NCBI GenBank assembly: GCA_027486655.1
Contig: JAIXOR010000087.1
Span: forward strand, 1-64,000
Direction: 5' to 3'
DNA length: 64,000 nucleotides
Source of the DNA: Verrucomicrobiaceae bacterium
GTDB taxonomy: Bacteria > Verrucomicrobiota > Verrucomicrobiia > Verrucomicrobiales > Akkermansiaceae
In this document: piece after piece, positions 1 through 64,000 of the stretch
How positions within the stretch are numbered: position 1 is the stretch's first letter
How the letters are laid out: every line of letters begins with the position of its first letter
Made by a program: the position numbers and the translations under genes
The notes under the pieces: model-generated
What the model saw: only the letters and a program-made list of their open reading frames with translations
Database searches by the model: none
Told to the model about the DNA's origin: nothing

Positions 1-1215
1 GCCGACGGCAGCACCCCGGCCCGCACTTACGGCTACGACACCGCCGATCAAGTGACCGCCGCCGACTACGGCAACAGCCAGTCCGACAGCTACGCCTACG
101 ACCCCATGGGCAACCGGACCAGCGCCAGCATCGCGAGCCAAGGTGGAAGTACCACCACCTACAACGCCAACAACGCCAACCAATCCACCAGCGTCACCGG
201 CCTCACCCCCATCACCCACGACGCCAACGGCAACCTGACCTTGCAAAACAACGTCACCTACACGTGGGACAGCGAAAACAGGCTCCTTTCCGTCACCCCC
301 AACACACCAGCCCTCGGCGATAAATCCCTCGTCCACACCTACGACGGCCAGCACCGCCGCGTGACCCGCACAATCCGTGAATGGACCGCCGGAGGTTGGA
401 GTGCCACCGAAACCACCCACTTCATCTACGATGGCTGGAACGTGATCGAAGAATACGACATCAGCGTCTCCACACCCACCCTCGTTCGAAACCTCACCTG
501 GGGTCAGGATCTTGGCAGCTCATCGAGCCTCCAAGCAGCAGGCGGAGTCGGTGGACTCATCATGGTGGAGGAGATCAATGGAACGACTACCACCGCCTAC
601 CACTTCCATTACGATGGAAACGGGAATGTCACCGAAGTTACGGACCTCAATGGTAACTCTGCGGCCAGCTACCGCTACGACGCCTTCGGAAACACGCTGT
701 TCTCAACAGGCAGCTACGCGACCAGCAACCGCTATCGCTTCAGCACGAAGCCACTGGATGGCGAGGTGACGAACGCGCCGCTTTACTATTATGGATATCG
801 TTATTACGCCCCCACAACCGGTCGCTGGCCATCTAGAGATCCGATTGAAGAGAAGGGCGGACTGAACTTGTATGGGTTCGTGGGGAATGATGGGGTGAAT
901 CAATGGGACTACTTAGGTCAGATAGCTCCAGCCATTCCGGCCGTGGTTGCAGGTGGTGCAGGTTTAGCGGCGGCGCAAGCCGTTGCTGCGGCAGCAGGAC
1001 TTTCTCTACTAGCGTGCATGGCTGATCCGTCATGCAGAAACGCAGCAATAAATGCAGCGGAAGCGGCGGCTGCCGCCGCCGCTGGAGAAGCGGTATGTTT
1101 GGCGGCATATATAGCTTGCGATGCAATGAGATGGTGCCGCTCAGGTAAAAGGGCCTGCGACGATTGCTATCGCAGCTGCAGAAATGATGGCTATGTCTGG
1201 CCAAGTGATTGCTAA
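1..1215 (+). CDS. Rhs/YD-repeat protein, C-terminal part, with Cys-rich variable tip
   Basis: Open from the left edge, so the N-terminus is missing; 404 codons are visible. The sequence is a run of YD-type repeats (YDPMGNRTS, YTWDSENRLLSV, YRYDAFGN) leading into the conserved RHS-associated core (YYYGYRYYAPTTGRWPSRDP, then LNLYGFVGNDGVNQWDYLG), which ends near base 919. Known of the family: these are large surface or secreted shell proteins that carry a variable C-terminal effector behind the core. Here the tip is about 97 residues: an Ala-rich, possibly membrane-inserting helix followed by a region with nine cysteines, ending in PSDC. I do not recognise the tip. Base composition becomes more AT-rich just after the core, as expected for an exchanged tip. 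A 93-codon AT-rich ORF abuts the stop codon. Rhs core assignment is firm; toxin function of the tip is inference. Confidence 0.9.
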   Translation, partial: ADGSTPARTYGYDTADQVTAADYGNSQSDSYAYDPMGNRTSASIASQGGSTTTYNANNANQSTSVTGLTPITHDANGNLTLQNNVTYTWDSENRLLSVTPNTPALGDKSLVHTYDGQHRRVTRTIREWTAGGWSATETTHFIYDGWNVIEEYDISVSTPTLVRNLTWGQDLGSSSSLQAAGGVGGLIMVEEINGTTTTAYHFHYDGNGNVTEVTDLNGNSAASYRYDAFGNTLFSTGSYATSNRYRFSTKPLDGEVTNAPLYYYGYRYYAPTTGRWPSRDPIEEKGGLNLYGFVGNDGVNQWDYLGQIAPAIPAVVAGGAGLAAAQAVAAAAGLSLLACMADPSCRNAAINAAEAAAAAAAGEAVCLAAYIACDAMRWCRSGKRACDDCYRSCRNDGYVWPSDC

Positions 1216-1236
1216 TTGATTAATAACTTTAATAAT

Positions 1237-1497
1237 ATGCGAATTTTTGAAATTTCAGTTAATAATAATCTTGTCTGTATGGCTGGGTTAGAAGGAGCAA
1301 ATATATTATCTGCAATATTGACTTCCCACATCCCAAATGAAGATAGTCTGACAAGAAGATTGCATTTAAATCCAGATGATTGTCCGTTAGACTTAAATAT
1401 AGCTGGAACTTTATTGGATTGTGGGAGCATAAAGCAATGGCCTAAAATTAATTTAAAAACTGGGGATCAAATTACCATATTGATTCGTGAACAGTAA
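1237..1497 (+). CDS. small AT-rich ORF behind Rhs tip, candidate immunity protein
   Basis: About 86 codons from ATG 1237 (MRIFEISVNNN...); an in-frame TTG at 1216 directly after the Rhs stop is an alternative start. It is far AT-richer than the Rhs gene. The protein has no signal peptide or membrane segment, so it should be cytoplasmic, and it is mildly acidic (NEDS, PDDCPLD). I do not recognise a family. Position immediately behind an Rhs variable tip is where cognate immunity genes normally sit, so immunity is the best guess, but it rests on context and size only. Confidence 0.55.
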   Translation: MRIFEISVNNNLVCMAGLEGANILSAILTSHIPNEDSLTRRLHLNPDDCPLDLNIAGTLLDCGSIKQWPKINLKTGDQITILIREQ

Positions 1498-1654
1498 GTG
1501 AATGGGGTCAAAGTAGAATGGCACGGGATTAAGCACTTTTCCGGTAGCGGCCGCGGTGGTGAATCTCCGTGAATTCCGTGCGAGGGGTGGTTAGATATTG
1601 ATAGGCTTTCGGCCTTCGCTTGATGGCTCTGGGCTCGCGGCGGTGAGGGTGGAT
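1498..1654. other. non-coding spacer with first copy of a 16-bp repeat
   Basis: No convincing gene. It contains GAATGGGGTCAAAGTA at 1500-1515, which recurs exactly at 1655-1670 and 4302-4317. The spacer separates the putative immunity ORF from the decayed Rhs fragment. Confidence 0.6.
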
Positions 1655-2281
1655 GAATGGGGTCAAAGTACACATTCTCACATTCTCCGTTCCTCTGCGA
1701 CCGACAAACCCTCGCCAACTGGAACAGCACCACGCCCGACACCGCCAAGACCTACTGGGCCAATGGCTTGCTGAAATCCATCGACAACGGCATCTCGAAA
1801 AGCGACTATGCCTACAACACTCGCAATCTGTTGACCTCGGAAACTCAAAAACAACGAAGGCCTGTAGATGTTTTGGACAGGAGCGAAGCGACGTGGGGCG
1901 CAGCTCCGAAGGGTCGTGGGGCGACCCTGAGTCAAACCTTGTCCGGCCGCCCGGCCCGCGTCGTCAGCTACGACTACGATGCCGTCCTCCTACGCCGAGG
2001 CTACGGAGTACAAGATGGAAACCGGTCCACTCAGACTCTTTCTCTTGAGTCTTCAAGTCTTGGGTTTTGTGTCTCGATCCCACAGCAGCGCCGTTTCACC
2101 AGCCCGATTCGTGAATGGACTTCCCGGGCCAGGCTTCATAGTGTGTCCGTCGATGGATCGGCAGCGAGCTCCTCACCGAACGCCGCATTACGTTCATCGG
2201 AAGGAAATACCGGACGCCGAATGAGCGAAACTTCTTCGATCGCGATCTGAGCACACTTTTCCGCAAAAAATTCGAAATCCA
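1655..2281 (+). pseudogene. decayed Rhs/YD-repeat fragment
   Basis: Starts with the 16-bp repeat. In one frame it encodes an Rhs-like stretch (TLANWNSTTPDTAKTYWANG, then SKSDYAYNTRNLLTSETQ) and further on SGRPARVVSYDYDA, after which the frame is lost; there is no plausible start. A third frame at about 2140-2285 reads ELLTERRITFIGRKYRTPN but contains an in-frame TAG. This is consistent with the 3' remains of one or more displaced Rhs genes. Related fragments with the same DTAKTYW block lie at about 4064-4117 and 4351-4409. Rhs origin of the first half is well supported; the last 150 bases are unassigned. Confidence 0.7.
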
Positions 2282-2956
2282 TTGAAAACATTTTTCACGA
2301 TCGCCCTTGTTTCTCTTTTTCTCTTCAGGACCTTACGTGCAGAAGAGCAGCCGGAAGCAATCATCCTTCAAAGACTGATCGAGAACAAGTGGTTCGATTG
2401 TGCTAAGACTAAAGACTCAAAGTTCGTTACGCTTGGACACGGTGATCCACTTTACAATGGCCTTCATGAGATTCTGAAAAAAGCCCTGAATGGCAAGCAG
2501 CTTGAAAGCACTGTGTTTATCGCCGGATCGAATGAAGGTCCGACAGTGAGAGTGGACTTCGTCAAAGATGGAAAGGCTTCGATATTCACCTTTGTTGAAG
2601 AACCATTGATTCAGAATCCGTTCAAAGAAAAGGATTCGGTGGAGTTCGTCTTCAAGATCGGAGCCTTGGTTTCATGCTGCTATCTGGAAAGTGTCAGTGA
2701 AGATCTCGAAGAAATCAGGAACCTTCGTCGATCATCGGCCATTGGTTTCGATGAAGCAGTGATTCTCGCGATGCAAGTCGAGTACCAAGCGATCAAATTT
2801 ACCTATGGATTTTATGAAAAGTATGCAGTCCCCTGGAGCAAAGCGAATGGGGTGGATCCTGCCATATGGAAAGCCAAGATCAGCTTCAGAGAGTTTTTGG
2901 AATCAAACCGCGGGAAGGAAAGTCGAAAGCGCTGGGCGAGATGGGTCTCCTCTTGA
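2282..2956 (+). CDS. small secreted protein of unknown function (orphan cassette)
   Basis: 224 aa, beginning at TTG (MKTFFTIALVSLFLF). Residues 1-21 form a clean signal peptide with likely cleavage after LRA, so the product is exported. The mature part is a mixed alpha/beta protein with no recognised domain; features are RLIENKWFDCAK, a Cys pair (SCCYLES) and a basic C-terminus (GKESRKRWARW). GC content is clearly lower than the flanking chromosome. It lies between decayed Rhs fragments, so it may be an orphan immunity or effector-associated gene. No ribosome binding site is evident, and the TTG start is chosen because the signal peptide begins there. Confidence 0.65.
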   Translation: MKTFFTIALVSLFLFRTLRAEEQPEAIILQRLIENKWFDCAKTKDSKFVTLGHGDPLYNGLHEILKKALNGKQLESTVFIAGSNEGPTVRVDFVKDGKASIFTFVEEPLIQNPFKEKDSVEFVFKIGALVSCCYLESVSEDLEEIRNLRRSSAIGFDEAVILAMQVEYQAIKFTYGFYEKYAVPWSKANGVDPAIWKAKISFREFLESNRGKESRKRWARWVSS

Positions 2957-3550
2957 AGCGAACGCAAGTTTGCAAAGCTTGCCGGGTAGAAAATCTGCGA
3001 GATCAGGCCTGGATGGCAAGGGAAAAGCGGGCTTGCCCGGAGGTTGAGTGCTCTGTGGAGCACGGACTTCAGTTGGCAGGTCTTTTGTGGATGAGAACTT
3101 GGTCGCCGGCTGAAGCCAGCGCTCCGTTTCGTTCTTTGGATCAATCCCGCTCCCGGTTCCGGCCTGTCCACTTGGAGGACGAGCTTTGGGAACCACTGAG
3201 GAAGATGAGAACCACTGAGTGCGCTGAAAATGAGCGCGGTGGGGGTATCGACCAGAGAAGCTTGAGTTCCATGCAGCGGGGTTGGACAACGGTGGGCTCA
3301 GGGCCACCTCATTTTGAGACCGATTGATGAAAGTCGGGGCAGGGAGCGGCGATGGATGATCGCCGGGGTGCATGTTTGAGTCCATGTGCGGATGGAACAG
3401 CGCTTTCGTGGGCTTTTCATTCGCATCGGCGGACACGTTCCGCCGCTCCTTGAGCGGGGATTGCCAAATGCGAGTCGATGAGCCATCTTGATTCCGTAAG
3501 TTGGCGGTTGGACAATCTTAACCACGACACTCGAAAGGAAAAGATTAGCT
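2957..3550. other. 594-bp region without a convincing gene
   Basis: Several overlapping ORFs exist in different frames but none looks protein-like or has a good start. A short inverted repeat, GGCGGA...TCCGCC, lies at about 3430-3446. A purine-rich AAAGGAAAAG at about 3535-3545 serves as ribosome binding site for the next gene. The segment looks like degenerate coding DNA. Confidence 0.5.
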
Positions 3551-3997
3551 ATGAAAGTTAAGTTGATTCTATTTTATCTCGTGTTTTTATCGGCGAGGTC
3601 ATTCAGCCAAGTCGAACTCAAAAGGGTGTTTGAAGAAGCTGGGCCAGCCAGATCGATTGTCCAATCCAAGGATGGAACGCAACAATTGATAGTGGGTGAA
3701 AAACCTATTGTGAAGTCGGATGGCTTTTTAAATGCCTCGGTGCTTTCCATCAAGAACGAGAGTCATATCGTTGTCATCAAAGTCACGGAAAAAGCGAAGA
3801 AGGAAATCGAGAAGTTGTTCACCGGAACCACAGATCCCATAGAGACAGCATTTATTCACAAGGGTGTTATTTATAAACGCACAAGCCTCATGCCTGGTCG
3901 TATCAGTAGTATCGCGGTTTCGGGTTTTCAGGGCATGAAAGAGGCTGAGGACTTTGCATCAATGTTTAAACAAAACAAACCAGAAAAGCATGAATGA
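3551..3997 (+). CDS. small secreted protein resembling the SecD/SecF P1-head fold
   Basis: 148 aa from ATG 3551 with a good upstream AAAGGAAA. Residues 1-19 (MKVKLILFYLVFLSARSFS) form a signal peptide. Residues about 70-145 (VVIKVTEKAKKEIEKLF, GVIYKRTSLMPGRISSIAV, GFQGMKEAEDFASMF) follow the pattern of the periplasmic head subdomain of SecD (beta strand, helix ending in a Lys-rich turn, then a ...ISGF...EA..L motif), here as a free-standing protein. Similarity was judged by eye, so the fold call is tentative. It is AT-rich relative to the genome and is followed at once by Rhs-derived repeats; it could be a second orphan cassette gene. Confidence 0.7.
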   Translation: MKVKLILFYLVFLSARSFSQVELKRVFEEAGPARSIVQSKDGTQQLIVGEKPIVKSDGFLNASVLSIKNESHIVVIKVTEKAKKEIEKLFTGTTDPIETAFIHKGVIYKRTSLMPGRISSIAVSGFQGMKEAEDFASMFKQNKPEKHE

Positions 3998-4117
3998 CCG
4001 GGGTCATGTGATTGAATTCACGTATCGATGATTGTTAGATGCTTTACCCCAGCGATCGCCAGACTCTTGCCAACTGAAACACCACCGCAAACGACACCGC
4101 GAAGACCTACTGGGGCG
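3989..4117 (+). repeat. diverged Rhs-derived repeat copy
   Basis: Begins with a diverged form of the 16-bp repeat (GAATGACCGGGGTCATGTG) and continues into a segment matching the Rhs block TLAN-NTTANDTAKTYWGE, interrupted by an in-frame TGA. Homologous to 1655-1767 and 4302-4409. Confidence 0.6.
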
Positions 4118-4540
4118 AGGGGATGAGAGGGATTGGTTGGAGAGACCGACCTACGGGTGATTCGGGAGAATGGGGAGTGAATGAGGGGGCGTGGGGAGGC
4201 GTTCCGGCCGGTGATCGGCGGGGGATGCGCGGTTCATTCGCTGGACCGTTCGGAGAATGGTCCCTGCCTTGGGTCCGGAATTGGAATTTGGGGGAGTGAA
4301 TGAATGGGGTCAAAGTACCCATTTTCACATTCTTTGGTAGTCCGTGACCGCCAGATGCATGCCAACTTGAGCAGCGCCGTACACGACACCGCCAAGACCT
4401 ACTGGGGCGAGGGGATGAGGGGGATTGGGCGATTGTGTTGGGTCAGGCAAAATCTCGCCGACTGAAGTCAGCGGTCCAGCGTTTGGAGGACCGTTCGGAG
4501 AACGATCCGTGCCTTGGGTCCGGAATTGGAATTTGGGGAG
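4118..4540 (+). repeat. tandem degenerate Rhs-derived repeat, two copies
   Basis: Two arms follow a shared lead-in (TACTGGGGCGAGGGGATGAG). Each ends in a nearly identical block of about 50 bp containing CTTGGGTCCGGAATTGGAAT, at about 4243-4295 and 4486-4538. Between them, 4302-4317 repeats the 16-mer GAATGGGGTCAAAGTA and 4351-4409 repeats the DTAKTYW block. No intact reading frame. This looks like a duplicated and decayed Rhs 3' segment. Confidence 0.65.
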
Positions 4541-4550
4541 AGGGCTGGGA

Positions 4551-5171
4551 TCAGGAGAAGAGTTCGCGGCAGAGGAGGCAGGTTTTGCCGTTGCAGCCGC
4601 GTGCGGTGCAGTGTTCGCGGCCGTAGAAGATGATTTGGAGGTGGAGTTGGTTCCAGGCGTGGCGTGGGAAGAGTTTTTTGAGGTCGCGTTCGGTTTGTTC
4701 GACGTTTTTGGCGGGGCTGAGTTTCCATCGTTTGGCGAGGCGGTGGATGTGGGTGTCCACGGGGAAGGCGGGGACGCCGAAGGCCTGGGCCATGACGACG
4801 GAGGCGGTTTTGTGGCCGACGCCGGGGAGGGCTTCGAGGGCGGCGAAGTCGGCGGGGACCTGGGAGTTGTGTTGCTCGACGAGGATTTTCGAGAGTTGGG
4901 AGATGGCGGCGGATTTGCGTGGGGAGAGTCCGCAGGGGCGGATGATGGCCTGGATCTGATCGACGGGCACGTTCATCATGGCCTGCGGGTGGTCGGCGAG
5001 GGCGAAGAGGGCTGGGGTGACCTGGTTGACGCGGACGTCGGTGCATTGGGCGGAGAGCAGGACGGCGATGAGGAGGGTGTAGGGGTCCTTGTGGTCGAGG
5101 GGGATGGGGGTTTCCGGGTAGAGTTCCCCGAGGCGGCGCAGGAGGTGATCGGCGCGTTGTTGTTTGAGCAT
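4551..5171 (-). CDS. nth: endonuclease III (DNA glycosylase/AP lyase)
   Basis: 206 aa from ATG at 5171 (MLKQQRADHLLRRLGELYPE). Removes oxidised pyrimidines and cleaves the abasic site in base excision repair. The helix-hairpin-helix LPGVGHKTASVV holds the catalytic Lys (about K121) and PVDTHIHRLAKRW holds the catalytic Asp (about D139). Length is normal for the family (E. coli 211 aa). The C-terminal [4Fe-4S] cysteines are present as four Cys (about 188, 193, 198, 201), but their spacing is C-x4-C-x4-C-x2-C instead of the classical C-x6-C-x2-C-x5-C. Divergently transcribed from the glycosidase-like gene. Confidence 0.95.
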   Translation of the reverse strand: MLKQQRADHLLRRLGELYPETPIPLDHKDPYTLLIAVLLSAQCTDVRVNQVTPALFALADHPQAMMNVPVDQIQAIIRPCGLSPRKSAAISQLSKILVEQHNSQVPADFAALEALPGVGHKTASVVMAQAFGVPAFPVDTHIHRLAKRWKLSPAKNVEQTERDLKKLFPRHAWNQLHLQIIFYGREHCTARGCNGKTCLLCRELFS

Positions 5172-5221
5172 GGGGGGAGTGTTTGCCGGGCTGTGGCGGG
5201 ATGCAAGGGGCGGGCGCGGCG

Positions 5222-5253
5222 TTGACAAGGGAGGGGGAGGCGGGCCGTATGGC
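5222..5253 (+). promoter_or_regulatory. candidate promoter of the glycosidase-like gene
   Basis: TTGACA at 5222-5227 lies exactly 37 bases before ATG 5259, with a weak -10-like TATGGC at 5248-5253. The same 37-base distance from TTGACA to ATG occurs at 16281/16318. If real, the mRNA would have little or no leader. The spacing between hexamers (20) is longer than optimal. Confidence 0.35.
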
Positions 5254-5258
5254 TGGCG

Positions 5259-7409
5259 ATGAAACGCGGAAGTCTGGCGGGCGTGGCCTGTGTGATGATG
5301 AGTGGGGTGGCCCTGGGGGTCGGTGGGGAGAAGCTGGATCGGGAAGCGATCGTGCGGCGGCATCATCCGGTGCTGGAGAAGGCGGATCCGCTGACGCCGC
5401 TGGGGGTGGGCTTGCCGGGTGGGGATTTCGTGTTCACGGCGGACGTGACGGGCTTGCAGAGTTTTCCGGGTCATTATGCGGCGGGCCAGCGTTTGCACAG
5501 CATGGCGGGGTGGTCGTGGCATGCGTTTCCGAATCCGGGGAAGTTCAGTCTGGCGGATGTGACGGCGCCGCATGGGCACGGGGACGGGGCGCGGCCGTAT
5601 GTGCCGAAGACGCCGCCGACGGGGCTCACGGCGGAGAAGGCGGCGCGCTGGCCGGCGGCGGCGGAGTGGCTGCGTGCGAACCCGCACCGGCTGCCCCTGG
5701 CGAGGCTGGGTTTGGTGCGTGGAGATGGGAAGGAGCTGCGCGTGGAGGAGATCGGCGGGGTGAGGCAGGAGTTGGATTTGTGGCGGGGGCGGCTGGTATC
5801 GAGGTTTGTGGTGGATGGGGTGGAGGTGCGGGTGGACACGGTGGCGGCGCGCGATCCGGACGGGGTGGCGGTGAGGATCGAGTCGGATTTGTTAGAGCAT
5901 GGGAAACTCGGGGTATCGCTGGTGTTTCCCGGGGCCTCCGCGGGCTGGGGGGAGAAGGCGGATGACGGCGATCCGGCGGCGCACCGGAGCGAGCGGACGG
6001 TATCCGTGGCGCAGAGGGCGGAGTTCCGGCACACGCTGGACGGGACGGTGCAGAGTGCGGCCTTGGCTTGGTCCGGGCAGGCTTTGTGCGACGAGGCGGG
6101 GCGGCACCGGTGGGTGCTGAGGCCATCGGGCGGGCGGGTTTGCGAGTTGAGGCTGGGTTTTGCTCCGGGCGGGGAGATCCGGGCGGGTGAGGCATCGTTT
6201 GCCGCGGCGGTGGCGGTGGCGGAGCGGGAGTGGAAGGCGCATTGGGAGCGGGGCGGGATGGTGGATTTTGCGGGTTCCACGGATCCGCGGGCGTCCGAGC
6301 TGGAGCGCCGGGTGGTGCTTTCCCGGTATCTCACGGCGATCCACTGCGCGGGGCCGAATCCGCCTCAGGAGACGGGCAACGCGCAGAACTCGTGGCACGG
6401 GAAGTTTCACCTGGAGATGCTGCCGTGGCATTCCGCGCAGTTTGCGCTGTGGGGTCATGCGGAGTGGCTGGACCGGCAGCTCGACTACTATCGGCGGATC
6501 CTGCCGAAGGCGCGGGCGACGGCTGCGGCGCAGGGCTGCATGGGGGCTCGCTGGCCGAAGATGACCGATCCGGATGGAAACGAGAGCCCGAGCGACATCG
6601 GCGTGTTTCTGGCGTGGCAGCAGCCGCATCCGATCTATCTGGCGGAGTTGGTGAGGCGGGCGGCCTCCAAGGACGGCCGCGGGGTGCTGGAGCGGCATCG
6701 GGAGATCGTGTATGCCACGGCGGATTTCCTGGCGACCTTTCCGCGGCGCGGGGAGGATGGGAAGCTGCATTTGATCCCGCCTTTGATCCCGGCGCAGGAG
6801 TGTTACAAGCCGGATGAGACGCGGGATCCGGCCTTCGAGCTGGCGTATTTCCGCTGGGCGCTGGGGGTGGCGCGCGAGTGGCGCAAGCAGCTGGGCGATG
6901 CCGCGGAGCCGATGTGGGATCGGGCCTGGAAGGATCTCGCGCCGCCGCCGGTGGTGGAGGACCGTTATGCGACGGTGAGCGGGGCACCCTTCACGCGGTA
7001 TCACGATCACCCGTGCGTGCTGATGATGGCCGGCTGGCTGCCGCCGGGGCCGGAGCTGGACATGAAGCGGTTTTCGCGGACCTATGATGACATCGTGGCC
7101 AGGTGGGAATGGCCGACCACCTGGGGTTGGGACGCGCCGGTGCTGGCGCTGGCGGCTGCGCGGATGGATCGCCCGGCGGATGCGGTGAACGAGCTGCTGC
7201 GCGACACTCCGAAGAACGGCTATCTGGCGAACGGCCACAACTATCAGGAAGGTCGGCTGCCGCTTTACCTGCCGGGAAATGGCGGCCTGCTGCATGCGGT
7301 GGCGGCGATGGTGGCCGGGTGGGATGGCGCTCCGGCCCGGCCGCATCCTGGATTCCCGGCGGATGGCACGTGGAAGATCCGCGCCGAGGGGCTGCTGCCT
7401 GCGTTGTGA
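5259..7409 (+). CDS. secreted six-hairpin (alpha/alpha) glycosidase-like protein
   Basis: 716 aa. Residues 1-20 are a signal peptide (MKRGSLAGVACVMMSGVALG). An N-terminal beta-rich part (to about 330) is followed by a helical domain with NSWHGKFHLEMLPWH at about 377-391; HLEM and its surroundings are characteristic of GH65/GH95-like (alpha/alpha)6 enzymes and E386 is a catalytic candidate. Other typical helical-barrel blocks are GARWPKMTDPDGNESPSDIG and WGWDAPVLALAAARM. It probably hydrolyses or phosphorolyses an oligosaccharide in the periplasm or outside the cell; the substrate cannot be read from sequence. It overlaps the next ORF at its stop (GTGA), suggesting coupled translation. Family assignment within the clan is uncertain. 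Confidence 0.8.
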   Translation: MKRGSLAGVACVMMSGVALGVGGEKLDREAIVRRHHPVLEKADPLTPLGVGLPGGDFVFTADVTGLQSFPGHYAAGQRLHSMAGWSWHAFPNPGKFSLADVTAPHGHGDGARPYVPKTPPTGLTAEKAARWPAAAEWLRANPHRLPLARLGLVRGDGKELRVEEIGGVRQELDLWRGRLVSRFVVDGVEVRVDTVAARDPDGVAVRIESDLLEHGKLGVSLVFPGASAGWGEKADDGDPAAHRSERTVSVAQRAEFRHTLDGTVQSAALAWSGQALCDEAGRHRWVLRPSGGRVCELRLGFAPGGEIRAGEASFAAAVAVAEREWKAHWERGGMVDFAGSTDPRASELERRVVLSRYLTAIHCAGPNPPQETGNAQNSWHGKFHLEMLPWHSAQFALWGHAEWLDRQLDYYRRILPKARATAAAQGCMGARWPKMTDPDGNESPSDIGVFLAWQQPHPIYLAELVRRAASKDGRGVLERHREIVYATADFLATFPRRGEDGKLHLIPPLIPAQECYKPDETRDPAFELAYFRWALGVAREWRKQLGDAAEPMWDRAWKDLAPPPVVEDRYATVSGAPFTRYHDHPCVLMMAGWLPPGPELDMKRFSRTYDDIVARWEWPTTWGWDAPVLALAAARMDRPADAVNELLRDTPKNGYLANGHNYQEGRLPLYLPGNGGLLHAVAAMVAGWDGAPARPHPGFPADGTWKIRAEGLLPAL

Positions 7410-8221
7410 GCGGGCTTGTCCGAGAGAGGGGAAATCCGCAGCATGCCGCCGTGCGTGCCTTCCGGTGGATCCTGCTTGGCCTCGTCCCGTTGGCGGTGGC
7501 GGGGTGGTGGTTTCGTGCGGACTTGGGGGACGCCTGGCTGCGGATGGCGGACTACCTGCCGGGCCGCCCCGGTGCGCCGTCACCGGACCCGCGGACCTAT
7601 CAGACGCTGGTGGCCGAGCTGGAGCGCTGGCGCGGCGACCTCGCCGAGCGGCACCGGCGCGCGGCCGGGGAGGAGGAACGTGCGGCGATCGAGAGGGACG
7701 CTCGGGTTTTGTTAGAAAAAGTGCTGCCGGAGATGATGCGCTGCTGGCTGGGCACGCCGTGGGACTTCAACGGCACCGCGGCCGCGCCGGGCGGTGGGAA
7801 GATTGCCTGCGGTTACTTCGTGGCGACGGTGCTCAAGGACGCGGGTTTCCGGGTGGACCGCTACCAACTCGCCCAGCAGCCGTCCGGCAACATCCTGAGG
7901 ACGTTTTTGGAAAAGCCGGACTGCCACCTGACCAGTGGCGAGGAATACGCCTCGTTTTCGACCACCACCGCGCGGCGTGAGCCCGGGGTTTATCTGACCG
8001 GGCTGGACACGCATGTGGCCTTCATCGTGGTGGATGGGGCGGGGGCCTTCCGTTTCATTCATGCGTCCGGCTCGCGGCCCTGGTGTGTGGTGGACGAGGC
8101 TCCGGGCGAGGCCGGGGTTTTGCAGCGCTCAAAGTGGCGGATGCTTGGCAATCTCACGGCCGACCCGCGGGTGATCCGGCGTTGGCTGCGGGGTGAGGCG
8201 CTTGCGGTGCACCGCGGCTGA
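7406..8221 (+). CDS. membrane-anchored papain-like (NlpC/P60-related) protein
   Basis: 271 aa from GTG 7406, which overlaps the preceding stop; GTG 7451 (MRAFRWILLGLVPLAVAG) is an equally good start and places the hydrophobic anchor right at the N-terminus. After the anchor comes a charged helical linker and then a domain with a Cys at a helix start (KIACGYFVATVLKDAG) and a His in a strand (GLDTHVAFIVVDG, then FRFIHASG). This arrangement fits the papain/NlpC-P60 fold, suggesting a peptidase, amidase or transpeptidase acting in the periplasm, but similarity is weak. The sequence contains a rare TTA codon in LLEK (7709-7716). Confidence 0.7.
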   Translation: MSGLVRERGNPQHAAVRAFRWILLGLVPLAVAGWWFRADLGDAWLRMADYLPGRPGAPSPDPRTYQTLVAELERWRGDLAERHRRAAGEEERAAIERDARVLLEKVLPEMMRCWLGTPWDFNGTAAAPGGGKIACGYFVATVLKDAGFRVDRYQLAQQPSGNILRTFLEKPDCHLTSGEEYASFSTTTARREPGVYLTGLDTHVAFIVVDGAGAFRFIHASGSRPWCVVDEAPGEAGVLQRSKWRMLGNLTADPRVIRRWLRGEALAVHRG

Positions 8222-8282
8222 GGCACCGCATCGGTCTTGCATGGGCGTGGTGAAACCGTTACCCCACCGGTTCACAGCTCCC

Positions 8283-9515
8283 ATGAGCGGCACATCCGAA
8301 CCATCCCGCACGCCCCTGCGCTGGCGCTTGGAATGCTTCGGCCACTCGGTGGTCGAGGGCATCGCCGGGCGGCTTCCCGGGTCGTGGGTGTTTCGTCTGG
8401 GTGAGGTGCTGGGGGGCATCGGCTGGCACTTCATGCCGGAGCGGCGGCGGATCATCCTGCGGAACCTGCGGATCGCCCATGCCGGGGAGAAGGACCTGCC
8501 GGAGCTCCGCCGTCTGGCGCGTGCCAGCTTCCGGCGCACGGCGGCCAACCTGATCTCCGCGGCCCACACCGCGCGGCTCACCCCGGCGCAGCTGGGCGAG
8601 GTGATCCACATCGAGAATCTGGACCTGCTCGAGCGTTCGATCGCCGCCGGCAAGGGCACCGTGCTGCTGCTTTCCCACATGGGAAACTGGGAGATCCTCA
8701 GCCGGCTGGTGCATTTGTTCCCGAAGGATTCCAAGACCGGCGCCTTCTATCGTCCGCTGAACAACCGCCTGCTCGACGGGCGCGTGCTGGCCCGCCGCCA
8801 GGCCGATGGCACACGCATGTTTTCCAAAGGGGACAACCCGCTGCACGTTGCCGCGTTTCTGCGCGAGGGCGGCATCGTCGGCATCCTGGCGGACCAGCGT
8901 GTGGGCCACCCCGGCGAGGTGGTGGAGTTTTTCGGCCGGCTCACCAAGTCCAGCCCCTTGCCGAGCCTGCTGGCGCGGCGGGCGCGGAGCGGGGTGCTCG
9001 CGCTTTCCGTGACCACCGTGGAGCCCGGGAAATGGAAGGCGGTCTTCATGCCCGTGGAGCATCCGCCGAGCACCGCGCACTGCATGACGGCCTTGGAAAA
9101 CGCGATGAAGGCCGGCCCGGTGGATGTCTTCTGGTTCCAGGAGCGTTGGAAAATCTACACCCGCAAGGGACGAACCATCCGCGATTGGCTGGGCGAGGCG
9201 GAGCACCGCGGGCGCAAGCCGCACCGCGCGCTCGTCTGGCTCGCCGGGGCGCCGGACTCGTGGCGACTGCCTGAAGCGTGGATCCATCCGGACGTCGTCT
9301 ATGAGGCCGCGCTCGGCGATCGTCAGGCGCTCCCCGACTGGCTTCCGGCCGGGACCCGTGTCCACCGCGTGCCCACCGGGGCGGGCCGGAGTCATGTGGC
9401 CGGGATCGATGCGGCCGCGGTCCTGCCCATCGATTTCATCCTCGGGCCGCAACTTCCGAAGGCTTTTCTAACAGCCTGCCGCCGCGAGGCCATCCCGGCG
9501 ATTTCCCTGCCATGA
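8283..9515 (+). CDS. LpxL/HtrB-family lipid A acyltransferase with C-terminal extension
   Basis: 410 aa from ATG 8283 (MSGTSEPSRTPLRW); an in-frame ATG at 8241 would add 14 residues. The family transfers a secondary acyl chain to the Kdo-lipid A precursor at the inner membrane. The catalytic HX4E motif is seen as SHMGNWEIL (H132, E137), with further family blocks (GAFYRPLNN, GGIVGILADQR, WKIYTRKGRT). The acyltransferase part ends near residue 305; E. coli LpxL has 306 aa. Here about 100 more residues follow (ALVWLAGAPDSWRL ... CRREAIPAISLP) with no recognised domain. The stop overlaps the next start (ATGA), so the GT4 enzyme is translationally coupled, indicating joint action on lipid A/core. 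Confidence 0.88.
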   Translation: MSGTSEPSRTPLRWRLECFGHSVVEGIAGRLPGSWVFRLGEVLGGIGWHFMPERRRIILRNLRIAHAGEKDLPELRRLARASFRRTAANLISAAHTARLTPAQLGEVIHIENLDLLERSIAAGKGTVLLLSHMGNWEILSRLVHLFPKDSKTGAFYRPLNNRLLDGRVLARRQADGTRMFSKGDNPLHVAAFLREGGIVGILADQRVGHPGEVVEFFGRLTKSSPLPSLLARRARSGVLALSVTTVEPGKWKAVFMPVEHPPSTAHCMTALENAMKAGPVDVFWFQERWKIYTRKGRTIRDWLGEAEHRGRKPHRALVWLAGAPDSWRLPEAWIHPDVVYEAALGDRQALPDWLPAGTRVHRVPTGAGRSHVAGIDAAAVLPIDFILGPQLPKAFLTACRREAIPAISLP

Positions 9516-10621
9516 AAGTCATCCAGATTCTCCCCGAACTGAACTCCGGCGGTGTCGAGCGCGGCACGCTGGAGGTCGCCGCGCGGCTGGTGGCGGATGG
9601 CCATGAATCGATCGTCATTTCCAACGGCGGACGGCAGGTGGCGGATCTGGAGAGGGCGGGCTCGAGACACATCACGCTGCCGGTGCACCGCAAGGCGCTT
9701 GCCTCGCTCGCGCAGATCCCGCGCTTGAGGGCGCTGTTTGCCAGCGAGAAACCGGACCTCATCCACGTGAGGTCCCGCCTGCCGGCGTGGCTCGCGTTTC
9801 TGGCGTGGAAATCCATGGACCCACGCACCCGCCCGCGGCTGGTGAGCACCGTGCACGGCTTCTACTCGGTGAACGCCTACTCCGCAGTGATGACGCGGGG
9901 CGAAAGGGTCATCGCCGTCTCGGAAAGCGTGCGGGATTACATCCTGAAAAACTATCCGAAGACAGACGCCGGGAAAATCACCGTCATCCACCGCGGCGTG
10001 GACGAGGCGGTTTATCCGGTCGGCTTCACGCCATCACCTGAATGGCTCGCGAAGTGGAGACAGGAAAACTCCAACCTTGAAGGACGCATCCCGCTGCTCA
10101 TGCCGGCGCGCCTCACGCGCTGGAAAGGCCAGGTGGATTTCCTCAACCTCATGGCCCGCCTCATCGCCGCCGGACGTCCGGTGCACGGGCTCATCGTCGG
10201 CGAGCCGCATCCGAAGAAACTTGCCTTCCTCGACGAGTTGAAACAACTCGCCAATGAACTCGGCATCGCGGACCGGCTCACGTTTCTCGGCCACCGCTCG
10301 GACCTGCGCGAGGTCATGGCCGTTTCCACACTTGTCTATTCGCTTTCGTTAGACCCGGAAGCCTTCGGCCGCGTCTCGCTGGAAGCCATGGCTGTGGGAA
10401 AACCCGTCGTCGCCTATGACCACGGCGGCGTGGCCGAGCAGCTCCGCGTGATCTTCCCCGCCGGTCTGGTGCCGGTGGGCGATGTGGATGCGGCGCTGGC
10501 CGCCACACTCGACGTGCTCGACCGTGAACTGGCCCCCGGATCGATCGGGCCCTTCACCTTGAAGCGCATGCTCGATGCCACGCTCGGCGTCTATCAGAAC
10601 GTGCTCGCCTCTCCGCGTTGA
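9512..10621 (+). CDS. GT4 (GT-B fold) glycosyltransferase, LPS-type
   Basis: 369 aa from ATG 9512. N-terminal acceptor-side loop LNSGGVERGTLEVA; C-terminal donor-binding domain with PARLTRWKGQVDFL, FLGHRSDLREVMAVS and the EX7E motif EAFGRVSLEAMAVGKPVVAYDHGG. These are retaining glycosyltransferases using nucleotide sugars, usually at the cytoplasmic face of the membrane. Coupled to the acyltransferase by ATGA overlap, so a role in LPS core or lipid A glycosylation is likely. Followed tail-to-tail by the kinase gene on the other strand. Confidence 0.9.
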   Translation: MKVIQILPELNSGGVERGTLEVAARLVADGHESIVISNGGRQVADLERAGSRHITLPVHRKALASLAQIPRLRALFASEKPDLIHVRSRLPAWLAFLAWKSMDPRTRPRLVSTVHGFYSVNAYSAVMTRGERVIAVSESVRDYILKNYPKTDAGKITVIHRGVDEAVYPVGFTPSPEWLAKWRQENSNLEGRIPLLMPARLTRWKGQVDFLNLMARLIAAGRPVHGLIVGEPHPKKLAFLDELKQLANELGIADRLTFLGHRSDLREVMAVSTLVYSLSLDPEAFGRVSLEAMAVGKPVVAYDHGGVAEQLRVIFPAGLVPVGDVDAALAATLDVLDRELAPGSIGPFTLKRMLDATLGVYQNVLASPR

Positions 10622-10635
10622 AGCGCGGCATGCCC

Positions 10636-11919
10636 TCAATCCTTCCGCAGCCAGTCGAGGATGCGGCCCAGGGCGGCGGCGGAGTCATCGAGATCGCCGC
10701 GGTTGTCGAAGATCAGGTGATCGGTGGGCGTGCGGCGGGAGAAGCGGCGGAACATTTCCTGATCGTAGATCGCGTGCCCGGCCTCGGTCATCTCCAGCTT
10801 GCGCTCCTTGAGGCGCTCGAAGGGCACGATGAAATGGATGTGGGTGAGACGCACGCCAAACACCGAGGAAAGCCAGACAAAGCCGCTGAAGCGCGGGTGA
10901 TCCGTCTTGCGGTCGATCATCAGGAAATCGAGGATCGAGCGGTCGACAAGCGTGGTGCCCTTGCCGGAGAACCAAAGCTTCAGCCGCAGGCGGATGCAGG
11001 CGAGCAGGTAGGCGAGCGGGGCGAAGGTGTCGTCGAACTTCTCGCGTCCCTGGAACAGCAGCGGGCGCACGAAGATGACGAGCAGCTTGTAAACGATCCA
11101 TTTCCGATAGAGATGCTTGCCGGTGTAGGTGCCGCGGATGTCCTTGCGATCGCGTGCAAGGCGTTTGCAAAGGGTGGTCTTGCCACAGCCGTCGCAGCCC
11201 ATCATGCCGAGCATGCGGAGCTTCCCGGGCGGGCGGAACCAGGCCGTGGAAAGCGCGGTGCCGAGCCTGCGTCGCAGCTGGCGGAGCGCGGGTTCGCCTT
11301 GCGGGTGCAGCCGGTCCTCTAACAGGCGCAGCGTGGTTTCGCGGGTGGCCTGGCTCACCGCGCCGCCGCCCGCGGTGGCTTCCAGCCCGGTGGCGAGCTC
11401 GGTGTGCCCGGCCTCGCGGCAACGGCGGGCATAACGCTCCAGCCGCGCGAGCTGCTTGGGCGCGGAGACCTGCTTGCGCTTGGAAACGAGGTGATGGATG
11501 AAGACCGAGGCCTCCAGCTCCAGCGGCAGTCGCTGGATCGATGCGCCGGGATCCAGCACCGCGCCCGCACAGTCCTGATAGATGAGGCGGCGCTTGCGGT
11601 CGTCGATCTGCCAGAGCTCGATCCACAGGTCGAGATCGAGGCGGTGCATGCCATCGGTGGAGATCAGGTGCAGGGCCACCTTCGAGCGGCTGGTGGACTT
11701 GACGCGCAGGTGGCAGAGGCCCTCGCGCGACCAGGAAAAGGCGGCTTCCAGCAGGGCGTGCACCGACTCGCGCGTGCCTAACAGATCGACGTCATCGGCA
11801 TCGATGGCATCGCACTCGGCTTCGTCTCCGCGCAGGCGGATGAACTTCCACGGGCCGCGGGCGAGGCGGCTGGCGCAGTCCCGCAGGGCGTCGAGGGCGT
11901 TGTCCGGCGCGCTGTTCAT
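10636..11919 (-). CDS. nucleotidyltransferase-like domain fused to P-loop kinase
   Basis: 427 aa from ATG at 11919. The N-terminal part (about 1-110) has an NTase-fold signature: DADDVDLL (about 41-48) and a later paired Asp in RLDLDLWIELW (about 94-104). After a helical middle comes a P-loop kinase domain resembling thymidylate kinase: Walker A GCDGCGKTTL at 241-250, then a DRS lid-side motif (TTLVDRSILDFLMI) and a basic C-terminal lid. The kinase half is sound; the NTase half is inferred from motif spacing. The start overlaps the stop of the YrbL-like gene (ATGA), so the two are coupled. Setting among LPS genes suggests phosphorylation of a sugar or glycolipid. The real substrate is unknown. 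Confidence 0.75.
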   Translation of the reverse strand: MNSAPDNALDALRDCASRLARGPWKFIRLRGDEAECDAIDADDVDLLGTRESVHALLEAAFSWSREGLCHLRVKSTSRSKVALHLISTDGMHRLDLDLWIELWQIDDRKRRLIYQDCAGAVLDPGASIQRLPLELEASVFIHHLVSKRKQVSAPKQLARLERYARRCREAGHTELATGLEATAGGGAVSQATRETTLRLLEDRLHPQGEPALRQLRRRLGTALSTAWFRPPGKLRMLGMMGCDGCGKTTLCKRLARDRKDIRGTYTGKHLYRKWIVYKLLVIFVRPLLFQGREKFDDTFAPLAYLLACIRLRLKLWFSGKGTTLVDRSILDFLMIDRKTDHPRFSGFVWLSSVFGVRLTHIHFIVPFERLKERKLEMTEAGHAIYDQEMFRRFSRRTPTDHLIFDNRGDLDDSAAALGRILDWLRKD

Positions 11920-12569
11920 GGCCGGGTGGCGTTCCTGCGGTCGATGGCCCGCTGGATGGCTTTGTGAAGTCGGGCGAGGCGCTTGCGTTTGCTGCGCAGG
12001 TGGCACCAGCGGGAGATGCTGTTGAAGGGGATGAGGTTCTTCTCGCCGAAGCCGTCGATGAGCACGAAGCGCGGTCCGTTTTCCCCGCTGTAGGAGTACA
12101 CCATGTTGCGGATGCTGAGGTCCGTGACGATGACCGGGCTGGCGAGGAAGTCGCGGGTGAAGTGGTCGAGCGCGCGGCGCGCCTGGTCGTCGTAGAGATC
12201 CTCCTCGATGAGGCGGGCGAAGGTTTTGGCATAGCCGCCGGCGTGGTCGCGCTCGGCGCGGGTGACGATGCCAAGGCCGCGGTCGGTATCGACGAAACCG
12301 ACGACGGTGTGGACGAAGCCGGTGAGGCCGGCATCATCGAGTCGGCTGACGAGGTGTTCCTGGCACTCGCGGAGGAAGGTGTGGTAGTGCTTGTAGCGGC
12401 GGAAGCGGCGTTTGCTCCAGTGGGCGTCCGGGCTGCTGCGTTTTTCGAGCGCCTCGGGTTTCACGGTTTTGATGAGCAGGTCCGCATCGTCCGGGTGGGC
12501 GAACACGTCGCGATTGTTGCCACTGGCAACGGGCGTGAGGTGGTTCAGCAGGATGCGCTGGCGGATCAT
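11916..12569 (-). CDS. YrbL-family (kinase-like) protein
   Basis: 217 aa. Begins MIRQRILLNHLTPVASGNNR. The pattern SGNNRDVFAHPDDADLLIKTV, then ECQEHLVSRL, VTRAERD, VTDLSIRNMVYSY and FVLIDGFGEKN matches the YrbL/PhoP-regulated network family, which has a protein-kinase-like fold: LIKTV carries the strand-3 Lys, DLSIRNMVY resembles the catalytic loop and IDGFG the DFG-like metal site. Such folds phosphorylate LPS core sugars in some bacteria. First gene of a two-gene minus-strand operon. Cytoplasmic; specific target unknown. Confidence 0.8.
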   Translation of the reverse strand: MIRQRILLNHLTPVASGNNRDVFAHPDDADLLIKTVKPEALEKRSSPDAHWSKRRFRRYKHYHTFLRECQEHLVSRLDDAGLTGFVHTVVGFVDTDRGLGIVTRAERDHAGGYAKTFARLIEEDLYDDQARRALDHFTRDFLASPVIVTDLSIRNMVYSYSGENGPRFVLIDGFGEKNLIPFNSISRWCHLRSKRKRLARLHKAIQRAIDRRNATRP

Positions 12570-12682
12570 GGGCGGTGCGTGCTATCGGCCGTCGCGGGCG
12601 AGCATCCGCATTCGCCGGGGGATGACAAGACGCATTGCGCGGGGCGAGTCCGCGCTTGCCTCGGAGCGGAGCGGCGGGTGTG

Positions 12683-13729
12683 ATGCCCGTGAGACCCATG
12701 CCCGACCAACCGATCAGAGTGCTCTGGCTCAAGGACGACCGGCCGGGTCACGTCAACAAGGTGAAGGGATTCCTGGCGGCCCTGGAAGGGCGCTTGGCCA
12801 TGGAAACGACGGCCTGGGACGTGCGCTGGCGGCTGCCCTGGCTGCGGCATCTCGTGGGTCGCCTGCAAGGCACGCCGCTGCTGCCGCCGCCTTCGCTGAT
12901 GATCCGGGATTTCCCCCCGCGCGGGGACTATGATCTGGTGATCTCCTCCGGCGGCCTCACCCAGTGGCCGAACACGGTGATCGCGAAGCGGCTGGGCGTG
13001 CCGAACGTGTACATCGGCTCGCCGCATCATTTTCCCCACGGGGCCTTCACCTTGATCCCGATGACCGATCCGCCGCACGAGCGGCCGCCGTTTTTGAAAC
13101 TGGATCTGGTGCCCTCGGTGGTCTCGCCGGATGCGGCGAGGCGCTGTGCGCGGGAGCATTTCCCGGAGCCAACCGGAACCGCGTGGACCCTGCTTGTCGG
13201 CGGCGATGGAGAGGGCATGAAGTGGTCCGAGGACGACTTCCTGGCGCTGGCCGGGCGCTTCCTCGATGAGGCGGCGAAGGCGGGCAAGAAAGTGCTCGCC
13301 GCCACCTCGCGGCGCACGCCGGAGAAGGTGGAGGCGGCCTTGATCGGGCGATTCTCCGAATACGGGGGCTTCGTGCACGGTGCCTGGTTCCATGCTTCCG
13401 GCGGGAAAACGATGCCCTTGCTGGCGCTCTTCGGAGCTTCGGAGCGGATCGTCGTCACGGCGGACAGCGTTTCGATGACCAACGAATCGGTGGCGGCCGG
13501 GGTGCCGGTGGTGGCAGTCTATCCGCCGGAAGGCACGCCGAAGCCACGGCACGAGTGGCAGTTCTCGCTGCTGGAGCAGGAAGGCCGCCTCGCGCGCACC
13601 CGGCTCGCGGAGAACGCGGTGCTCGCCGAGCTCGCACCACCCGGTGGCTGGCGCTTGATCACCGGCGATCAACACGCGGCGATGGCAGGGGAGGCCTTGG
13701 AACGGCTGGGTTTGGCGAAGGGCGGGTGA
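12683..13729 (+). CDS. ELM1-family (GT-B-like) protein, copy 1
   Basis: 348 aa from ATG 12683; ATG 12698 is an alternative. Starts RVLWLKDDRPGHVNKVKGF and contains LVISSGGLTQWPNTVIAK, NVYIGSPHHFP, LLVGGDGEGMKW, LAATSRRTPEKVE and VVTADSVSMTNESVAAGVPVV. This is the mitochondrial-fission ELM1 family (a misnomer in bacteria), predicted GT-B-like glycosyltransferases linked to surface glycans. Divergent from the YrbL-like gene. A second member is at 17159-18085 on the opposite strand; the two share block order but are clearly different sequences. Confidence 0.85.
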   Translation: MPVRPMPDQPIRVLWLKDDRPGHVNKVKGFLAALEGRLAMETTAWDVRWRLPWLRHLVGRLQGTPLLPPPSLMIRDFPPRGDYDLVISSGGLTQWPNTVIAKRLGVPNVYIGSPHHFPHGAFTLIPMTDPPHERPPFLKLDLVPSVVSPDAARRCAREHFPEPTGTAWTLLVGGDGEGMKWSEDDFLALAGRFLDEAAKAGKKVLAATSRRTPEKVEAALIGRFSEYGGFVHGAWFHASGGKTMPLLALFGASERIVVTADSVSMTNESVAAGVPVVAVYPPEGTPKPRHEWQFSLLEQEGRLARTRLAENAVLAELAPPGGWRLITGDQHAAMAGEALERLGLAKGG

Positions 13730-13760
13730 GGGCTTCTTTTCACTGGAGGCGGGCCGCGAG

Positions 13761-14066
13761 GTGCCTTATGCTTCCTCGCAGTTGAATGAGCGATCCCAGC
13801 TACCTTTCCCGTATCGCATCCGCACGCTCGTCGAGGCCTTCCACGAGCTCGAGGGATGCATACGCCCAGGTGGACCGGATGGCGAAATCGACGAATGGTC
13901 CATTTACGACGAAAGCCTCCGAAGGCTCGTCCAATGGGCAGAAGAAGCTGAATGCTTCTTCGAAAACGTCCAGCCGCTGAAAGATGGTGGACGCTGGACC
14001 GCAGATCATTGCGCCATCCGCCGCCGGATCTCCGGGTGCTCGGTCAGGCCGAGGTGTTCGAGGTGA
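13761..14066 (+). CDS. uncertain small ORF, possibly a truncated gene
   Basis: GTG start at 13761 (TTG 13782 alternative); 101 codons. Residues about 12-70 read like a natural acidic soluble protein (RTLVEAFHELEGCIRP, DEWSIYDESLRRLVQWAEEAECFFENV). The last 20 codons run antisense through the 3' end of the gene at 14006-15553, giving an unlikely Arg/Cys-rich tail. Either a small gene that overlaps its convergent neighbour, or a gene fragment cut when the neighbour was inserted. No family recognised. Confidence 0.4.
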   Translation: MPYASSQLNERSQLPFPYRIRTLVEAFHELEGCIRPGGPDGEIDEWSIYDESLRRLVQWAEEAECFFENVQPLKDGGRWTADHCAIRRRISGCSVRPRCSR

Positions 14067-15553
14067 TCGACGGCTTCCAGCGAGTTGTCACTGGAGTGGA
14101 TGACGCGCAGGTCGCGGGTGGTTCCGCCGCCGAAGTCCTTGCGGAGGTCGTCCTTGAGGCGGATGCGTTCGTTGTCCACGCGCGGGTGTTTGCGGCGGGT
14201 GCGGCGTGAGGGCGGGATGGGCGAGGGGTCCCAGCAGACGAACCAGTGGATCGGGGGTGCGCCGCCACCGGGAGCGGCGGAGTCCGACCAGTTTCCGCCG
14301 CGCACGCCGCGGACGATGCGTTCGCGGTTGCTGTCATCGACGGGGCCTTCGACGAGGATCTCAAAGCTGTTAGAAAGCCGTTGGCGGATGCCGTCCACCA
14401 CGTCCGGGCCGGCGCCGAAGTCGCGCACGAAGAAGGTGGCGAGGCCGGGTTTCACCGGGGTGCGATCGAAGTAGCGTTTCTTGAGGAAGGCGTCCTTGGC
14501 GCTGTAGAAGCCAATGAGGTCGAGGCTGGGCATCACGCCGGCGTCCTTGAGCAGGGCTTCCATGGCATCGAGGTCGCGCGGCACGGGCAGCCCGGCGGCG
14601 CGGGCGAGGGCTTCGAGTTCGGCGTGGTATCCGGGTTTGGTGAAGGTGGCGGGGCCCAGTTCGGCCGGGCCATCCGGGACGCACTTGCCGTGGAAGAGCA
14701 GGTGGAAACCAAAGGCGAGGAAACGGCAGCGCGGTGAAGGCAGCCGGATGCCCTCGGCGGTGGTCTGCGCGGAGGCGAGCATGTCCTTCGCCAGCGGCGG
14801 GGTGAAATACGGCACGCTTTTGTAGGCGTGGCCGCCCTGGCCGTCATCGGTGTAGGCATCCACGGAGGCGGTGCCGATGCGGCGGCCGAAGCGCTCCTTG
14901 AGCTGGTGAAGCGCGTCGTGGGAAACGAGCAGGTCGATATCACCCTGGTGGTCGCCGGCGACGATGCGTTCGGCACCGCGGAGCAGGACGTAGTCGAGCC
15001 CGTCGAGCAGGCGCAGGATTTCCAAGGGAGTGAGTCCGGCGGGTGCGTATTGGCGGGTGAGATCGCGCGGTTTGAAGCGCACCTCGAGCACGAGGTATTC
15101 GCGGATGCCGCGGGCGGTGGGGATGCGGGTGCGGCCGGCGGCGCGGAGGATTTTCCTTCTGCCGTAAATGAGCAGCCCGAGGGCGGCGGCGAGCAGGGAA
15201 GGGCCCATCGGCACGAGCACGTGGCTCATCCGTGCGAACTCGCGTTTTTCTAACAAGGCATAGGCGGCACTGCCGTGGAGCAGGGCCACCTCGCAGTTGT
15301 TCTTCCGCACGTCCGGGATGCGGCGGTAGGCCTTGTCCACCCAGCGATCCTCGCGCCGTGCCCGGGCCGGGCCGTTTTTCTCGAGCACGAGCACATCGCG
15401 TGCGCCGAGTTTCACGAGGTCCGCGGCAGTGACACGGCCGGCACCCAGCGCGGTGAGCACCCGGCGGTCGCCAAGCAAGGCCGCGGGGTCCACCAAGGGC
15501 AGGGCCTTCGGAAAGAACATCGGAGCGGACGCGCTGGGCGGTGGGGAAGTCAT
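14006..15553 (-). CDS. large protein with nucleotidyltransferase-like GDIDLLV motif, function unknown
   Basis: 515 aa from ATG at 15553. Residues 1-150 are of unknown fold and include a hydrophobic stretch (VLVPMGPSLLAAALGLLIYG, about 113-131). The middle (about 160-330) carries an NTase-like strand-turn with the DxD pair, AGDHQGDIDLLVSHDAL (about 199-215), preceded by LDGLDYVLLRGAERI, as in minimal nucleotidyltransferases. The C-terminal part ends EAVDHLEHLGLTEHPEIRRR. The start overlaps the stop of the P-loop gene upstream (ATGA). The pair mirrors the fused NTase+kinase gene at 10636-11919. A role in modifying a surface glycan is inferred from context only. Confidence 0.65.
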   Translation of the reverse strand: MTSPPPSASAPMFFPKALPLVDPAALLGDRRVLTALGAGRVTAADLVKLGARDVLVLEKNGPARARREDRWVDKAYRRIPDVRKNNCEVALLHGSAAYALLEKREFARMSHVLVPMGPSLLAAALGLLIYGRRKILRAAGRTRIPTARGIREYLVLEVRFKPRDLTRQYAPAGLTPLEILRLLDGLDYVLLRGAERIVAGDHQGDIDLLVSHDALHQLKERFGRRIGTASVDAYTDDGQGGHAYKSVPYFTPPLAKDMLASAQTTAEGIRLPSPRCRFLAFGFHLLFHGKCVPDGPAELGPATFTKPGYHAELEALARAAGLPVPRDLDAMEALLKDAGVMPSLDLIGFYSAKDAFLKKRYFDRTPVKPGLATFFVRDFGAGPDVVDGIRQRLSNSFEILVEGPVDDSNRERIVRGVRGGNWSDSAAPGGGAPPIHWFVCWDPSPIPPSRRTRRKHPRVDNERIRLKDDLRKDFGGGTTRDLRVIHSSDNSLEAVDHLEHLGLTEHPEIRRRMAQ

Positions 15554-16185
15554 GTCGATGGAATATCGGCCGTCCGGAACGCGAGGCCCTCGCCCGCGGG
15601 CTCGACGATGGTGAGGCGCGCGTTCGGGTGACGCTCCACCAGACGATGGAGGTAGGTCTCCCATTGGCGGTAACAGCCCGCAAGCCATTTGTCGTCCTGA
15701 TAGACGTCCTCGGTGCTCCGGGTGGGCTTGCCGGTGAGGGGTGAGAACAGGCAGCGCAGCGGCAGCCTCACGTAGCGGCTCCACAGCAGGCTGATCGCGG
15801 ATTTTTTCCTGCGGTGGGCGTTCTGGCGGGCCATGAAGTTGCGCTTCACGAGGTCGGTATCCGGGCGGACGAAGACGATGGCGAGAGAGCGCGCCCCGTC
15901 TAACAAACGCAGCGAGGGATCCTCCTCGTAGCGGGTGATGTGGTAGCGGTGCATGAGCACGATGTCATAGTGGAGCGCCACCGCGTCCGTGCCGGCGGGG
16001 AGGGTTTCCATGACCGGCCGGCCCTTGAGCACATCGTTGGCCTCGAGCACGGGCCAGAACCGGCTGCCGGCGGGCAGGCGCGAGAGGATCTCCGGCGCGA
16101 GCGTGCCCGCGGCGAGTTGCTGGAGGAAGGTGGTCTTGCCACCGCCGGAGGGTCCGGAAATCAGGAGGATGTCTCTCTGGCTCAT
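15550..16185 (-). CDS. P-loop kinase-like protein
   Basis: 211 aa from ATG at 16185. Walker A is near the N-terminus: LLISGPSGGGKTTFLQQL (K17), as in guanylate-kinase-like P-loop enzymes. No clear DE Walker B; AIVFVRPDTDLVKRNF could supply the second acidic site, and there is a basic lid region (RQNAHRRKKSAIS). First gene of a two-gene minus-strand operon with the NTase-like protein. The phosphate acceptor is unknown; sulfotransferase-like or sugar kinase activity are both possible. Confidence 0.7.
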   Translation of the reverse strand: MSQRDILLISGPSGGGKTTFLQQLAAGTLAPEILSRLPAGSRFWPVLEANDVLKGRPVMETLPAGTDAVALHYDIVLMHRYHITRYEEDPSLRLLDGARSLAIVFVRPDTDLVKRNFMARQNAHRRKKSAISLLWSRYVRLPLRCLFSPLTGKPTRSTEDVYQDDKWLAGCYRQWETYLHRLVERHPNARLTIVEPAGEGLAFRTADIPST

Positions 16186-16280
16186 GAGTGGATGAAGGCT
16201 GGCGGTGGAGCGGGTTCTCCCGCGTGGTCGCGGTCTCTGTGACAAGTTCGTGACAATGGAGCATCGCCACCGGATGGGCG

Positions 16281-16314
16281 TTGACAAGAGCGCTTTGCAC
16301 GAGGCGGATACGGG
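16281..16314 (+). promoter_or_regulatory. candidate promoter of the pyruvyl-transferase-like gene
   Basis: TTGACA at 16281-16286, 37 bases before ATG 16318, with weak -10-like bases (GATACG/TACGGG) at 16307-16314. Placement matches the TTGACA at 5222 relative to its gene. Confidence 0.35.
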
Positions 16315-16317
16315 CGC

Positions 16318-17157
16318 ATGATGAAAGGAAGGGTCGATTTCCTCCACTACGACAAGACCGGAAACATCGGCGATCTGCTGTGTTCGCCGAGGCATTACTT
16401 CGACTTCGAGGCCGCGCGGGACACGGTGATCGTGGGCGGCGGGGCTTCTAACAGCTTCTTCGCCAGTCGGGCGCGCAGGCACCGGGCGCGGCTGCGTGTC
16501 GGCTGGGGCATCGGGCAGAGCTGGCGTTTTGAGGATCCACCGGGTTTCGTGAAACGCACGGTGAGCGACCTGAAGCGGCGTTTCTGTTACGACCGGGTCT
16601 CGACGCGGGACCTTTCGCTGGCGACGCCGAAGCTGGCGCTGGTGCCCTGCGTGAGTGTGTTCCACGAGATCCCCGGGATCCCCTGCGGTGGTGACGTCGG
16701 GGTGTTTCTGAATGCCAACAAGGCGGTCTCCGGCCGGGTGGCGGCGGACACGGGCGCGCTGGAGGCCGCCTATCAGCGACCGGTCCTCCGTGCGGTGAAC
16801 GTGGGCGATGTGGCTGCGTTCGCGGATGCCTTCGGGCGCACCGGGTTATTGATCACGAATTCCTATCACGCCGCCTATTGGGGCCTTCTGTCCGGCCGGG
16901 AGGTGCACGTGATCGGCTACTCGTCGAAGTTTGTGAATCTGCTGGCCCTCTTCGGATACGGCCCGGAGCGGGTGATCGCGGTGGAGCGGGGAAATGTGGA
17001 GGAGCTGGAGCGGGCAATCCTTTCCTGCCATGGCCGCGAGTCTCTGGTCTGTGCGGATCCGCCGGGCACGCGCGACCGCTTCCGCTCGCTCAATCTGGAC
17101 TTCGCCCGGAGTTTGGAAGGCCTTGGCATCCGGGCCATTCTCCGCACGGCCGGGTGA
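16318..17157 (+). CDS. polysaccharide pyruvyl-transferase-like protein
   Basis: 279 aa from ATG 16318 (ATG 16321 equally possible). N-terminal DFLHYDKTGNIGDLLCSP with the glycine-rich NIGD motif of the family, a central VSTRDLSLA (the SVRD-like block), and GLLITNSYHAAYWGLLSGREVHVIGY, matching the C-terminal donor-site motif of CsaB/WcaK-type pyruvyl transferases, which have a GT-B-like fold and ketalise sugars with PEP. Cytoplasmic. It converges with the second ELM1 gene with a 1-bp gap. Family call is good; the sugar substrate is unknown. Confidence 0.78.
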   Translation: MMKGRVDFLHYDKTGNIGDLLCSPRHYFDFEAARDTVIVGGGASNSFFASRARRHRARLRVGWGIGQSWRFEDPPGFVKRTVSDLKRRFCYDRVSTRDLSLATPKLALVPCVSVFHEIPGIPCGGDVGVFLNANKAVSGRVAADTGALEAAYQRPVLRAVNVGDVAAFADAFGRTGLLITNSYHAAYWGLLSGREVHVIGYSSKFVNLLALFGYGPERVIAVERGNVEELERAILSCHGRESLVCADPPGTRDRFRSLNLDFARSLEGLGIRAILRTAG

Positions 17158-17158
17158 C

Positions 17159-18085
17159 TCAGGGCGTGGTTTCCCTGCCGATTCGCTCCAGCAGGATGGC
17201 CGCGCAGCGGTCCGCCTCCTGAAGCGGGTGCGGGGGTGCGGCGATGCGCTGGGATTCCCGCCAACGGTCGAACGGGGTGACGAATCCCTCCGCGATCAGG
17301 CTCTCGATGCCATGGATCACCCGGGACGCCGCTGCCCGTATCGGTGCGGGCAACAGGCCCACCCTCGCGCCGCTGGTGAGGGCTTCATAGACCATGGAAA
17401 CGGAGTCCTCGGTCACCCACACTTCCTTGGCACCCCGCAGTTTCTCCGCCACCCAGTCCGCGGGCGTGTCGCGATGGGAAAACAGGGTCACTCCCGGCAG
17501 CTTCGCACGCGCTTCCTCCAAAAATCCCTGCGGCGTCCGTCGCGAGTCACTCAACTCCCAGCCACCGCGGTCGGTCGCCTGCGCCAGCCGGTCCAACACC
17601 GCCCCGCCGTCCCAGCCGTGGGTTTTGGAGGGCCCGCCGATCAGGATCAGCTTGCCGGTTTTCTCGCCATCGCCTGCCACCACGCGGTTGAGGGCTCCCC
17701 GGGTGAGGATGAGACCAGGCTTTTCGGCCCCTGCCGGGAAATCATGTTCCGGACACAGGCAGAAGGAAAACCAACCGATCGGCATGCTCGGTTTCATGAG
17801 CACGACGGTGGGGGCCGAGTGTTTGCGTCCGAGCCACCAGAGAGCGGCATGGGTGGCGTGACCGGCGCCGAGGATGAGGTCGGGCTTGGGGAGGGAGGCG
17901 CTGGCCAGGAGTGCGGCGCGGATGCGGCCGAGGATGCCGCGTTTCCCGGCGAGCGGAATGCGGTGGATGTGGCAGGGCACGCGGCGGCCGATCGCCTCGG
18001 CGAGTCCGAGCGATTGGTTTTCGTGGCCGGGCTTGCCATCGGCGAGCAGCCAGAGGATGAGCGGGCGCTTCACGTCGGGGAGCAT
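17159..18085 (-). CDS. ELM1-family (GT-B-like) protein, copy 2
   Basis: 308 aa from ATG at 18085. Begins RPLILWLLADGKPGHENQSL, followed by KPDLILGAGHATHAALWWL, LMKPSMPIGWFSFCLCPEHD, LILIGGPSKTHGWD, FSHRDTP and VWVTEDSVSMVYEALTSGARV, the usual ELM1 block order. Same family as 12683-13729. Two copies within 5 kb, on opposite sides of a kinase/NTase pair, suggest two successive transfer steps on a glycolipid; this is inference. Confidence 0.85.
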   Translation of the reverse strand: MLPDVKRPLILWLLADGKPGHENQSLGLAEAIGRRVPCHIHRIPLAGKRGILGRIRAALLASASLPKPDLILGAGHATHAALWWLGRKHSAPTVVLMKPSMPIGWFSFCLCPEHDFPAGAEKPGLILTRGALNRVVAGDGEKTGKLILIGGPSKTHGWDGGAVLDRLAQATDRGGWELSDSRRTPQGFLEEARAKLPGVTLFSHRDTPADWVAEKLRGAKEVWVTEDSVSMVYEALTSGARVGLLPAPIRAAASRVIHGIESLIAEGFVTPFDRWRESQRIAAPPHPLQEADRCAAILLERIGRETTP

Positions 18086-18104
18086 GGGACGTCCGGATGG
18101 TGGA

Positions 18105-18134
18105 TTGCAATGCCGGGCGTCCGGGGATTAGGAT
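18105..18134 (+). promoter_or_regulatory. weak candidate promoter of the NlpC/P60 gene
   Basis: TTGCAA at 18105-18110 and TAGGAT at 18129-18134 lie 36 and 12 bases before ATG 18141, with 18-bp spacing, similar in placement to the TTGACA sites at 5222 and 16281. Also upstream of the divergent ELM1 gene. Confidence 0.3.
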
Positions 18135-18140
18135 TCCGGG

Positions 18141-18797
18141 ATGCGGGTCTGGATTTGGTTGCTTGCGATGGTGGCGTGGGGGACGGCCCAGCCGCCGGCG
18201 GTGAGCGGGGTGGCGGGTGGGTTTGGGAGGCCGGCGGTCATCTCCGTGGCGGAGCTTTCGGAATTCGCCGGGATGGCGGAGGACCGTCGCCAGTTGGTGG
18301 AGGTGGCTTTGGCCGTGGCAAGGGACTCGCCGTGGCTGCGTTACACGGTGGGGGGAGGCACACCGGAGGAAGGTGGCTTTGATTGTTCCGGGGCGATGCA
18401 TTTTGTGATGAAAAAGCGCGGGCTGGCCCCGCCGCGTTCGTCTGCGGGACAACTTCAGTGGTTGAAGGATCGGGGCCGTTTCCACGAGGTGCCTGCGGAA
18501 GCGAGGGATGCGGATCACCCGTCCCTGGCAGGGCTGTTGCCGGGCGACCTGCTGTTCTGGGGCAAGCGCGATGGCGGGTCCTTCCGGATCCACCATGTGG
18601 CGATGTATCTGGGGCGGGAGAAAAAGGACGGGCTGCGGGTGATGATCAACTCGACCGACGGCCGTTCCTATCGCGGGGTGAAGGCGAATGGTTACGGGGT
18701 TTTTGATTTCCGCCTGCCAGTGGCGGGATCCGCATCTGTATTCGTGGGCTATGGCACGCCGCCCGGGATTGCGGTGGGAGCGGCGGACGGGTCATGA
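18141..18797 (+). CDS. secreted NlpC/P60-family peptidase
   Basis: 218 aa with a signal peptide (MRVWIWLLAMVAWGTAQ). Catalytic Cys in GGFDCSGAMHFVM (C82) and His in RIHHVAMYLG (about H152); GDLLFW precedes the His strand as in the family. These enzymes cleave peptides of the cell wall, usually gamma-D-Glu-diamino acid bonds. The gene ends 6 bases into the stop region of the convergent TPR gene. Confidence 0.9.
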   Translation: MRVWIWLLAMVAWGTAQPPAVSGVAGGFGRPAVISVAELSEFAGMAEDRRQLVEVALAVARDSPWLRYTVGGGTPEEGGFDCSGAMHFVMKKRGLAPPRSSAGQLQWLKDRGRFHEVPAEARDADHPSLAGLLPGDLLFWGKRDGGSFRIHHVAMYLGREKKDGLRVMINSTDGRSYRGVKANGYGVFDFRLPVAGSASVFVGYGTPPGIAVGAADGS

Positions 18798-19562
18798 GCC
18801 GGCCGCAGCGGTCTCTAACAGCACCTGGAATTCCGCGGGCAGGGGAGCGCCGCCGCCGAGGGATTTGACGAAAAGCGAGGCGACGGCGGCGGCTTCCGCG
18901 AGGCGGGATTTTCCGCGGGGTGCGGGCTGGCCTGCGAGAGCGAGTTTCACCTCCGGATCGGCCCTATGGATGGCGAGGATGCGGAGGGCGGCCTGGCGGG
19001 CGATTTCCTCGGTGGCTCCGGCATCGGCGGTGAGGGCGGTCTGATGGGCATCGAGCGCGTCTTCGGTCCGGCCGAGGCCTTCGAGGGCGAGTCCGTGGCA
19101 GTAAGCGACCTGGGCGCGTTGGTCGCCGGGGAGCGGGATGCCCTGGTAGGCCTGGGCGAGGCGGTCGAGCGCCTGCCAGTCCTTCACGCGCAGGGCTTCC
19201 CACAGGGCGTAGATGCCCACCTGGCGGATTTGCACGGGGCGGGTGAGCGGAGTGGGATCGAATGCGGCGAGTGCCTTGTGAAGGGCGTCGAGATCACCGA
19301 GGCGGCGCAGGCATTCCATTTCGTGAAACGCGGCGCGCGTCGACGGGTTGTCGGGCACGCTGGCCACGGGGCGGTAGTGTTCCCGCACGCTGGCGAAGGC
19401 GGCGCGGGCCTCCTCGTAGCGGCGGGACTGATAGAATTCCACGGCTTGGGAAAACTCCTGGGGCTCGACCACATGGGCGGCGGTGCCGGGCGACCTGGCC
19501 GAGGCGATCGCCGGGCTGGCGATGGCGAGACAGAAGGCGACGCTGGTGGCGGGCAGTCTCAT
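18792..19562 (-). CDS. exported TPR-like protein
   Basis: 256 aa from ATG at 19562. Signal peptide MRLPATSVAFCLAIASPAIASA. The mature part is helical, with TPR-type repeats (FYQSRRYEEARAAFASVREHY, YCHGLALEGLGRTEDALDAH). The start overlaps the stop of the larger TPR gene (ATGA). TPR proteins are scaffolds, so no activity can be inferred. Secretion and coupling to the preceding gene suggest that they form one periplasmic complex. Confidence 0.8.
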   Translation of the reverse strand: MRLPATSVAFCLAIASPAIASARSPGTAAHVVEPQEFSQAVEFYQSRRYEEARAAFASVREHYRPVASVPDNPSTRAAFHEMECLRRLGDLDALHKALAAFDPTPLTRPVQIRQVGIYALWEALRVKDWQALDRLAQAYQGIPLPGDQRAQVAYCHGLALEGLGRTEDALDAHQTALTADAGATEEIARQAALRILAIHRADPEVKLALAGQPAPRGKSRLAEAAAVASLFVKSLGGGAPLPAEFQVLLETAAAGS

Positions 19563-21046
19563 CGGGGGGGCTGGGTTTCGGTTTCCATCGGCTGGGCGCG
19601 GACTTCTCCGGCGATGGACTCGCGGAGGTAAGTGGTGGCGGCGGCATGCGGGCTTTGCGGGTGGAGCTCCGCATGGCGATCGAGCCAGGTGGCGGCCTGT
19701 TCGTGGCGGCCGGTGTGGTAAAGCGCGGTCCCCATCGCATGGAGCCGGAAGTCGCCCTCCGGTGTGGCGGCTTCGGCAGGTGCTGGCAGCGGGATGCCCA
19801 GCTCGATGCATCCTTCGTAGTCGCCCTTGCGAAACAGGGCGGCCAGGGCGAGGTCGCGAGTGGGGGCGAGCCGGGCGGATTGGGGAAACTCGCGGGCCAG
19901 GGTGAGGGCCGCGGTTTTCGCCTCGGTGGCGTGGCCGACGAGCGAGGCGGTGCGCACCAGGTGGTGGAGCTGTTCTTCGCGGCGGGACGAGGCGGGGTAG
20001 CAGGCCACCAATTGGCGGTAGGCGGCGAGGGCACCGCGCAGGTTGCCGTTGCGCTCGTGGATCACGGCGGTGGCGGCGAGTGTGATCGTTTCATGCGGGC
20101 GGCCTTCCCGGCGTTCGGTTTCCAGTGCGGCGAGGTCCTGTTCGAGGGCGGCGCGGCTGAGCACCCGCGGGCCGTCGGCGGCGCTTCCCTGCTCGCCCAT
20201 GGAACGCAGGCGGGCGCGGATTTCATCGATGGCGGCATCGGTGGATGGCACCAGCGGAGGGATGGCCATGGCGGCGCGTTCCATGCCCGCACCGAGGAGG
20301 TCGCCGGCGATTTTCAAGAAAACGGGGGCGAAGCGGCGCACTTCGAGCGGCCGCAGGGCGAGGCCGCCGCGGTTGTTGCGGATGAAGTCGAGCAGCGCCT
20401 GTTCCTCCTTGTGGACGAGGACCGCGTTGGCGAGGGCCTCGAAGCCGGAAACGATGCCGCCCTCCGGCGTGGCGAAAGGCGTGCGGTTGCGGATGGCGAT
20501 CTCCAAGTGCCCGTTTCCCTCCGGGATGCGGCCGAGCTTGTAGTGGCAGATCGCGAGGCTGATGTGAAACAGGCCTTGGGAAAACGGATCCCGCTCCTTG
20601 TCGCGCTCGCGCTGGAATTTTTCAAAGAGCCCGATGGCCTCCTGCCAGCGGCCCGCGCCCATGGCGGCCTCCGCCCACTTCAGCAGCGCCAGTTTTTCAA
20701 ACACATTGCCGCCGTCCGCCCGCCCGGCGTTCGGGAAATCCCGGTAGCAAGCCTCGAACGACTTCATCGCGTCTTCCCAGCGGCCGAGTTTCATCTCGCA
20801 CACGCCTTTGCGATAGTGGATCGCCCCGAACTGCGGGCCGAAGGAGCCCAGCGGGTCCTTGCCGCCGAATGCCCGCACCGCCTCGGTGTGCAGCGACAGC
20901 CCTTCCTCCCAGTTTCCCGCCTCCATCGCGGCCAGTCCGCGCGTCACCAGGCTGCCGAAATCATCCGCCCGCACCGCCACGGCGGAAAGCACCAACGCCC
21001 ACGGCACGATGTGGGCGAGGCATGAGGACGGACGATGGAGGTTCAT
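19559..21046 (-). CDS. exported TPR-repeat protein
   Basis: 495 aa from ATG at 21046 (MNLHRPSSCLAHIVPWALVL), chosen because a signal peptide follows with cleavage near AVRA; an earlier ATG at 21139 would put 31 residues before it. At least eight TPR-like helix pairs: GLAAMEAGNWEEGLSLH, YRKGVCEMKLGRWEDAMKSF, WAEAAMGAGRWQEAIGLF, YKLGRIPEGNGHLEI, AALFRKGDYEGCIELG, LYHTGRHEQAATWLDRH. Contains a run of seven C (sense strand) a few codons before the stop. First gene of a two-gene operon with the smaller TPR protein. Probably a periplasmic scaffold. Confidence 0.82.
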   Translation of the reverse strand: MNLHRPSSCLAHIVPWALVLSAVAVRADDFGSLVTRGLAAMEAGNWEEGLSLHTEAVRAFGGKDPLGSFGPQFGAIHYRKGVCEMKLGRWEDAMKSFEACYRDFPNAGRADGGNVFEKLALLKWAEAAMGAGRWQEAIGLFEKFQRERDKERDPFSQGLFHISLAICHYKLGRIPEGNGHLEIAIRNRTPFATPEGGIVSGFEALANAVLVHKEEQALLDFIRNNRGGLALRPLEVRRFAPVFLKIAGDLLGAGMERAAMAIPPLVPSTDAAIDEIRARLRSMGEQGSAADGPRVLSRAALEQDLAALETERREGRPHETITLAATAVIHERNGNLRGALAAYRQLVACYPASSRREEQLHHLVRTASLVGHATEAKTAALTLAREFPQSARLAPTRDLALAALFRKGDYEGCIELGIPLPAPAEAATPEGDFRLHAMGTALYHTGRHEQAATWLDRHAELHPQSPHAAATTYLRESIAGEVRAQPMETETQPPR

Positions 21047-21192
21047 GCGGTGAATGAAAGGGGCCTGCCATCCCACTACGCACAGCGCGGGCCGCTTCGC
21101 TCGCGATTTCGCCCGATTTTCCCCAGCGTCCATCTTCACGGCGTGGCAGGCGGTTCTTGCCTGCGGGGCGGCGACCGACTAGGCACATTCGC

Positions 21193-21831
21193 GTGATCGA
21201 TCCGCCGCCCAAGCCGAAGAGGAACCCGTCCTGGTCCAGGACCCTCGTGCGCGCCCTGCTGATTTGCGGCGGGTCGGTGGCCATCCTGCTGCCGGCCTGG
21301 CTGCCCAACCGCCCGGAGGTGCCCATCGAGCGCGGCACGGTGGAGCTCCTTCAGGCCTTCCTGCTTGCCGCGGCGGCCACCGTCATGCTCGGGGCTTCGT
21401 CGCACGCCGGGCTCTACCGCCCGGTCTGCCGGGTGCTCGGGCTGGGATTCATCGCGGCCTTCGTCGGTGAGATCGAGGACTTCGTCTCCGGCATCCTGAA
21501 CTGGAAGTTCCCCGAGGCCTGGGTGGTGGGCGGCATCCTTCTCATCGCCCTGATCACCGCGCTGCGCCACCGCCGGGTGATGGTGCATTTCCTCGCCACC
21601 CTCGGCAACCACGCGGGCACCGGCCTCATCACCAGCGCCCTGCTCATCATCTACGTCTTCAACCGCGTGATCGGCAGCTCGAAGTTCTGGAAAGCCGCGC
21701 TCGGTGTCGCCTTCTCGCCCAGCGTGCCGCGCATCTGCCGTGGCTACCTCGAGCTGCTCGCCTGCTACCTCATTTTCATCGGCGCGCTCGGCCTCTCGCT
21801 CACCCTCGCCCGGCGGCGCGACTCACCCTGA
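21193..21831 (+). CDS. integral membrane protein of unknown function
   Basis: 212 aa from GTG 21193 (VIDPPPKPKRNPSW); a TTG at 21157 would add 12 residues. About six hydrophobic helices: LLICGGSVAILLPAWL, VELLQAFLLAAAATVML, VLGLGFIAAFVGEI, WVVGGILLIALITAL, GLITSALLIIYVFN and LLACYLIFIGALGLSLTL. Basic N-terminus suggests a cytoplasmic start. No family recognised. It lies 7 bases before the trmL start and is probably cotranscribed with it. Confidence 0.7.
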   Translation: MIDPPPKPKRNPSWSRTLVRALLICGGSVAILLPAWLPNRPEVPIERGTVELLQAFLLAAAATVMLGASSHAGLYRPVCRVLGLGFIAAFVGEIEDFVSGILNWKFPEAWVVGGILLIALITALRHRRVMVHFLATLGNHAGTGLITSALLIIYVFNRVIGSSKFWKAALGVAFSPSVPRICRGYLELLACYLIFIGALGLSLTLARRRDSP

Positions 21832-21838
21832 CGCCGCC

Positions 21839-22300
21839 ATGTTCCACATCGTCCTCCATGAGCCCGAGATCCCGCACAATGCCGGGGCCGCCGGCCGCCT
21901 TGCCCTCGCCACGGACTCCACCCTCCACCTCATCGAGCCGCTCGGTTTCTCGCTGGACGACAAACACGTGCGCCGCACCGGCCTCGATTACTGGAAGGAT
22001 GTGAAGCTCCGCGTCTGGCCCTCCCTCGAAGCGCTCCAGGAAAACGCCGGACCCACCGCCCGCTTCTGGTTCCTCAGCACCAAGGGCACTGCCAGCCCGT
22101 GGACCACCGCCTTCCAACCCGGCGACTACCTCGTCTTCGGCCGCGAGACCAAGGGCCTGCCCGAAGAACTCGTCCGCAGCGCCGCCGACCGCGCCCTGCG
22201 CATCCCCATGGCCCCCGGCGGCACCCGCTCGCTCAACCTCTCCACCGCCATCGCCATCGTCCTCTACGAAGCTGCACGCCAGCAACACCCGGATTGGTGA
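21839..22300 (+). CDS. trmL: tRNA (cytidine(34)-2'-O)-methyltransferase
   Basis: 153 aa from ATG 21839. SPOUT-fold methylase that modifies the wobble base of tRNA-Leu. Starts MFHIVLHEPEIPHNAGAAGR and contains LHLIEPLGFSLDDKHVRRTG, LVFGRETKGLPEEL and IPMAPGGTRSLNLSTAIAI, the knot and AdoMet-binding motifs. Length is typical (E. coli TrmL 157 aa). Flanked closely by the membrane protein and the AlkC-like gene on the same strand. Confidence 0.95.
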   Translation: MFHIVLHEPEIPHNAGAAGRLALATDSTLHLIEPLGFSLDDKHVRRTGLDYWKDVKLRVWPSLEALQENAGPTARFWFLSTKGTASPWTTAFQPGDYLVFGRETKGLPEELVRSAADRALRIPMAPGGTRSLNLSTAIAIVLYEAARQQHPDW

Positions 22301-22309
22301 CCCCCCGCC

Positions 22310-23410
22310 ATGGAGCCCTTCAAGAACGAACTCTCCGCTGACAAGGCCCGCCTCATCGCCGCCGCCGTGAAGCGGGCCCATCCCGCATTCCCGATGCCGC
22401 GTTTCACCCGCGGACTCGATGCCGCGCTGGATCCCCTCGAGCTGAAACAACGCGTCGTCCACCTGGCCGACCGCCTGGCCGACTGCCTGCCGCAGGACCC
22501 GCGGGTGATGTTTCCCGTTCTCACCGATTCCCTCGCCGCCGGGGAGCTCCGTGGTTTCCCCGTCTGGCCGCTCACCGAGATCGTCGCCCGCCGTGGCCTC
22601 GGGCACTTCAAGGAATCGATGACCGCCCTCGCGGAAATGACGCGCTTCTTCACCGCCGAGTTCGCCATCCGGCCTTTTCTCCGGACCCACCCGGAGAAAA
22701 CCCTGAAACAACTCCGCCGCTGGTGCTCCCATCCGGATGAACACGTGCGCCGCCTGGTCTCCGAGGGCAGCCGCCCGCTGCTGCCCTGGGGCGGAAACCT
22801 GCCCGCTCTGTTAGAGCCGCCCCATCCCACGCTGGATTTGTTAGAGAAGCTCTTCGAGGACCCCAGCGACTACGTGCGCCTCTCTGTTTCCAACCACCTC
22901 AACGACTTCAGCAAGCACCATCCCGCCCTCGTGCTCGCCACCCTCGGCCGCTGGCGCGATGCCTCGCCGCCGGACGATCCACGCCTCGCCAAGCTCTCCC
23001 GCCACGCCTGCCGCACCCTGCTCAAGGCCGGCCACCCGGAGGCCCTCGCCTTCCATGGCTTCGCCAGCGCCTCCGCCCTTGAGGTCACCCGCTTCGAGAT
23101 CACCCCGCGCACCCTCACCCTCGGCGGCCGCCTCTCCTACCACCTCGTGATCCGCAACTCCTCGCGCCGCACGCTCAAGGTGATGTTCGATTACGCCATC
23201 CACCACCGCAAAGCCAACGGCTCCCTCAGCCCCAAGGTCTTCAAAGGCCGCGTCAAGGAACTCGCTGCCGGGGAATCCTGGGAAATCCAAGGAACCCACC
23301 CGATCCTCCCCATCACCACCCGCGTTTACCATGCCGGCACCCACCGCATGGAACCCCTCCTCAACGGCCGACCGTTCCCGGCCCGCGACTTCGTCCTCAA
23401 GCTCGCCTGA
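22310..23410 (+). CDS. AlkC-like DNA alkylation repair protein
   Basis: 366 aa from ATG 22310. HEAT-like helical repeats form residues 1-245 (FKESMTALAEMTRFFTAEFAIRPFL, LRRWCSHPDEHVRRLVSEGSRPLLPWG, LFEDPSDYVRLSVSNHLNDFSKHHP). An Ig-like beta domain follows (EITPRTLTLGGRLSYHLVIRNSS ... VFKGRVKELAAGESW). HEAT repeats plus an added Ig-like domain is the AlkC arrangement; AlkD lacks the extra domain. AlkC removes N3-methyl and N1-methyl adenine lesions. Contains two close TTA-bearing Leu-Leu-Glu sites (22808-22815, 22838-22845). Confidence 0.85.
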   Translation: MEPFKNELSADKARLIAAAVKRAHPAFPMPRFTRGLDAALDPLELKQRVVHLADRLADCLPQDPRVMFPVLTDSLAAGELRGFPVWPLTEIVARRGLGHFKESMTALAEMTRFFTAEFAIRPFLRTHPEKTLKQLRRWCSHPDEHVRRLVSEGSRPLLPWGGNLPALLEPPHPTLDLLEKLFEDPSDYVRLSVSNHLNDFSKHHPALVLATLGRWRDASPPDDPRLAKLSRHACRTLLKAGHPEALAFHGFASASALEVTRFEITPRTLTLGGRLSYHLVIRNSSRRTLKVMFDYAIHHRKANGSLSPKVFKGRVKELAAGESWEIQGTHPILPITTRVYHAGTHRMEPLLNGRPFPARDFVLKLA

Positions 23411-23826
23411 ACCCGCGCCCCCTCCGCAGGTTTTTGTCAGGACGACCACGGATTCTGTGGATCGTTCAAAATAATTTAAAATTTCAGCTTGTAAGGACAT
23501 CCTGATCTTTGTATTTACAAAAACATCAAACGCCCCCACAGGCGGATGATTCACCCGAGGGCTCCGGCCCATCACCCTTTTCACCTGCTGTTCCAAAAAT
23601 CACCCGAAGTCCACACCCAGCATGCATCACCCGAAGCCGCCGCGCGAGGTCCCGATCGCGAGGCACTCAGCCGGGAGCGGGCTCTGTCCCGAACCGGCAT
23701 GGAATCCGGATCACACCCACCGCTCCATGCCTCTTCCCGCTCCCGGCTGATCCATCCCCGCCGACGTCCCTTCGGCGCGGATGGATAAGGCGCAAGTGAT
23801 TCAGGCGCAATCCCTTACAACCAGCC
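23411..23826. other. 416-bp intergenic region with AT-rich patch and 13-bp inverted repeat
   Basis: No gene. An AT-rich patch (about 23465-23525, including AAAATAATTTAAAATTTC) is a plausible promoter zone. A perfect 13-bp inverted repeat, AGCCGGGAGCGGG at 23669-23681 and CCCGCTCCCGGCT at 23736-23748, encloses 54 bases, and a second shorter pairing lies at about 23760-23782. The transcript leader of the next gene would be strongly folded. Confidence 0.6.
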
Positions 23827-25845
23827 ATGAACTCAAGCCGTTCGGCCTACCGGGCCGAGCTTCCGGTCGTCCTGTGCCCGCATCCCGCGGTGCCCGCAGG
23901 GTCCACATCCTCCATCACCGCCCTCCGCCGCAGGGCCCTTTGGAGATTTCTCGCCGCCGCCCTCGGGTTCTGCGCGGTGAGCCTCGCCGCCTCCGCCTTC
24001 GCGGTGGAGCTGCGCTGGAACCCCAATCCGGAGCGCGACATCGTCCGCTACGAGCTCGCCTACGGCACCCGCTCCGGCGTCCATGACCGCAGCATCGATG
24101 CCGGAAACGCCACCCAGGCCCGCGTCGATGGCCTGGCCGAGGGCAGCACCTACTACTTCGTCGTCCGCGCCGTGAACGCCGCCGGCAAGAAGAGCCAGGC
24201 CTCCAAGGAAATCGCCTGGACCCTTCCCGCCACCCCCTTGGAAACCCAGCCGCTCGTCCCGCGCAGCGGATGGTCGCTCGGCTCGGTGGACAGTGAGGAA
24301 ACCGAGGGCTACGCCGCCACCCGCGCCTTCGATGGAGACCCCGCCACCTTCTGGCACACCCGCTGGAGTGGTTCCGCCACCCCGCCGCCCCACGAACTGC
24401 GCATCGACCTCGGCAGCCTGCGTGCCCTCAAGGGCTTCCGCTACCTGCCCCGCCAGGACGGCTACGCGGTCGGCACCCTGCGCCAATACGAATTTCTCAC
24501 CAGCACCGATGGCAGCACCTGGACACTCGCCGCCTCCGGCTCCTTCGCCAGCGGCACCTCGGAAAAACAAGTGCTCTTCTCCGAGCGCGCCGCCCGCCAC
24601 ATCGCCCTGCGCTGCCTCTCCGACCACGCCGGCAGCGACCATGCCGCCATCGCCGAACTCAATGCCATCCAGGGTGAAACCCCGATCACTCCGCCCAACG
24701 AAGCCCCGCTGGCCTCTGACGATGACCTCATCACCGATCAAGACCAATCGGTTGGTTTCTCGCTGAGTGCCAGCGATCCGGAGAACGCGCCGCTCACCTA
24801 CCAGATCGTGACCGCGCCCGCCCACGGCACGCTTTCCGGCACTGCGCCGGACCTTCTCTACACACCGGACGCCGGATTTTCCGGGGAGGATTTCCTGCTC
24901 TTCCGTGTCTCGGACGGCACCCGGGTGTCCGAGAACGCACGCATCACCTTCACCGTGGTTCCGGTGATCACGGAGCCGGTCAATCATCCGCCGGTCTTCA
25001 GCGACGGCACCTTCCGCCTGGATCCGGGCACCGAGCTTGTTGCCTACCCGGCCACCAGCCTTGCCGGATCCGCCAGCGATCCGGACGACGATGAGGTCCT
25101 CACCTTCTCCAAACGTTCCGGCCCGGCCTGGTTGGCCGTCGCCGCGGATGGTTCGCTCAGCGGCACCCCGCCCGCCGGCTCACGGGGGGAGAACCGCTTT
25201 GGCATCCGCGTCGCCGATGCCGCCGGTGCCAGCGCCGATGCGGAACTTGTTCTCGTCGTCCGCCCCGCCGCCGAGCCGCCCCCCCCCCCGCCGCCCTCCA
25301 CCGAGGGGCCCCTGCCCTGGACCGTGAGCACCCTTGGCAGCCCCGGTGGAAAACCCGCGTCCGCCTACAAAAGCAAATCCTTCCGATTCCTCAGCGCCGG
25401 CAACCTGTCCGATGCCGCCGATGCCGGGATCTTCACCTGGCAGACCCTCACCGGAGACGGTGAGATCGTCGCCCGCATCGAGAGCTTCAAGAACGCCCGC
25501 TCCTTCGGCCGCGCCGGTCTCATGATCCGCTCCTCGCTCGCCCCGGGTGCCCGCCACGTCTTCGCCGGCGTGAATGGCAATGGCAACTTCCGCTGGATCC
25601 GCCGCCTCAAAACCTCCGGTGAGACGCTCATGGAAAAATGCGGCCCCGGCGAAACCCCCGCCACCTGGGTGAAACTCAGCCGCCAGGGAGCCACCCTCAG
25701 CGCCTTCAAAAGCAGCGACGGCAGCACCTGGACCCGCATGGGCAGCACCACCATCGAACTCGGCCCCTGCTACATCGGCCTCTTCTCCTGCGGCGGCAAA
25801 GGCCGCAGCGCCAGCATCGCCTTCTCTGAAGTGAAGCTGAAATGA
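23827..25845 (+). CDS. multidomain secreted protein: FN3, F5/8C, cadherin-like, Ig-like and C-terminal beta domain
   Basis: 672 aa from ATG 23827. An export signal is at residues about 36-58 (LWRFLAAALGFCAVSLAASAFA). Domains: fibronectin III (about 60-135), discoidin/F5-8 type C with FDGDPATFWHTRWSG (about 142-285), cadherin-like (about 291-378, SDPENAPLTYQIVTAPAHG), Ig-like with ASDPDDDEVLTFSKRSGPAW (about 387-478), Pro linker, then a concanavalin-like or DUF1349-like domain (about 497-672, RAGLMIRSSLAPGARHVF). Likely binds carbohydrate at the cell surface; no catalytic motif seen. The Pro linker is encoded by 11 consecutive C (25279-25289), a slippage-prone tract. The cadherin-like module resembles those in the giant protein at 57376. 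Confidence 0.85.
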   Translation: MNSSRSAYRAELPVVLCPHPAVPAGSTSSITALRRRALWRFLAAALGFCAVSLAASAFAVELRWNPNPERDIVRYELAYGTRSGVHDRSIDAGNATQARVDGLAEGSTYYFVVRAVNAAGKKSQASKEIAWTLPATPLETQPLVPRSGWSLGSVDSEETEGYAATRAFDGDPATFWHTRWSGSATPPPHELRIDLGSLRALKGFRYLPRQDGYAVGTLRQYEFLTSTDGSTWTLAASGSFASGTSEKQVLFSERAARHIALRCLSDHAGSDHAAIAELNAIQGETPITPPNEAPLASDDDLITDQDQSVGFSLSASDPENAPLTYQIVTAPAHGTLSGTAPDLLYTPDAGFSGEDFLLFRVSDGTRVSENARITFTVVPVITEPVNHPPVFSDGTFRLDPGTELVAYPATSLAGSASDPDDDEVLTFSKRSGPAWLAVAADGSLSGTPPAGSRGENRFGIRVADAAGASADAELVLVVRPAAEPPPPPPPSTEGPLPWTVSTLGSPGGKPASAYKSKSFRFLSAGNLSDAADAGIFTWQTLTGDGEIVARIESFKNARSFGRAGLMIRSSLAPGARHVFAGVNGNGNFRWIRRLKTSGETLMEKCGPGETPATWVKLSRQGATLSAFKSSDGSTWTRMGSTTIELGPCYIGLFSCGGKGRSASIAFSEVKLK

Positions 25846-25848
25846 CCA

Positions 25849-25861
25849 GCCCCATCGGGGC
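25849..25861. terminator. weak hairpin between convergent genes
   Basis: GCCCC-ATC-GGGGC, a 5-bp stem between the convergent stop codons of the multidomain protein and the HTH gene. There is no U tract, so termination is only a possibility. Confidence 0.25.
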
Positions 25862-25872
25862 CAGCCACGGCT

Positions 25873-26286
25873 TCACTTCCCGCGCGTCTTGTCCGCCACC
25901 TTCATCGCCGGAAGCCCCCCTGCGGGATACCGGCCCCGCGCCTTCTCCTCCAGAATCTCCTCCGCCCGCTTCAACAGCACCCCGCGGCAGAATTCCGTGA
26001 TGCTCTCGGCCTTCGCTAGACGGCTCGCGCGGTCGACGAGGTCAAACTGCTCCGCCGTCTCGAACAACACATTCCACGGCGGCGAATCCGAGCGGTTTTC
26101 CTGCTGCTTCGCCTCCTCCAGCGTGATCGCCCGCTCGATCTGCTCCAGAAACTCCAGGGTCCGCTTGCCCTTGGGCTGAAGGTACTGGCGGATAGTGTGT
26201 TCGCTCATTTTCAGTTGTTTCGCCAACCACCGCCGGTCCTTTCCGATGACTGCCAGACGGCGCCGGATTTCCTGATGTTCACTCAC
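25873..26286 (-). CDS. HTH protein, probable regulator of the adjacent defence operon
   Basis: 137 aa from ATG at 26286. N-terminal residues 5-52 fit a helix-turn-helix (IRRRLAVIGKDRRWLAKQLKMSEHTIRQYL). The rest is a charged helical region with an EFCRGVLLKRAEEILEEKARG segment that could dimerise. Divergent from the SNF2 helicase, with a 10-bp inverted repeat just before the helicase start. The C-terminal part is not recognised. DNA-binding call is good; repressor role is inference from layout. Confidence 0.7.
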   Translation of the reverse strand: MSEHQEIRRRLAVIGKDRRWLAKQLKMSEHTIRQYLQPKGKRTLEFLEQIERAITLEEAKQQENRSDSPPWNVLFETAEQFDLVDRASRLAKAESITEFCRGVLLKRAEEILEEKARGRYPAGGLPAMKVADKTRGK

Positions 26287-26436
26287 CCTTTCAGCATAGC
26301 GAACCCACCGGTCCGGATCACTATTCTGGTCATGAACAAACAGTAGTCTTAGTTTTCGCTACAATCCATGCCGATAATAAACCTGCTAATGTAATCGATT
26401 CATTTATCAGGCTTGATCGTAGGCGCTAAATTTTAT
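26287..26436. promoter_or_regulatory. AT-rich divergent promoter region
   Basis: Unusually AT-rich for this genome. TTTCGCTACA at about 26353-26362 is echoed by TTTCCGCTACA at about 26439-26449. It must hold promoters for both the HTH gene and the helicase; I cannot assign hexamers confidently. Confidence 0.45.
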
Positions 26437-26470
26437 CGATTTCCGCTACATCAAAAGCCTGCGGAAATCG
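26437..26470. promoter_or_regulatory. 10-bp perfect inverted repeat, candidate operator
   Basis: CGATTTCCGC (26437-26446) and GCGGAAATCG (26461-26470), with a 14-base loop, ending four bases before ATG 26475. It could be an operator for the divergent HTH protein, or a hairpin in the mRNA that hides the ribosome landing site. Confidence 0.5.
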
Positions 26471-26474
26471 TTTC

Positions 26475-29369
26475 ATGAGCCCCTACCACGCGAAATACTA
26501 CGCCCACGAGCTCACCCGGACGGGTGGCGAGGGCGTGGACCGCCTCGGTCGGGCGCTCTTCGACGCCACCGTCACCCTCAATCCCCACCAGATCGAAGCC
26601 GCCCTCTTCGCCTTGCGTTCGCCTTTGTCGAAAGGCGCGCTGCTCGCCGACGAAGTTGGCCTCGGCAAAACCATCGAAGCCGGCCTCGTCCTCTGCCAAT
26701 CCTGGGCCGAGGGCCGCCGCAAGCTGCTCATCATCACTCCGGCCTCGCTGCGGAAACAATGGGCGCTCGAACTCCACGAAAAGTTCAACCTGCCCTCCGT
26801 CATCCTTGACGCCCACTCGGCCCGCGAGTTCCGGAAAGCGGGCCATGCCTTGCCCTTCGAGCAGCCGCAGATCGTCATCTGCTCCTACCACTACGCCGCG
26901 CGGATGGCCGCTGAAATCCAGCCGATCCCCTGGGACCTCGTCGTCATGGACGAGGCCCACAAGCTTCGCAACTGCCACCGCGAGAGCAACCGGCTTGGCC
27001 AAGCGATCAAGCAGGCCACCGCCGATCGCAAGAAGATCCTCCTCACCGCCACCCCGCTCCAAAACTCTCTGGTCGAGCTCTTCGGCCTCGCCTCGCTCAT
27101 CGACGAGCGCCTCTTCGGCGACCTGCCCACCTTCCGCACCCAGTTCGCCAATGCCGGCGGCGACCTGCCCGCCCTCCGCGAGCGCCTCGCCACCTTCTGC
27201 CACCGCACGCTCCGCAGCCAGGTGCTGGAGTATGTGAAATACACCGCCCGCCAGCTCCTCACCCAGCCCTTCACCCCCAGCGATGACGAGCACCGGCTTT
27301 ACGAAACCGTTTCTGCTTACCTCCAGCGCGACGATTGCTACGCCCTTCCACAGCGCCAGCGGCACCTGATCGTCCTGCTCGTTCGCAAGGTTCTCTCCTC
27401 CTCGCCCCGCGCCCTCGCCGGGACCCTGGAAATGATGCGCGACCGCCTGCTTCGCATCCAGCAGGAGGCGCAAAACAACGCCAGCCTCTTCGACCAGGTC
27501 CTCGCCGACGATCCGCTCGATGCCGACCTGCTCGACGAACTGCTCGAAGACGCCGAGGACGCGGAAATCAGCGCCGACGAGGAAAACGAGGCCGCCTCGG
27601 AAGCGCCCGCTGCTGAGCCCATCGATCCGGCGAAGCTGAAAAAGGAAATCTCCGAGCTCGACGACTACATCCGCTGGGCCCGCAGCATCGGCGTGGACAC
27701 CAAGTCCCGCACCCTTCTCAAGGCGCTCGATATCGGCTTCGCCCAAATGGCGGCGATGAACCCGCCCGCCCCGCGCAAGGCGGTGATCTTCACCGAATCC
27801 CGCCGCACCCAGGCCTTCCTCAAGGACTTCCTCGAAGCCAACGGCCATGCCGGAAAAGTCATCCTCTTCAACGGCTCGAACAACGATCCGGACTCGAAAC
27901 GCATTTTCGACACCTGGTGCGCCGTCAATCGCGAAAGCGGCCGCATGACCGGCTCGCGGCCGGTGGATTCCCGTACCGCCATCATTGATGCCTTCCGCAA
28001 CTCGGCGGAAATCCTCATCGCCACCGAAGCCGCCGCCGAAGGGATCAACCTGCAGTTCTGCGCCCTGATCATCAATTTCGACCTGCCCTGGAATCCGCAG
28101 CGCATCGAACAACGCATCGGCCGCTGCCACCGCTACGGCCAGCAGCACGACGTGGTGGTCATCAATTTCCTCAACCAGCGCAACGAGGCCGACCTCCGCG
28201 TCCACCAGCTGCTGGAAACGAAGTTCCACCTGTTCTCCACGCTCTTCGACAACTCCGACGACGTCCTCGGCCTCGTCGATGGCACCATCGATTTTGAGCG
28301 GCGCGTGCTCGACATCTATCAGCAGTGCCGCTCCGCCGATGAGATCAACGCCGCCTTCGACTCACTCCAGGACGAGCTGAAAGCCCAGATCGAATCCCGC
28401 ATGCGGGAAACCCGAAGGCTCCTCCTCGATCACTTCGACGAGGACGTGCACGACCGCCTGCAAGTCCGCCTCGATGGCGCGAAGCAGCAGCTCGACCGCA
28501 TCGGCCGACTGTTCTGGGCGCTCACCCGTTTCGAGCTGAACGAGCACGCGGCCTTCGACGACGCCGAACTCGCCTTCGACCTCCATCAGTCGCCCATCAC
28601 CGCCGCCCAGCCCGGGCACTACCGGCTCATTTCAAAAGGCCGCGCCAACAATCCCGGCGACTTCCTTTATCGACTCAACCACCCGCTCGGCGAACACACG
28701 ATCGCCCAAGGCAAAGCCCACGCCTGCCCGCTTGCCGGACTCACCTTCGACATCAGCGCCCATCCGACCAAGGTCAGCGTCGTCGAGGAACTGAAGGGCA
28801 AATCCGGCTGGCTCACCTTGCAGCACCTCCGCATCGATTCGCTGGAACGCGAGGACCACCTGCTCTTCTCCGCCTTCGACGACGAGGGCCGCGACCTCGA
28901 TCAGGAAACCTGCGAACGGATCTTCGCCATCGATGGCAGCGCCCGCGAAATCGAGGCGCCCACCGCAGCACCCGAACGCCTCGCCCAAGAAGCCGCCCGC
29001 CACGTTGCCGCCACGCTCAATCGCTCGCTGGAAACCAACCACCGCCATTTCCAACAGGCCCGCGACCAGCTCGACCGCTGGGCCGAGGACATGGAGCTCG
29101 CCTCGCAGAAGCAGCTCGAAGATCTGAAACGCCAGATCCGCGACCTCCAGCGCCGCTCCCGCCTGGCCCCCACGCTTCAGGAGGAAAGGGCGATGCAGGA
29201 CCAGATCCTCAAGCTGGAGCAACAGAAACGCCGCCAGCGCCAGCGCATCTACGACATCGAGGACGAGATCGAAGAAAAACGCAAATCCCTCGTCGCCGCG
29301 CTCGAAGCCCGGCTCCAGCAGAAAACCCTAACAACCCCGCTGTTCACCATCCGGTGGAGAGTCGCCTGA
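26475..29369 (+). CDS. SNF2-family helicase of a defence island
   Basis: 964 aa from ATG 26475. Two-domain SF2 helicase: Walker A DEVGLGKTIEAGL (about 59-71), Walker B VVMDEAHKLRN (about 157-166), motif III LTATPLQNS, motif V ATEAAAEGINLQF and motif VI QRIGRCHRYGQ. A long charged coiled coil (about 860-950) precedes the C-terminal TPLFTIRWRVA. An insert of acidic residues (LLEDAEDAEISADEENEAA) lies in the middle. Such helicases, related to the DrmD/HepA group, accompany modification methylases in restriction and DISARM-like systems. Here the gene looks intact, but the methylase and nuclease genes directly downstream are wrecked. Cytoplasmic. Confidence 0.9.
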   Translation: MSPYHAKYYAHELTRTGGEGVDRLGRALFDATVTLNPHQIEAALFALRSPLSKGALLADEVGLGKTIEAGLVLCQSWAEGRRKLLIITPASLRKQWALELHEKFNLPSVILDAHSAREFRKAGHALPFEQPQIVICSYHYAARMAAEIQPIPWDLVVMDEAHKLRNCHRESNRLGQAIKQATADRKKILLTATPLQNSLVELFGLASLIDERLFGDLPTFRTQFANAGGDLPALRERLATFCHRTLRSQVLEYVKYTARQLLTQPFTPSDDEHRLYETVSAYLQRDDCYALPQRQRHLIVLLVRKVLSSSPRALAGTLEMMRDRLLRIQQEAQNNASLFDQVLADDPLDADLLDELLEDAEDAEISADEENEAASEAPAAEPIDPAKLKKEISELDDYIRWARSIGVDTKSRTLLKALDIGFAQMAAMNPPAPRKAVIFTESRRTQAFLKDFLEANGHAGKVILFNGSNNDPDSKRIFDTWCAVNRESGRMTGSRPVDSRTAIIDAFRNSAEILIATEAAAEGINLQFCALIINFDLPWNPQRIEQRIGRCHRYGQQHDVVVINFLNQRNEADLRVHQLLETKFHLFSTLFDNSDDVLGLVDGTIDFERRVLDIYQQCRSADEINAAFDSLQDELKAQIESRMRETRRLLLDHFDEDVHDRLQVRLDGAKQQLDRIGRLFWALTRFELNEHAAFDDAELAFDLHQSPITAAQPGHYRLISKGRANNPGDFLYRLNHPLGEHTIAQGKAHACPLAGLTFDISAHPTKVSVVEELKGKSGWLTLQHLRIDSLEREDHLLFSAFDDEGRDLDQETCERIFAIDGSAREIEAPTAAPERLAQEAARHVAATLNRSLETNHRHFQQARDQLDRWAEDMELASQKQLEDLKRQIRDLQRRSRLAPTLQEERAMQDQILKLEQQKRRQRQRIYDIEDEIEEKRKSLVAALEARLQQKTLTTPLFTIRWRVA

Positions 29370-30508
29370 AACCTGGGATGAAACACCAATCTGCAAACTC
29401 CATTGGGCGAACGCGGACCAGTACTACATCAAGTCCTCCGAATCCTTCCGCGACTACACCTTCAAACTCGGCCCCGCGCCCAAGCCCCAATCGGAAATCG
29501 GCAATCTTCAATCGGCAATTGAAGACACCCGCCCCTCCGTCACCTTCAAGCTCGTCGAGGCCGACGTCGAAAAGGACAACAACAAGGCCGTCACTGGCCA
29601 GGAACGCCGCTTCGTCTATCAGGGCCTTGTCTCTTCTTCTCTTCCTGAAAACTCAAAACTGAACGCTGAAAACTTGGTGCTCGGTTTCACCTACGCCCCG
29701 GTCGGCAAAAAGGAGAAGCAGGCCGACCTGAACGCAAGCGCCGCCGAGCAGATCCTCACGACCCACGCCAAAGGCCCCTTCACCGGCCTCGCCGCCAACG
29801 ATCCCACCTACACCGTCAAAGGCAAAACCCGCACGATTCTCGCCAAGCACCTCGCCGAATACACCGGCAAGAACAGCTTTGATTACTTCATCCACAAGGA
29901 CCTCGGCGGCTTCCTCCGCCGCGAGCTGGACTTCTTCATCAAGAACGAGGTGGTCCACCTCGACGACCTCGACGACGCCCCGGAAGCCAACTGGCGCGAA
30001 GTCCGCGCGAAGCTGAAGGCGCTGCGGACCATCGCCGGAAAAATCATCCGCTTCCTCGCCCAGATCGAGGACTTCCAGAAAAAGCTCTGGCTCAAGAAGA
30101 AGTTCGTCACCGCCTGCGACTACGTCGTCACCCTCGACCGCATTCCGGAGGAACTCTATCCGGAAATCGCCGCCTGCGACGCGCAACGCGAGGAATGGGT
30201 GAGGCTGTTCGCGATTGATGAGATCAAGGGGGACTTGGGAAGAGCGGGGTATTCGGTGCCGCTGACGGTGGATTTTTTGAGGGAGAATCAGTTTCTCCCG
30301 TTGGATACGCGCAGGCTTCCATCGCAGACAGCTAACAAACTCAAATCCGCTTCGGGGACTCCCGATGGACTGGTGATGGACTCGGAGAACCTCCAAGCGC
30401 TCCACCTAGGTCGGCTTCGATTCAAGGATTCGATCGAGTCGATCTATATCGATCCACCCTACAATACTGGAAGCGATGGCTTTGCTTACAAAGACCAGTT
30501 CCAACACC
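29332..30508 (+). pseudogene. Type III-like modification methyltransferase, truncated at both ends
   Basis: An open frame follows TAA at 29329 but has no ATG, GTG or TTG until 29674, deep inside the conserved sequence, so the 5' end is gone. The frame reads CKLHWANADQYYIKSSESF, then EADVEKDNNKAVTGQERRF, and leads to the catalytic block of N6-adenine methylases, SIESIYIDPPYNTGSDGFAY (DPPY motif), after which YKDQFQH should continue into the rest of the methylase but does not. At about 30500-30508 the sequence jumps to another gene in another frame. This frame then runs out at 30609. Two tandem low-complexity inserts lie at 29488-29521 and 29647-29674. Confidence 0.85.
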
Positions 30509-31321
30509 CGCTTCGACAAGGTGCGGAACTGGCAACTCATCGCCGAGGCCTTGCTGAAAGGGTACTGCGAGCGCCTTTACAAAAGCCGCAAACAGGGTTG
30601 GGAAAGTGAACACGCGGAAGCCTTCGACCTCGGCCCCGGTGATCCGAATTTCGAACAGGAATACCGTTTTCTCGTCAAGGCCGAGAACCAGCTCGTCGGC
30701 CAGATCAAGGATCTCGCGGCGCAGGTGAGAAAACCGGGTTTCAAGAAGTGCTCCTTCGCCCAGGTCAGCGCGATGACTTGGGACGGCCATCTTTACTCAC
30801 CGCTCGTCCACATCGCCGGCAACTCGCTGGTGACCGTCAGCCCGGTGAGTTTGAACGAAGGCGAGTGGAACTTCATCAACGACCTGCGATCGCATCACGA
30901 AAACAAGCCCGGCTTCTTTGAGGGTAAGGAACTCTTCGTCCTGCGCAACAAGAGCAAGAAGGGCATCGGTTTCTTCGAGGCAGGGAACTTCTATCCGGAT
31001 TTCCTCGTCTGGCTCATCGTGGGGAAGAAGCAATACCTCAGCTTCGTCGATCCCAAGGGCCTGCGGAACACCCAGGGTTTCGACGACCCGAAGATCGCCT
31101 TCGCCTCGAAGATCAAGGAGATCGAAGCCCGCCTCGCCAAGTCCACGCCGGGCCTGGTCTTGAATTCGTTCATTCTCTCCACCACCTCGTTCCGCCAGAT
31201 CCACTGGTGGGACAGGCTGAAGACCCCGGAGGACTTCGCCGCAGCGCACGTGTTGCTCCAGAAGGACGAGCCGGAGAGCTACATCGGGAAGATGTTTGAG
31301 CTTATGCTGGCCGTTCACTGA
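30500..31321 (+). pseudogene. C-terminal fragment of a Type III-like restriction (Res) subunit
   Basis: The frame from NTRFDKVRNWQLIAEALL to the stop at 31321 (about 273 codons) matches the C-terminal end of Res-type helicase-nucleases: QVSAMTWDGHLYSPLVHIAG, GNFYPDFLVWLIVGKKQYLS and FVDPKGLRNTQGFDDPK. The PDFLVWL...FVDPKG stretch is the endonuclease-like core of such proteins. All helicase motifs are missing. It joins the methylase fragment at the shared bases TTCCAACAC. An ATG at 30476 could give a 281-aa product beginning out of frame, but an active restriction enzyme is not expected. Confidence 0.85.
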
Positions 31322-31464
31322 GACTGCGGTCGTCCAAGGCCTCCACCTCAGGGCGGACCTGTCGCAAGATTTGGTTCCATGCGACAGCAGCGGGTCGCTC
31401 TGATTTTCGACCAGCTCTGTTGTTGGATTCAGACTGGCCCAAGGCCCGGATTGCCAAGTGCCGA

Positions 31465-31590
31465 AAGCGGAAGGTCAGAGTCCGCGATGGCGACCACCCC
31501 CTCGAAAACCTCCGCCATGAGGACCCGACCTGGAAGGTGAGGCTCAGCGACGAGGAAGTCCCGAGACGGATGGGGGTGGGCTGCGAGTGA
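31465..31590 (+). repeat. direct repeat flanking a toxin-antitoxin pair, left copy
   Basis: Starts AAGCGGAAGGTCAGAGTCCG and ends CTGCGAGTGA. Second copy at 32203-32294 lacks about 35 internal bases. Translation (RKVRVRDGD..LENLR.E...PRRMG) suggests both are 3' ends of a lost gene. The rest of the gap 31322-31664 holds no gene. Confidence 0.65.
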
Positions 31591-31664
31591 TTCGGATTCG
31601 TCCATCCAGGCCCACTTTGAATAACCGCTTGCGAAAGAGCCCGAAAAGGCTACGTTGTAGCCCT

Positions 31665-31892
31665 ATGAGAGATGCAGTCGTCAGAGCCCGTGTCCAACCT
31701 GACCTCAAGGCCGATGCGGAGAAGGTTTTTGAAACCTTGGGAATCAATACTACGGAAGCGATCCGGATGTTTTTGAGCCAAGTCCGCCTGCGTGGCGGCC
31801 TGCCCTTTGCGGTCGAAGTTCCGAAGAATGAAGACCTTTTGGTTTCCGGCCGGATGAGACAAGAAGCCCTGGATTCCCTCTATGACGACTAA
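31665..31892 (+). CDS. RelB/DinJ-family antitoxin
   Basis: 75 aa from ATG 31665. Ribbon-helix-helix start (MRDAVVRARVQPDLKADAEK) and the family helix LGINTTEAIRMFLSQVRLRGGLPF, followed by the toxin-neutralising tail. Overlaps the toxin gene by 11 bases. The antitoxin should repress the pair and bind the toxin. Antitoxin and toxin come from different classical families (RelB/DinJ with MazF/PemK). Confidence 0.85.
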   Translation: MRDAVVRARVQPDLKADAEKVFETLGINTTEAIRMFLSQVRLRGGLPFAVEVPKNEDLLVSGRMRQEALDSLYDD

Positions 31893-32199
31893 GCCCGGAG
31901 AAGTGTATCGGGTGGACCTGGGGATGGGAGGCAAGGTCCGGATGATGCTGGTGGTTTCCCGCATGGATCCGGATGCCCCGCGCGCCCTCAGCCTTTGCGT
32001 GCCGATCACGACCGCGCACCGGGGTTCCGCTTACGAAGTCGAACTCCCTCCCCGTCCGTTTTTCAGGGAGAAGAGTTTCGCCAACGTCCAAGGTCTTCAG
32101 GCGATCCAACATCACGAACTGGAGGGACCGCTGGGTGTCGTTTTTGGCGAGCCACTGGAGAAGGTGAAAGCCGCGCTGCGCCACGCGATGGAACTCTGA
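31882..32199 (+). CDS. PemK/MazF-like toxin
   Basis: 105 aa from ATG 31882. MazF-fold features: GEVYRVDLGMGGKVRMMLVVS, the strand VPITTAHRGSAYEVEL and SFANVQGLQAIQHHELEGPLG. These toxins are endoribonucleases that cut mRNA. Overlap with the antitoxin gives coupled translation. Ends three bases before the right flanking repeat. Length is normal. Confidence 0.85.
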   Translation: MTTKPGEVYRVDLGMGGKVRMMLVVSRMDPDAPRALSLCVPITTAHRGSAYEVELPPRPFFREKSFANVQGLQAIQHHELEGPLGVVFGEPLEKVKAALRHAMEL

Positions 32200-32202
32200 T
32201 CC

Positions 32203-32294
32203 AAGCGGAAGGTCAGAGTCCGCGATGGCGACCCCCTCCTCGAAAACCTCCGCCGCGAGGAGTTCCCGAGACGGATGGGGTGGGCCGCGAGTGA
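32203..32294 (+). repeat. direct repeat flanking a toxin-antitoxin pair, right copy
   Basis: Shorter copy of 31465-31590, beginning with the same AAGCGGAAGGTCAGAGTCCG and ending GCGAGTGA. The two copies bracket exactly the antitoxin and toxin genes. Confidence 0.65.
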
Positions 32295-32308
32295 AGGCCC
32301 TTCACCTT

Positions 32309-32465
32309 GGACTGCGGCAGCCTGCTGCCGCTTTGAGCCCCGCAGCCTGCTGCGGGGAGCGAATGAGAAGCCAAAGCGAAGCCATCGATGGCTCCCCTTT
32401 CACCCTCCATCCACCCCGGGCCAGCAGGCTGGCTCCGGAAAAGCGGCAGCAGGCTGCCGCAGTCC
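32309..32465. repeat. REP/BIME element, left copy
   Basis: A 157-bp composite of hairpins whose ends are inverted: GGACTGCGGCAGCCTGCTGC at the left and the complement ending GCTGCCGCAGTCC at 32465. Internal stems are GCGGCAG-CCTG-CTGCCGC (32314-32331), CCCCGCAG-CCTG-CTGCGGGG (32338-32357) and GCCAG-CAGG-CTGGC (32420-32433). All have CCTG or CAGG loops. Near-identical unit at 33877-34031. Confidence 0.85.
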
Positions 32466-32511
32466 AAATCGATGCTTGCCGCCTGACCCATATTCCTGTA
32501 TCTATTGCCCC

Positions 32512-32751
32512 ATGAAAACCACGATTGATCTGCCCGATGAAGTGCTGGTGAAGGCGAAGATGCTCGCGGCAGAGCGGCGAACGACGCTGCGTGAACTTGT
32601 GTTGGAAGGACTGAAACGGGTGACCGAAACTCCGCCGGAAGCCGAGCAGGCAAAGCGCAAGGCGGCTTTCAAACGCCTGCTCAAGGCCATGCAGGCCAGC
32701 AACACGGAACCGATGGTTCCATTGAAACGGGAGGAGATTTATGACCGGTGA
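32512..32751 (+). CDS. VapB-type antitoxin
   Basis: 79 aa from ATG 32512. MKTTIDLPDEVLVKAKMLAA is a ribbon-helix-helix DNA-binding start; RRTTLRELVLEGLKRV completes the dimer. The C-terminal tail (MVPLKREEIYDR) would wrap the toxin. Overlaps the PIN gene by 11 bases. Confidence 0.88.
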   Translation: MKTTIDLPDEVLVKAKMLAAERRTTLRELVLEGLKRVTETPPEAEQAKRKAAFKRLLKAMQASNTEPMVPLKREEIYDR

Positions 32752-33160
32752 GGTCTTTTTGGATTCGAACGTGCTACTTTATGCCTGTTCAACGGCCCAC
32801 GAAGACGCCGCCAAGCGGAAGGTGGCGGAGGGCCTCATTCTTCAATGTTCGTTCGCCCTTTCCGCCCAGGTTTTGCAGGAATTCATCGCCAACGCGCTGC
32901 GCAGGCCCCGGCTCGGGATCTCGGAAACCAACATAGACGCCACCCTGCAGCTGGCCAGCATGGTCCGGGTGCAGCCCGTCACCCATGAATTGGTAATTTC
33001 CGCAGTCATCCTGCGCCGCCGCTACCGACTATTCCATTGGGATGCCACCATCATTGCCGCTGCGGCGGAACTTGGCTGCGGCACCCTTTATTCGGAAGAC
33101 ATGGCCGATGGTCAGGACTACGGCGGTGTCCGCGTGGTGAATCCCTTCAAAGGAGTATGA
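32741..33160 (+). CDS. VapC-type PIN-domain toxin
   Basis: 139 aa from ATG 32741. PIN acidic residues: VFLDSNVLLYA (D near residue 8), the Glu in QVLQEFIANAL, FHWDATIIAAA and YSEDMADGQ. A PIN nuclease of this type usually cuts tRNA or rRNA. Paired with the overlapping VapB. Normal length. Confidence 0.9.
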   Translation: MTGEVFLDSNVLLYACSTAHEDAAKRKVAEGLILQCSFALSAQVLQEFIANALRRPRLGISETNIDATLQLASMVRVQPVTHELVISAVILRRRYRLFHWDATIIAAAAELGCGTLYSEDMADGQDYGGVRVVNPFKGV

Positions 33161-33192
33161 ACCTCCGTCATCATCCTTTCACCCCGCATCGA

Positions 33193-33219
33193 CCCCGGGC
33201 CAGCAGGCTGCCGCAGTCC
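33193..33219. repeat. collapsed REP remnant
   Basis: CCCCGGGCCAGCAGGCTGCC followed by GCAGTCC: the right end of the BIME in which two adjacent CAGCAGGCTG repeats have recombined and lost what lay between. It sits between VapC and the transposase. Confidence 0.7.
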
Positions 33220-33278
33220 AAGTCAGAGTCCAAGGTTCTGAATCGACATCGGAATCGGATGATCACAACTTCGATATC

Positions 33279-33860
33279 ATGGAGAATTTGCCGGATGATG
33301 ATCAGTGCGCCAAAGGAACCCGGCACTGGCCTCACGCACCGCCTCATCGTCTATCCCTGAGCGGGGTCTATTTCCTAACCGCCCGCGCGGCAGAGGGTCG
33401 GCATCTCCTAGCAGACGACGCCATGAAGGATTGGTTTCAAGACAAGCTCTTCACCCTCACCCATGAATTCGGTTGGACTCTCGAAGCCTGGGCCATCCTC
33501 TCCAACCACTATCATCTCATCGGCCACAGCCCGAAAGGATCCGACGGCGCGGAATCTCTCCGCGAGATGATCCGCAAACTTCACAGTCTAACAACTCAAG
33601 AACTCAACCGTCGCGAGAACCAACCCGGCCGCTCCCGGCTGTGGCAGAATTTCCGGGAAACCTGCCTGACGCATCAGCGGAGCTATCTCGCAAGACTTCA
33701 TTACGTCCATCAGAACGCCGTGCACCACAAGCTCGTGGCAGTGGGGTCCGACTACCCATGGTGCAGCGCTGCTGAATTCAAAAAGGCCGTCACGCCCGCC
33801 TGGCTGAAAACCATCACCAGCTTTCCATACGATGAAATCGCCACCAAGGATGGAGACTGA
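33279..33860 (+). mobile_element. RAYT (REP-associated tyrosine transposase)
   Basis: 193 aa from ATG 33279. Y1/HUH nuclease: metal-binding His pair in AILSNHYHLIGHSPKG, and the catalytic Tyr within SYLARLHYVHQNAVHHKLV. YFLTARAAEGRHLL is the N-terminal strand of the family. C-terminal DYPWCSAAEFKKAV is typical of single-copy RAYTs. Its flanking REP/BIME copies (32309-32465, 33877-34031) should be its substrates. It looks intact. A TCTAACAA site is at 33587-33594. Confidence 0.9.
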
Positions 33861-33876
33861 ACTGGGACTGAACCTT

Positions 33877-34031
33877 GGACTGCGGCAGCCTGCTGCCGCT
33901 TTGAGCCCCGCAGCCTGCTGCGGGGAGCGGATGAATCGCGAAAGAAAAGCCCCTCGTCCTCCCTTTCACCCCCCAGCCACCCCGGGCCAGCAGGCTGGCT
34001 CCGGAAAAGCGGCAGCAGGCTGCCGCAGTCC
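33877..34031. repeat. REP/BIME element, right copy
   Basis: Same hairpin order and ends as 32309-32465, beginning GGACTGCGGCAGCCTGCTGC. It starts 17 bases after the transposase stop. The segment between the second and third hairpins differs most between copies. A 12-bp palindrome TCGCCTAGGCGA lies further right at 34098-34109. Confidence 0.85.
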
Positions 34032-34129
34032 AAGGGGCCACATCGTGATCATTTAAGCACAGTTGAGCATGGCTGGCGAAACCGGGCGAGGTCGGGTTCG
34101 CCTAGGCGATTTGCGGGACATGATCGGGC

Positions 34130-34918
34130 TTACGGAATCCTGGGGACGAGGGCGGTGGGGACGTCCGGGAATTTTTCGCGCATTTCCATGAGCGGGCCGA
34201 CGTCGCCGGCGAAGGCCTGGTGAAGGAGGCTCCAGGTATCGCCGTCCTTGCGGAGGAGGGCGACGAGGTCGAGTTCGAGGAGGTCCGCGGCGTCCTGGGA
34301 TTTCGGGGCCTTGCCGCTTTTGGGGGCGGCGTTGGCATTGACGAGGGCCCAGTTGCCGAGGGTGCGGACCGATCCGGTGAATTGGACCGGCTCGCCGATC
34401 TCGGCGGTGACGGCGGGGCGGAGGGCGTCGAAGATGGCCTTGCGGACGGGGTTGCCTGGGGCGAGTTCGGTGGGTTTTCCCCCGGCCTGCGGGGTGGCGG
34501 CGGGTTTCGCGGTGGAGCGTGAGGCCTTGAGGCAGAGGGCACCCTCGGCGTTTTCGAAAGCGCTGAGGTGAAGGGTGATCTCGGCATCGCCGACGATGGC
34601 GGCCTCAAGTCCGCCGAGGCTGCCGCGTTTCAGCATGGCGGGGATTTCCGCGCGGCGTTCCGGGCTGACGAAGTAGTCTTCCGTGGCGCTGCCGTTCTTG
34701 TGGGCGAGCGAGCGTTCCTGGATGAGGACCGCGGCGGGATCGGCGAGCTTTTTGCCGGCGCTGTTCACGCGGGTGGCGGCGTTGAGGGTGGCCGTGTAGT
34801 GGAAGACCTCGTCCGCGGTGGCGTGGCTGAGGGAGCAAAGGCCGAGCAGGGCGAGCGCGGGAAGCAGACGGAGAAGGGGGCGGCGCAGGACGGGGGTGGG
34901 TGGGGAGGAATGAATCAT
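34130..34918 (-). CDS. secreted protein of unknown function
   Basis: 262 aa from ATG at 34918 (MIHSSPPTPVLRRPLLRLL); ATG at 34966 would add 16 residues. Signal peptide ends near LSHA. The mature part begins DEVFHYTATLNAATRVNSAG and contains two similar halves: IQERSLAHKNGSATEDYFVS and LELDLVALLRKDGDTWSLLH, each followed by a helix (RRAEIPAMLKRG and VGPLMEMREKF). No family recognised. Isolated gene at the edge of the mobile island, before the polysaccharide cluster. Confidence 0.7.
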   Translation of the reverse strand: MIHSSPPTPVLRRPLLRLLPALALLGLCSLSHATADEVFHYTATLNAATRVNSAGKKLADPAAVLIQERSLAHKNGSATEDYFVSPERRAEIPAMLKRGSLGGLEAAIVGDAEITLHLSAFENAEGALCLKASRSTAKPAATPQAGGKPTELAPGNPVRKAIFDALRPAVTAEIGEPVQFTGSVRTLGNWALVNANAAPKSGKAPKSQDAADLLELDLVALLRKDGDTWSLLHQAFAGDVGPLMEMREKFPDVPTALVPRIP

Positions 34919-35637
34919 CCGGAGCACCCTAAGGAGACTGCGTTTGGGGACAAGCATGGGTTTCACCCCGATCGCGGAGGGTGGGTAGGCCTGGCGGATT
35001 CACCACGCCATCACGTAGTTCCCATGTCAGGGGATTTCTGACACGATGCCCAAGTCAGCGGCCATGGACGTGCCGCTTCCCCCCCAACTCCCCCCCGATT
35101 GGATGTCATCCCGGCGACAAGCCGCGGTCGCGAGCGACCGTTTGTGGAGCGCCCCGGTCCGAATGACCGGTGTGCGGATGACCATGCATGAGGTGGATGT
35201 CCCGGGTGGGCAGCCTGCGTCCGTGTCGGCGGGAATCTCGGGAATCGCTCATGATATCCGAAGTTCCGCGGCCGGGGAATCCTTCGGGTTTCCTTTGTTG
35301 GCAAACCCCGACCGACAGCACGATCCATCGTCCCTGTCATCTCCCTCGAACTCCGGTGGAGTGCTTGATTTCCAGGCATTTCCGCAGCATCCGGCGAACG
35401 GTGGTGATGACTCCAAGGCATGACCCGGGCTTTTGCAACTTGACCGTAATCCGCCGAATTGGTTTTAGTGCGATGCAGCGCTGAATGACCAAGGGCGGCA
35501 GCGTTCCGAACCCCGGGAACGCAGGTCTTTGAAAAAAAGCGCGGATCAAGCACTTATCCTGCTTATCGGATCGCGGCTCCGGCCGGGATCGATCGGTCTC
35601 TCCCCAAACTCCCCCCAACCCCCCGTCCCCCCGCAAG
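34919..35637. other. about 720-bp upstream region of the polysaccharide cluster
   Basis: No believable gene on either strand. Runs of C are striking: C7 at 35079-35085 and 35090-35096, then C6 at 35611-35616, 35619-35624 and 35627-35632 just before ATG 35638. Short ORFs over 35046-35423 have no family resemblance. Must contain the cluster promoter; I cannot place it. Confidence 0.6.
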
Positions 35638-36531
35638 ATGACACCCGGTGTCGATTCGAACATTTACCCACGGCCGCAGGAAGGCGCCGCGGCGGCTGCC
35701 GGCCGTACCCGGATTCCCCGCCGGGACCCGCGCGGGTTGAGGCGATCCGGCCGGATGGTGGTGGTGCCGCCGGTGGAGACCGTGGAGCCTTTGGTTTTTG
35801 AAAGTGGCTGGCATCTGGCGCGGACCAGTCCGGTGCCATGGTGGAAGCGGACCCTGGATTTGCTGGCCATCGCGCTGACGCTGCCGCTGACCTTGCCGGT
35901 GATGGCCGCAGTGGCGGCGTGGATCAAGCTGGTCTCGCGCGGACCGGCCCTTTACCGCCAGGAGCGGATCGGGCGGAATGGCAAGCCCTTCGTTCTCTAC
36001 AAATTCCGCAGCATGAAGGTGAATGCGGACACAGCGCGGCATTTCCGGCATTTCCGCAATCTGGTGCGCACGGACAGCCCGATGGTGAAGCTGGATCTTT
36101 TGTGCGACTCGCGGTTGATTGCGGGCGGGTGCTTCCTGAGGTCGGCCGGCCTGGACGAGCTGCCGCAGTTGTTGAACGTGCTGCGTGGCGAGATGAGTCT
36201 GGTGGGACCGCGGCCCTGCCTGCCGGAGGAATACCGGTTTTTCACGGCGCGGCAGCGGGTGCGCTTTGAAGTGCTCCCCGGCCTGACGGGCATCTGGCAG
36301 GTGCATGGCAAAGGGGTGTCCACTTTCAGCGAGATGAATGCGATGGACGCGCTTTATGTGAAGCTCAGTTCGGCGGCGCTGGACCTGGCGATCATGGTGC
36401 GCACGCCCTTTGCGCTGCTGCGGCAGATGCGCGAAGCGATGCAGCACAGCCGCGAGGCCGCCGCCGAATCCGTGGACGGCCCGGCGGGAGATCCGCCGAT
36501 TCCCGGCTACAGCACCCGGAGATCCGGTTGA
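35638..36531 (+). CDS. initiating phosphoglycosyl transferase (WcaJ/PglC core type)
   Basis: 297 aa from ATG 35638. One membrane segment (about 77-101, LLAIALTLPLTLPVMAAV) followed by the catalytic core of monotopic phosphoglycosyl transferases: RIGRNGKPFVLYKFRSMKVN, LDELPQLLNVLRGEMSLVGP with RPCLPEEY, and LPGLTGIWQVHGKG. It transfers a sugar phosphate to undecaprenyl phosphate, the first step of polymer assembly. It lacks the four N-terminal membrane helices of WcaJ. A second, long enzyme of this kind lies at 42606. First gene of the cluster. Confidence 0.92.
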   Translation: MTPGVDSNIYPRPQEGAAAAAGRTRIPRRDPRGLRRSGRMVVVPPVETVEPLVFESGWHLARTSPVPWWKRTLDLLAIALTLPLTLPVMAAVAAWIKLVSRGPALYRQERIGRNGKPFVLYKFRSMKVNADTARHFRHFRNLVRTDSPMVKLDLLCDSRLIAGGCFLRSAGLDELPQLLNVLRGEMSLVGPRPCLPEEYRFFTARQRVRFEVLPGLTGIWQVHGKGVSTFSEMNAMDALYVKLSSAALDLAIMVRTPFALLRQMREAMQHSREAAAESVDGPAGDPPIPGYSTRRSG

Positions 36532-36536
36532 ACGAG

Positions 36537-37598
36537 ATGAATCCACCCGTTTCCGTAGGAATCGCCGGATACGGCTATTGGGGGCCGAACCTGGCCCGGA
36601 ACTTCCGCAGTCTGCCCGGTGCCCGGGTGGCGGCGGTGTGTGATCCGGATCCGGAGCGGCTCGAGCGCATGCGCCGCAGCCTCCCGGAGGTGGCGGCTTT
36701 CCGGGATTGCGGCGAGATGCTGGCCGCGGGCGGGATCGATGCCCTGGCGATCGCCACGCCGGTGGCCTCGCACCACGCGCTGGCGCGGGCCGCGCTGCTG
36801 GCGGGCAGGCACGTGCTGGTGGAAAAACCGATGGCGGCCTCCGTCGCCCAGTGCGAGGACCTGATCCGCACCGCGGACGCGGCGGGGCTCACGCTGATGG
36901 TCGGCCACACCTATCTGTATTCCGAAGCGGTGAGGAAGATCACCGAAATCATCGGCAGCGGGGAGATCGGCGAGGTGAGATACATCAACTGCCAGCGCCT
37001 GAATCTCGGACTTTTCCAAACCGACATCAACGTGGCCTGGGATCTCGCTCCGCACGACCTTTCCATCATCCTGCGGGTGATGGGATCGCTGCCGGAAACG
37101 GTGAACTGCCAGGGCAACGCGCACGTGCATCCGGAGATCGAGGATGTGACGAACATTTCGCTGAAGTTCGCGGGTGGCCGTTTCGCCACCATCCAGAGCA
37201 GCTGGCTGGAGCCGCGCAAGGTGCGCCAGATGACCTTCGTCGGCACGCGCGGGATGATTGTTTTCGACGACCTGGAGCCGCACGGCAAAATCCGTGTGCA
37301 TGACGTGCGGGTGGATTGCCCGCCGCACTATGATAACTTTGCGGAGTTTCAATATTCCTATCATTATGGCGAGTGCCGCATCCCGCATCTGGATCAGGGC
37401 GAGCCGCTGGGACGGATGTGCGCGCATTTCATCGACTGCGTGGCGGGTGCCGCGGTGCCGGACTCTCCGGCGGCCACCGGGCTGGAGGTCGTGCGCGTGT
37501 TGGAGGCCTGCGATGCCTCGCTGAAACAAGGGGGCGGTGCGGTGTCGATGGACCCGCGCCCATGCCCCGCGCTGGCCGGGCTGGCGGCGGCGGTTTGA
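36537..37598 (+). CDS. Gfo/Idh/MocA oxidoreductase, WbpB/WlbA-like
   Basis: 353 aa from ATG 36537; TTG 36528 is an alternative. Rossmann motif VGIAGYGYWGPNLARNF, nicotinamide-side EKPMAASVAQCEDL and the catalytic block VAWDLAPHDLSIILRVMG. With the acetyltransferase and aminotransferase that follow, it fits the set that makes 3-acetamido-3-deoxy sugars by oxidising the 3-position of a UDP-GlcNAc-uronate-type sugar (WbpB step). A UDP-GlcNAc 6-dehydrogenase (WbpA) is not in this window. Confidence 0.88.
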   Translation: MNPPVSVGIAGYGYWGPNLARNFRSLPGARVAAVCDPDPERLERMRRSLPEVAAFRDCGEMLAAGGIDALAIATPVASHHALARAALLAGRHVLVEKPMAASVAQCEDLIRTADAAGLTLMVGHTYLYSEAVRKITEIIGSGEIGEVRYINCQRLNLGLFQTDINVAWDLAPHDLSIILRVMGSLPETVNCQGNAHVHPEIEDVTNISLKFAGGRFATIQSSWLEPRKVRQMTFVGTRGMIVFDDLEPHGKIRVHDVRVDCPPHYDNFAEFQYSYHYGECRIPHLDQGEPLGRMCAHFIDCVAGAAVPDSPAATGLEVVRVLEACDASLKQGGGAVSMDPRPCPALAGLAAAV

Positions 37599-37624
37599 GC
37601 CGGATTCCCGGGTTTTCCAAGATC

Positions 37625-38125
37625 ATGAACGCGCCTGCCGATCCCACCCTCCGCATTGCTCCGGACGTCCGTCTCGGCAGCGGCGTGAGATTGCATGGAT
37701 TCGTGAACCTGTATGGCTGCGAAATCGGCGAAGACACCGGGATCGGCACCTTTGTGGAAATCCAGAAGGGCGTGAAGGTCGGGGCGCGATGCAAGGTCTC
37801 GTCGCACAGTTTTCTCTGCGAGGGAGTGACGCTTGAGGACGAGGTATTCATCGGCCACGGCGTGATGTTCACCAACGATCTGCGGCCGCGGGCATGCGAC
37901 GATGAAGGACGTCCGCTTGGCGACGGAGGCTGGCGCTGTGTTCCCACACTGGTGCGGCGCGGCGCATCGATCGGCTCCGGCAGCACGATTCTCGGCGGAG
38001 TGGTCATCGGCGAGCTGGCCATGGTGGGTGCGGGCAGCGTGGTGACGCGTGATGTGCCGCCGCGCGCCACGGTGGCGGGCAACCCGGCCCGGATTCTCAA
38101 CCCCTGCGGAAAGGAGGCGTCATGA
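37625..38125 (+). CDS. left-handed beta-helix N-acetyltransferase, WbpD-like
   Basis: 166 aa from ATG 37625. Hexapeptide repeats from LGSGVRLHGFVNLYGC onward (IGEDTGIGTFVEIQ, VGARCKVSSHSFLCEG), the catalytic-loop signature FIGHGVMFTNDLRPRA and GSVVTRDVPPRATVAGNPAR. Acetylates the 3-amino group produced by the next gene's enzyme. Stop overlaps the aminotransferase start (ATGA). Confidence 0.9.
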   Translation: MNAPADPTLRIAPDVRLGSGVRLHGFVNLYGCEIGEDTGIGTFVEIQKGVKVGARCKVSSHSFLCEGVTLEDEVFIGHGVMFTNDLRPRACDDEGRPLGDGGWRCVPTLVRRGASIGSGSTILGGVVIGELAMVGAGSVVTRDVPPRATVAGNPARILNPCGKEAS

Positions 38126-39240
38126 AGGTTCCATTCATCGACATGAAGGCGCGCCATGCGCCGCTCAAGGCGGAGTTCATGCGTGTGATCGGCCAGGTCA
38201 TCGACTCGGGTGCCTTTGCGGGCGGGCCTTATGTCGAGCGGTTCGAGAAGGAGTTCGCCCAGTTTTGCGGGACGCGTCACGCGGTGGCGGTGGGCAGCGG
38301 CACGGAAGCGCTTTGGCTGGCCTTGGTGGCTCTGGGCATCGGCCCGGGCGACGAGGTGGTCACCGTGCCGATGACCTTTGCCGCGACCGTGGAGGCGATC
38401 TGCCTGGCCGGGGCGAAGCCGGTTTTCGCGGACATCGACGAGCGCACTTACACGATGGATCCCGAGTCGCTGGAGCAGGTGATCACGCCGCGGACGCGGG
38501 CGGTGGTGCCGGTGCATTTGTTCGGCCAGGTGGCGGACATGGAGCCGATCCTGCGGATTGCGGAGAACCACGACCTGCGGGTGATCGAGGATGCCGCGCA
38601 GGCCCACGGGGCCGAATACCGCGGTCGCCGCGCCGGGTCGCTGGGGGATGCGGGATGTTTCAGTTTTTACCCGGCGAAGAATCTGGGGGCCTTTGGCGAT
38701 GCGGGAGCGGTGGTCACCCAGGACGAGGAAACCGCCTCCAAGCTCCGCCTGCTGCGGGATCACGGCCAGTCCGGCAAGAACCGCCACACCGTGATCGGTT
38801 GGAACAGCCGGATGGACGGCATCCAGGCGGCGGTGCTTTCATTGAAGCTGCGCCATCTCGAAGAGGAAAACGAAGCGCGCCGCCGGCATGCCGCGGCCTA
38901 TCACCGCGCGCTGGCGGAGGTGTCCGGCGTGATCCTGCCGCGGACCGGTCCGGGACGTCGGCACGCGCATCACATCTACGCGCTCCGGGCGCTGGACCGC
39001 CGGCCGCTCGTATGGGCCTTCGACGAGGCGGAGATCGGTTACGGCATCCACTATCCGGTGCCGGTGCATCTTCAACCCGCTTACCGCATCCTCGGGCACA
39101 AGCGCGGGGACTTCCCCGTGGCCGAGCGGTGCGCGTCCCAGTTCATTTCCCTGCCCATGTATCCCGAGCTCGCTCCGGAGGCGATCGAGTCCGTCGCCGA
39201 GGCTGTGCGCCAGGCCTGCGGCTCGCTGAGTGTCGTTTGA
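38122..39240 (+). CDS. DegT/DnrJ/EryC1 aminotransferase, WbpE-like
   Basis: 372 aa from ATG 38122. PLP-binding Lys in FSFYPAKNLGAFGDAG, upstream VGSGTEALWLAL and VIEDAAQAHGA. It transfers an amino group to the 3-keto sugar nucleotide. Coupled to the acetyltransferase, completing a WbpB-WbpD-WbpE type trio in the order oxidase, acetylase, aminase. Confidence 0.92.
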   Translation: MKVPFIDMKARHAPLKAEFMRVIGQVIDSGAFAGGPYVERFEKEFAQFCGTRHAVAVGSGTEALWLALVALGIGPGDEVVTVPMTFAATVEAICLAGAKPVFADIDERTYTMDPESLEQVITPRTRAVVPVHLFGQVADMEPILRIAENHDLRVIEDAAQAHGAEYRGRRAGSLGDAGCFSFYPAKNLGAFGDAGAVVTQDEETASKLRLLRDHGQSGKNRHTVIGWNSRMDGIQAAVLSLKLRHLEEENEARRRHAAAYHRALAEVSGVILPRTGPGRRHAHHIYALRALDRRPLVWAFDEAEIGYGIHYPVPVHLQPAYRILGHKRGDFPVAERCASQFISLPMYPELAPEAIESVAEAVRQACGSLSVV

Positions 39241-39281
39241 TTGTTTTCCACCCCCCCCACGTTTCCCCCTCCCATTCTTCC

Positions 39282-41549
39282 ATGCAAAAGTCCCCAGCCA
39301 ACGCCCCCAAGAGCGGATTCAGCGTCCAGGACATCCTCTTCGTGCTCTTCAAGCACAAGTGGCTGATCCTGATTTTCTCGCTGACAGGATTCGGCGCCGC
39401 GGTGGCCGTGTTCCTCCACCAGAAGCCGCTCTATCAGTCGCAGTCGAAGTTGTTAGTCCGCTATGTGCTCGAGCGCGGCACAGTGGATCCCTATCACGCG
39501 CAGTCCACTCCGGGAGGACCTCCCGGCATGGGTGATCCGGTGATCAACACCGAGATCGAGATCCTCACCAGCGTGGACCTCGCCCTCGAAGTGGCGGAAG
39601 CGGTGGGGCCGGACAAGCTGATCCCCGAGGCGATGGGACATGCCAAGCTCTCGGATGCCGCCGGCGTGATCCTCGCCAACCTGGTGGTCGGTGTGGGCCA
39701 GAGCGCCAACGTGCTGCACGTGGTCTATGGCAACGAGGACCCCGAGATGTCCAAGAAGGTCCTCAACGAACTCGTGAGATGTTATTTCAACAAGCACCTT
39801 GAGATCCACCGGTCCGCGGCCGCCTTCGACATCGTCTCCAAGCAGACCGAGGAAGTCCGCGAAAAGCTGCGCAAGACCGAGGCGGAGCTCAACAAGCTGC
39901 GGACGGACTCCGGCATCGTCTCGCTCACGGATGCGACCTCCGCGTTGTCCGTTCAGCGCGCCAAGAGCCAGTCCGACCTGATGGATGCCAAGGCGGAGTT
40001 TGCCGAGCAGCAGGCGAGCATCGCCTCTCTTGAAAAGGAGACCGCGGCCGAGGTGGCCGCCGGGTCCGGCGAGGATTCCGCCGCGAAGCCGAAGAAGGAC
40101 GCACCGGTGCCCGCGCAGGTCGTCTCCGAATACCGCACCGTCAAGGAGCTGCTCGCCTTCCTGCAGAAGCGGGACATGGAACTGCGCATCAAGTTCACCG
40201 GAGGCAACCGCCTGGTCACCCTCAACCGCCAGCAGATGGAGACCTACGAGACGCGCCGTAATTCGCTGCTCCAGCGCTATCCGAAGCTCGAACAGGAGGT
40301 CGAGGTGGCCGATTTGGAATCCAAGGGCAACAAACCGAACCTCGTCGCCGAGCGCGCGAGGCTCGCCGCGATCAGCGCGAAGATCGAGGTCTTCGAAAGC
40401 CACCTGCGGATCCTCGGTGAGCAGTTTTCCGAGCAGTATGGCATCGGTGCGCGCATCGAGGAGCTCGAGCGCCGCAAGCAGATGGAGGATGCCGAATACC
40501 GCTCGCTGGAGGCGAACCTCAAGAATGCCCGCATCGACCAGACCCTCGATCCCTCGCGCATGCCGAACATCACCGTGGTCCAGCAACCGACCGAGCCGGT
40601 GAAGTCCTTCGACGAGAAGATGAAGAAGCTCATCCTCGGTCTGGCGGGCGGCGGCATGGCGCTGGGTCTTGGCATCGCGTTCCTCATCGAGATGCTGCTC
40701 GACCGCCGGGTGAAGCGGCCGATCGAGATCCAGGCGCGCCTGCAACTTCCGCTGCTGCTTTCCATCCCGCTGATCCGCCGCAAGGAGCGGGGTGCGCTTC
40801 TGTTGGAAAACGTGCCTCCCCAGCCCCGGATCGGGATGGGGGGAGGGGATGCGCTGGCAGTCCGCGAGCCTGCCGCCGATGGACCGGGCGACGCGCTCGG
40901 GCGACCGCTGGGGCATTTCATCCTGCCCTATTCCGAGACCATCCGGGACCGCATCATCTTCAACTTCGAGATCAACAATGTGACTCACAAGCCCAAGCTG
41001 GTGGCGGTGACCGGCCTGTCCGAAGGCGCGGGGGCCTCGACCATCGCGGCCGGTCTTGCAAAGTCGTTTTCAGAGATTCCGGGCACCAAGGTGCTGTTGG
41101 TGGACCTCAGCTCGCTGCATCCCGGGGAGAACCCGCTGATCGGTGAGATGCCGCGCCACTCGCTCACCGGCGCGCTCCACCTCGCCTCCAACACCCAGTT
41201 CCGGGAAAACCCGCAGAACCTGTATTATGCAAGTGCCACCGCCCGCCGCGACGAGGGCGGCCTCACCACTTTCTCGCCGGTGCACCTCTACGAACTGATG
41301 CCCCATCTGCAGGCCAGCCAGTATGACTACATCATCTTCGACATGCCACCGGTGGATCAAACGAGCCGCACGCTCACCATGGCCGGGTTGATGGACAAGG
41401 TGATCCTCGTTCTGGATGCCGAGAACACCAGCCGCGACGGCCTGATGTGGGGATACTCGGAACTCGTCAAGGGACGTGCCGATGTTTCCTGCGTCTTCAA
41501 CAAGATGCGCTCGCCGGTCCCGGGATGGCTGGCCGGTGGTGACAACTGA
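39282..41549 (+). CDS. Wzz/Wzc-like chain-length protein with defective kinase-like domain
   Basis: 755 aa from ATG 39282. N-terminal Wzz domain with transmembrane helix KWLILIFSLTGFGAAVAVF, a long periplasmic coiled coil (about 170-440), a second helix (LILGLAGGGMALGLGIAFL), then a cytoplasmic BY-kinase-like domain. In that domain the Walker A reads GLSEGAGASTIAAGLA: the Lys expected before Ser-Thr is Ala. Walker A' is LLVDLSSLHPG and Walker B YIIFDMPPVDQ. No tyrosine-rich C-terminal tail. Known role: control of polymer length and export. Lost Lys and Tyr cluster suggest that it no longer autophosphorylates. Preceded by a C8 tract (39251-39258). Confidence 0.9.
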   Translation: MQKSPANAPKSGFSVQDILFVLFKHKWLILIFSLTGFGAAVAVFLHQKPLYQSQSKLLVRYVLERGTVDPYHAQSTPGGPPGMGDPVINTEIEILTSVDLALEVAEAVGPDKLIPEAMGHAKLSDAAGVILANLVVGVGQSANVLHVVYGNEDPEMSKKVLNELVRCYFNKHLEIHRSAAAFDIVSKQTEEVREKLRKTEAELNKLRTDSGIVSLTDATSALSVQRAKSQSDLMDAKAEFAEQQASIASLEKETAAEVAAGSGEDSAAKPKKDAPVPAQVVSEYRTVKELLAFLQKRDMELRIKFTGGNRLVTLNRQQMETYETRRNSLLQRYPKLEQEVEVADLESKGNKPNLVAERARLAAISAKIEVFESHLRILGEQFSEQYGIGARIEELERRKQMEDAEYRSLEANLKNARIDQTLDPSRMPNITVVQQPTEPVKSFDEKMKKLILGLAGGGMALGLGIAFLIEMLLDRRVKRPIEIQARLQLPLLLSIPLIRRKERGALLLENVPPQPRIGMGGGDALAVREPAADGPGDALGRPLGHFILPYSETIRDRIIFNFEINNVTHKPKLVAVTGLSEGAGASTIAAGLAKSFSEIPGTKVLLVDLSSLHPGENPLIGEMPRHSLTGALHLASNTQFRENPQNLYYASATARRDEGGLTTFSPVHLYELMPHLQASQYDYIIFDMPPVDQTSRTLTMAGLMDKVILVLDAENTSRDGLMWGYSELVKGRADVSCVFNKMRSPVPGWLAGGDN

Positions 41550-41593
41550 GTGCCGCACACTGTTCCTCCTTTTTCAGCGATCCCATCCCAAGC

Positions 41594-42625
41594 ATGTCCG
41601 GTCACGAGAATCATCCGGGGTCCAGCGCCATGGCAGGCGGCTCCCACGGAAGCCTCGCAAGAGCCTACTACCGCGTCAAACCCTTCGTCCCTCGCGGTCT
41701 CCGCTGGTTGATGCGGCGGGTCCGCATCCCCGGCATCATGAAACGCCACTCCGGCGTGTGGCCGATCGACGAGGCCTCCTGCGTCAAGCCGCACGACTGG
41801 CAAGGCTGGCCCGAGGGACGCCGTTTCGCGCTGGTCTTCACCCATGACGTCGAATCGCAGACCGGAGTGGACCGCACGCGGGACCTGGCCGAGTTGGAGA
41901 TGGCCTACGGTTTCCGCTCTTCATTCAACTTCATCCCGGAAGGACCCTATCCGGATCCCGTCGAGCTCCGTGGCTGGCTGCGCGAGAACGGCTTCGAGGT
42001 GGGCGTGCACGACCTCAATCACGACGGCCATCTCTACGAGTCCCGCGAGGGTTTCAGCCGCAAGGCGAAAAGCATCAACCGCTACCTCGGCAAGTGGGGT
42101 GCCGTGGGTTTCCGCTCCGGCTTCATGCTGCGCCAACTCGACTGGCTGCACGATCTCAACGTGCTGTATGACATGTCCACCTTCGACACCGATCCCTTCG
42201 AGCCGCAGCCCGAGGGATCGCACACGATCTTTCCATTTCACGTGAGGCCGCCCGAGGGCGTGAAGGGCCCGGGTTACATCGAGCTTTCCTACACCCTTCC
42301 GCAGGATTCCACGTTGTTCCTGCTTCTCCGCGAGAAGACTCCCGAGATCTGGCAGCGCAAGCTCGACTGGCTCGCCGCGCACGGCGGCCTCGCGCTGGTG
42401 AACATCCACCCGGATTACATCGACTTCACCGGCCGCGGCAATCCTTCGGAAACCTATCCGTCCGCGCTGCTCCAGGAGTTCATGGAGTACATCCACTCCC
42501 GCCACCAGGGCATGTATTGGAATCCGCTGGCCCGTGAACTGGCCCTTTGGTTCCGCACCCGTTCGTCCGCCGCTCCCCCCGAATCCCCCCAATCCCCCCC
42601 GAACCATGATCCGGCTTCGCCATAA
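41594..42625 (+). CDS. polysaccharide deacetylase family protein
   Basis: 343 aa. NodB-type motifs: FTHDVESQ (metal and base Asp), a His pair in GFEVGVHDLNHDGHLY, and GAVGFRSGFML. C-terminal block VNIHPDYIDF resembles the leaving-group His motif. No signal peptide, so it probably acts at the cytoplasmic face or is anchored. It may remove N- or O-acetyl groups from the exopolysaccharide. Overlaps the next gene by 20 bases. Its last codons are Pro-rich, encoded by C runs. Confidence 0.88.
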   Translation: MSGHENHPGSSAMAGGSHGSLARAYYRVKPFVPRGLRWLMRRVRIPGIMKRHSGVWPIDEASCVKPHDWQGWPEGRRFALVFTHDVESQTGVDRTRDLAELEMAYGFRSSFNFIPEGPYPDPVELRGWLRENGFEVGVHDLNHDGHLYESREGFSRKAKSINRYLGKWGAVGFRSGFMLRQLDWLHDLNVLYDMSTFDTDPFEPQPEGSHTIFPFHVRPPEGVKGPGYIELSYTLPQDSTLFLLLREKTPEIWQRKLDWLAAHGGLALVNIHPDYIDFTGRGNPSETYPSALLQEFMEYIHSRHQGMYWNPLARELALWFRTRSSAAPPESPQSPPNHDPASP

Positions 42626-44048
42626 ACTGCTCATCCAGATGTTCCGGCTGTTCGATCAGCTGGTGCTGATGGCCACCGCGCTCTGCATCATCTATTTCCG
42701 CCCGGAGATCGTGCTCCAGGGTGGAAACCATGTCCTGCAGGCCACCTTCCATCTTGAGGACGCGGTGGGCATCCTCGTGCTTGCGGTCGGCTGGGTGGGC
42801 ATCTTCGACTACTTCGTCCGTTACAAGGCGGACCGCCTCGTCGCGCTGCACACGCAGCTCAAGAACATGCTCAAGGCCACCGGCCTCTCCGCCTTCTGGC
42901 TCATGGTGGTGAGTGCCGTCTTCGGGGTGAAGAGCTTCAACGTGCTCAACATCCTGGTGTTTTTCCTGGTGGTCACGCTGGTGGGGCTGGTCAGCCGCCT
43001 GGCACTGCGCATGATTCTACTGAGCGCGCGCCGCTCGGGCTACAACTACCGCTACCTGCTGGTGGTGGGTGCCAACCAGCGGGCCTGCCAGATCACCGCG
43101 CGCATCGAGGAGAAACCCGAGCTCGGATACAAGATCGTGGGTTTCGTCGCCGAGAACCCGGAGGCTCTCGAGGATTGGGAAAACCGCCGGCACGAGTCAT
43201 GGAAGGCGCTTGGAGAGCTTTCCGAAATCCGCCGCATCCTCACCGAGGAACGTGTGGACGAGATCATCGTCTGCCTGCCGGTGGATGCGCGCTTCAGCGA
43301 CATCACGCGCATCGTCCAGCACGCGCGGGACCTCGGCATTGTGGTGCGGCTGATGCCGGACTTCGCGGACGGCACGCTGCTGCGCAACATGCACGTGGAG
43401 CACTTCGAGAATGAATACGTGGTCACGCTTTTCCGCGAGCAGATGCTCGTGCAACTGCTCTTCAAGCGCCTGCTGGACACGGCCATCTCGCTGGCGGCGA
43501 TCATCGTGCTGTTGCCGGTGATGCTGCTGGTGGCGGCGCTCATCAAGCTCACCAGCCCCGGGCCGGTGTTGTTCGTGCAGCGCCGGGTGGGCATGAACCA
43601 GCGGCAGTTCAAGCTCTACAAGTTCCGCTCGATGGTCGCCAACGCGGAGCAGCGCAAGTCCGAGCTCATGCACCTCAACGAACAGGACGGCCCCGCGTTC
43701 AAGATCGAGAACGATCCGCGCATCACGCCCATCGGCCGTTTCATCCGCAAGACCAGCATCGACGAGCTGCCGCAGCTCTTCAACGTGCTCAGCGGCGAGA
43801 TGAGTCTGGTGGGCCCGCGCCCGCCGCTGCCCGAGGAGGTGAGCAAGTATGAATGGCTCTTCCGCAAGCGCCTCTCGGTGAAGCCCGGCATCACCTGCAT
43901 CTGGCAGATCAGCGGGCGCAACAACGTGTCCTTCGACCGCTGGATGCAGATGGACCACGAATACATCGAGAACTGGTCGCTGCTTCTCGATCTCAAAATC
44001 CTTCTCAAGACCGTGCCCGCCGTGCTCACCAGCCGGGGTGCGTCCTGA
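42606..44048 (+). CDS. polyprenyl glycosylphosphotransferase (WcaJ/WbaP type)
   Basis: 480 aa from ATG 42606. Four N-terminal membrane helices, a nucleotide-binding-like domain (YRYLLVVGANQRACQITARI), a further membrane helix (LAAIIVLLPVMLLVAALI), then the phosphoglycosyl transferase core: RRVGMNQRQFKLYKFRSMVA, IDELPQLFNVLSGEMSLVGP with RPPLPEE, PGITCIWQISGRNN. It starts polymer assembly by loading a sugar phosphate on undecaprenyl phosphate. The core parallels 35638-36531, so the cluster holds two initiators, perhaps for different glycans. Confidence 0.93.
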   Translation: MIRLRHKLLIQMFRLFDQLVLMATALCIIYFRPEIVLQGGNHVLQATFHLEDAVGILVLAVGWVGIFDYFVRYKADRLVALHTQLKNMLKATGLSAFWLMVVSAVFGVKSFNVLNILVFFLVVTLVGLVSRLALRMILLSARRSGYNYRYLLVVGANQRACQITARIEEKPELGYKIVGFVAENPEALEDWENRRHESWKALGELSEIRRILTEERVDEIIVCLPVDARFSDITRIVQHARDLGIVVRLMPDFADGTLLRNMHVEHFENEYVVTLFREQMLVQLLFKRLLDTAISLAAIIVLLPVMLLVAALIKLTSPGPVLFVQRRVGMNQRQFKLYKFRSMVANAEQRKSELMHLNEQDGPAFKIENDPRITPIGRFIRKTSIDELPQLFNVLSGEMSLVGPRPPLPEEVSKYEWLFRKRLSVKPGITCIWQISGRNNVSFDRWMQMDHEYIENWSLLLDLKILLKTVPAVLTSRGAS

Positions 44049-44065
44049 AAACGGGAAATGATATC

Positions 44066-44524
44066 ATGAAACGGGAACGCAAGAAAATCCTCGCGATCGC
44101 CTCGGGCGGCGGCCACTGGGTGCAGCTGCTGCGGCTGCGCCCCGCCTTCGACGGGTGTGATGTGGTCTATGCCACGGTGCGCGAGGGATACCGCGGCGAC
44201 GTGGGTGGCGCGGAGTTCCGGGTGATTCCGGATTCGAACCGCTGGAACAAGCTGGCGCTGCTGCGCTGCGCGCTCGGCGTGATGTGGCTGGTGCTGCGCG
44301 AACGCCCGGACGTGGTGATCTCCACCGGTGCGGCCCCGGGATTCTTCGGCGTGCGCTTCGGCAAATGGTTCGGCGCCCGCGTGATCTGGGTGGACAGCGT
44401 GGCGAATGCGGAGGAGCTCTCGATGTCCGGCCGCAAAGCCGGTGGATTTGTCGACCTCTGGGTCACCCAATGGCAGCACCTCGCCGGTGCGGACGGCCCC
44501 AAGTTTTTCGGAAGCGTCATATGA
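44066..44524 (+). CDS. Alg14-like subunit of a UDP-sugar transferase
   Basis: 152 aa from ATG 44066. Starts KKILAIASGGGHWVQLLRLRP; PDVVISTGAAPGFFGVRFGK and VIWVDSVANAEELSMSG are characteristic of the membrane-anchoring half of a two-part transferase (Alg14/EpsF/PssD type). The stop overlaps the Alg13-like start (ATGA), so the two halves are made together. Confidence 0.9.
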   Translation: MKRERKKILAIASGGGHWVQLLRLRPAFDGCDVVYATVREGYRGDVGGAEFRVIPDSNRWNKLALLRCALGVMWLVLRERPDVVISTGAAPGFFGVRFGKWFGARVIWVDSVANAEELSMSGRKAGGFVDLWVTQWQHLAGADGPKFFGSVI

Positions 44525-45012
44525 TATTCATCACTGTGGGAACCGATCTGCCCTTTGACCGACTGGTGAAGGTGGTGGACGCATGGGCCGGCGAGACGGG
44601 CAGGACGGATGTGTTCGCACAGATTGGCGAAGGCGGTTGGCGGCCGGAGCACATCGCATGGTCGGAGTTTCTCCAGCCGCCGGAGTTCCGCGAGAAGTTC
44701 CAGGCCGCCCGCGTGGTCATTTCGCATGCCGGGATGGGCACGATTCTAACAGCCTTGAACCACGGCAAGCCGATCCTCGTCATGCCGAAGCGCGCGAGCC
44801 TGCGCGAGCACCGCAACGAGCACCAACTGGCCACCGCCCACCACATGATGCGCATCGCCGGTGTGAACGTGGCCTTTGACGAAGGCGAGTTGCGCGCGCG
44901 TCTGGACGATCTGGACTCGCTGGTTTCCGGGTCCCGCATCGGCGCGCATGCGAGCGACTCGCTCATCCGCGGCCTGCGCGGCTTCATCCACGGAGAAACC
45001 CGGCCCTCCTGA
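44521..45012 (+). CDS. Alg13-like catalytic subunit
   Basis: 163 aa from ATG 44521. MIFITVGTDLPFDRLVKVVD and VVISHAGMGTILTALNHGKP match the C-terminal donor-binding half of MurG-like GT-B enzymes. It forms the active enzyme with the preceding gene product. Likely adds the second sugar on the lipid carrier. HAGMGT is the donor loop. RASLREHRNEHQLATA is the usual C-terminal block. Confidence 0.9.
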   Translation: MIFITVGTDLPFDRLVKVVDAWAGETGRTDVFAQIGEGGWRPEHIAWSEFLQPPEFREKFQAARVVISHAGMGTILTALNHGKPILVMPKRASLREHRNEHQLATAHHMMRIAGVNVAFDEGELRARLDDLDSLVSGSRIGAHASDSLIRGLRGFIHGETRPS

Positions 45013-45025
45013 TCACAATCGTTTC

Positions 45026-46048
45026 ATGAATCTCTCCATTGTCATCGTCAATTGGAACTCGAAGGACTACGTTCGCGAGTGCCTCGCCTCGGTGCGTGCC
45101 ACCTGCTCCGCGCTTGCCCCGCAGGTGGTGGTGGTGGATGGCGGATCCTTCGACGGCTGCGGCGAGATGCTGGCCGCGGAGTTTCCGGAAGTGGACTTCG
45201 TGCAGAGCCCGGACAATCTCGGCTTCGGCCGCTCCAACAACCTCGGCTTTTCCCGGGCCACCGGGGATCTCGTGCTTTTGCTCAATCCGGACACGGTGCT
45301 CCATGCGGGCGCGGTGCGCGGTCTGATCGACGCGCTCGAGTCATCGCCCGGGGCCGGCATGGTGGGTGCGCATTTGCTCAACACGGATGGGACTCTCCAG
45401 CTCTTCGGCATCCACCTCCTGCCGACGCCATGGAACTGCGCGGTGGACTCCGATCCGGTGCGCCGCCGCTGGTGGAAACAACATGGCCCGGCCGACGAGG
45501 GAGCCCCGGTGGTGGTGGAGGCGGTGTCCGGCGCCTGCATGCTGATGCGCTCGGAAACCTTCCGCCGCGTGGGTGGCTTCAGCCCGCAGTATTTCATGTA
45601 TGGCGAGGACATGGACCTTTGCAAGAAGGTGAGCTCCCTCGGCCTGAAGATCTACTATGCCCCGGACGCGCGGGTGATCCACCACGGCGGCGGCAGCTCG
45701 CGCAACGAGTTCAACCGCTTTCCCACCATCATGATCCGCGAGGCCCACTGGGTCTACATGCGGCTCAATCACGGGCTTGGCACCGCACTGTTCTATCGAT
45801 TCCTGATGGGCGCCTCCGCGGTGGCGCGTTGTGCGATTGTTGCGGCCCTGCTGCCGCTGCGCCGCGGTGAGCGGAGAAGCGCCGCGCGAGTGGCCCTCCT
45901 CAAGTGGGCCGCGGTCTTCCGCTGGTCGCTCGGACTCGAATCGTGGGCCGCGGACAAATTTCGCGAATGCGGCCATCCGGTCGCCTTCGGTGCCGGTGCC
46001 TGCGGGCTGGATGCCCTGCCCTGCGCCCCGCCACGCGGGGTTTGTTAG
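45026..46048 (+). CDS. GT2 (GT-A) glycosyltransferase
   Basis: 340 aa from ATG 45026. NLSIVIVNWNSKDYVRECL is the N-terminal strand, VVVDGGSFDG the nucleotide site, LLLNPDTVL replaces the DxD, and GGFSPQYFMYGEDMDLCKKV holds the ED catalytic pair. Rhamnosyltransferase-like subgroup. C-terminal region is amphipathic and may bind membrane. Ends CAPPRGVC with an unusual Cys-rich tail. Confidence 0.9.
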   Translation: MNLSIVIVNWNSKDYVRECLASVRATCSALAPQVVVVDGGSFDGCGEMLAAEFPEVDFVQSPDNLGFGRSNNLGFSRATGDLVLLLNPDTVLHAGAVRGLIDALESSPGAGMVGAHLLNTDGTLQLFGIHLLPTPWNCAVDSDPVRRRWWKQHGPADEGAPVVVEAVSGACMLMRSETFRRVGGFSPQYFMYGEDMDLCKKVSSLGLKIYYAPDARVIHHGGGSSRNEFNRFPTIMIREAHWVYMRLNHGLGTALFYRFLMGASAVARCAIVAALLPLRRGERRSAARVALLKWAAVFRWSLGLESWAADKFRECGHPVAFGAGACGLDALPCAPPRGVC

Positions 46049-46078
46049 GAGCGGATTTTGTTAGATCGATCTCCCTTC

Positions 46079-47323
46079 ATGAACGCAGATGTCCCACGGA
46101 GCCCGCGCGTGCTCTACAGCTTCCCCCACAAGCTGGGGGCGGGCCGCATTTGCTGGACCGCCTGGCAGCAGGCGCTCGGCCTGCATGAGGCGGGCGCGGA
46201 GGTGACGGCCATCGTCGGCTGTTCGGTGAAGGAGGCCCCCGCCGGCATGCGCCTGAAGACCACGCTCGCCGCGGGACGGCTGCGCCTGCCCTACTCGGTG
46301 CTCGGCATCCGCCGCTCCTGCGCGTTGCACGACTTCCGGACCGCCCGCTGGCTGGACGCGCATTGGCGGGAAGTCGACATCGTCCACGCCTGGCCGCTCG
46401 GCGGGTTGCGCACGATCCAGGTGGCCCGCCGCCGCGGCATCCCGGTGGTGTTCGAGCGCCAGAACTGCCATACCGCCTACGCCTACCGCGTCGTCGATGA
46501 GGAATGCCGCCGCCTCGGGGTCGAGCTGCCTCCCGGATACGAACACACCTTCGATCCCGTCTGGCTCGAACACGAACTCAAGGAGTACGAATCCGCGGAT
46601 TTCCTGCTTTGCCCGTCCGACTTCGTCCGCAAGACCTTCATCGACGCCGGTTTCCCCGCCGCCAAGCTGCTGCGCCACCGCTATGGTTACGACAGCACGC
46701 GGATCACCCCGGGAAACCAGGACCCCGGCGCAGGCCGGCCCCTCGTCATGCTCTATGCAGGCCTCTGCAGTCCGCGCAAAGGGCTCCACTTCGCACTTGA
46801 GGCCTGGTTCGCCTCCGAGGCATCGAAAACCGGGCGTTTCCTCGTCTGTGGCGACTTTGCCGAACCTTACCGCCGCCACCTGGACCCGCTGCTGTCCCGC
46901 CCGGGAGTGGAGGTCCTCGGCCACCGCCCGGACCTCCCGGAGCTGATGAAACAAGCGGATCTTTTCGTGCTCCCCAGCATCGAGGAAGGCAGCGCGCTGG
47001 TCACCTACGAAGCCCGGGGTGCCGGCTGCGTCCTGCTCGTCTCCGATGCCGCCGGTGCCGTTTGCGAGGCCGATGTCGACTCGTTCGTTCATCCGGCCGG
47101 TGACGTCGACCGCCTCACCCGCCAGATCGATGCGGCGCATCACGATCGATCGCTGCTCGCCTCGATGCGCCGGCGTTCGATCGACGGACTGCCCGATCTC
47201 ACTTGGAAATCCGCCGGGATCTTGCTTGCCGATGTGTATCAGGAGGCCATCCGCCGACATCGGGAAAAGCCGTCCATTCCGCGAAAGAGCGCTGGTTTTG
47301 GTTCGGAAACCGCTTTAACGTGA
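46079..47323 (+). CDS. GT4 glycosyltransferase
   Basis: 414 aa from ATG 46079; TTG 46058 is an alternative. GT-B fold: FPHKLGAGRICWTAWQQAL at the N-terminus, VDIVHAWPLGGLR, PSDFVRKTFIDAGFP and the donor side YAGLCSPRKGLHFAL, VLGHRPDLPELMKQADLFVL and IEEGSALVTYEARGAG, where the usual EX7E is modified (E and E around SALVTYE). Two TTGTTAG sites precede the start. Ends a run of glycosyltransferases before an AT-rich gap. Confidence 0.88.
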   Translation: MNADVPRSPRVLYSFPHKLGAGRICWTAWQQALGLHEAGAEVTAIVGCSVKEAPAGMRLKTTLAAGRLRLPYSVLGIRRSCALHDFRTARWLDAHWREVDIVHAWPLGGLRTIQVARRRGIPVVFERQNCHTAYAYRVVDEECRRLGVELPPGYEHTFDPVWLEHELKEYESADFLLCPSDFVRKTFIDAGFPAAKLLRHRYGYDSTRITPGNQDPGAGRPLVMLYAGLCSPRKGLHFALEAWFASEASKTGRFLVCGDFAEPYRRHLDPLLSRPGVEVLGHRPDLPELMKQADLFVLPSIEEGSALVTYEARGAGCVLLVSDAAGAVCEADVDSFVHPAGDVDRLTRQIDAAHHDRSLLASMRRRSIDGLPDLTWKSAGILLADVYQEAIRRHREKPSIPRKSAGFGSETALT

Positions 47324-47455
47324 TGGGTTGGAATGGTGAACTGTTACGGATATTTTAAAATAATTAGATTGATACTTTCAAAGGATTTTGGAAATTGAAA
47401 CCCCGCGCCTACCGGTTCACCCGCGGATGACGGGAACTTCCAAAAAATCCAAGCC
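47324..47455. promoter_or_regulatory. AT-rich gap, probable promoter for the secreted lyase-like gene
   Basis: Bases about 47345-47398 are AT-rich (ATTTTAAAATAATTAG, then TTTCAAAGGATTTTGG). A similar AAAATAATTTAAAATTTC occurs before the secreted multidomain gene at about 23470. Promoter function is inferred from composition. Confidence 0.4.
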
Positions 47456-49885
47456 ATGCAAGCAGCCACACCAGCATCAGGGATGACGCGCTCCCGGAAA
47501 TCCGTCGCTCTCCGCCCGCTCCGGCGGCTTGTGCCCCGCGCTCTGATGCTGGCGAGCCTGCTTTCACTGCCGGCGGGGGCCGCCACCTCGGTCTCGCAAT
47601 ACGGCATCACCTGGACCTTCTCCGAGGACAAACAGGTCGGCCAGTTCGTCAATGGCGATTGGTGGGTCGTCGGTCCGGTCACCCTCACCAACATCACCCC
47701 GAAGACCGGCGACGGCGGTGTGACCTGGAGCCATGGCTCGATGATCAACCCGATGCCGGGCCAGACCCAGGGCTTCTATCTGAACGGCACGCCGACCAAC
47801 CCGGAGAACCGCCCGGCCTACGATGCTTCGAAAAACATCAGCCTGCGCCTGCCCCTGACCGTGCAGCCCTCCAGCTCGGTGTATTCCACCATGAACAACC
47901 CGCACACATGGATCGAGGGTGACCTTCGCGAGAAGACCTGGTTCAAGGAAACCGCGGTGCTCACCGTGCTCGCCGCGCCGCCGCCCGCAGGCAGCTTCCG
48001 CCCGCCCTACGCCGGGGCGGACAAGACCATCAAGTCGAACTGGAACCTCTCCAGCCTGAACTTTTCCGTGTTGAAGAACCACGCCATTCCGGTGGCGTCC
48101 AACGCACCGTCGCTTGGTTGGCTTGAGGAGGCCACGCGCCGGCCGCTGTTGGAAATGGACTATCATTTCCTCAACTCCAACTGGAAGGCCACCTGGGCGG
48201 AGACCAAGGCCGGTGGATACCCGCGCCGCGCCTACGGCCGCGAAGTCGCCGGCATCGCCAGCGGCGCCGGATTGATGCTCAACACCAACCTCACCAACGC
48301 CCAGAAACAAAAACTCGCCATCCACATGTGTCAGTGGGGCATCGACACCTACGGCCTGCTGCAGAACGGCATGCAATACCAAGGCAGCGGCGGCCACCAA
48401 AACGGCAGGCTGCTCCCCGTTTACATCGCCGGCAAGATGCTCAACGACGCCCAGATCCTCTCCAAGGCGCGCAACAACCAGCCGATCCAGGAGATGACGA
48501 CGCACTACTTCATCGCCCAGCGGCACATCGACATCCCGCGCGCCGCCTACTCACCGCCGCTCAAGCCCTACACCCAGGACATGCTTGGCATGCCCGAGTG
48601 GACCTTCTCCTATCCGGACGATCCCAACAACTCCGCCGAGTGGGTGCACGGCGCGTTCAACGCCTCCGGATACCGCTACGTCAACGGCGGTGCCAACTGC
48701 GGTACCGTGGCCACCATCCTGATCATGGGCGGCCGGGCCGAAGTGAATCACGAGGCCTTCTTCACCTACTACATCAACCGCTACTATCCCAACCAGCGCC
48801 CCTCGAACAACGGGCCCTTCTCCGCGGACAGCAACGGCGTGCAGCCCTTCGTGAGGGACATGTGGGACGTCTATCTCTCCGGCATGTCACCCCCTCCCGC
48901 AGAACCGCCTCCCGCCGCGCCGGGATTCGCCGCAGGCGACCGCATCCAGGTCTGGAGGGACGCGCCGGTGAACTCCACCGCCTCGATGAGCACGCCCGTC
49001 GGCACCCACGGCGCGCCGGATCTCGGAACCATCCTCGAAGGCCCCACCGGTCCGGATTCCAACAACATCACCTGGTTCCGCGTCGATTTCGACAACGGCG
49101 AGGACGGGTGGATCGGCCAGGACAACTTCATCAAGTCCTACGCACCGCCCGCATCCACCATCGCTCCCGGAGACGGCATCAAGGTCTGGCGCAAGACCTG
49201 GGTGAACGCCACCGCCGCCATCACCAACAACCTCGGCACGCAGGAAGCGGAAACCCTCGGCGTCGTCCTCGAAGGCCCGGTTTCCAATGCCGGTGACCGC
49301 ATCATCTGGTTCCGCGTCGACTTCGGCTCCGGCGTGGACGGCTGGGTGGGTGCGGACAACCTCGTCAAGGTCTCGTCCGGATCCTCCTCGAATCCACCTT
49401 CCGATCCCACCGGCCTCGGCGTGGTCGTCGATCCCGACGGAAACTGGAGCTTCGAACAAGGCACCACCGGATGGACTGTTTCCGGCAACCACGAGATCGC
49501 CACCTCCGGCGGGCAGCGCCTCGCCGCGCACGGCACCAAGCTGCTGGTCCTCAACAGCGCCAACCGCGCGCCCAACGCGGTGCTCACCCGCACCGTGGTC
49601 ACCACTCCCGGTCAGAAGTACGAACTCCGCCTCAAGATCGGCGTCCAATCCTTCAACCTCAATCCGCAGGCGCTCACCGTCCGCATTACCGGACCCTCGC
49701 CCGCCGTCGTCCAGCAACTCACGATCAATGGCGACGGACTCGGTGCCTCGCGCTGGGAGTCGAAAAGCATCCCCTTCGTCGCCGCCGGCGGCTCGGTCAC
49801 CGTCGAGCTCCGCGACACCTCCGCCAGCACCGATTCGCTCGACCTGCTCGTCGATGACCTCGTGGTCGTCGCCCTCGCCGAGTGA
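47456..49885 (+). CDS. secreted polysaccharide lyase-like enzyme with two SH3-like repeats and a C-terminal binding module
   Basis: 809 aa from ATG 47456; ATG 47483 would shorten the basic n-region. Signal peptide ends near LPAGA (residue 42). Residues about 45-485 form a helical catalytic-like domain (LLEMDYHFLNSNWKATWAET, QYQGSGGHQNGRLLPVYIAG, AEWVHGAFNASGYRYVNGG) resembling alginate-lyase-type toroids; no family confirmed. Two SH3-like repeats follow (about 489-563 and 567-641): GDRIQVWRDAPV...GWIGQDNF and GDGIKVWRKTWV...GWVGADNL. A DUF642-like beta module (about 655-809) ends the protein and resembles modules of the giant protein at 57376. Likely degrades or trims the exported polymer outside the cell. 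Confidence 0.8.
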   Translation: MQAATPASGMTRSRKSVALRPLRRLVPRALMLASLLSLPAGAATSVSQYGITWTFSEDKQVGQFVNGDWWVVGPVTLTNITPKTGDGGVTWSHGSMINPMPGQTQGFYLNGTPTNPENRPAYDASKNISLRLPLTVQPSSSVYSTMNNPHTWIEGDLREKTWFKETAVLTVLAAPPPAGSFRPPYAGADKTIKSNWNLSSLNFSVLKNHAIPVASNAPSLGWLEEATRRPLLEMDYHFLNSNWKATWAETKAGGYPRRAYGREVAGIASGAGLMLNTNLTNAQKQKLAIHMCQWGIDTYGLLQNGMQYQGSGGHQNGRLLPVYIAGKMLNDAQILSKARNNQPIQEMTTHYFIAQRHIDIPRAAYSPPLKPYTQDMLGMPEWTFSYPDDPNNSAEWVHGAFNASGYRYVNGGANCGTVATILIMGGRAEVNHEAFFTYYINRYYPNQRPSNNGPFSADSNGVQPFVRDMWDVYLSGMSPPPAEPPPAAPGFAAGDRIQVWRDAPVNSTASMSTPVGTHGAPDLGTILEGPTGPDSNNITWFRVDFDNGEDGWIGQDNFIKSYAPPASTIAPGDGIKVWRKTWVNATAAITNNLGTQEAETLGVVLEGPVSNAGDRIIWFRVDFGSGVDGWVGADNLVKVSSGSSSNPPSDPTGLGVVVDPDGNWSFEQGTTGWTVSGNHEIATSGGQRLAAHGTKLLVLNSANRAPNAVLTRTVVTTPGQKYELRLKIGVQSFNLNPQALTVRITGPSPAVVQQLTINGDGLGASRWESKSIPFVAAGGSVTVELRDTSASTDSLDLLVDDLVVVALAE

Positions 49886-49928
49886 AGCCCGCCGGCCACA
49901 CCCTCTCCACAACCCCCCCCAAGAACAC

Positions 49929-50645
49929 ATGGCGTCCACATATGGCATACTGAAAGGCATCTGGTGCGGTCTTCTCCCCCAGAAGATCCGTCACGGCATC
50001 TATGAAAGCTTTCCTAACAAGAAGCTCTATCACTCCGTCCTCGCGAAACTCCAGGCCGGAGCCTCCCACGAGGAAATCTACGATCAGGACTACTACGACC
50101 GCCTCGTCGATCCGCCGATGCAGGAGTCCGCGGACATCATGGCCAGAAGCTTCCTCCAGGCCTTCAACTCCACCTCCGTCGTCGACGTCGGCTGCGGCAC
50201 GGGAGTGCTGCTCGGCGCCTGCCGCAAGCTCGGCATGCGCGCCAATGGCCTGGAATACTCCGAAGCCGCCCTCGGCATCTGCCGCAAGCGCGGCATCGAT
50301 GCCCGCAAGTTCGACATCGAATCCGAAATCCCCGGCGGCATCCACGCCGACCTCGTCGTCAGCACCGAGGTTGCGGAACACCTCCACGAGAAATACGCGG
50401 ACCGCTTCGTGGATCTGCTATGCTCGGTCTCGGACACCGTGGTGCTCACCGCCGCCGTGCCCGGCTCCACCGGGGACGATCACGTCAACGAGCAGCCCAA
50501 CGAATACTGGATCGCGAAAATGGACCAGCGCGGCTACGAATACCTCAAGGACCTCGCCACCCAATGGCGTGAGGAATGGCCCAAGGCCGGCGTGCATGGA
50601 ATCTATCACTCCACGGTGATGGCCTTCCGCAAACGCGCGTCCTGA
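49929..50645 (+). CDS. class I SAM-dependent methyltransferase
   Basis: 238 aa from ATG 49929, eight bases after a C8 tract (49913-49920). Motif I VVDVGCGTGVLLGAC, post-motif ANGLEYSEAAL, and ADLVVSTEVAEHL. UbiG/BioC-like small-molecule methylase fold. Target is probably a sugar or lipid-linked intermediate of the cluster; not readable from sequence. Confidence 0.9.
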   Translation: MASTYGILKGIWCGLLPQKIRHGIYESFPNKKLYHSVLAKLQAGASHEEIYDQDYYDRLVDPPMQESADIMARSFLQAFNSTSVVDVGCGTGVLLGACRKLGMRANGLEYSEAALGICRKRGIDARKFDIESEIPGGIHADLVVSTEVAEHLHEKYADRFVDLLCSVSDTVVLTAAVPGSTGDDHVNEQPNEYWIAKMDQRGYEYLKDLATQWREEWPKAGVHGIYHSTVMAFRKRAS

Positions 50646-50702
50646 CCTGCCGCCCGCCGCCTTCGTGCGGCGGATGCGTCAAGCCGAGCCCCCCACGATC
50701 CA

Positions 50703-52019
50703 TTGAATCCGTTCATCCTGGTCCTCTTCGTCGTCCTTGCGGGACTGCTGTGGAGCGTTCCCCGCAAGTGGGCGCTCGCGCCGTTCCTTGCGGGCTGCTG
50801 TTTCACGACGATCGGCCAGGGCATCGAGCTGGGGCCGTTGACGCTGCCGGTTTTCCGCATGCTGATGCTCATCGGCATCATCCGCGTCCTCGTCAAGGGC
50901 GAGCGGGTGACCGGAGGCATCAACCTGGTGGACAAGCTGATGATGGCCTGGGCCGGCTGGTATTTCTTCGCCAGCTTTTTCCATAACTCGCAGCTGGACG
51001 CCGGGCCGGTGTATGCGTCCGGCTTCATTTACAACACACTCGGTTTCTATTTCCTCGTCCGCGTCTGGTGCGGGGACATGGAGGACATGACCGGTGTGAT
51101 CAAGATCCTCGCCCTGCTGCTCGCGCCCATCGCCATCGAGATGGTGTCCGAGAAAATGACGGCGCGGAATCTGTTTTCGATCTTCGGCGGTGTGCCGGAG
51201 GCGGTGCTGCTGCGCGAGGGCCGTCTGCGTGCCCAGGGGCCCTTCCTGCACCCGATCCTTGCGGGCACGGTGGGTGCCACCTGCGTGCCGCTCTTCGTCG
51301 GCATCTTCAAACGCCACCGGATCCATGCCCTCATCGGCATGACGGCCGGCGTGGTGATGGCCTTCACCTGCGCGTCCAGCGGCCCCATCCTCAGCCTGAT
51401 GGCCGCGGTTTTCGGGCTGATGGTCTGGAAGGTGAGGCACCTCACCGGCATGATGCGCATGGGTGCGGTGGCCGCCTACATCCTGCTCATCTTCCTGATG
51501 GAGCGGCCGCCGTATTATCTCATCTCCAAGATCGACCTCTCCGGCGGCAGCACCGGCTGGCACCGCTCGTTCCTCATCGAAACGACGATCTCCCATTTCT
51601 CCGAGTGGTGGCTCTTCGGCACCGACTTCACGCGCCACTGGATGCCGTTGCAGGGCACGGCCATGTCGCCCACCCACACCGACATCACCAACTATTACAT
51701 CGGCATCGGCGTGGGCGGCGGCTTTCCCGCCATGGCCCTCATCATCATCGTCTTCGGCGTCAGCTTTGCCTGGGTCGGAAAGCTGCACAACGCCCTCATC
51801 GAGACCCAGCCCGGCCGCGTGTTCATGATCTGGTGCTTCGGCGCCGCGCTTTTCTCGCACTCGGTGACCGGCATCTCGGTGGCCTACTTCGACCAGTCCG
51901 TGGTTTTCCTCTGGCTCAACGTCGCGGCCATTTCCTCGATGTATTCGGTCGTGCTGCTGGAAAAAAACCGCGAGACGGAGGCGGAGGACCTCACCACCAC
52001 GGAACCCGCGGGTTCCTGA
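50703..52019 (+). CDS. O-antigen ligase/polymerase-like membrane protein
   Basis: 438 aa from TTG 50703 (no better start nearby). About ten membrane helices, e.g. FILVLFVVLAGLLWSV, MLMLIGIIRVLVKG, ILALLLAPIAIEMV, HALIGMTAGVVMAFTCASSG, GFPAMALIIIVFGVSFAW. A long periplasmic loop (about 265-335) includes GGSTGWHRSFLIE and WWLFGTDFTRHWMP, the usual place of ligase/Wzy catalytic residues. Ends with a charged tail. Either polymerises repeat units or attaches them to an acceptor. Confidence 0.82.
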   Translation: MNPFILVLFVVLAGLLWSVPRKWALAPFLAGCCFTTIGQGIELGPLTLPVFRMLMLIGIIRVLVKGERVTGGINLVDKLMMAWAGWYFFASFFHNSQLDAGPVYASGFIYNTLGFYFLVRVWCGDMEDMTGVIKILALLLAPIAIEMVSEKMTARNLFSIFGGVPEAVLLREGRLRAQGPFLHPILAGTVGATCVPLFVGIFKRHRIHALIGMTAGVVMAFTCASSGPILSLMAAVFGLMVWKVRHLTGMMRMGAVAAYILLIFLMERPPYYLISKIDLSGGSTGWHRSFLIETTISHFSEWWLFGTDFTRHWMPLQGTAMSPTHTDITNYYIGIGVGGGFPAMALIIIVFGVSFAWVGKLHNALIETQPGRVFMIWCFGAALFSHSVTGISVAYFDQSVVFLWLNVAAISSMYSVVLLEKNRETEAEDLTTTEPAGS

Positions 52020-52029
52020 TTCATCGGAC

Positions 52030-52632
52030 ATGGCGATTCCCGGTTCCAGGCTCTTGGCGAAACTCGTGCTGAATCTCTATCAGTACGGCGGGCTCGCCTT
52101 GAACCGCGTCTTCACCAACGCGATTTCCGCGAGTTTCCGCGAACTGGGCCGCCGCACCACCATCCACCGGCCTTTCACGGTCTTTGGCGAGGCATCGATA
52201 TCAATCGGCAAGGGCGCGCACATCGGCCCAGATTCCTGGCTGCTTTGCCTCGAACGCCCGGACCATGCGGGAGATCCGCTCATCCGCATTGGCGATGGCT
52301 GCTCCTTCGCCGGCGGGCTCACCATCACCGCTGCCGCGGGAGTGACCATCGGCGACGAGGTGCTCGTCGGCCGGAACGTCCATATCTCGGATCACGCGCA
52401 CGAGTTCCGGAAACCGGATGTCCCGGTGATCCACCAGGGCATCACCGAAGCGCGGCCCGTCTGGATCGGCGACGGTGCCTGGATCGGCCAGGGCGTGGTG
52501 ATCTGCCCCGGCGTGCGCATCGGCCGCGGCAGCGTCATCGGCGCGAACTCGGTGGTGAAATCCGATGTGCCGGACCGCTGCGTGGCGGTTGGCTCCCCCG
52601 CGAGAATCGTCCGCCGCATCGATGCCGACTGA
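52030..52632 (+). CDS. left-handed beta-helix acyltransferase
   Basis: 200 aa. Hexapeptide turns: ISIGKGAHIGPDSWLLC, IRIGDGCSFAGGLTITA, VTIGDEVLVGRNVHISDHAH and the C-terminal VWIGDGAWIGQGVVICPGVR, ending SVVKSDVPDRCVAVGSPAR. WbbJ/maltose O-acetyltransferase-type. Probably O-acetylates a sugar of the repeat unit. Follows the ligase-like gene by 10 bases. Confidence 0.9.
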   Translation: MAIPGSRLLAKLVLNLYQYGGLALNRVFTNAISASFRELGRRTTIHRPFTVFGEASISIGKGAHIGPDSWLLCLERPDHAGDPLIRIGDGCSFAGGLTITAAAGVTIGDEVLVGRNVHISDHAHEFRKPDVPVIHQGITEARPVWIGDGAWIGQGVVICPGVRIGRGSVIGANSVVKSDVPDRCVAVGSPARIVRRIDAD

Positions 52633-52647
52633 TAGACCCATTTAGTC

Positions 52648-53571
52648 ATGCTCGTTTCCCTCATCATCCCCACCTACAACCGCGCGGCGACCATCGGCGT
52701 CTCGGTGGAGAGCGCCCTCGCGCAAACCCACCAGCCGGTCGAGGTGATCGTGGTGGACGATGGATCCTCCGATGACACGCTGGCCGCACTCCGGCGCTAC
52801 GGCAGCGCGATCAAGGTGGTGGCCCAGAAAAACGCGGGACCTTCCGCCGCACGCAACCGCGGCGTGCTGGAGTCCTCGGGTGAGGTGCTCGCCTTTCTTG
52901 ATTCCGACGACACCTGGCTGCCGGAGAAGATCGCACGCCAGGCAATGATGCTGGATAAAGCCGGTTCCCGCATGTGCTGCTGCGTGTGCAACGCCGCGAT
53001 CATCGGCATGTCCGGCGAACCGGCGGGCACTTCCTTTGACAACGCGGGCCTGCGCCTTCCCCTGCCTGAGGGGGAATGGACCAATCCGGGCGAGGTGCTC
53101 GCCACCCGCTTCCTGCTCTTTAACCAGGTGGTCGCCGTGCGCCGCGAGGCCTTCGATGCCGTGGGCGGCTTCAATCCCGCACTGCGCATTCTCGAGGACT
53201 ACGAACTCGCCATGAAACTTTCCACCGCCGGCACCTGGGGTGTGATCTCGGAGCCGCTCGTGGTGAAACGCAACGACACCGACGGCATCGGCGTGGTCTG
53301 CATGAACGACCGCCTGGCCCACGCCGGGCATTGCATGCGCGTCATGGAGGGCATCGTCGCCGGTGACCACGGCTTCGATCCCGCCACCCTCGTCCAGCTC
53401 CGCCGCTCGCTCGCCGAGCTGCGCGCCCATGACCAGGCGGAACGCCGCATCGCCTCCGGCTCCCTGCTTGGCAAATCCTCCGGCCACCTCGGCGCGGGCC
53501 TGCTGCGCGTCCGCCGCGCCCTCCGCCGCCGCAGCCCGTCATGGCCGCAAGCCGCGCTCCAGCCGCTCTGA
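52648..53571 (+). CDS. GT2 glycosyltransferase
   Basis: 307 aa from ATG 52648. GT-A motifs: VSLIIPTYNRAATIGVSVES, IVVDDGSSDDT, AFLDSDDTWLPEK (DxD) and ALRILEDYELAMKLS (ED pair). Cys cluster MCCCVCNA at about 110 is unusual. C-terminal region is basic. Adds a sugar to the lipid-linked unit at the cytoplasmic face. Confidence 0.92.
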   Translation: MLVSLIIPTYNRAATIGVSVESALAQTHQPVEVIVVDDGSSDDTLAALRRYGSAIKVVAQKNAGPSAARNRGVLESSGEVLAFLDSDDTWLPEKIARQAMMLDKAGSRMCCCVCNAAIIGMSGEPAGTSFDNAGLRLPLPEGEWTNPGEVLATRFLLFNQVVAVRREAFDAVGGFNPALRILEDYELAMKLSTAGTWGVISEPLVVKRNDTDGIGVVCMNDRLAHAGHCMRVMEGIVAGDHGFDPATLVQLRRSLAELRAHDQAERRIASGSLLGKSSGHLGAGLLRVRRALRRRSPSWPQAALQPL

Positions 53572-53610
53572 CGGGAATGACAACCTCTTCTATCTGATAG
53601 ATTACAAGAC

Positions 53611-54426
53611 ATGAACGAAATCACCATCAAAGCCGGGCGCGGCGAGCGCCAATACTGGAGGGACCTCTGGAGATACCGCGAGCTGTTCTACTTCCTCGCG
53701 TGGAGGGACATCCTCGTGCGCTACAAACAGACGGTCATCGGTGTGGCCTGGGCGCTCATCCGTCCGCTGCTCACGATGCTCGCACTCACCTTCGTGTTTG
53801 AAAAGCTGGCGAAAATGCCCTCCGGCGGTGTGCCCTATCCGATCCTGGTGTTCTGCGGCATGCTGCCCTGGCAGTTTTTCTCCACCGCCTTCGCGGAAAG
53901 CGGCAACAGCCTCGTGTCGAACGCGGGCATGATCTCGAAAGTCTATTTCCCGCGCCTGGTGGTGCCGGTGAGCAGTGTGATCACCAGCTTCGTGGATTTC
54001 CTGATCTCCGCGGTGCTGATGGGCGTGATGATGATCTATTACGGATACACGCCGGGCTCCTCGATCCTGCTGCTGCCCTTCTTCGTGCTGCTCGCCTTCG
54101 CCACGGCCTTCGGCTCGGGCCTGTGGGTTTCCGCGCTGATGGTGCGTTACCGGGACTTCCGCTACATCGTTCCCTTCGTCGTCCAGTTCGGGCTGTATGT
54201 CTCGCCCGTGGGCTTCAGCAGCAGCGTGGTGCCGCAGGAATGGCGCCTGCTCTACTCGCTCAACCCGATGGTGGGCGTGATCGACGGCTTCCGCTGGGCC
54301 ATCCTCGGTGAAACAAACATCTACTGGCCGGGATTCGGCATCTCGGTGGGCGCGGTGCTGCTGCTGATCGTCACCGGCATCTGCTATTTCCGCCGGACGG
54401 AGCGCACCTTCGCCGATGTCATCTAA
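53611..54426 (+). CDS. ABC-2 type polysaccharide exporter permease (Wzm type)
   Basis: 271 aa. The N-terminal amphipathic YRELFYFLAWRDILVRYKQT is typical of Wzm/TagG, followed by six membrane helices (VIGVAWALIRPLLTMLALTF, FDFLISAVLMGVMMIYYGY-type, LLLPFFVLLAFATAFGSG, GAVLLLIVTGICYFRR). Forms the channel of the exporter with the following ATPase. Confidence 0.93.
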   Translation: MNEITIKAGRGERQYWRDLWRYRELFYFLAWRDILVRYKQTVIGVAWALIRPLLTMLALTFVFEKLAKMPSGGVPYPILVFCGMLPWQFFSTAFAESGNSLVSNAGMISKVYFPRLVVPVSSVITSFVDFLISAVLMGVMMIYYGYTPGSSILLLPFFVLLAFATAFGSGLWVSALMVRYRDFRYIVPFVVQFGLYVSPVGFSSSVVPQEWRLLYSLNPMVGVIDGFRWAILGETNIYWPGFGISVGAVLLLIVTGICYFRRTERTFADVI

Positions 54427-54462
54427 CGGAGACCTTTCTCCAACAACCCGTTTCCAGTCATC

Positions 54463-55746
54463 ATGAGTGAAGCAATCATATCGGTGGAGAACCTCTCCAA
54501 ATGTTACAAGATCGGCAGGCAGGCCTCCGGAGACGGCCTGCGCCATGTGCTCGAACAAGCGGTGCGCGCGCCCTTCTCCCGGCTCAAGCCGGAATCCCGT
54601 GCGGCCCGCGCGAAGACCGAGGAGTTCTGGGCGGTCAAGGACCTCAGCGTGGAGATCAAGCGCGGCGAAATGGTCGGCATCATCGGCCGCAACGGCGCGG
54701 GCAAGTCCACCTTCCTCAAGCTGCTCAGCCGCATCACCGAGCCCACCACGGGAAGCATCAAGCTGCGCGGACGCGTGGCCAGCCTGCTGGAAGTGGGCAC
54801 CGGCTTCCACCCGGAACTCACCGGCCGCGAAAACATCTTCCTCAACGGAGCCATCCTCGGCATGAGCCGCATGGAGATCAAACGCAAGTTCGACGAGATC
54901 GTCGCCTTCGCCGAGATCGACAAGTTCCTCGACACCCCGGTGAAACGCTACAGCAGCGGCATGTATGTGCGGCTTGCCTTCGCGGTGGCCGCGCATCTGG
55001 AGCCGGAAATCCTCATCGTGGACGAGGTGCTGGCCGTGGGCGACGCGGAGTTCCAGAAGAAATGCCTCGGCAAGATGGAGGATGTCTCCGCCAAGGACGG
55101 CCGCACGGTGATCCTCGTGAGTCACCAGATGCCCGCCATCCAGAACCTCTGCACCAAGTGCATCATGATGGACAAGGGCCGCCTGATCATGGAGGGGGCC
55201 ACCGATGAGATCGTGAATTCCTACATGACCAAGGGCGCGGCACTCGCCCATGCCGGGCTTGAGGACCGCGAGGACCGCTCCGGCCGCGGGGACGTGCGGA
55301 TCACCTCCATCGAACTGCGCGACGAGGGCGGGAGCCCGATGCCGGAAGCCATGTCCGGTCAGAACGTGGTCCTCAGCCTCGGATACTCGGTGAAGGAGGG
55401 CGTGGAACTCAGCGACGGCGTCTTCTGCGTGGAGATCTGCAAGGACCTCAAGAAATACTTCTCGCTCTCCTCGGCACTCGTCGATCCGCGGCCGATGCGT
55501 TTGTCAGGCAGGGGCCGTATCGATTTCCTCGTGCCGAACTGGCCGCTCATGGGCGGAAAGTATCATATCAACTTCTATGTCGGAACCAAGGAAGGCGTGC
55601 AGGACTATCTGAACGACGCCACCGTGATCGATGTGATCGACGGCGACTTCTACGGCACCGGAAAGCTGCATCACGAAGGATGGCAGGGGGTTTCCGTGTT
55701 GGTGAACCACTCCTGGACCCAACATGCGGAGGGGAGGGGAAGCTGA
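54463..55746 (+). CDS. ABC exporter ATPase with C-terminal carbohydrate-recognition domain (Wzt type)
   Basis: 427 aa from ATG 54463. Walker A IIGRNGAGKSTFLKLL, signature YSSGMYVRLAFAVAAH, Walker B ILIVDEVLAVGD, H-loop VILVSHQMP. Residues about 275-425 form the extra beta domain of Wzt proteins (GDVRITSIELRDEGGSPM, LVPNWPLMGGKYHINFYVG), which recognises the finished polymer end. Export by Wzm/Wzt normally needs a chain with a capped end; the methyltransferase at 49929 might provide that. Confidence 0.95.
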   Translation: MSEAIISVENLSKCYKIGRQASGDGLRHVLEQAVRAPFSRLKPESRAARAKTEEFWAVKDLSVEIKRGEMVGIIGRNGAGKSTFLKLLSRITEPTTGSIKLRGRVASLLEVGTGFHPELTGRENIFLNGAILGMSRMEIKRKFDEIVAFAEIDKFLDTPVKRYSSGMYVRLAFAVAAHLEPEILIVDEVLAVGDAEFQKKCLGKMEDVSAKDGRTVILVSHQMPAIQNLCTKCIMMDKGRLIMEGATDEIVNSYMTKGAALAHAGLEDREDRSGRGDVRITSIELRDEGGSPMPEAMSGQNVVLSLGYSVKEGVELSDGVFCVEICKDLKKYFSLSSALVDPRPMRLSGRGRIDFLVPNWPLMGGKYHINFYVGTKEGVQDYLNDATVIDVIDGDFYGTGKLHHEGWQGVSVLVNHSWTQHAEGRGS

Positions 55747-55792
55747 GCCCGCGATGGCGGACACCACGGGATCCCGTCATCAGGACCGACCG

Positions 55793-57025
55793 ATGAAGGT
55801 CCTGATGATGCACCGCAACGACGGGCTCTCCGGCGGGGCGCAGATCCAGCTCAAGCGCCTCCGCCAAGGCCTCCGTGCGGCCGGTGTGGATGCAGGCATG
55901 CTTTGCCGGGAAAGCCGGACGGACGATGCGGTGCTCATGCCGTACCGACCGTGGGCGGAGCGCGTGCTCGGTGCGGCCACCCGCAGGCTTGGTCTCAATG
56001 ACATCCATTTGCTCAGCTCGTCCGCAGTGGCCCGCATGCCCCAGGTGGCTGCCGCGGATCTGGTGGACATCCACTGCCTGCACAGCGGCACCTTCAGCTA
56101 TCTCTCGCTTCCCGCACTCTGCGCCGCCAAGCCGGTGGTGTTCACGTTTCATGACATGTGGCCGATCACCGGCCATTGCCATGCCAGCCTCGAATGCCGC
56201 CGATGGATGTCCGGCTGCGGTGCCTGTCCGCACCTGGACGTGGAACCGGCCGTGCGGCGGGATGCCACCGCGTTCGAATGGCGCATGAAGCGGAGCGCTT
56301 ACCAAAGGTCGGATTTCACGATCGTCACGCCGAGCCGCTGGCTCAAGGATCAGGTCGGGGCGAGCATGCTGGCCGGCATGCCCGTGCATCACATCCCGCA
56401 CGGGGTGGATCCCGGGGTTTTCACCCCTCTCGACAAACGCGCCTGCCGTGAGGCGCTGGGACTGCCCTTGGACGGCGTGATCCTGCTTTGTGCCATCGAA
56501 TACATGAACCGTCCGCTCAAAGGCGCGGCACTCATGGCGGATGCGCTGCGCCACCTCGGCACGACGGAACTCCGGAAGGCGACCTTGGTGGTCTTCGGCC
56601 GCTCGGATCCATCCTTGATCGGGAGCTTGCCGGTGCCGGTGGTCGATCTGGGCTACCTTGAGCACGACCGGATGAAGGCCCTGGCCTACTCCGCCGCGGA
56701 TGTGCTGATCAACCCGTCCCGTGCCGAATCCTTCGGTCTGGTGGCCCTCGAAGGAATGGCCTGCGGACTTCCAGTGGTCGCCTTCGATGTCGGCGGGATC
56801 CCGGAACTCGTGAGACCCGGACAAACAGGCTATCTCGCGATTCCTGAAGACGCCGCGAGTCTCGCCTCCGGAGTCCGCGCCATGCTCGCCGATCCCGCCT
56901 CCGCACGCGCCCAGGGAACCCGGGCCCGTGAGGTGGTGGAGACCGAGTTCACTCTTGAAAAACAGGTATCGAGAACCCTCGCCCTGTATCAAAATGTGAT
57001 GTCTTCGAGAGACTTGCGAAGATAA
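55793..57025 (+). CDS. GT4 glycosyltransferase
   Basis: 410 aa from ATG 55793, preceded by AGGA; ATG 55754 would add 13 residues. N-terminal SGGAQIQLKRLRQGLRAAG; HDMWPITGHCHASLECRRW followed by a Cys-rich block (CGACPHLD), as in WcaC-like enzymes; C-terminal YMNRPLKGAALMADAL and the EX7E motif ESFGLVALEGMACGLPVVAF. Last gene of the cluster. Fully cytoplasmic. Confidence 0.9.
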   Translation: MKVLMMHRNDGLSGGAQIQLKRLRQGLRAAGVDAGMLCRESRTDDAVLMPYRPWAERVLGAATRRLGLNDIHLLSSSAVARMPQVAAADLVDIHCLHSGTFSYLSLPALCAAKPVVFTFHDMWPITGHCHASLECRRWMSGCGACPHLDVEPAVRRDATAFEWRMKRSAYQRSDFTIVTPSRWLKDQVGASMLAGMPVHHIPHGVDPGVFTPLDKRACREALGLPLDGVILLCAIEYMNRPLKGAALMADALRHLGTTELRKATLVVFGRSDPSLIGSLPVPVVDLGYLEHDRMKALAYSAADVLINPSRAESFGLVALEGMACGLPVVAFDVGGIPELVRPGQTGYLAIPEDAASLASGVRAMLADPASARAQGTRAREVVETEFTLEKQVSRTLALYQNVMSSRDLRR

Positions 57026-57375
57026 ATGATTCACCAATCCTTACCAAATTAGATTTGTAGGGGATTTGACTACGTGATCACGTGATGCCTGTCCGGCGGA
57101 GCTGTGATAGGACTTGAGTCCATCCAGCCGAAGAAGTGGCGTTTTGTGCGTCCTCTCTCCGCCTGCCCCCCGCATCCCATGTCCCCCCCCAAGGAAGACG
57201 GCGTGCTCCACGCCTCTGTTTCCACTCCCGCGCCATCGGCCTCCGATGACCGGCGCCTTCGTGTTTTGTTTTCCTCCATCCGCCGCCGGGATCTCCGCCA
57301 TCCCATGACGACGCGCCACGCCGCCCATCCCGCGGCCGCGGCGCGTTTTGTTTTTACCCCTCTCCCCCAACATCC
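57026..57375. other. 350-bp gap with palindrome and C tracts before the giant gene
   Basis: No gene. TTGACT at 57066-57071 is followed at once by the perfect 12-bp palindrome ACGTGATCACGT (57072-57083), a candidate regulated promoter. C6 at 57166-57171 and C8 at 57183-57190. The leader just before ATG 57376 is pyrimidine-rich (CTCTCCCCCAACATCC) with no Shine-Dalgarno. Confidence 0.55.
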
Positions 57376-60300
57376 ATGAAATCGATCAAGAAGTTTCTCA
57401 ACCTCGCGGGCATGCTCCTCTTCGCGAACGCTCTGGCAGTGGTCTGCCATGCGGATGCGCCGCCCGTCCGAATCATGCCTCTGGGCGATTCGATCACGCA
57501 GGGATGCTGCAGCGGAACTTCCGCCGAGGGTGGCTACCGGAACCGCCTTCATTCGCTGCTTACCGGCGCAGGCTACACCGTCGACTTCGTGGGCACGGAA
57601 ACGGATGCAAACAACCCCGGCCTGCCGGACCGCGACCACCAGGGCATGGCGGGCTATCAGATCGATGCCATCCGCTCGACCATCGGGCTGAGCATGAAGG
57701 CCGTCGATCAACCGGACCTGATCCTGCTTCACGTGGGCACCAATGACTTCACTTCCGGTGCCGGTGTGGCCGTGGTGCAGAACCGCCTCATCCACCTCAT
57801 CAACGATCTCTCCGCGCTCCGTCCCCACGCCCGGATCCTCGTGGCGAGCCCGATCCTCCGCACCGACTCGGCTCCGCTCGAAACCGCCCAGAACTCCTTC
57901 GCCCTCGCGCTGCCCCAGATCGTGGCCGATCAAGCCGCCCTTGGCCGCAAGGTCCACTACGTGGATCTCCACTCCGCCCTCGATCCGGACGACCTCAACG
58001 ACGGCGTCCACCCGAATCCCGCCGGCTACGACAAGATGGCGGATGCCTGGTTCTCCACCATCGCCGGGGTGATCACTCCGCTCGGCACTTCCGATGCTCC
58101 GGCCATCGCCGATGTCGATTCACGCGGGGATTTGGAACACCTGTCCATCACCTTCAGCAAGCCTCTGGCCGATTCGGCCGCCACCGTCTCCAACTTCAAC
58201 ATCAGCGGCGGCGTGGCCGTGCTGGGTGCTCAGTTGGATGCCGTCTCCAAGCGCGTCGTCACCCTCACCACCAGCGCCCAGGCCCCGGGCATGCTGCACA
58301 CGCTTTCGGTGAGCAACGTGCGCGACCGCACACCGCAGGAAAACCTGATCGCCCCGCAGTCCACCCGCACCTTCACCTCGCGCGGGGTCGTGGATGGAAG
58401 CTTCGAAGCCAACGCCCAGGGCTGGACTTCCTCCGGCAACTTCCTGGTCGCCGCCTCCTCGCTCCCCGCCACCAATGGCAGCAAGCTCATCGTCTTCAAC
58501 GGCTCGCAAACCACTCCCAACGGCACGATTTCCCAAACCATCGCCACCCTTCCCGGACAGACTTACCGCCTCGAATTCGACATGGGTGTCTATGACTCGG
58601 GAACCAACACCCAGTCCCTCGAAATCACCGTCACCGGCAACAGCACGCTCCTTTCCCGCACCGAGTCCGTCACTGGAAACGGCAGCGCAGGTACCCGCTG
58701 GACCAGCCGCTCGCTGGAGTTCGTGGCGGACAGCGCGAGCACCACCGTCACCTTCCACGATGTCTCGCCGGTGACCAACAACGTCGATCTCCTCCTCGAC
58801 GATGTGCGCCTCAACTCCGGCGGCACGCCCACCCTCACCGTCAACTCCACGCCCGCCAACGGCGTTTCCGTCACCGTCAGCCCGATCGACAATGGCTCCA
58901 ATGGCGATGGCGTCACCGAGTTCACCCGCACCTACAACGAGGGGAATACCGTCAATCTCACCGCACCCGCCACCCTCGGCAGCAAGACCTTCGACAAGTG
59001 GCAGAAAAACGGCTCCAACCACAGCACCAGCGCCGCCACCAGCGTCACGATGGACGCCAACCACACCATGACCGCGGTCTACCGGGTTCTGGTCAATGGC
59101 AGCTTCGAGCTCGGCTCGCCCGGCGACATCGGAACGCTCGATGGGTGGACCGTCACCGGCAACCCCTTCGGCTACACCTCCCATCCCACCTCCTACGTGC
59201 CCACGGAAGGCAACCGCTTCGCCCTCTTCAACGCGGGCGGCGATGTCTTCAACGGCATCATCACCCAGACCTTCCCCACCGTCGCCGGCCAGACTTACAC
59301 GCTCTCGCTCGACCAGGGGATCACCGGCACCGCCGGCAAACAGCAGCGCCTGCTCATCTCCGTTGATGGCACGGCAAATCTGTTAGGCCAGTTCTCGGAC
59401 ATCACCTCCACCGGGGCCGCCGCCCTGTGGGTGCCTCTGAGCTATACGTTCACCGCGGACAGCTCCTCGACCACCCTGACGCTGGTCGATGGCTCCTTCG
59501 CCCTTCCCGCGGGCACGGCGGCCACCTCCGACCTGATGATCGACAACGTGCGCGTGACCGAGCCGATCTCGCGCACGCTCACCATTCAATCGACTCCTTC
59601 CGCCGGCCTCAACGTCGCCGTCAGCCCGAACGATGCCTTCGGAAACGGCGCGGGCTCCACCCAGTTCACACGGACTTATGGCGATGGCTCGGTGGTGACC
59701 CTCAGCGCCCCGGCCTTCGGGCCGGGTCTGCGGTTCCAAAAGTGGCAGAAGAACGGCGTGGATCTCACCACCAACGCCACCACCGTCGTCACGGTGGATG
59801 CGGATTACACGATGAACGCCGTCTACACGGTGAACACCGCACCCGTCGCCGGAAACGATTCCTACACGACCACGGACGGCACCCCACTCCATGTTTCCGC
59901 TCCCGGTGTGCGGACGAATGACAGCGACTCGGAGGCCGATCCGCTCACGGTCACCAAGCTTTCTGATCCCGCCCATGGCAGCGTGACTCTCAATCCGAAT
60001 GGCGGATTCACCTACTCACCCACGCCCGGATACGTCGGCAGTGATTCGTTCACCTACAGCGCCAGCGACGGCGGCCTCAGCTCGAATGTCGCCACCGTCA
60101 CCCTCAGCATCACCGCCGCGGCGACCGATATCGCGTTGAACGGAAGCTTCGAGCTCGGCGCAGTGGTCTCCGGCAGCGTCACCGCTCTCGATCAATGGTC
60201 GGTCACCGGCAGTTCCTTCGGCTACATCGCGGATGCCACCTACACCTCCGGAGACGGAGCGCGCATCGCCGTTTTCAACGGTGGCGGAGATGCCTTCGGC

Positions 60301-63300
60301 GGCACGATTTCCCAGACTCTTGGCACGGTCTCCGGATCTACCTACACCGTGACCATCCAGATCGGCGTCGTCGGCCTTGCCGGCAGGCAGCAGCGGTTGG
60401 TGGTCACTGCAAATGGCAACGCGCCGCTGCTCACGCAAATCGAGGATCTCACCGTCGCCTCGGGTGCCGCCCAGTGGGTTACACGCTCATACAGCTTCGT
60501 TGCGGACAGCAACAGCACCACGCTCACGTTCACGGACGGCTCGTCGTTCTTCGGGGCCTCCGCGCAGGCATCCGATCTCCTCCTGGATCACGTCCGCGTC
60601 ACCGGCGCTGCATCCGGAAACACCGCACCGGTTGCCACGGCGGATGCTTACTCCACACCTGTGAGCACCCAGCTTGTCGTCGCAGGCCCGGGCGTTCTCG
60701 GCAATGACACGGACACCCAAAACGATCCCCTCACCGCCGCCCTCGTCGCAAATCCTTCCCACGGCAGCGTCACGGTGAATGCCAATGGTGGATTCACCTA
60801 CACCCCGAACACCGGATACACCGGAACGGATACCTTCACCTACAAGGCCAACGACGGGGCCCTCGATTCCAATGTGGGCACGGTCACCATCACCATCACC
60901 CCGGCCTTCACCGGCATCGTCAATGGTGGATTCGAAGACGGCACCCCGGCCAATGTCGGCTCACTCGCGGGCTGGACGGTCAATGGCTCCGGTCCTTTCC
61001 CGCCCTTCGGCTATCTGACTTCCGCTCCCGCCTACGTCGCCACCCAGGGCGGACGCATGGCCGTCTTCAATGGCGGGGCCACGGTTCCGGATGGCATCGT
61101 GTCCCAACAGTTCTCCACCGTTGCAGGCGAGACCTATGTCGTGTCCTACGACGTCGGTGCCTCTTCAACCACTGCTCCGGCCACCTACAGCATGCAGATG
61201 ACGGTGGTCGATTCCAGCGCGGGCGGCGGCGCCACCCTTCTCACCCGGTCTGAGTCGGTCGTCGTTTCCACCGCCAATCAAAGCCAATGGGCGTCCAAGA
61301 GCTACAGCTTCGTTGCCCAAGGTCCGCTCACCACCGTGGCCTTTGCGGACCAGACCCTCGGCGGCAGCGCCTCCACCGGCGATCTCCTGCTCGACAAGGT
61401 CCGCATCACCGCACCCGCAGCGAACACAGCTCCCGTTGCCAACGCAAACTCCTACAGCGTCCAGGAAAACAACACGCTCACCGTGGCCGCCCCCGGCGTG
61501 ATTGGAAACGACACCGACGCCCAATCCGATCCGCTCACCGCCGTGGTCGTGGCGACTCCCTCGCAAGGCACGCTTTCCCTGGCGGCCAACGGCGGATTCA
61601 CCTACACGCCCACCACCGGATTCTCCGGGGCCGATTCGTTCACCTACAAGGTCAATGACGGAAGCCTGGATTCCAACGTCGCCACCGTTTCCATCACCAT
61701 CACGCCTGCTCCGGTCAACACGCTTGCCAATGGCAGTTTCGAGTCGGGCACCCCGCAGAATGTCGGGCCCCTCGATGGTTGGACCGTCACCGGATCTTCC
61801 GGTGGTCCGCCCTTCCCGCCCTTCGGTTTCCTCAACACCACCGGCTACACCAGCACCGATGGAAACCGCATGGCCGTCTTCAATGGCGCGAGCAATGTGT
61901 TCGACGGAGCCATCTCGCAGACCTTCACCACCGTTCCGAACCAGGCCTACACCCTGGAGTTTGACCTGGGCATCTCCGCCATCGAGTCCGGCCCGGTCCA
62001 AAGCATGCTCACCACCGTGATCAACGGCGCTCCGGGCGGTGGTGGTGCCACGCTGCTGACCCGAACGGACAGCCTCACCGCGATCCAGGGGAACCTGAGC
62101 GAATGGTATGGCAAGAGTTATACCTTCGTGGCCACCGGCACTCAGGCGACCCTCCGCTTTGCCGACGCATCCACCGGCACCGCAAACAACAGCGACATGC
62201 TTCTCGATCGCGTCCGCATCACCGCAGTTTCCAATTCGCGCGTTCTCACCGTGCAGTCCTCTCCGGTCTCCTCACTCGGTGTCACCGTAAGCCCGGCCGA
62301 CCTCGCCGGCAGCACCAATGGCAGCACCAGCTTCACCCGCACCTATGCCAACGGTGCCTCGGTCACTCTCACCGCCACCGCCGCCTCCGGTCCCAATGTG
62401 TTCCAGAAATGGCAGAAGAACGGCTCGGACCTGAGCACCAATCTGACGGTCAGTGTCACCATGGATGGCAATCACACACTCACCGCCGTCTATGTGGTCG
62501 ACAACACGCCGCGCGCCGTTGCGGACAGCTACTCCGCCACCGAGGACACCCGGCTTTCCGTGCCTGCTCCGGGCGTTCTCTCCAATGATGTCGAACCGAA
62601 CGCACTTCCTCTCACCGCCACGCTCGGCACCCCGCCGCTGCACGGAACGCTCGTCCTATCCTCAAATGGATCATTCACCTATGATCCCGACGCGAACTAT
62701 CACGGCACCGACTCGTTCACCTATCAGGTGACCAACGGCACCCTTTCCTCCACTGCGGCCACCGTCACTCTCACCGTGGCCCCAGCCAATGACGCGCCCT
62801 CCGCTGCAAATGGCACCCTCTCCACCGATGAGGACGTCGCCGCCGCCGCGGTCCTCTCCGGCTCCGATCCGGACAACGACACCTTGTCCTATCAGATCGT
62901 CACGCCGCCGGCAAAGGGCACACTCTCCGGCACCGCACCCAATCTCACTTACACTCCGAATGCGAATGCGAATGGCGCGGATTCGTTCACTTACAAGGTG
63001 AACGATGGAACGGTCGATTCCCCGGTGGCCACCTTCTCCATCACCATCCGACCGGTCGCGGATGTTCCGGTTGCCAATGCCCAGTCCCTTTCCATGACCG
63101 CCGGAACCCTCCTGCCCGTGGTGCTCTCCGGAGCCGATGCGGATGGCGATCCCCTCACCTTCTCCATTGCCACCCAGCCAAGCAACGGCGTGGTCACCGG
63201 CACGCCGCCCAACGTCACCTACCAGCCGACCTCCAACTTTACCGGGTCCGACAGTTTCACCTTTGTGGCCAACGATGGGACAGCCAACTCGGCACCCGCC

Positions 63301-64000
63301 ACGGTAACGATCTCCGTCGAAGGTGTGTTGAAGAACGGCAGCTTCGAGCTGGTTTCCGGCACGGCTCCCAACCTCACTCCGAATTTCTGGACCGCTTCCG
63401 GAAACTACGAAATCGCCGATACCCAGGTCTCACGTCCGTCACGGGACGGCACCCGTCTGGTGGTCTTCAATTCGCTGAACCGCACCCCGAACGCGACGTT
63501 CGTGCAGTCCTTCGCGACCACACCAGGCCGCCCCTACTTCCTCCAGTATGATCTCGGCATCCAGGCCTTCAACGCGCAGAGCCAGAGACTTCGCGTCACG
63601 GTGGCCGGCAGTTCACAGATTACCAGTTTCGACGAAACCATGGTTGGCAACGGGGTTGGCAATACGGTTTGGAGTTCGAAGCAGGTCCAGTTCACGGCGA
63701 ACAGCGCCCTGACAACCCTCACGTTCACCGACATTTCCACCGCCACGATCGGACTCGACATGGTCCTCGACAAAGTCGCCATCGTCCCCCGCGTCGTGCG
63801 CGGCCTCACCGTGCAGTCCACTCCGGACAGCGCGGTCGCCGTAACGGTCAGCCCGAATGATTTCAGTGGCGTCGGTAATGGCAGCACTTCGTTCAGCCGG
63901 CTCTATCTCGATGGCACCAGCGTCACCCTCGGCACCCCGGCCGCCATCGGTGCCATGAACTTCCAGAAGTGGCGCCGCAATGGCGTCGACTTCGCGACCA
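57376..64000 (+). CDS. giant secreted SGNH-hydrolase/multi-repeat protein, partial
   Basis: Open from ATG 57376 through the right edge: 2,208 codons and no stop. Signal peptide about 1-26 (FANALAVVCHA). Residues about 31-235: SGNH/GDSL esterase with MPLGDSITQG (Ser), LLHVGTNDF (Asn block) and LNDGVHPNPAGYDKM (Asp-His). Then an Ig-like domain (58075-58380) followed by alternating modules: six DUF642-like binding modules of about 150-165 aa starting NGSFE (58381, 59089, 60121, 60916, 61720, 63331), four 85-aa InlB-like repeats with FQKWQKNG (58831, 59572, 62236, 63799), and six cadherin-like repeats (59833, 60619, 61423, 62497, 62782, 63064). Probably deacetylates and binds surface or environmental polysaccharide, or acts as an adhesin. 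Anchor, if any, is off the window. Confidence 0.9.
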   Translation, partial: MKSIKKFLNLAGMLLFANALAVVCHADAPPVRIMPLGDSITQGCCSGTSAEGGYRNRLHSLLTGAGYTVDFVGTETDANNPGLPDRDHQGMAGYQIDAIRSTIGLSMKAVDQPDLILLHVGTNDFTSGAGVAVVQNRLIHLINDLSALRPHARILVASPILRTDSAPLETAQNSFALALPQIVADQAALGRKVHYVDLHSALDPDDLNDGVHPNPAGYDKMADAWFSTIAGVITPLGTSDAPAIADVDSRGDLEHLSITFSKPLADSAATVSNFNISGGVAVLGAQLDAVSKRVVTLTTSAQAPGMLHTLSVSNVRDRTPQENLIAPQSTRTFTSRGVVDGSFEANAQGWTSSGNFLVAASSLPATNGSKLIVFNGSQTTPNGTISQTIATLPGQTYRLEFDMGVYDSGTNTQSLEITVTGNSTLLSRTESVTGNGSAGTRWTSRSLEFVADSASTTVTFHDVSPVTNNVDLLLDDVRLNSGGTPTLTVNSTPANGVSVTVSPIDNGSNGDGVTEFTRTYNEGNTVNLTAPATLGSKTFDKWQKNGSNHSTSAATSVTMDANHTMTAVYRVLVNGSFELGSPGDIGTLDGWTVTGNPFGYTSHPTSYVPTEGNRFALFNAGGDVFNGIITQTFPTVAGQTYTLSLDQGITGTAGKQQRLLISVDGTANLLGQFSDITSTGAAALWVPLSYTFTADSSSTTLTLVDGSFALPAGTAATSDLMIDNVRVTEPISRTLTIQSTPSAGLNVAVSPNDAFGNGAGSTQFTRTYGDGSVVTLSAPAFGPGLRFQKWQKNGVDLTTNATTVVTVDADYTMNAVYTVNTAPVAGNDSYTTTDGTPLHVSAPGVRTNDSDSEADPLTVTKLSDPAHGSVTLNPNGGFTYSPTPGYVGSDSFTYSASDGGLSSNVATVTLSITAAATDIALNGSFELGAVVSGSVTALDQWSVTGSSFGYIADATYTSGDGARIAVFNGGGDAFGGTISQTLGTVSGSTYTVTIQIGVVGLAGRQQRLVVTANGNAPLLTQIEDLTVASGAAQWVTRSYSFVADSNSTTLTFTDGSSFFGASAQASDLLLDHVRVTGAASGNTAPVATADAYSTPVSTQLVVAGPGVLGNDTDTQNDPLTAALVANPSHGSVTVNANGGFTYTPNTGYTGTDTFTYKANDGALDSNVGTVTITITPAFTGIVNGGFEDGTPANVGSLAGWTVNGSGPFPPFGYLTSAPAYVATQGGRMAVFNGGATVPDGIVSQQFSTVAGETYVVSYDVGASSTTAPATYSMQMTVVDSSAGGGATLLTRSESVVVSTANQSQWASKSYSFVAQGPLTTVAFADQTLGGSASTGDLLLDKVRITAPAANTAPVANANSYSVQENNTLTVAAPGVIGNDTDAQSDPLTAVVVATPSQGTLSLAANGGFTYTPTTGFSGADSFTYKVNDGSLDSNVATVSITITPAPVNTLANGSFESGTPQNVGPLDGWTVTGSSGGPPFPPFGFLNTTGYTSTDGNRMAVFNGASNVFDGAISQTFTTVPNQAYTLEFDLGISAIESGPVQSMLTTVINGAPGGGGATLLTRTDSLTAIQGNLSEWYGKSYTFVATGTQATLRFADASTGTANNSDMLLDRVRITAVSNSRVLTVQSSPVSSLGVTVSPADLAGSTNGSTSFTRTYANGASVTLTATAASGPNVFQKWQKNGSDLSTNLTVSVTMDGNHTLTAVYVVDNTPRAVADSYSATEDTRLSVPAPGVLSNDVEPNALPLTATLGTPPLHGTLVLSSNGSFTYDPDANYHGTDSFTYQVTNGTLSSTAATVTLTVAPANDAPSAANGTLSTDEDVAAAAVLSGSDPDNDTLSYQIVTPPAKGTLSGTAPNLTYTPNANANGADSFTYKVNDGTVDSPVATFSITIRPVADVPVANAQSLSMTAGTLLPVVLSGADADGDPLTFSIATQPSNGVVTGTPPNVTYQPTSNFTGSDSFTFVANDGTANSAPATVTISVEGVLKNGSFELVSGTAPNLTPNFWTASGNYEIADTQVSRPSRDGTRLVVFNSLNRTPNATFVQSFATTPGRPYFLQYDLGIQAFNAQSQRLRVTVAGSSQITSFDETMVGNGVGNTVWSSKQVQFTANSALTTLTFTDISTATIGLDMVLDKVAIVPRVVRGLTVQSTPDSAVAVTVSPNDFSGVGNGSTSFSRLYLDGTSVTLGTPAAIGAMNFQKWRRNGVDFAT
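58831..64000 (+). repeat. modular repeats within the giant protein
   Basis: InlB-like modules at 58831-59088, 59572-59832, 62236-62496 and 63799-64000+ share VTVSPND...F.RTY.DG..VTL.AP and FQKWQKNG..LTTN. Cadherin-like modules at 59833-60120, 60619-60915, 61423-61719 and 62497-62781 share GVLGNDTD..DPLTA and GGFTYTP..GY.G.DSFTY; those at 62782-63060 and 63064-63330 are a second subtype. Order is not uniform, so modules were shuffled rather than simply tandemly duplicated. Confidence 0.85.

Follow-up and report, generated by a model that had tools for sequence, protein, structure and literature searches.

The window analysed here, a stretch of 64,000 nucleotides, lies on contig C70 of a draft genome of 5.33 Mb (87 contigs, 98.5% complete). 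Family scans found a whole SNF2-like helicase gene at 26475–29369, a fragment of a Type III methylase and a fragment of a Type III nuclease. In intact Type III systems, Mod methylates one strand of an asymmetric site, and unmethylated DNA is cut by the Mod-Res complex, which uses ATP. A search for relatives returned one close intact locus, L013, and dozens of more distant loci across phyla; relatives on plasmids or viral contigs were only distant ones. L013 comes from the Verrucomicrobia MAG PH2015_07D_62_35, which also carries the label G124. The intact L013 proteins were mapped onto the window by tblastn. Helicase residues 1–964 matched 26475–29366 and Mod residues 150–507 matched 29395–30507. 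Res residues 798–1065 matched 30509–31312 in another frame than Mod, and Mod residues 941–994 followed. This map agrees with the first-pass annotation, which had described Type III-like mod and res genes joined out of frame. Judged from its genes, the region 26475–31590 is very probably what remains, after decay, of a Type III restriction-modification locus of the Eco86II/BspHIV kind, whose three genes are an SNF2-like helicase, mod and res.

The helicase gene (+ strand) encodes 964 amino acids and corresponds to the additional gene that lies 5′ of mod in Type III systems with the order helicase-mod-res. It is still intact, as had been noted earlier, and all of its motifs are present (GLGKT, DEAH, TATP and QRIGRCHRYGQ). 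Its product shares 90% amino acid identity with the L013 helicase. On the branch leading to the window, the ratio of amino acid to silent changes was 40:45, compared with 19:56 for L013 (Fisher p=0.005), a modest excess measured with one main outgroup. This excess hints at relaxed selection, and the helicase is probably an intact orphan under such relaxed selection.

The Mod fragment (29395–30507, + strand) covers residues 150–507 of 994. It is 78% identical to L013 Mod in the tblastn comparison and matches positions 147–518 of 1057 of the PADLOC model MTase_III (E=1.2e-75). Catalytic motif IV (DPPY) is kept; AdoMet motif I (FxG), which reads FAGSG in intact Mod, is absent, and residues 508–940 are missing. 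The frame is open from 29332 to a stop codon at 30607–30609 and contains no ATG; the only early starts are TTG at 29674 and GTG at 29677. Homology stops 16 residues past DPPY, at FQH. The methylase thus lacks a start and ends right after the DPPY block, as first described. Homology to the Eco86II/BspHIV group is clear, and by its sequence this Mod is the broken relic of a member of that group, predicted not to work. Two in-frame low-complexity inserts (29489–29525 and 29644–29676; e.g. CTGAAAACTCAAAACTGAACGCTGAAAAC) are absent from L013. Heptamer runs of the TGAAAACTGAAAACTGAA type were found elsewhere in the genome.

The helicase and Mod fragments meet at a joint (joint 1, 29370–29394) that consists of a short remnant of the helicase-mod spacer followed by Mod codon ~150; codons 1–149 and the remaining spacer are lost. 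In a pairwise alignment to L013, the helicase side extended to 29382, ~13 bases past the stop codon, and the Mod side began at 29395. This passage from the helicase stop to Mod residue ~150 (29383–29394) had been overlooked in the first-pass annotation.

The nuclease fragment lies in an ORF of 281 amino acids (30476–31321, + strand), which starts with an ATG inside mod. About 11 residues come from out-of-frame mod and the joint, and the remainder runs from Res residue ~797 to the end. The Res part is 91% identical to L013 Res (tblastn). A complete Res carries Walker A, DExH and C-terminal PD-(D/E)XK motifs. GSGKT and DEGH were lost here with residues 1–794, and the PD-(D/E)XK nuclease motif (PDF...VDPK) is complete. 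Its residues, near-invariant in the family, are kept, as is nearly every other conserved residue of the Res end. A predicted structure of the Res end was good only in the nuclease part (pLDDT about 80–90). Its fold resembles PD-(D/E)XK nucleases, including Bax1 and Can2 at Z 6–7, with values up to 7.4. Foldseek alone gave no significant match for this model, and no relative of Res with a solved structure was found by sequence up to E 10.

Neither the Mod nor the Res fragment contains internal stop codons or frameshifts, and neither has a significant excess of amino acid change, as would be expected of a recent break. Some product could be made from the Res-end ORF and used, given its ATG, its nuclease residues and the open fragments. 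A reduced but working defence module was therefore considered, in which the intact helicase and a free-standing 281-residue PD-(D/E)XK nuclease would act without methylation and the toxin-antitoxin pair described below would stabilise the segment from its place between duplicated Mod ends. The ATG at 30476 with GGAAG just upstream, the retained catalytic residues and the well-modelled Bax1- and Can2-like nuclease part all fit such a module. However, the arrangement of helicase plus nuclease fragment occurs in one genome only, a recent break alone also yields such a fragment, and the structural likeness stays below the level at which it would be specific (Z below 8). We consider this module very improbable.

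The change of frame from Mod to Res takes place at 30499–30508 (joint 2). DNA of other genomes of the family aligned only from 30506–30508 onward, which places the joint correctly within a few bases and agrees with the earlier location at 30499–30507. Among 260 family genomes compared, the joint is unique to this one. The first-pass annotation had further expected a 9-bp sequence at the joint to occur in both parent genes. This expectation is without support, as the sequence is absent from the nearest Res relatives, those of L013 and G345. The Res residue at this point is S (TCC) in the window and mostly E among about 60 relatives; the closest Res genes, those of L013 and of G345 from the same genus, have GAGAGCGGCCGC and GAGCCAACCCGC, respectively. 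The shared piece was therefore probably about 2 bp when measured against a G345-like Res, with 9 bp as the upper bound; the true parent may differ from G345.

The sequence that follows res, 31322–31464 (joint 3), leads to a Mod end that begins at about 31453–31465. It gave no blastn match in any relative locus compared and matched no known downstream DNA. This joint, from the Res end to Mod residue ~941, had also escaped the first-pass annotation. The first Mod 3′ end, copy A (31465–31590, + strand), contains part of residues 941–994 with the stop codon and lies downstream of Res. It shares 85% DNA identity with L013 12197–12298 and carries a 27-bp in-frame deletion between GGCGA repeats. Copy B (32203–32294, + strand) carries a 33-bp deletion between CGAGGA repeats. 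The 27-bp deletion is common to both copies, which makes them recent duplicates. Copy B alone runs on into a REP-like element, as the Mod end does in L013. Between the copies sits a RelB/MazF-like toxin-antitoxin pair (31668–32199, + strand). It comprises a RelB/DinJ-family antitoxin (31668–31892; Pfam RelB 2.7e-11, NCBIfam RelB_DinJ above cutoff) and a PemK/MazF-family toxin (31882–32199; Pfam PemK_toxin 5.9e-8).

The gene order helicase-mod-res was found in every locus in which all three genes could be placed (50-plus), sometimes with extra genes between, so intact relatives with the three in a row do exist as had been anticipated. In none of these 50-plus intact loci does a Mod end lie downstream of Res. 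Its presence there in the window indicates that a duplication or transposition also happened. By the sequence there are at least three joints, and a single deletion cannot explain the locus.

The shortest history that we can give would consist of four events, in an order that is itself conjectural. The DNA between the Mod end and a point shortly after res would have been duplicated, with transposition as an alternative; a Res-to-Mod joint is a typical product of tandem duplication, which is why this step enters the history. A deletion would then have removed the DNA from Mod residue 508 to Res residue ~795, and another the start of Mod. The RelB/MazF-like pair would have entered the Mod end, accompanied by a 126-bp duplication. 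Both small deletions found in the Mod ends are flanked by direct repeats of 5–6 bp, so deletion between very short repeats may fairly be supposed for the locus. Together, these rearrangements would have stripped the Mod start, the half of Mod with the AdoMet motif and the entire ATPase half of Res. Neither methylation nor ATP-dependent restriction would be expected from what is left. The most likely account is that a restriction system of a known kind, lying inside a foreign segment, was broken recently and has undergone ordinary decay in several steps.

Because the genome is a draft in 87 contigs, it might be argued that the organism has whole mod and res genes, which the assembler joined falsely. 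However, no contig of the whole assembly carries the missing Mod 508–940 (~1.3 kb) or Res 1–794 (~2.4 kb). Joint 2 has no long repeat able to mislead an assembler, and the two further joints and the internal small deletions agree with real breakage. The missing parts and the uniqueness of the joint among the 260 genomes count against an assembler mistake, although they are no substitute for reads, and we attach very little weight to this explanation. A further proposal, that of the first-pass annotation, is a chimera made by one deletion between 9-bp direct repeats. TTCCAACAC does make sense in both frames, and one Mod-to-Res deletion would account for joint 2; in L013 coordinates it would span about 5.7 kb, of which 1.7 kb is an ATPase insertion that the parent may have lacked. 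The proposal leaves unexplained, however, how Mod lost its start and how a Mod end came to lie after Res and to be duplicated, and the 9-bp sequence is absent from the Res genes of the nearest relatives. As a full account the proposal is already contradicted, and it has scarcely any chance of being right. What holds of that interpretation is the chimera and the intact helicase.

With stepwise decay as the preferred reading, the locus illustrates clearly how a Type III system of three genes can decay: the methylase and the nuclease have gone together and the accessory helicase is left. Such a joint loss avoids a nuclease without its protecting methylase.

The family was named from homology to E. 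coli NCTC86, from gene order and from the description of Eco86II. Eco86II, which is experimentally characterised and comes from E. coli NCTC86, and BspHIV belong to the m4C Type III systems and carry, 5′ of mod, an additional gene for a helicase-like ATPase (Murray et al. 2021, PMC8259958). That gene occurs near mod and res in >500 genomes, is dispensable for methyltransferase activity and has an unclear role (PMC8259958). Natural orphans like the one described here could help show whether this accessory helicase does anything on its own, a question raised by the Eco86II study. The three genes recur in NCTC86 in unchanged order, and in the window the SF2/SNF2 helicase-like gene likewise adjoins the mod fragment immediately on its 5′ side. 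Compared with NCTC86, the window products are 51% (helicase, over 976 columns of the alignment with the one adjoining Eco86II mod), 38% (Mod fragment) and 33% (Res fragment) identical. The corresponding values for the full L013 proteins are 52, 36 and 37%. In contrast to Eco86II, the window keeps only the helicase whole and has Mod and Res as fragments, and its group is assigned from the genes, not from the methylated base (m4C or m6A).

The helicase best matches DrmD models of DISARM (NCBIfam DISARM_DrmD_b), but the score is 655 against a cutoff of 950, and its partners are mod and res. A class 1 DISARM locus, with DrmD, DrmMI, DrmA, DrmB and DrmC together, was considered and rejected: the DrmD models score below cutoff, the near neighbours are the mod and res fragments and toxin-antitoxin genes, and in relatives they are mod and res.

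The segment is foreign in character. Between 26 and 34 kb its G+C content is mostly 0.57–0.65, and that of the flanks is about 0.63–0.69, mostly about 0.67. A REP-like palindromic element of 163 bp (32304–32467) sits where it does in L013 with respect to the Mod stop. A gene for a REP-associated tyrosine transposase (RAYT) follows at 33279–33860 on the + strand (NCBIfam REP_Tyr_transpos, 2.6e-22; its 79.3 bits fall just short of the cutoff of 80); its region shares 75% DNA identity with L013 4750–5489. A second REP copy lies directly after it (33872–34033). These are the only two copies in the genome, both in this segment, and a test of six further genomes from the two genera found none. G124 has 19 copies, and 14 of these lie in the 17 kb that surround its intact Type III locus (contig C7, 63465–80867). 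The lower G+C content, the restriction of REP to this segment, its clustering at the intact locus of L013 and the RAYT gene point to an L013-like source, from which the segment was most likely acquired horizontally along with its repeats. The two loci are alike in the helicase gene (88% DNA identity) and in having the REP element and related RAYT genes nearby, but in L013 mod and res are intact and a DUF4143 ATPase gene lies between them. In both genomes the REP-like element clusters near the Type III locus, not genome-wide, and it seems to travel with it. After the first REP element, at 32509–33160, there is a second toxin-antitoxin-like pair; it combines a short protein, weakly matched as ribbon-helix-helix-like, with a VapC-type PIN-domain protein. 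The gene in the downstream flank is poorly conserved in relatives.

A search of the rest of the genome for the missing Mod and Res parts gave a single find, a Mod start (residues 2–145) on contig C15 (G000 C15 92773–93204; L100 8762–9202). It is 78% identical to L014 and 63% to L013, and its neighbours are a metallo-beta-lactamase-fold gene and a Fic-like gene. From these genes, C15 looks like the site of a second, L014-like decayed locus in the same genome. The C15 Mod breaks within about 14 bp of where the Mod fragment of the window begins, and upstream of it there is a weak 40-bp match to the helicase end. The two parts could thus come from one Mod split by rearrangement, but they lean to different relatives. 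In L014 (4154–9285), a large RecD-like helicase and a metallo-beta-lactamase-fold protein are encoded between helicase and mod. The intergenic spaces of helicase-mod-res loci hold different extra genes in different relatives.

Duplication of a gene end over ~100 bp was observed in three cases. The first is the Mod 3′ end around the RelB/MazF pair (31465–32294 of the window). The second is the Res 5′ end around the DUF4143 ATPase gene of L013 (12483–12583 and 14138–14239, 84% identical). The third, on contig C15, is the 3′ end of a helicase-like gene (L100 9198–9303 and 9383–9488). The three duplications may possibly reflect a shared mode of inserting genes into defence loci.
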